Positions 1 through 17,192 of a stretch of DNA of 17,192 nt are shown in pieces (positions within the stretch are counted from its first letter, which is position 1; each line of letters opens with the position of its first letter). Location: positions 1,574 through 18,765 of the forward strand of contig PMJF01000083.1 in assembly GCA_003157295.1 (NCBI GenBank), read 5' to 3'. Below the pieces are notes generated by a model. It had not been told where the DNA came from, did no database searches, and saw nothing but the letters and a program-made list of their open reading frames with translations. Origin of the DNA: Candidatus Moraniibacteriota bacterium (GTDB taxonomy: Bacteria; Patescibacteriota; Minisyncoccia; Moranbacterales; UBA11712). The position numbers were made by a program, and so were the translations under genes.

Positions 1-110
1 TTTTTGCAGAGAGAATAGAAATATTCATAAGCAAGCCGATGACTCTCTTTTTCAAAAGGGCTTTTTTTCTGCCAGTCGCTTTTTCCGAATAATATCAGAA
101 CTTTTTTCAT
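1..110 (-). CDS. ATP-grasp family protein, N-terminal fragment (cut by window edge)
   Basis: Only the first 36 or so codons are in the window. The translation begins MKKVLILFGKSDWQKK and continues to YEYFYSLCK. This matches the N-terminus of the gene immediately upstream (MKKVLILFSKSEWKK... YEYFYSLCK), so the two are tandem paralogues. The start ATG (110-108) overlaps the upstream gene's TGA stop in an ATGA arrangement, which points to translational coupling within the same minus-strand operon. The ATP-grasp core would lie outside the window, so the family call rests only on N-terminal similarity to the neighbour. Confidence 0.75.
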   Translation of the reverse strand, partial: MKKVLILFGKSDWQKKSPFEKESHRLAYEYFYSLCK

Positions 111-1078
111 ATGATTTCCCTGGTATCCTTGAAAAACTTTTTAAAAACCGTTGAGAGTTCATTATACATTCTAACCATATAAAGCTTTTCCCCGACTGGG
201 AAATATAAACCGGGCATCGAATTCAATTCTACAACCCACGGTCTTTTTTTCCTATCAAACATAATATCGATTGAAAAAATGCGTGGATAAAATGCTGAAA
301 AAAGTTTATTCGCATGACGGATGATGGGGGAAACTGATTTAGGAATGTTTGTGGACGGAATAAACCTTACTATTCCTCCCTGAGCTAGGTTTGCCAAAAA
401 ACTACCTTTGCTGGGCTCCCGTACCAAAGAATAAACTAATTTGTCATTAACCATTATCATTCGCAGGTCGTGTAAGCCCTTAGTAATCCTCGGAATACCA
501 TGGGAAGAATCAATGAAATCCTGAGCCAAGTAAGTTTGATTCAGGATCACTTGTTGAGAGGCTCTCTTTTTCTGGAATATTTGAATTCCTTCGCCACCAC
601 TTTGCCGGAGAGGCTTTATCACGACTTTATCAGTAGTTATTTTTTTTAAAATTTTTATTAATTCATTTTTGTTTCTTATCAGCCAGCCTGCCTTGCTCCA
701 CTGTCGAAACATTAAACTATTTAGAAATTTATTGTCGATGATTTGAGTAAAAAGCAGGTCATTAATAAAGGGAAAATTTTCCCCTATCAATTCCTTTTTA
801 TGAAAAATCTCGAGGCGTGCTTTAGTTTTGTCATATATCAAGTCAGGCCTAATATTATGAACCCTTTGCCAATCATTTCCTTTATTATTAAAAATCCAGG
901 CATGCTTAAATATATTTTTTTTATAGTCATACCATTCATAAGAGGCGCGATACATCTGAATACCATTTTTTTTGCAGAGAGAATAGAAATACTCATAAGA
1001 ATATCGATAAGCCTCATCTTGGGGGGGCTTACTTTTTTTCCATTCACTCTTACTAAACAAAATTAAGACTTTTTTCAT
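107..1078 (-). CDS. YheC/YheD-like ATP-grasp protein
   Basis: This 323-residue protein has the marks of an ATP-grasp carboxylate-amine/thiol ligase. A lysine-bearing strand and glycine-rich loop (VVIKPLRQSGGEG, residues 152-164) should bind ATP. DLR (204-206) and the metal-binding block D271 ... VVELNSMPGL (282-291, E284 and N286) complete the active site. The overall look is closest to the YheC/YheD group, whose substrates are not well established. The N-terminal 100 residues are a lineage-specific pre-ATP-grasp region. The start codon overlaps the stop of the upstream ATP-grasp/retropepsin gene by one base (TAATG), and the stop overlaps the next paralogue by four bases, so it is the third gene of a coupled operon. 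A role in peptide or cell-envelope modification together with the 7TM protein is inference. Confidence 0.8.
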   Translation of the reverse strand: MKKVLILFSKSEWKKSKPPQDEAYRYSYEYFYSLCKKNGIQMYRASYEWYDYKKNIFKHAWIFNNKGNDWQRVHNIRPDLIYDKTKARLEIFHKKELIGENFPFINDLLFTQIIDNKFLNSLMFRQWSKAGWLIRNKNELIKILKKITTDKVVIKPLRQSGGEGIQIFQKKRASQQVILNQTYLAQDFIDSSHGIPRITKGLHDLRMIMVNDKLVYSLVREPSKGSFLANLAQGGIVRFIPSTNIPKSVSPIIRHANKLFSAFYPRIFSIDIMFDRKKRPWVVELNSMPGLYFPVGEKLYMVRMYNELSTVFKKFFKDTREII

Positions 1079-2481
1079 TACTTCACTTCAATTAAAAATT
1101 TCTTCAGGTCTCTTTTGCCTACAATCATCGGATATTTCAAGCCTGTCCGCTCAACAATATTAACTTTCGAGATTACCCTTTCTTTATCCATATCAAATTC
1201 CAATTTTACTTTAGGCCTTATGGTAACGCCGCTTGAAGAATAGATAATTATAATATCTTCTAAGTCAGGATGACCGACTAAATATTTATTTCGCAAATCT
1301 TCCTCGATTTGTTTCACGTTAGCCCTCGGCAGATCCGTTGGCATTTCTAGGGAAGCAAAATAATCTAACAAATCTTCATATCCTAACTCTATTGCCAGTT
1401 TCGTATCAATCGAACTTGATTGCGCCCCCGTGTCGATTTTTGCTTCCACCTCAATTTCTTTTCCGTCCTTTCCAAAAAGTTTCACTTTTTCTACCGTCCC
1501 GATAATTTTCTTTCCGGAAATGTCTTCGATTTCTTCTTCAATTTCACCTCCAAAAAGGTTCATTCCGACTGCGACGCCTTTTTCGACGGTTTTTATTTTG
1601 AGCCCCTCGACGCGGCGGAGGCGGCCCAGGAGGCCGTCGAGATTGGCCACCTGGATAGAAAGACCGGGACGGGCATTGAGCTCTAGAAACACCGGACCAA
1701 GATCGCGGTCAATGGCGACGTCGGCTCCCAAAAATCCCAGGCCGGAGATTTCTTGGGTGCGGACGGCGAGGGTCAAGATCGTCTTCCAATAGGGAATCTT
1801 GATTCCGGAAAGAAGAAGCCGGGTCCCGGGAGCATATTCGATAAGTTTATTTTTCCCCAAGACCGCCGTGGTGGTAACTCCGGTCGCCAAATCGATCCCG
1901 ACGCCGATGGCTCCCTGCTGCAGATTCGCTTTTCCGTCCGAAACTTTGGTTGGGAGGCGAAGCATGGCCATCACCGGGACTTTGTTATAAATAATTACGC
2001 GGATATCGGGAATGCCTTTATAAGCATAGGGCTTAAAGAGCTTCAAAAGTTTCATTCTTTCTTCAAAAAAAGCAATGTCGGGAACACCGGACAAAGAAAA
2101 ACTTCCGTCGATTATGTTTCTGATATGAGTCTTGAGATCGTTAACAGCAATCAATGATCCATCAGCCTTGATCCAAGTATCGGAAAAATTCTTTTTCTTT
2201 CCATAGACGACCAAAATTCCTTCTCCGCCGAAACCTCGGTTGGGCTTCAAGACAAAACTTTCCGGAAGGGTTGTCCAGTCAAAATTTTCCAGCTCATCAA
2301 CGTCTTTTATCTTGTTGATCAGCCTAGGGACAGGCATCTCCGCCTTCATGAGCATTTTTTTACTGCGGAGCTTGTCATCGGCCAGTCTTTTTGCCCGGCG
2401 AAGATTATTGGGACGGATAAACTCCAAATTACGGGCGTTCATTCCCAAAATTTTTCGGCTGTTTCGAAAAAGTTGAATCAT
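1078..2481 (-). CDS. ATP-grasp alpha-L-glutamate ligase-like protein fused to a retropepsin-like domain
   Basis: This is a 467-residue two-domain protein. Residues 1 to about 305 form an ATP-grasp ligase of the RimK-related 'alpha-L-glutamate ligase homologue' type: FVLKPNRGFGGEG (76-88) is the ATP-binding lysine and glycine loop, D160/R161 follow, and VFLELNARPGL (264-274) carries the metal ligands. Residues about 327-467 look like the RimB/DUF785 'ATP-dependent zinc protease' family, which has a retropepsin-like fold. The catalytic-type motif KIDTGAQSSSID (348-359, D350) and the closing YPMIVGKRDLKKFL (450-463) support this. In many bacteria the two parts are separate neighbouring genes, so the fusion is notable. 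The start overlaps the stop of the 7TM gene (ATGA). The known gene neighbourhood of this ligase class includes a 7TM protein, exactly as here. The amino acid or peptide it joins is unknown. Confidence 0.85.
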   Translation of the reverse strand: MIQLFRNSRKILGMNARNLEFIRPNNLRRAKRLADDKLRSKKMLMKAEMPVPRLINKIKDVDELENFDWTTLPESFVLKPNRGFGGEGILVVYGKKKNFSDTWIKADGSLIAVNDLKTHIRNIIDGSFSLSGVPDIAFFEERMKLLKLFKPYAYKGIPDIRVIIYNKVPVMAMLRLPTKVSDGKANLQQGAIGVGIDLATGVTTTAVLGKNKLIEYAPGTRLLLSGIKIPYWKTILTLAVRTQEISGLGFLGADVAIDRDLGPVFLELNARPGLSIQVANLDGLLGRLRRVEGLKIKTVEKGVAVGMNLFGGEIEEEIEDISGKKIIGTVEKVKLFGKDGKEIEVEAKIDTGAQSSSIDTKLAIELGYEDLLDYFASLEMPTDLPRANVKQIEEDLRNKYLVGHPDLEDIIIIYSSSGVTIRPKVKLEFDMDKERVISKVNIVERTGLKYPMIVGKRDLKKFLIEVK

Positions 2482-3122
2482 CGGGGCTTGATTATTTGCC
2501 TAAAGCGAAAATATTCAGTAAGACGAAGCCCGGTCCATTTACCGAGGAAAATATTGATGGGTAGAGTGAGCAAGCTGATCCAGGGATAGTGTAAAATGAT
2601 TCTGATCAGCATATCCCAGCTGGCAATATAATATCCGATAACAGAAATGATCAGGGTCTCCAGAGCCAGCACCATGGCGGCTCGCCCGCCTTTTTCAATT
2701 TGAACAGCCACGAATTTCTCAACCAGAGTGATCATAATGAGAATCGGAAAAATGGAAACGCTGGCGAGTCCCGTTCGATTATAAATCCCACCGATTATGA
2801 GGAGCGCCAAAATGGAAAAGCCGACAATCGTGATCATGATGGCGACGCGGGGAAGATAAAGAAGTCGGAACTGCTTGAGCAGCAGGCGAGTGAGCGTTCC
2901 GACAATAATGACGGTAATGAAGATCGTGATCCCGTAGCGGATCTCATTGGTGGCGAGCAGCGCGAAAGTGATAATGGCCGGAGTATAAATGCCAAAAGCC
3001 TTGATTCCGACGACTTGGCGGAAAAAGGCGATCATCGTCACGATGATCGGCAGGATCAAAACTAAAATAAGCGTATCAAGGGGGACGCCGTTGGTGAGCG
3101 CGAGTGTGATAAATTGGTTCAT
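2478..3122 (-). CDS. Stand-alone 7TM protein of the 7TM-transglutaminase type
   Basis: This 214-residue protein is almost entirely hydrophobic helices. Roughly seven segments can be drawn (about residues 17-35, 43-60, 66-84, 93-112, 120-137, 150-168 and 176-195). The family pattern is clear: an early FGIYTPAIITFAL block, then LLYLPRVAIMI, then FPILIMITLVEKF, and the closing GKWTGLRLTEYFRFR. This is the membrane domain usually fused to an inactive transglutaminase and found beside ATP-grasp ligases. Here the transglutaminase part is absent. It is the first gene of the leftward operon and overlaps the ligase-retropepsin gene by four bases. It probably anchors or exports the product of the ligases at the cytoplasmic membrane, but that is inference. 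No clear Shine-Dalgarno site precedes the ATG. Confidence 0.85.
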   Translation of the reverse strand: MNQFITLALTNGVPLDTLILVLILPIIVTMIAFFRQVVGIKAFGIYTPAIITFALLATNEIRYGITIFITVIIVGTLTRLLLKQFRLLYLPRVAIMITIVGFSILALLIIGGIYNRTGLASVSIFPILIMITLVEKFVAVQIEKGGRAAMVLALETLIISVIGYYIASWDMLIRIILHYPWISLLTLPINIFLGKWTGLRLTEYFRFRQIIKPR

Positions 3123-3139
3123 TAAAATGTATTATTTAG

Positions 3140-3191
3140 AAATAAAAAAGCCCCTCAATCTGGCTTAATCTTACTTAATTTTAGGGGTTTT
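3140..3191 (-). terminator. Possible weak terminator after ruvC (overlaps the operon promoter)
   Basis: On the minus strand an AAAACCCCT arm pairs with AGGGG..TTTT (five GC-rich pairs, one mismatch, then A-T pairs). The second arm runs into a CTTTTTTATTT tract. The loop is long (about 28 nt), which makes it weak. The left arm lies in the spacer of the promoter called here, so terminator and promoter cannot be cleanly separated. Confidence 0.35.
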
Positions 3192-3196
3192 GTCAA
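3168..3196 (-). promoter_or_regulatory. Sigma70-type promoter of the 7TM/ATP-grasp operon
   Basis: Read on the minus strand, TTGACA (3196-3191) and TAAGAT (3173-3168) are separated by exactly 17 bases. This places a transcription start near 3161, about 40 nt before the ATG at 3122. The -35 box is perfect and the -10 box matches four of six consensus positions. It abuts the outer end of the inverted repeat downstream of ruvC. Confidence 0.6.
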
Positions 3197-3298
3197 TCCT
3201 GTTAGAGGTATTTTCTGTTATACTTAAAAGCAAAATTGAAGCAAAGACTATATTGATTTAAATATCTTTTATTATATCGCTGATACCTCTAACGGGAT
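3196..3298. repeat. Long inverted repeat, 16-bp arms, 71-nt AT-rich loop
   Basis: The arms ATCCTGTTAGAGGTAT (3196-3211) and ATACCTCTAACGGGAT (3283-3298) are complementary over 16 positions with one G-T wobble. The right arm touches the ruvC stop codon and the left arm touches the -35 box of the next operon. The loop is AT-rich and has no open reading frame of note. It may be a 3' stabilising hairpin or a small dispersed element; no U-tract follows directly on either strand. Confidence 0.7.
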
Positions 3299-3801
3299 CA
3301 ATCCAATTCTTTCATTCTACGCGAATTGAGATGACAGATCGCTATCGCGATCGCATCGGCCGCGTCGTCCGGTTTGGGGATGGATTCCAATTTCAATATA
3401 CTTTTTACCATGAGCTGGATCTGTTTTTTATCCGCTCGGCCGTATCCAGTAAGCGCTTGTTTCACCTGGAGCGGCGTATAGGAAAAAAGAGGAATAAGAT
3501 TTTTTTTGATCTCATATAAGATCACTCCGCGCGCTTGGGCGACAGTTATCGCGGTTTTCAAATTTTTGAAAAAAAACAAATCCTCAATCGCGGCTTCATC
3601 GGGTTTATATTTTTTGATGAGCGAGCTGATATCACGCCCAATCTCAACCAGCCGCTCTGCGTCGGAATTGAACTTAGAAGTATTCACGCAGCCGCAAGCT
3701 ACCAATCGCGTGTTTTTTTTATCTTCTTCAACAATCGCCCAGCCGGTGGTTGCCGTGCCTGGGTCGATTCCGAGAACTCGCAAAGGATTATAAGTTATCA
3801 T
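3298..3801 (-). CDS. ruvC: Crossover junction endodeoxyribonuclease RuvC
   Basis: RuvC is the Holliday-junction resolvase that cuts recombination intermediates together with RuvAB. The 167-residue protein starting at MITYNPLRVLGIDPGT carries all four acidic active-site positions of the family: D13 in GIDPGT, E73 in AIEDLFF, and D146 and D149 in DDAADAIAIAICH. The middle block YTPLQVKQALTGYGRADKKQ (108-127) is also typical. An ATG at 3801 gives the family's usual length; the open frame reaches further upstream, but that part only reads through yebC. The gene overlaps the end of yebC by 14 nt, a common yebC-ruvC arrangement. No ruvA or ruvB follows here, since transcription runs into an inverted repeat and a new promoter. 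Confidence 0.95.
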   Translation of the reverse strand: MITYNPLRVLGIDPGTATTGWAIVEEDKKNTRLVACGCVNTSKFNSDAERLVEIGRDISSLIKKYKPDEAAIEDLFFFKNLKTAITVAQARGVILYEIKKNLIPLFSYTPLQVKQALTGYGRADKKQIQLMVKSILKLESIPKPDDAADAIAIAICHLNSRRMKELD

Positions 3802-4504
3802 AAATTTCTTGCACGTCATCAAGTTCATCGAGCTTCTCGAGAAGTTTTTCATAGTCAATTTTCGCTTCCACGCTGATCGAAACGGGAGAGGCGGGAATAA
3901 AAAGCAAACCGGCATTTTCAATTTGAATTCCTTTTTGTTCCAGATTTTCTTTCATTTCTTTGAGGTCGCGCGGGTCAGTGATGACTTGCAAAACCTCGCC
4001 CTGGAAAATAGTGTCGATGGCTCCGGCATCAATGGCCTTGAATTCAACATCGTTGGCGTCATGTCCGGAAGTATTTATATATATCATGCCGACATTCCGA
4101 AAGAGGTGTTTGAGACTCCCAGCCGGGACCATTTTCCCCCCGGCTTTTTCGATGGTGCTCCTAACTTCGGTAATAGTCCGATTTTTGTTATCAGTCGCGG
4201 TCTTCACCAGCATGGCGATGTTTTCCGGTCCCATCGCTTCATAAATGATTTCCTCGATCGAGGCTGAGTCTTTCAGTTCTCCTGTTCCGCGCTTTATGGC
4301 GCGGTCAATATTGTCTTTCGGCATATTCACCGCCCGAGCCTGATCGATTGCCAGGCGCAGCTTGAAATTCATATCCGGATTTCCGCCGCCATCTTTCGCG
4401 GCTAGCGTGACGATTCGTGCGACCTTCGTGAAAACATTGGCGCGTTTGGCGTCCTGGGCGGCCTTTTTATGTTTGATGCCTGCGAAATGTGAGTGTCCGG
4501 ACAT
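3788..4504 (-). CDS. yebC: YebC/PmpR family protein
   Basis: This 238-residue protein begins MSGHSHFAGIKHKKAAQDAK and contains the highly conserved stretches FTKVARIVTLAAKDGG, NMPKDNIDRAIKRGTG and the glycine/methionine-rich EAMGPENIAMLVKTATDNKN. These are diagnostic of YebC. The family was long described as a DNA-binding transcription regulator and more recently as a translation factor acting on ribosomes stalled at proline-rich stretches; which role applies here cannot be judged. Its length is normal. It is transcribed leftward with ruvC from the divergent region it shares with the riboflavin genes. No Shine-Dalgarno site is visible before the ATG. Confidence 0.95.
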   Translation of the reverse strand: MSGHSHFAGIKHKKAAQDAKRANVFTKVARIVTLAAKDGGGNPDMNFKLRLAIDQARAVNMPKDNIDRAIKRGTGELKDSASIEEIIYEAMGPENIAMLVKTATDNKNRTITEVRSTIEKAGGKMVPAGSLKHLFRNVGMIYINTSGHDANDVEFKAIDAGAIDTIFQGEVLQVITDPRDLKEMKENLEQKGIQIENAGLLFIPASPVSISVEAKIDYEKLLEKLDELDDVQEIYDNL

Positions 4505-4571
4505 AATTGCAATTATTAGCTTGTTTGGCGTAATATAATACTAGTCTTTTAAGCTACATATTTCAAGGAAC
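4505..4571. promoter_or_regulatory. Divergent promoter region between yebC and the riboflavin operon
   Basis: This 67-nt gap must serve both directions. For yebC, TTGAAA (4566-4561) and TAGTAT (4543-4538) on the minus strand are 17 nt apart. For the riboflavin genes a perfect TATAAT (4534-4539) lies on the plus strand, but no good -35 box is seen. The two -10 elements overlap, so the promoters could interfere. The gap is far too short for an FMN riboswitch, and none of its conserved elements is present. Confidence 0.45.
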
Positions 4572-4913
4572 ATGGGAATCATTATCTCTGGAAAAGTCGT
4601 GAGAGGAGAACAAAAAGGAAAAAAACTTGGTTTTCCGACGGTCAATATTGAGCTTACAGAAAAAATGGAAAGCGGAGTTTACGCGGGATCTGTTGAAATG
4701 GGCGACAAAAATTATAAAGCTGGCATCTTTGTGAATAATGAGGGAGCATTACTGGAGGCTCATATCATTGGATTTTCTGGCGATCTTTATGGGAAAAAAA
4801 TTGAAGCTGATATTGGGAAGAAAATGAGAGACATTATTAAATTTGAGAGCGAGGAAGCGCTAAAACGACAAATTGAAAATGATATTGAAATAATATGTTC
4901 ACAGGAATTATAA
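4572..4913 (+). CDS. Stand-alone riboflavin kinase (flavokinase domain)
   Basis: Riboflavin kinase converts riboflavin and ATP to FMN. The 113-residue protein corresponds only to the C-terminal kinase domain of bifunctional RibF. It shows the signature GKKLGFPTVNI (16-26), SGVYAG (34-39), the LEAHIIGFSGDLYGKKI block (61-77), and the closing RDIIKFESEEALKRQIENDI (86-105). The FAD-synthetase half present in most bacterial RibF proteins is missing, so this gene alone would stop at FMN. A short AAGGA lies only two bases before the ATG, so the ribosome site is doubtful. The 3' end overlaps riboflavin synthase by 19 nt, indicating coupling. Confidence 0.9.
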   Translation: MGIIISGKVVRGEQKGKKLGFPTVNIELTEKMESGVYAGSVEMGDKNYKAGIFVNNEGALLEAHIIGFSGDLYGKKIEADIGKKMRDIIKFESEEALKRQIENDIEIICSQEL

Positions 4914-5497
4914 AAAAAGTATCAAAAGTCGAAAAAGCTTCGTGGCAGTCGGGCAGTCTTTTTATTGAAATAGAAATCCCGAGAGGATGGAAAGTTAAGC
5001 GAGGAGAAAGTATTTCAATTAATGGCGTTTGTTCGACTGTTAACAAAGTGATTAAAGATAGTTTTATGGTAGAATATATGCCGGAAACAGTTAAAAAAAC
5101 AACGGTCAGAGATTTAAAAAAAAGAACGCAAGTGAATCTTGAACGAAGTCTGCGGGTGGGCGACTTGATGGACGGACATATCGTGCAGGGACATGTGGAT
5201 TGCGTCGGAAGAATTATTGAAATCAAAAAAGTGGAGCAATCGGCAGTGATGAAAATTAGAATTCCGAAAGAATTCACAAAATTTCTAGCGCCGAAAGGGT
5301 CAGTTTCGGTTGACGGAATAAGTCTCACAATAGTTGATTCAAAAAAAGACTGGTTTACAATTTCACTTGTGAGCTATACGCTCGAAAATACGAATTTAGG
5401 GAAAATTAAAGTAGGCGAAAAAGTGAATATTGAAACGGACGCGATCGCAAAATATATATTTAACATTTTAAAATCTACCGGGTATGCTAAACGCTAA
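4895..5497 (+). CDS. ribE: Riboflavin synthase alpha subunit
   Basis: Riboflavin synthase dismutates two molecules of 6,7-dimethyl-8-ribityllumazine to riboflavin. The 200-residue protein starts with the family's invariant MFTGII and has two lumazine-binding repeats. The first contains GESISINGVCSTV (37-49) and NLERSLRVGD (81-90); the second starts around DGHIVQGHVDCVG (93-105) with KGSVSVDGISLTIVD (134-148) and TNLG (166-169). Length is normal. The start codon lies inside the riboflavin kinase gene and the 3' end overlaps lumazine synthase by 14 nt, so the three genes form one coupled unit. The symbol ribE is used here for the alpha-type synthase; some nomenclatures call it ribC. Confidence 0.95.
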   Translation: MFTGIIKKVSKVEKASWQSGSLFIEIEIPRGWKVKRGESISINGVCSTVNKVIKDSFMVEYMPETVKKTTVRDLKKRTQVNLERSLRVGDLMDGHIVQGHVDCVGRIIEIKKVEQSAVMKIRIPKEFTKFLAPKGSVSVDGISLTIVDSKKDWFTISLVSYTLENTNLGKIKVGEKVNIETDAIAKYIFNILKSTGYAKR

Positions 5498-5942
5498 AAA
5501 AGGAAAATCAGGAGAAATAAACGGAGCCAAATTAAAAGTTGGGATTGTTGTTTCGCAGTTTAATGATAATGTCACGCAGTCGATGCTCGAAGGCGCGCTG
5601 GAGACCTTGGCGGAAAACAAAGTCAAAAAAGAAAATATCAAAACTGTCTGGGTGCCGGGGTCATTTGAAATTCCTCTCGCTTGCCAGAGACTGGCGCAGG
5701 TGAAAAAATACGACGCATTGGTCGCGATCGGGTGTGTGATCAAAGGCGAAACGGATCACTTCTATTATATTTGCGATGAAGTTTCGCGGGGAGTAATGGA
5801 CGTGATGCTGAAATATAATCTGCCCGTCGGGTTTGGCGTGCTGACCTGCAACAATCTCAAGCAAGCCGAAGCTCGTTCGCGCGGAAAACACAACAAGGGT
5901 TGCGAAGCAGCCGAAGCGGCGCTGGCAATGATAAAAAAATAA
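5484..5942 (+). CDS. ribH: 6,7-dimethyl-8-ribityllumazine synthase
   Basis: Lumazine synthase condenses 5-amino-6-ribitylaminouracil with 3,4-dihydroxy-2-butanone 4-phosphate, just before the riboflavin synthase step. The 152-residue protein has the expected motifs: VVSQFND (22-28), VPGSFEIPLA (57-66), GCVIKGETDHFYYICDEVS (83-101, with catalytic-type H92), and PVGFGVLTCNNLKQAEARS (114-132). The closing NKGCEAAEAALAMI (137-150) is also typical. It overlaps riboflavin synthase by 14 nt. The first paralogue of the phosphohistidine-domain array starts only 9 nt after its stop with no terminator between them, so that gene is probably co-transcribed. The pathway's early genes (ribA/ribB/ribD type) are not in this window. 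Confidence 0.95.
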   Translation: MLNAKKGKSGEINGAKLKVGIVVSQFNDNVTQSMLEGALETLAENKVKKENIKTVWVPGSFEIPLACQRLAQVKKYDALVAIGCVIKGETDHFYYICDEVSRGVMDVMLKYNLPVGFGVLTCNNLKQAEARSRGKHNKGCEAAEAALAMIKK

Positions 5943-5951
5943 CTATCGCGC

Positions 5952-7481
5952 ATGAAAAAAAAGCAAGAAAAATTTGAAATGGTTGCATCTGAATATAATG
6001 TGAGCCTTTTTCCGATTTTCATGTCAGTAAACGCTTTTTGTTATGAATTTAAAAAGAATCTCGGGAAAAGGATAATTTTTGCGGAGATATTCAAAAATCA
6101 TACGGAAGAATATTATATGAAGCCGTCGATGTGGCAATCGGCTCACGCAGAATTAGTTGGAAAGATTGATAATAACAAAAAAGAACTGCAAAATATATTG
6201 GATAAAACAATTGAGCTTGGTCAAAAAATAATGAAGTTTGGCGATGCGATACCAAATAAAGTTCCTGAATTAAACAACCTCAGGCTGTGGGAAATTTATG
6301 ATAATTTTTGCAAGATTAACACGGAAGTTTATGGATACGGCTTGATGCTTCCGTTGCTTGATTTTCAAAGCTCTTCTTATCTTTCTGACAAAGTGAATCA
6401 AATACTGGAGAAAAGAGTCCTAAAAGGGAAAATTTCTGAATATTTTTCAGTGCTCACGACCCCAACAAAAGAAACCTATAGTAAGAAACAAGACATCGAT
6501 CTTTATAAAATATTAGCAAAGATCGAAAAAGAATCCCGCCTTTATAAGTTGTTTAGCAATAAAGCAGCGCATGAAATAACAAAGGAAATTAGATTAAAAT
6601 ACCCGCCTATTTTCCAGAGTCTAATCGACCATCAGGAAAAATACGAATGGGTATATTATGGGCTGGAAGGTCCGCCAAGTGATATGGAGTCTTTTATCGA
6701 ATGTATTTCGGGTTGGGTGAAAAGAAAAGTTAAAGCTGAAAAAGAGATTACTAAGAACTCCAGCTATATCGAGAAATTAAAAGAAAAACAATTTGATATG
6801 GTTCAGATGTTGGGACTGGATGACGATGAGCAATTGATAATTAATTTGGCTCGCGAAGCAGTTTTTATAAAACCCTGGAGAAAAGATGCGCAAAGTTTTG
6901 CATATTTTAAAATGGAAAAAATATTGGTGGAGATTGCTAAACGTCTGCGAATTAAAATTGATGGAGTAAGAATGATGCTGCCAAAGGAAATCAAGAAAAG
7001 TCTTAAAGATAATGTGGTCGACAAAAGAGTATTGAAAAGACGATTAGAGTATTCGCTTTATACTATTATAAATGGTGCACCGATTTTGATGGTCGGCAAA
7101 AAAGCAAAGAAATATTTCCAGGAAAATTTCAAAATTGAAGTTAGCAGATTGGGACAAATTAATGAACTGAAGGGAACAGTATCTTGCGCAGGAAAAACAA
7201 AAGGACGAGTGACAATTGTGAATATGCCAGGCGATATGAAGGAAATGGAGGAAGGCGATATCTTAGTTTCTTTCGCGACTAATCCCAATTTGATGCCGGC
7301 AATTCGTAAAGCTGGCGGGATTGTGACAGACGAAGGCGGGTTAACTTGCCATGCGGCCATTGTTTCCCGCGAACTTCGCATTCCGTGTGTTGTTGGGACG
7401 AAAATAGCAACAAAGGTTCTAAAAAATGGGGACTGGGTAGAAATGAATGCAATTAATGGAACAATAAAGTTGATAAAATAA
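5952..7481 (+). CDS. P1: unknown domain + C-terminal PEP-utilising mobile (phosphohistidine) domain
   Basis: This is the first of five paralogues in the window (509 residues). The last 110 or so residues are a phosphohistidine swivelling domain of PEP synthase/PPDK/rifampin phosphotransferase. It holds ELKGTVSCAGKTKGRVTIV, then GDILVSFATNPNLMPAI, and the active-site block [16 protein letters not shown] with the phosphate-accepting histidine at 467. The remaining 400 residues are helical, rich in lysine and aromatics, and lack both the ATP-binding domain and the PEP-binding barrel. Two blocks shared with P2, P3 and P5 stand out: EYFSVLTTPTKET (163-175) and YEWVYYGLEGP (231-241). By analogy to rifampin phosphotransferase this part may hold the substrate, but that is inference. 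The gene follows ribH by 9 nt and precedes P2 by one base. Confidence 0.85.
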   Translation: MKKKQEKFEMVASEYNVSLFPIFMSVNAFCYEFKKNLGKRIIFAEIFKNHTEEYYMKPSMWQSAHAELVGKIDNNKKELQNILDKTIELGQKIMKFGDAIPNKVPELNNLRLWEIYDNFCKINTEVYGYGLMLPLLDFQSSSYLSDKVNQILEKRVLKGKISEYFSVLTTPTKETYSKKQDIDLYKILAKIEKESRLYKLFSNKAAHEITKEIRLKYPPIFQSLIDHQEKYEWVYYGLEGPPSDMESFIECISGWVKRKVKAEKEITKNSSYIEKLKEKQFDMVQMLGLDDDEQLIINLAREAVFIKPWRKDAQSFAYFKMEKILVEIAKRLRIKIDGVRMMLPKEIKKSLKDNVVDKRVLKRRLEYSLYTIINGAPILMVGKKAKKYFQENFKIEVSRLGQINELKGTVSCAGKTKGRVTIVNMPGDMKEMEEGDILVSFATNPNLMPAIRKAGGIVTDEGGLTCHAAIVSRELRIPCVVGTKIATKVLKNGDWVEMNAINGTIKLIK

Positions 7482-7482
7482 T

Positions 7483-9039
7483 ATGAAAAAAGATTTGTGG
7501 GTCAACAATTTTTCTGTCCACCGCTCAGGATACCAGCTGGGCGCGCCGGTTTTATACGGTATAATCAACACCCAAAAGATTCTATTTGGTGCGAAAAAAC
7601 CGATGGCGCTCAAAAATTATTTCATGGTTTTTGAGGGTCCAGATATGGTCAAAGCGATTCACAAGAAGAAAGAAGTGAGAAAACTAATTGAAACCACAAT
7701 CAAAGAGATTTTCCAGAATCCAAAAAAACTTGACAGGATTCACAAAGAAACATACAAGCTAAACGCCCAATATTTTTCCCACGCTAAAAGTTGCTCAAAA
7801 GTCGACCTCAAAAATATAGGTGACAAAGAATTGGGTAGAATTTATCTCAAGCTCATTGAATGGCAGGAAAGAGCTCACCAGCACGCCTTGGCAACGACAT
7901 GGTATCTCGATAGCGACGGGGAGGATTTTTCCAAGCTGCTCATTGAGAAAACGAAAGAATTTTGCCAAGCATCGGGAACAAAAATAAATTTCGCGGATGC
8001 TTTCAGTATTTTGACAACCTCCACCAGAAAAACTCTGGCCACGCTAGAAGAAACGGAATCGCTGGAAATTCTGCGCATAATCCTAAAAGACAAGAAAGCT
8101 AAAAATATTTTTATAAATTTACGGGATTATCGGTCTATCCCGTCAGGACTTTCGGAAAATATTTCAATGGCAATCAAAAAGCATTTTAAAAAATGGAAGT
8201 GGTTGGCTTTCAACTATATGGGACCGGCCTATGAAATAGATTTTTTTCTGCATATGTGGTCAGACCTTGCTAAGCAAAAATTTGATGTTGCAGAGGAGAT
8301 CAAAAAGAAAAATGATTGGGCAGGCAAAATAAGAGATCAAAAAACAAAAATTATCAAAGGGCTGGGAATAGGCAAAAAATGGCGCGGAATTTATAACATC
8401 GCGGCGGACGTCGTGAATCTCAAAGGTTACCGGAAAGAAGTCTGCTTTCATGGATTTTATGTCATGGACGCGATGCTTCGCGAGATGGCTAAAAGGCTGA
8501 ACCTTGCCCGCAGCCAGATGTATCTTCTCACTTTCCAAGAGATTGGCGATATTTTTTTGAAAGGAAAAAAAGTTGATGTAAATAAAATAAACAAAAGGAA
8601 CGGATTCACCATTTTGGATTATAAAAAAGGAAAAATCCGCGTGTTCACGGGAAATAAAGCCAAAAAATATTATTCTTCCGTAAATATTGAAAAAGTAATA
8701 ATCGATAAAAACATCAAAGAATTGCTGGGAACCTGCGCTTGCAGTGGCCATGCTAAAGGCACTGTGAAAATCATCAATGAAGTGAGGGAAATGAACAAAA
8801 TGAAGAAAGGGAATGTGATGGTATCTCATACCACTTTTCCTAATCTTGTTCCGGCCATGAAAATGGCTTCGGCCATCATCACCGAAGATGGCGGCATGAC
8901 ATGCCACGCAGCGATTGTCGCGCGGGAACTCGGCAGACCCTGTATCACCGGCATAAAAATTGCCACCAAAGTTCTCAAAGATGGCGACTTGGTCGAAATT
9001 GACGCGGACAATGGGATAGTGAAAATAATCAAAAAATAA
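7483..9039 (+). CDS. P2: unknown domain + C-terminal PEP-utilising mobile (phosphohistidine) domain
   Basis: This is the second paralogue (518 residues). The C-terminal swivelling domain contains ELLGTCACSGHAKGTVKII, then NVMVSHTTFPNLVPAMKMA, and TEDGGMTCHAAIVARE with the expected phosphohistidine at 475. It closes with KIATKVLKDGDLVEIDADNG. Upstream are the two shared blocks of the array, DAFSILTTSTRKT (172-184) and WKWLAFNYMGP (238-248), in a region otherwise very different in sequence from P1. No ATP-binding or PEP-binding domain is present, so it cannot be a full PEP synthase. It begins one base after the P1 stop and lacks a Shine-Dalgarno site, suggesting re-initiation. The substrate is unknown. 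Confidence 0.85.
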   Translation: MKKDLWVNNFSVHRSGYQLGAPVLYGIINTQKILFGAKKPMALKNYFMVFEGPDMVKAIHKKKEVRKLIETTIKEIFQNPKKLDRIHKETYKLNAQYFSHAKSCSKVDLKNIGDKELGRIYLKLIEWQERAHQHALATTWYLDSDGEDFSKLLIEKTKEFCQASGTKINFADAFSILTTSTRKTLATLEETESLEILRIILKDKKAKNIFINLRDYRSIPSGLSENISMAIKKHFKKWKWLAFNYMGPAYEIDFFLHMWSDLAKQKFDVAEEIKKKNDWAGKIRDQKTKIIKGLGIGKKWRGIYNIAADVVNLKGYRKEVCFHGFYVMDAMLREMAKRLNLARSQMYLLTFQEIGDIFLKGKKVDVNKINKRNGFTILDYKKGKIRVFTGNKAKKYYSSVNIEKVIIDKNIKELLGTCACSGHAKGTVKIINEVREMNKMKKGNVMVSHTTFPNLVPAMKMASAIITEDGGMTCHAAIVARELGRPCITGIKIATKVLKDGDLVEIDADNGIVKIIKK

Positions 9040-9040
9040 T

Positions 9041-9089
9041 TTTTCCAAAAAAAAGAAGCCCGACTCACGATGTAACGTTGGAGTCGGGC
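9041..9089 (-). terminator. Rho-independent terminator of the histidine phosphatase gene
   Basis: A perfect nine-pair stem, GCCCGACTC (9058-9066) with GAGTCGGGC (9081-9089), encloses a 14-nt loop. On the minus strand it is followed by TTCTTTTTTTTGG, a proper U-tract. On the plus strand no U-tract follows, so it is assigned to the minus-strand phosphatase. It lies immediately after the P2 stop codon. Confidence 0.88.
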
Positions 9090-9136
9090 CACTTGTCAGT
9101 CGGAGCTAGGTGCAGCTCTGCTGAGTTGGTGCGGGT

Positions 9137-9784
9137 TCAGAATCCGCGGTCGATGAAGCTGACGGCTTCCAAGCTCACGGAGGTAATCTCACCGTTCGTT
9201 TTTACAGCGATGAACTGGTAATAAACCATGTCTGCCTCACGGAGCCGTGGGAAATTTGGATCGGTCACGGCCAACTCGATGGTTGGGCTGTGGCTGCCTA
9301 TGAAGACATTGCGTGTTACGTTGCCTTCGGCGTCGAAAGCCTGCTCAGTGGCCACATCTTTGAGGCCCTGGTAAACGCGGCCACGGAGGAAATCCGTCCA
9401 GGCGGGGGCTCCTTTCCCCCATGTGCCGATAGTTTCTTTCTCGATGTTGTGTTCTTTGCGGTAGGCTTTTTCACCCTCGGTCACGGCCTTAGTGTCGGTG
9501 ATGCCGGGGGCGAGGCAATAGTCGAAGGCGGCGCGCCGGCGAATCTTCATTAGGTGAAACGCGGGTCTTGTGTTGGCCATGGCCAAGTCGGCGGTTTCGA
9601 ATCCCCGCTTGCGCAGGGAGCTGTAATAGCCATGCAACGGTATTCCGCCAAAATTTTTCACGCAGCTCATCGCCACTTGCTCCCGGCCTTCTTTGGTCAG
9701 GGCATCGCCGTTCTTGTCGCCATGGCGCATGCCGTAAATGTTCACTTTCACCGTTTCAATATTCACAGGGGGTTTAGTGTTCAT
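9137..9784 (-). CDS. Histidine phosphatase superfamily protein (RHG motif)
   Basis: This 215-residue protein belongs to the phosphoglycerate-mutase-like histidine phosphatases. The signature YGMRHGDKNGDALTKEGREQ (17-36) provides the phospho-accepting H21 and R20. SSLRKRGFETAD (55-66) gives the conserved arginine region, and FIGSHSPTIELA (161-172) gives the second active-site histidine, H165. The ATG at 9784 was chosen because AAAGGAGAT precedes it at good spacing; an in-frame ATG at 9847 has no such site. Family members act on sugar phosphates, phosphoproteins or phosphohistidine (SixA), so the substrate is open. It is distinctly more GC-rich than its neighbours, lies antisense within the paralogue array, and has its own promoter and terminator. 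This suggests acquisition as a unit. Confidence 0.88.
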   Translation of the reverse strand: MNTKPPVNIETVKVNIYGMRHGDKNGDALTKEGREQVAMSCVKNFGGIPLHGYYSSLRKRGFETADLAMANTRPAFHLMKIRRRAAFDYCLAPGITDTKAVTEGEKAYRKEHNIEKETIGTWGKGAPAWTDFLRGRVYQGLKDVATEQAFDAEGNVTRNVFIGSHSPTIELAVTDPNFPRLREADMVYYQFIAVKTNGEITSVSLEAVSFIDRGF

Positions 9785-9785
9785 G

Positions 9786-9798
9786 CAAATCTCCTTTG
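9786..9798 (-). promoter_or_regulatory. Strong Shine-Dalgarno site that fixes the phosphatase start
   Basis: On the minus strand AAAGGAGAT stands about 4-6 nt before the ATG at 9784. Nearly all other genes in the window lack such a site, so it both decides the start and sets this gene apart from its neighbours. Confidence 0.85.
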
Positions 9799-9813
9799 GA
9801 CATTGGCACCAGG

Positions 9814-9886
9814 TGCCGTTAGTTAACTCTAATCCAGCAAGAAGCATTCATTTTTTTCAGGCTGAGTTAGAGCTAACTAAACGGCA
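9814..9886 (-). promoter_or_regulatory. Large imperfect hairpin in the phosphatase 5' UTR
   Basis: The arms 9814-9838 (TGCCGTTAGTTAACTCTAA...CAGC) and 9861-9886 (GCTGAG TTAGAGCTAACTAAACGGCA) are complementary over about 20 positions with one bulge and few mismatches, around a 22-nt loop. It lies between the predicted transcription start (about 9917) and the start codon. A second, mutually overlapping palindrome, GGCACCAGGTGCC (9805-9817), shares bases with the end of the hairpin, so the two folds would compete. Confidence 0.6.
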
Positions 9887-9923
9887 AATGAATATATGTT
9901 CACTTTATAAAGAACAACTGGTT

Positions 9924-9952
9924 ATTATAGCCTCTTTTATCATAAATGTCAA
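9924..9952 (-). promoter_or_regulatory. Perfect-consensus sigma70 promoter of the phosphatase gene
   Basis: On the minus strand TTGACA (9952-9947) and TATAAT (9929-9924) are exactly 17 bases apart, all twelve positions matching consensus. Transcription should start near 9917, giving a 5' UTR of about 130 nt. It is the strongest promoter visible in the window. Confidence 0.88.
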
Positions 9953-9987
9953 GTTTAGGCTGTTTTCGTAAAGCATTGGAAAAAAGC

Positions 9988-10016
9988 TTGTAAAATAGGC
10001 ATTTTTCGGGTATATT
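9988..10016 (+). promoter_or_regulatory. Promoter of the P3-P4-P5-ATP-domain operon, likely leaderless
   Basis: TTGTAA (9988-9993) and TATATT (10011-10016) are separated by 17 bases. Counting about seven bases on, transcription would begin at or next to the ATG at 10023, so the mRNA is expected to be leaderless. It lies back to back with the phosphatase promoter, 35 nt away. Confidence 0.65.
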
Positions 10017-10022
10017 TTGGTT

Positions 10023-11495
10023 ATGAGCAAGGCAAGAAAAAATAGAGAAACGAAAGAGGAGTGGCTCGGTTTCAATTGGCCCGGTGTACATGTGCTTCAA
10101 GGCTATCCATCTGCGAAAGCCTGGTGGTATGATTTCCCAAAAGTTGGCTGTCCGCTTTCCAAAATGGCTTTGACCTATTCCAAGGGAACGATGTCATATT
10201 ACATCATCCGCGACGAGTTCGAGGGCCACGGGCAGAAATTTTTAGAAAAAATAAAAATAAAACCGGAAACAATGCTCGACGTGCTGGAAAAAGTCGATGA
10301 AGCGGTGGAAGCTATTTTCGCTCTCGGAAAAAAATGGCGCCGGATTGATTTTCGTCGTTTGCCCGACAAAGAACTTTTGCGCTATCATCGAGAGCTGTTT
10401 TATTGGGATGAGATATTGTGGCGCAAGGGGCAGATTCAAAATCTTCTGGAGCTTCACAATAATTATTTGTCTGCGTATGTTCGAGAATTAATAAACGCAA
10501 CTTTCGGAAAAAACAAGGAAGCCGAATATTTTCAAGTTTTGAGCGCGGGCGATTATCGAAGTATGTCGGAACGGCAGGACGAAGATTTTGCCGAATTAGT
10601 AAAGAGAATGAAAAAGATAAAAAGGGCGAGCAAGGAATTTGAAAAGTTGTTGAAGAAACACACGGAAAAATATACTTGGATGATTTATGGCTGGACGGGA
10701 CCGGCACTCCAGAGCCAATATTTTCTGGAAAATGTTTTAGTGGCGCTCAGAGACTCCAAAGTGCAACCCGTGGCCCAAAGGAGAAAGGCAGATAGAAAAA
10801 TAAACAGACGGAAAAGAGAATCCATTATCAAAAAATTTAGCGGGAGTGATCAAAAGCTGGTTTATCTGTTGCGAAAATTACTGGACGCCAAAGCCATAAG
10901 GGTGGATGCACACTCGTTGACCTATTTTATGGGTGACAAAATTTATGCCGAAATCAGCCGGCGGAAATTTATTTCCATCAATCAACTGCGGGTCGTGCCG
11001 CCGGAAGAAGTACCAAAATTATTTCAAAAAAGCGATTCCCATCAGCTGAACGCCGAATACGATTTTGTCATCTATTGGTACGAGCGGGGGAAAGGACTCA
11101 AAAAGTTTGTCGGTGCGGATGGAAAAAAGAAATTTCAATATATCAAGAAGCGCTTGCCGAAGATTAAGCGAGTTGATGAGATTAAGGGTGAAATGGCCTA
11201 TATGGGAAAAGCAAAAGGACAAGCGAATCTAATTTTGGAGCAGGCCGATTTTCCAAAATTCAAAAAAGGGGAGATACTCGTCACCAGAATGACAGATCCA
11301 TCCTTCGTTCCTTTGATGAAAATCAGCAAGGCGATTGTGACGGACATCGGCGGGATTACCTGCCACGCGGCGATTGTTTCCCGGGAACTGAAAATTCCCT
11401 GCGTCATCGGGACAAAAATAGGCACAAAAGTCTTGAAAACCGGAGATTTGTTGGAAGTTGATGCTAATCAAGGAATTGTGAAAAAAATAAATTAA
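10023..11495 (+). CDS. P3: unknown domain + C-terminal PEP-utilising mobile (phosphohistidine) domain
   Basis: This is the third paralogue (490 residues from the ATG; a TTG two codons earlier is less likely because it would sit at or before the predicted transcript start). The C-terminal swivelling domain has [19 protein letters not shown], then [17 protein letters not shown], and [16 protein letters not shown] with the phosphohistidine at 448. Shared array blocks are [13 protein letters not shown] (168-180) and [11 protein letters not shown] (217-227). The first 70 residues are rich in tryptophan and tyrosine (WLGFNWP, KAWWYDF), perhaps a ligand-binding surface. There is no ATP or PEP domain. 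It is the first gene of the second operon, and P4 starts 5 nt after its stop. Function unknown beyond phosphotransfer by homology. Confidence 0.85.
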
Positions 11496-11500
11496 ACTAT

Positions 11501-12583
11501 ATGCCGAAAAAAATAATTTATGAAGAACATCCACGAGAATATACGGTGCTGGGTATTTCTGTTATGGGAAACGAGGTATCCGGCCGCAGATACAAAAAAT
11601 TCCTGGGAGCCGGATTTTCTGAGATGATCTCTGTCATTGAGAACGGCCGGTACTATTATTGCCAGCCAGTCGGCGAATGGGAAAAAATCGGTCGGGCATT
11701 TTTGCGTCGGGTGAACAAAGGAAAGGTGAATTTATCCTCCGAACTCGTAAAATTTAGAAAAGATGTTTCAAGATTTGAGAAGCTGCTGGGAAAAAGCGAG
11801 AAGAATTTTTATCTCCAAGATATCAAAGATTTCTTTCAATACTACTCAAAGCTTGCCGCTATGACTTGCGTTGGTTACTCAACCCTTGATTACATCGATG
11901 AACTTGATCGAAAAAAGCAAGCGAGATATCAAGATTGGGTTGAAAAGGTCAGGCTGCTCAGTGAAAATGTTTATAAGGTCGGAGAAATTGAGTTTGTGCC
12001 GAGGTATACAAGCTGGCTAGCAAAGACGCATTTGCCTAAATATAAACCGGAAGAATTGCCATACGTTTTTTTCCGAGAAATGGAAGATTTCATAAACAAA
12101 GGAAGGAAGCTGCCTGATCCGAAAATTCTGCGCGCGAGGAAAAAGTTATTTTATATGAGACAATATCCTTTCAACCAGGTTCAATTGTTAACTGGTGAGA
12201 TGGCAAAAAAAGAAATTCAAAGAAAAGGATTGCTGCAAAAGAAAGAACTAGACCCAGACATTAAAGAACTTCTGGGACAAGTTGCCCATCCAGGAAAAGC
12301 AAAAGGGAAAGTCAAAGTTATTTTTGCCAGGAAAGAAATGGTGAAATTCAAAAAAGGTGATGTCCTTGTTTCTCCCATGACCGAACCCGGTTATCTGCCG
12401 ATTATGAAAAAGGCCGCCGCTATCGTCACGGACGAAGGGGGATTACTCTGTCACGCGTCCATCGTCGCCCGCGAGCTCAAAAAACCCTGCATCATCGGCA
12501 CCAAAATCGCGACAAAAGTTTTGAAGGATGGGGATTTGGTGGGGGTGGATGCGAACAAGGGAATAGTTAGGATTTTAAAATAA
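11501..12583 (+). CDS. P4: short paralogue with C-terminal PEP-utilising mobile domain
   Basis: At 360 residues this paralogue is about 130-160 residues shorter than the other four. The C-terminal swivelling domain is intact: ELLGQVAHPGKAKGKVKVI, GDVLVSPMTEPGYLPIM, and TDEGGLLCHASIVARE with the histidine at 318. The usual Thr two residues before the histidine is Leu here (LLCHAS), the only such case in the array. The two central blocks shared by P1, P2, P3 and P5 cannot be found, so the deletion falls in the middle of the variable region. The frame is clean and the gene sits 5 nt after P3 and 10 nt before P5, so it is a shortened, apparently maintained family member rather than an obvious pseudogene. 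Confidence 0.82.
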   Translation: MPKKIIYEEHPREYTVLGISVMGNEVSGRRYKKFLGAGFSEMISVIENGRYYYCQPVGEWEKIGRAFLRRVNKGKVNLSSELVKFRKDVSRFEKLLGKSEKNFYLQDIKDFFQYYSKLAAMTCVGYSTLDYIDELDRKKQARYQDWVEKVRLLSENVYKVGEIEFVPRYTSWLAKTHLPKYKPEELPYVFFREMEDFINKGRKLPDPKILRARKKLFYMRQYPFNQVQLLTGEMAKKEIQRKGLLQKKELDPDIKELLGQVAHPGKAKGKVKVIFARKEMVKFKKGDVLVSPMTEPGYLPIMKKAAAIVTDEGGLLCHASIVARELKKPCIIGTKIATKVLKDGDLVGVDANKGIVRILK

Positions 12584-12593
12584 CTAAAAACTT

Positions 12594-14093
12594 ATGAGAG
12601 TAAAAGGGTTTCATATTTTCCGGATCAGGTACAAATGGCATTTTCCGCCGTTTCCTTCGATACTTTGCACAGAATATTGTTCATCGTCCTTAGCGGTGAA
12701 AGAATATGGGTTGCGTTTCAAAAATAATCTGCAGGCTTATGATGAAGAAAAAATGTATACCACTATTGGCTACAAGGAAGATTTTGACAAATTTGGCCAA
12801 TATTTTTTAAAAAGATTTTTGAGAGAACCGCAATATCTTTCAATGCTGGTAAAATGGAGCGAGAAAAACAAGGATTCTTTGAAAAAATATTTGGAAGATA
12901 ATTTTTCAGGAGATGTTGAAAGATTAAGCAACGATGAAATCTGGAAAAGATTGAACGGTTATGTGAAAAAATATCGCTATTTTCATCTGAAAAACACACC
13001 CGCCTGGTGGCTGGGATCCGATCCGGTCGAAGCGGAATTGAGAAAAAATTTGAAACGATTTAAAGACGCGGGTGAAATATTTGAAGTTATAACGGAGCCT
13101 TTGGAATACCAAACTGAAAATTTTTTGGAAGAAACTTCTCTCTTGAAAATTGCAAGTTTTGCCAAGAGGAAAGACTTTGGAAAAATATCTGAAAAAGAAA
13201 TTGATCCGGAATTGAAAAAGATGCTCGCTAAACACATTGATAATTTTTCTTATATTCCCTTTGGCTATAATACTGGAGTGGTCTGGAGCGATAAATATTT
13301 TTTCAGGAAAACAAACAAACTGCTCAAGGGGGATCCGGAAAAATTACGGAAATCCATCGCTGATAATATAAAAAACAAAATTGCCAAAAGAGAGGAAAAA
13401 ATTGAAGAACTGAAATTATCAAAAAAAGAAATCATATTAGCCAAAGCGTTGCGCTCACTGGCTTATCTGCAGGAACTCAAGAAGGCTGCGCAAACCAAGA
13501 GTCATCCCTTGCTGAATTCATTGGTTTATAGGGAACTATCGCGACGGCTCAAGGTTCCCCTGAGGATATTCGATTATATGTCATATCCGGAAATAGAGGC
13601 GAGTCTCAAAAGGGGAGTTTCTGCTGAGCTTAAGCAAGAAATTAAAAAGAGAAGGCGAGTGTCGGCGGTGATTATGGAAGATCTGACATATCGCTGGATA
13701 TATGGAGAAGAAGTAAAGAAAATTTTACGAGCCAATAATTTTGTTCAAGAAGATAGCAATAGCCGCGTATTAAAAGGAGTGGCGGCTTCCAGAGGTTTTG
13801 CGAGAGGAAAGGTGGCTGTGTGCGTTTTTTCAACCCAGATAAATAAAATTAAAAAGGGAGATATTTTGGTAGCGGGTATGACCACGCCGGATTTTGTCCC
13901 AGCCATGAAAAAAGCGGCGGCCGTCATCACGGACGAAGGCGGAATAACTTCTCACGCCGCAATTGTTTCCAGAGAGCTGAAAATCCCCTGCATCATTGGC
14001 ACCAAAATTGCTACTAAAGTTTTGAAAGATGGCGACTTGGTGGAAGTGGACGCGGATCAGGGAACAGTCAAAATAATCAAGAAAGCAAAATAA
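12594..14093 (+). CDS. P5: unknown domain + C-terminal PEP-utilising mobile (phosphohistidine) domain
   Basis: This is the fifth paralogue (499 residues). The swivelling domain holds LKGVAASRGFARGKVAVCV, GDILVAGMTTPDFVPAMKKA, and [16 protein letters not shown] with the histidine at 454. The TSHAA form resembles pyruvate phosphate dikinase, whereas its siblings have TCHAA as in PEP synthase. Shared blocks EIFEVITEPLEYQ (161-173) and FSYIPFGYNTG (218-228) are present. The N-terminus has its own aromatic-rich stretch. The ATP-binding-domain gene starts one base after its stop, so the two are surely co-transcribed and probably made in step. No ATP or PEP domain of its own; substrate unknown. Confidence 0.85.
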   Translation: MRVKGFHIFRIRYKWHFPPFPSILCTEYCSSSLAVKEYGLRFKNNLQAYDEEKMYTTIGYKEDFDKFGQYFLKRFLREPQYLSMLVKWSEKNKDSLKKYLEDNFSGDVERLSNDEIWKRLNGYVKKYRYFHLKNTPAWWLGSDPVEAELRKNLKRFKDAGEIFEVITEPLEYQTENFLEETSLLKIASFAKRKDFGKISEKEIDPELKKMLAKHIDNFSYIPFGYNTGVVWSDKYFFRKTNKLLKGDPEKLRKSIADNIKNKIAKREEKIEELKLSKKEIILAKALRSLAYLQELKKAAQTKSHPLLNSLVYRELSRRLKVPLRIFDYMSYPEIEASLKRGVSAELKQEIKKRRRVSAVIMEDLTYRWIYGEEVKKILRANNFVQEDSNSRVLKGVAASRGFARGKVAVCVFSTQINKIKKGDILVAGMTTPDFVPAMKKAAAVITDEGGITSHAAIVSRELKIPCIIGTKIATKVLKDGDLVEVDADQGTVKIIKKAK

Positions 14094-14094
14094 T

Positions 14095-15087
14095 ATGTTC
14101 ACAAAAACATTCAAAGAACTTTCAAAAAAAGATGTCGGCATTGCCGGTGGAAAAGGGGCGTCGTTGGGCGAGATGACTCGAGTTGGAATTCCAGTGCCGC
14201 CGGGGTTTGTGATTTTGGCTGAGGCTTTCGATCGATTTTTGGAAGAAACAGACTTGGGGGTTGAGGTTGTTTCGCTTCTCAAGAAAATAAATTACAAAGA
14301 TCTCAACTCGGTGGATGCAGCTTCCTATCAGATCAGGGATCTCATCCATGATGTTCCGATGCCAAAAGATCTGGCTAAAATATTTATATCAGAACTCAAA
14401 AAATTGAAAGCATCCTACGTTGCCGTTCGCAGTTCCGCCACGGCTGAAGACTCCGCGGTGGCATCGTGGGCGGGGGAGCTGGAAACTTATCTCAACACCA
14501 CGGAAAAAAATCTTCTCGAAAACGTCAAAAAATGCTGGTCGTCTCTTTTCACGCAAAGAGCTTTGTTCTACGCTTTTGAGAAACAGGTGTTCACTAAAAA
14601 ACACCAGCAAAAAATCCGGGCCGGAACATCGAAAATAAAAGATTCATATCCAGTGAGTGTGGCGGTCGTGGTTCAAAAAATGGTCCAGTCGGAAATTTCC
14701 GGCGTGACATTCACAACGCATCCCGTGACGCAAGACAGCAATCAAATGGTCATTGAAGCTGGATATGGATTGGGTGAAGCGATTGTTTCTGGGCAAATTA
14801 CTCCCGACGCCTATGTCATCGACAAGCGCGATTTCAGCATAATCGACATCAACATTTCCGACCAAAGCCGGATGATTGTGAAGAAAAAGAGCGAAGGCGT
14901 GGAGTGGAAACCGGTTGTAAAAGCAAAGAGCGCAAAGCAAAAACTTTCCGGACAGCAGATTGTGGAGCTCGCGAAACTTTGCGACAAATTGGAAAAACAT
15001 TATAAGCAGCCCCAAGACATCGAATGGGCGCTGGAAAAAGGGAAAATGTATATCACCCAATCCCGGCCGATCACGACGTTGTCGTGA
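14095..15087 (+). CDS. Stand-alone PEP-synthase/PPDK-type ATP-binding domain protein
   Basis: The 330 residues match the complete N-terminal nucleotide-binding domain of PEP synthase, PPDK and rifampin phosphotransferase. Motifs in order are AGGKGASLGEM (17-27), VAVRSSATAED (109-119), SGVTFTTHP (202-210), EAGYGLGEAIVSG (221-233) and DIEWALEKGKMYITQSRPIT (308-327). In full-length enzymes this domain phosphorylates the histidine of the mobile domain using ATP. Here the protein ends exactly at the natural domain boundary, with no mobile domain and no PEP/pyruvate barrel (a typical PEP synthase is close to 800 residues). The gene follows P5 by one base and closes the operon. The obvious inference is that it supplies phosphate in trans to P1-P5. 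Confidence 0.9.
   Translation: MFTKTFKELSKKDVGIAGGKGASLGEMTRVGIPVPPGFVILAEAFDRFLEETDLGVEVVSLLKKINYKDLNSVDAASYQIRDLIHDVPMPKDLAKIFISELKKLKASYVAVRSSATAEDSAVASWAGELETYLNTTEKNLLENVKKCWSSLFTQRALFYAFEKQVFTKKHQQKIRAGTSKIKDSYPVSVAVVVQKMVQSEISGVTFTTHPVTQDSNQMVIEAGYGLGEAIVSGQITPDAYVIDKRDFSIIDINISDQSRMIVKKKSEGVEWKPVVKAKSAKQKLSGQQIVELAKLCDKLEKHYKQPQDIEWALEKGKMYITQSRPITTLS
15071..15087 (+). repeat. Perfect 7-bp hairpin over the stop codon of the ATP-domain gene
   Basis: TCACGAC-GTT-GTCGTGA is a perfect inverted repeat whose last three bases are the TGA stop. No U-tract follows, so it is not a classical terminator. It may stabilise the 3' end or pause ribosomes; this could also be chance. Confidence 0.4.
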
Positions 15088-15135
15088 AGCACAAAACGAA
15101 CAACACATAACGTATAACTCGTAACGCGATAAAAA
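15088..15135. repeat. Intergenic spacer with heptad repeat NNNTAAC
   Basis: Between two convergent genes lie ACATAAC, GTATAAC and TCGTAAC as consecutive heptads (15105-15125), followed by the related GCGATAA. No terminator with a U-tract is visible for either gene. Confidence 0.45.
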
Positions 15136-16383
15136 CTATTTATTTAGAGCGATGGGATTACTAGTTGGGCTGTTTATAGGACAGAAGTTAAAATCTTTTT
15201 TCTTGTATTCCATCAACCCGAAAAACTTGAAAAATATAAATTCGTCTTCAGGAGTGTATCCGGTTTGAGGCGGGGCGTAATAAGAAACATTTTCATCAGT
15301 TACTCCAAGAACTGCGCCCACTTCGTCTGAATTGTTTTTATCCTCGTTGCTTTTATTGGAATCTTCCTCATCGGAGGATGTTTCTTTTTCCGGCGGGCTT
15401 GCCTGCAATGCTTCATTTTGCGATGTGGGCGGGGAAATCCAATGCCACTCACCGTCTATTTTCACATAAGCCTCATCATCGGCGATTTTTTCTTTTTGAT
15501 ATTCAACAACGTTCGTCACTTTTCCGTCGGGCATGACAAGCTGAATTTTTCCATGCTTGTTGTTGAGAGAAAATTTGCATATCTCGCGAGTGATCGTTTT
15601 TGTCTCGTTTGGCCCTAGGCTGATTTCGCTGCTAATCGGGTGGTTATATATTTTGTCATCCGATCCGGACGCGATTTTCCATCCCTGAAGTTCAATTTTT
15701 TTGCCTGAATTGTTCCTGATTTCCACAATTTCCCCATCAGAATCATTTCCGACAGGGTTGGGGACGGTTTTTACGATCTCAAGATCGGGCCGGGGATATT
15801 TTTTCACCGCGAGGACGAAACTTTTCACGACCGTTTGTGAATCATCGCCGACGGTTAGCGTCACGGTGTATTTTCCGGTGTCGAAATATTTGTGCGAGGT
15901 TTTTGCAAGATAACTTTTCTTTCCATCACCAAAGTCCCAAGTATATCTTAACTTTTTTGTTTCTTTATCCTTGGCCTTGGCGGAAAAGTCAGTGTAGAGG
16001 TCTTTGTAGGCATATTTGAGCTTTGTGATTTTCACTTCCGGCTCGGAATCGAGCTTGTTTTTCTTTCCGGGAGTGAGATATTTACTCCATTTCCAGTTTT
16101 TGTCGTTGAAGTTAAACGAAGAGTCTTCTAGAGTTTTGTCCCAAGAAACACTTGAGGTGATATCTCCCTGTGGGTCAAACAGAGTAACAGTTTCTTTGGA
16201 ATTATTGAGTGCGAGCTTAGACTCAGGGCGATATACGGCCAGATATTCACCGTTTTTTATTTCCGTATGTTCTTTTAATACATATTTTCCCGTTTTTGAT
16301 CCGTCGCGAATTGTCCATCCAAAGAGGTCTACTGGTCCGTTTTCTTGATTTACGATTTCTATATATTCATTGTCTGTCCCTAA
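15136..16383 (-). pseudogene. LTD-PKD-LTD surface protein, truncated at its 5' end
   Basis: Reading leftward from about 16383, the frame encodes a first lamin-tail domain (GTDNEYIEIVN, then PVDLFGWTIRDGS). A PKD domain follows (YTWDFGDGKKSY, then GKYTVTLTVGD), then a second lamin-tail domain (PNPVGNDSDGEIVEIRN, then IELQGWKIASGSDD). After that come an acidic low-complexity linker and a tail ending PTSNPIALNK. Such proteins are common on CPR cell surfaces. Homology to the first lamin-tail domain stops near 16380, and upstream the frame closes with a stop at about 16408. No start codon or signal peptide is present upstream; a GTG at 16035 would cut the protein after the first domain. The gene has therefore lost its 5' part, by rearrangement or by an assembly join. 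Confidence 0.7.
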
Positions 16384-16826
16384 AAAACAAATCTTTCTCC
16401 CTAATTCTCAAAACAAAAGTAGATAATTCAGTTAATCCGTCCAGAGTAAAAAACCTTTTTACGGATGACGGAGACTACAAAACCATACCTGATCATAAGC
16501 CGAAAGGGAAATACAGCCTTGAATTCCACTTGTCTAAAACTAAAAGCGAAGGCGTGGAAAGTAAAATCATTGAAATTATAGAGCTTACTCGTGAGCTTAG
16601 AGGAACAAAGATCGTTTATTCAAAAAGAAGAATTTGCTTTAAAACGAAATTTAGATTTATGACTTTAGAGATTTTAGGGAAAAGCATACATACTTGTATA
16701 AAAGATAAAAATGGATGGAAATGCTTTAATGTTAAATCCGATTATGATCTGGGGAAAATAAAAAAAGCCCTGCATAGGATACATGGCTTTAGCAATAAAC
16801 CAACTATAAAAAAATTGGCTGGCTAA
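16383..16826 (+). pseudogene. DUF5655-like protein, probably 5'-truncated
   Basis: The coding-like part starts near 16383 (KNKSFSLILKTKVDN) and ends at TAA 16824-16826. The stretch around LEFHLSKTKSEGVESKIIEI and then YSKRRICFKTKFRFMTLEI resembles the C-terminal DUF5655 domain (His near a helix, then a 'tk.yi.fk..+.F' strand pair), a family of unknown function. This is a visual match, not a search. Upstream, the same frame runs antisense through the lamin-tail gene and offers no credible start, so the gene appears to lack its N-terminus at the same junction that truncates its neighbour. Confidence 0.45.
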
Positions 16827-17192
16827 TCAAATCAATTTGTATTTTTCTAAGAACCTTTTTTTTGTTAATTCAACTAATTCACTATAAATCTTCTTTTCTT
16901 TGGGATGATCTTCGCCTCCAAGTTTATTTCTCCTATCTATAAAGACTAAAAATACTTTTTTTTCGCCTAAAATAAAAACACAGAGGAGTCGGAAACCGCC
17001 CCTTGTGCCTTTTTTATAGTCCGGATCAGGCAATTTTGCGTTCCAAAGCTCAAATTCATTACCAGGTGAACGAAAGCATAGTCTGAAATTTTTTGATTGC
17101 ACCCGAGCTACTTGAGATGACCACCTATCAATACCCTCAATTACTTCTTTGGAAATCCGAAGTTTCTCACATTTCGCCAAGAAAGGGCTCAT
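16827..17192 (-). CDS. Putative RelE-like toxin or related small protein (reaches window edge)
   Basis: This 121-residue protein starts with an ATG on the very last bases of the window, so a longer N-terminus cannot be excluded. The core AKLPDPDYKKGTRGGFRLLC (52-71) followed by KKVFLVFIDRRNK resembles the 'P.P..KGksGGfRviY' heart of RelE-type mRNA interferases. The C-terminal helix is lysine- and glutamate-rich. An antitoxin gene is not visible; it would be beyond the edge. The stop codon directly abuts the stop of the convergent DUF5655-like gene. Substantial doubt remains about the family. Confidence 0.4.
   Translation of the reverse strand: MSPFLAKCEKLRISKEVIEGIDRWSSQVARVQSKNFRLCFRSPGNEFELWNAKLPDPDYKKGTRGGFRLLCVFILGEKKVFLVFIDRRNKLGGEDHPKEKKIYSELVELTKKRFLEKYKLI

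Follow-up and report, generated by a model that had tools for sequence, protein, structure and literature searches.

A candidate modular two-component dikinase with one ATP-binding subunit beside five phosphohistidine proteins in a Moraniibacteriota genome

The window analyzed here is a stretch of 17,192 nucleotides from a genome of Candidatus Moraniibacteriota, a lineage placed by NCBI within the Patescibacteria group. The assembly is 90% complete, with 1.02 Mb spread over 84 contigs, and close protein relatives of two products of this locus, P2 and the ATP subunit, carry the name Candidatus Moranbacteria. Nine co-directional genes occupy positions 4572 to 15087 of the plus strand and encode riboflavin kinase, RibE, RibH, five proteins that we call P1 to P5, and a separate ATP subunit (Table 1). 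The riboflavin genes overlap, and the gaps downstream of them measure 1 to 10 bases with the exception of the interval between P2 and P3, which holds a gene on the opposite strand. Neither a methyltransferase nor an amidotransferase gene was found within the window's array among the open reading frames and Pfam matches, and a PADLOC search of seven proteins gave no match to a defense system at E 0.01.

Table 1. Genes of the array and their supporting matches (positions in the window).
Feature	Position	Strand	Evidence and remarks
Riboflavin kinase, flavokinase domain only, 113 aa	4572..4913	+	Pfam PF01687 E 2.5e-27; start of the co-directional series
Riboflavin synthase ribE, 200 aa	4895..5497	+	Lum_binding PF00677 E 3.4e-47, two stretches; overlaps both neighbors
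Lumazine synthase ribH, 152 aa	5484..5942	+	PF00885 E 4.5e-57; ends 9 bases upstream of P1
P1, 509 aa, substrate and swivel domain (swivel 402-509)	5952..7481	+	PF00391 E 3.5e-24; GGLTCH
P2, 518 aa, substrate and swivel domain	7483..9039	+	PF00391 E 2.6e-24
Histidine-phosphatase-like protein, 236 aa	9137..9847	-	RHGD motif; between P2 and P3
P3, 492 aa, substrate and swivel domain	10017..11495	+	PF00391 E 2.8e-24; GGITCH
P4, 360 aa, short form: substrate domain of ~250 residues and swivel	11501..12583	+	PF00391 E 1.2e-24
P5, 499 aa, substrate and swivel domain	12594..14093	+	PF00391 E 2.4e-27; GGITSH
ATP subunit, 330 aa, stand-alone PEP-synthase/RPH-type ATP-grasp domain	14095..15087	+	PPDK_N PF01326 E 6.2e-95

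As a preliminary description of this DNA had proposed, all five P proteins end in a PEP-utilizers domain (PF00391; E 3.5e-24 to 2.4e-27, covering profile positions 1 or 2 to 72 of 72) with the phosphohistidine motif GGxxxH intact in each, the single separate ATP domain is complete (PPDK_N PF01326, profile positions 3 to 312 of 328), and Pfam finds the PEP/pyruvate barrel (PF02896) in none of the six proteins, whereas this genome's PEP synthase does match that profile. At the level of profile comparison, the E-values of the PF00391 and PF01326 matches exclude chance similarity. The same description had assigned each P protein a different N-terminal region, which needs revision insofar as these are not five unrelated domains: a profile of the P2 family (database size set at 1000) finds P1 (E 3.5e-51), P3 (4.3e-26), and P5 (2.9e-17), with P4 reaching only 0.021. 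P4 is joined to the other substrate domains by predicted fold, since residues 1 to 360 of its model (pLDDT 95.7) align with residues 325 to 867 of rifampin phosphotransferase (RPH), and P2 has full-length relatives fused to an ATP domain, such as P0017 with 46% identity across 100% of the query. The P proteins hence resemble the substrate-plus-swivel part of RPH, with the swivel at the C-terminus behind a substrate domain of the RPH kind. This likeness is by predicted fold for P4 and the P2 relative and by profile only for P1, P3, and P5, and scores with RPH models are far under the cut-off. In total, 652 of 7998 scored candidates match P2 at E 0.001, and the database names of P2 relatives are only "PEP-utilizing enzyme" or "phosphohistidine swiveling domain-containing protein".

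Residues 5 to 329 of the ATP subunit align with the ATP domain of RPH (chain residues 7 to 316), and K20, R112, and T131, counted on this alignment, correspond to RPH Lys22, Arg117, and Thr136, which the RPH study names as nucleotide-contacting (PMC4844700). The subunit also matches HpeI (9goj; phmmer E 1.1e-44), and its best family-model scores are to PEP synthase, those of RPH being somewhat lower. A PEP synthase with ATP domain, swivel, and barrel is indeed encoded in the same genome, in a 791-codon frame that reaches the edge of contig C78 (TIGR01418, 1158 bits versus a cut-off of 740), which brings up the concern of the preliminary description that the set could be degraded fragments of such an enzyme. 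Yet the ATP subunit shares only 42% identity with the ATP domain of this PEP synthase (over a 215-residue piece) compared to 85%, 83%, and 82% with the stand-alone subunits of the same-family genomes G002, G006, and G007, respectively, and 55% to 67% with seven more ATP domains, of which three belong to fused chains; it groups with the stand-alone subunits of other genomes in a clade of their own. The dN/dS ratios are 0.03 to 0.07 for four ATP pairs and 0.06 to 0.14 for three P pairs, rough values because the underlying dS of 0.9 to 2.2 is near or past saturation, and judging from them the ATP subunit is under purifying selection. On the strength of the separate clade and these ratios, we reject the reading of a degraded PEP synthase.

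Genome G001, which belongs to the same genus, is homologous to the window up to position 5936 in ribH and again from 14986. The intervening stretch of around 9 kb is absent, which brings the final 32 codons of the ATP gene next to ribH; the sole PF00391 match of this genome is in a frame of 823 codons, and a search for further stand-alone ATP domains found none. The putative charger and its acceptors are thus jointly absent, for which a single deletion is the simplest reading, and the array is dispensable because a genome of the same genus goes without it. This dispensability and the PEP synthase in the same genome would both fit the array being functionless remnants of a dismantled PEP synthase, but the intact frames and motifs, the dN/dS ratios of 0.03 to 0.14, the separate ATP clade, and the recurrence of the set in other genomes make this extremely improbable. 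The PEP synthase could conceivably be an alternative donor to the swivel histidines.

Given the likeness of the P proteins to the substrate-plus-swivel part of RPH, the set appears to resemble the two-component small-molecule dikinases HpeHI and PpsAB. HpeHI, CreHI, and the phenylphosphate synthase PpsAB (PMC12167813) are precedents for the split. In them, too, the ATP-grasp domain forms one subunit, while the other has the substrate domain and the swivel with its catalytic histidine; the fold is RPH-like, there is no barrel, and the substrates are phenolic. However, those described there are single pairs, and their ratio of one ATP subunit per substrate subunit, which is not presented as defining the family, does not apply here, where one ATP subunit stands beside five P genes and, in other genomes, an ATP domain stands beside up to eight P genes per array or is fused to at most four swivels. 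RPH has the same order of ATP domain, substrate domain, and C-terminal swivel once the parts are lined up, but is one chain of three domains (PMC4844700) while the window has separate genes, and P4 is ~180 residues shorter than the corresponding RPH part. The prodigiosin ligases PigC and RedH share this architecture too, and models of their families give matches to the ATP subunit and to C-terminal parts of P proteins, yet they are single chains and all matches here are far under the curated cut-offs. PEP synthase shares the ATP and swivel domains, and its models score best with the ATP subunit, but unlike in PEP synthase there is no barrel in the six proteins and the swivel comes last instead of mid-chain. 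The formal likeness to the PTS that had been suggested for this locus is no more than an analogy in outline, as one energy-coupling protein would serve several specificity proteins via phosphohistidine and the swivel is homologous to that of enzyme I (whose models match the P proteins in the swivel part only). It does not extend to the donor, which would be ATP instead of PEP, to the enzyme I barrel, which is lacking, or to the joining of each swivel to its own substrate domain.

Comparable one-to-many gene sets, which the preliminary description had suggested looking for in related genomes, were found. Genomes with at least four PF00391 matches number 6 among 54 relatives and 15 in a phylum sample of 145, the window's own genome being counted in both. 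Two genomes of 98% completeness combine eight (G095) and nine (G123) PF00391 matches with one detected PPDK_N place each, in frames of 319 and 312 codons, respectively, and seven and eight P genes were called within the stretches examined. Across 80 ATP-subunit loci in named genomes, 77 have a swivel-free ATP frame (one of them along with a separate ATP-swivel protein) and three a fused one only. Swivel genes number 0 at 16 of these loci, 1 at 23, 2 at 16, 3 at 4, 4 at 8, 5 at 6, 6 at 4, and 7 at 3, a count in which contig ends truncate many of the loci and six of the 80 belong to genomes already covered by the other locus sets. For 14 of the 16 loci without a swivel gene, a PF00391 match lies elsewhere in the genome, in two cases confined to frames of 807 and 823 codons, in one only as a 40-codon fragment, and in one only as a 63.7-bit match; the highest count among these genomes is 19, in the Magasanikbacteria genome of locus L135. 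Two points speak against a shared charger: some ATP subunits are without a visible swivel partner in these genome searches, and genome G025 has a swivel gene, located at a contig end, and no PPDK_N match.

The strongest evidence that one ATP domain may serve several swivels comes from fused chains, each a single open reading frame with one ATP domain. The number of swivels in the chain is one in L113 (711 aa), two in L155 (1047 aa), three in L171 (1508 aa), and four in L042 of G049 (1799 aa). GGxxxH is present in all ten swivels of these chains, each of which is preceded by ~230 to 330 residues, and Pfam confirmed the two swivels of L155 and the three of L171. Since these are metagenome assemblies, an assembly fault in one of the chains is possible. 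Together, the similar gene sets and the chains with 1 to 4 swivels back the original proposal that the dikinase is divided into a lone ATP subunit and a number of phosphohistidine/substrate subunits.

Among 48 substrate domains from 13 genomes, counterparts with at least 25% identity were found only for the window's P2 (78%) and P1 (27%), both in G007. A point against the shared charger is that concerted evolution of swivels within a genome, as might arise by co-adaptation to one ATP partner, was not seen: the nearest neighbor lies in the same genome for 4 of 41 swivels and 7 of 41 substrate domains compared to ~4.96 in shuffles, a count that leaves out swivel matches under 90 bits (with the loss of G019 and G035) and duplicates from overlapping G006 stretches. 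Likewise, mean identity within versus between genomes is 51.8% versus 51.1% for swivels and 16.0% versus 15.5% for substrate domains.

RHG-motif proteins with weak to good His_Phos_1 scores are encoded near many arrays. The one encoded in the window reaches only E 0.033, under the cut-off, and clusters with two proteins that both score above it (L038:10994-11668 and L062:2999-3613). Phosphatase candidates occur in 12 of the 15 genomes of the first set (18 loci), five with His_Phos_1 E ≤0.05 (G000 and G002 under the Pfam cut-off; G006, G014, and G032 above), two by 46% to 53% identity to such proteins, three by clustering only, one by motif only (G007), and one by a distant link without Pfam support (G049). 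The second set (20 loci, 16 genomes) has candidates in six genomes, one by clustering only, and profiles built from the proteins of both sets found 11 in a third set of 74 loci (10 of 58 with a swivel gene, 1 of 16 without) and none in 20 control regions (400 kb from nine first-set genomes), which gave two bare RHG motifs. An RHG match at L055:17385-18236 turned out to be a nucleoside phosphorylase. A histidine phosphatase as universal partner is ruled out by the presence of candidates in only part of the genomes; where present, these phosphatases might act on the products or on the phosphohistidine.

Riboflavin genes are the other recurring neighbors. The ribH gene is present in 12 of 54 relatives, of which 8 additionally carry a swivel gene that is not part of a PEP synthase (the match in G024 being weak), and in 7 of these 8 it lies within ~11 kb of a swivel gene (G000, G002, G006, G007, G013, G025, and G048). 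Elsewhere, riboflavin kinase, ribE, and ribH are interspersed with P and ATP genes in differing orders (L161, L162, and L151), and L127 has ribE, ribH, an ATP gene, and two P genes; G004 and G010 have riboflavin genes without an array. A general role in riboflavin metabolism was rejected, given that ribE and ribH are both near the ATP gene at only 4 of 74 further loci, and no riboflavin gene was recognized at the 20 loci of the second set bar one weak flavokinase match. DHBP synthase was found in none of the 54 relatives and GTP cyclohydrolase II in none of the 12 ribH genomes, with controls matched in 14 and 10 of 14, respectively, and these cells may complete riboflavin from imported intermediates; that one P protein produces the missing four-carbon phosphate is speculation. 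RibD_C matches in 9 of the 12 ribH genomes may be other reductases.

We think that the locus probably encodes a modular small-molecule dikinase of the two-component type, in which a shared charger would act in trans. In RPH and HpeHI, the histidine attacks the β-phosphate of ATP, the γ-phosphate is hydrolyzed, and the swivel delivers the β-phosphate to the substrate (PMC12167813, PMC4844700). By analogy to HpeHI, PpsAB, and RPH, the ATP subunit would bind ATP and phosphorylate the histidine of any of the five swivels with release of AMP and Pi, and the charged swivel would turn to the divergent, RPH-kind substrate domain of its own chain to phosphorylate a small molecule bound there, presumably a different one for each P protein. 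HpeH and HpeI showed no stable complex (PMC12167813), from which we infer that a charger that binds only transiently might supply more than one acceptor. In our view, the likeliest role is that the co-expressed proteins serve as a kit for phosphorylating or activating metabolites, whether scavenged or from a pathway, and flavin-related substrates are possible where riboflavin genes are interleaved.

What this kit would be used for can be read in several ways, two of which leave the charger mechanism unchanged. The P proteins might act in turn on one molecule of a biosynthetic pathway, in a phospho-activation like that of PigC and RedH with a neighboring methyltransferase, amidotransferase, or phosphatase finishing the product. 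The co-directional genes at 1 to 10 bases from each other, the four-swivel single chain suggestive of joint action, the matches of the P4 and P5 swivels and part of the adjoining region to PigC and RedH models, and the methyltransferase, asparagine-synthase-like, HAD, and metallophosphatase genes near some arrays all speak for such a pathway, but the only widely recurring neighbors are riboflavin and histidine-phosphatase-like genes and the window's own array lacks methyltransferase and amidotransferase genes, which leaves this reading rather unlikely. If each P protein instead phosphorylated a different scavenged metabolite to retain it in the cell, this would agree with the trapping of scavenged compounds that the HpeHI authors suggest (PMC12167813), with the seemingly incomplete riboflavin genes, and with the strongly varying swivel-gene content across related genomes; fused four-module chains suit independent scavenging less, and we regard such a salvage function, too, as doubtful. 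Detoxification of antibiotics or toxins in the manner of RPH is improbable: fold similarity to RPH and the varying P sets among relatives point that way, but fold says nothing about the substrate, and the riboflavin genes that accompany arrays in several lineages would be unexpected.

For the shared-charger dikinase, the split into ATP and substrate subunits is already known, while the ratio of one charger to many acceptors and the multi-swivel chains look new in a partial literature search, on the basis of which we do not claim that they are unpublished. Tentatively, and with slightly less than even confidence, we suggest that Patescibacteria possess an equivalent of the PTS driven by ATP, in which one charger serves exchangeable specificity subunits with their own pockets, some of them in multi-swivel fusions, to salvage or build metabolites including flavin-linked ones. 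The idea of a shared charger is directly testable thanks to the series of fused chains and to the two genomes in which eight or nine swivels accompany a single detected ATP domain. If true, it would give a working function to proteins that are so far named only for PEP utilization or their phosphohistidine swivel, and a charger that is indeed shared would amount to a modular kinase chassis in bacteria with reduced genomes and a poorly known small-molecule economy.

The same-genus genome G001 carries no array, and comparison of its contig C28 at around 34100 to 34700 (locus L174:6540-6690) with window positions 5936 to 14986 shows that about 9 kb are missing there: all five P genes, P1-P5, and the ATP gene apart from its last 32 codons, which are left in G001 adjoining ribH. 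The window itself contains riboflavin kinase, ribE, and ribH (4572-5942). DHBP synthase was found in none of 54 relatives searched and GTP cyclohydrolase II in 0 of 12 searched genomes with ribH, so the riboflavin pathway of the window genome and these ribH genomes is apparently truncated. The array of the same-family genome G007 begins with a gene (L039:3-740, plus strand) for a fused protein of a riboflavin kinase domain and a PD-(D/E)XK nuclease-like domain (PF13366).

Past the ATP gene, the first window gene (15136-16035, minus strand) encodes a protein with PKD and lamin-tail domains, and in three genomes of the same family, G006, G007, and G002 (L037, L039, and L046), relatives of this protein likewise lie beside the array. 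At the other window end, three minus-strand genes (107-1078, 1078-2481, and 2478-3122) include those for two ATP-grasp proteins that are related to each other and adjoin a 7TM_transglut membrane protein; the second of the two carries a zinc-protease-like C-terminal part (PF14397, PF05618). The Magasanikbacteria genome of locus L135 (G205) has 19 matches to the swivel domain PF00391, which fall in two runs (contig C1, ~17.7-32.7 kb; contig C6, ~6.8-14.7 kb).

One P family, with substrate domains 61-83% identical, is immediately adjoined in four genomes by an RHG-motif protein of 307-310 aa, and the two possibly form a kinase-phosphatase pair.

RHG-motif proteins beside members of this P family
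Locus and position	Strand
L037:11612-12535	-
L041:14523-15455	+
L045:5778-6701	-
L046:2583-3506	+
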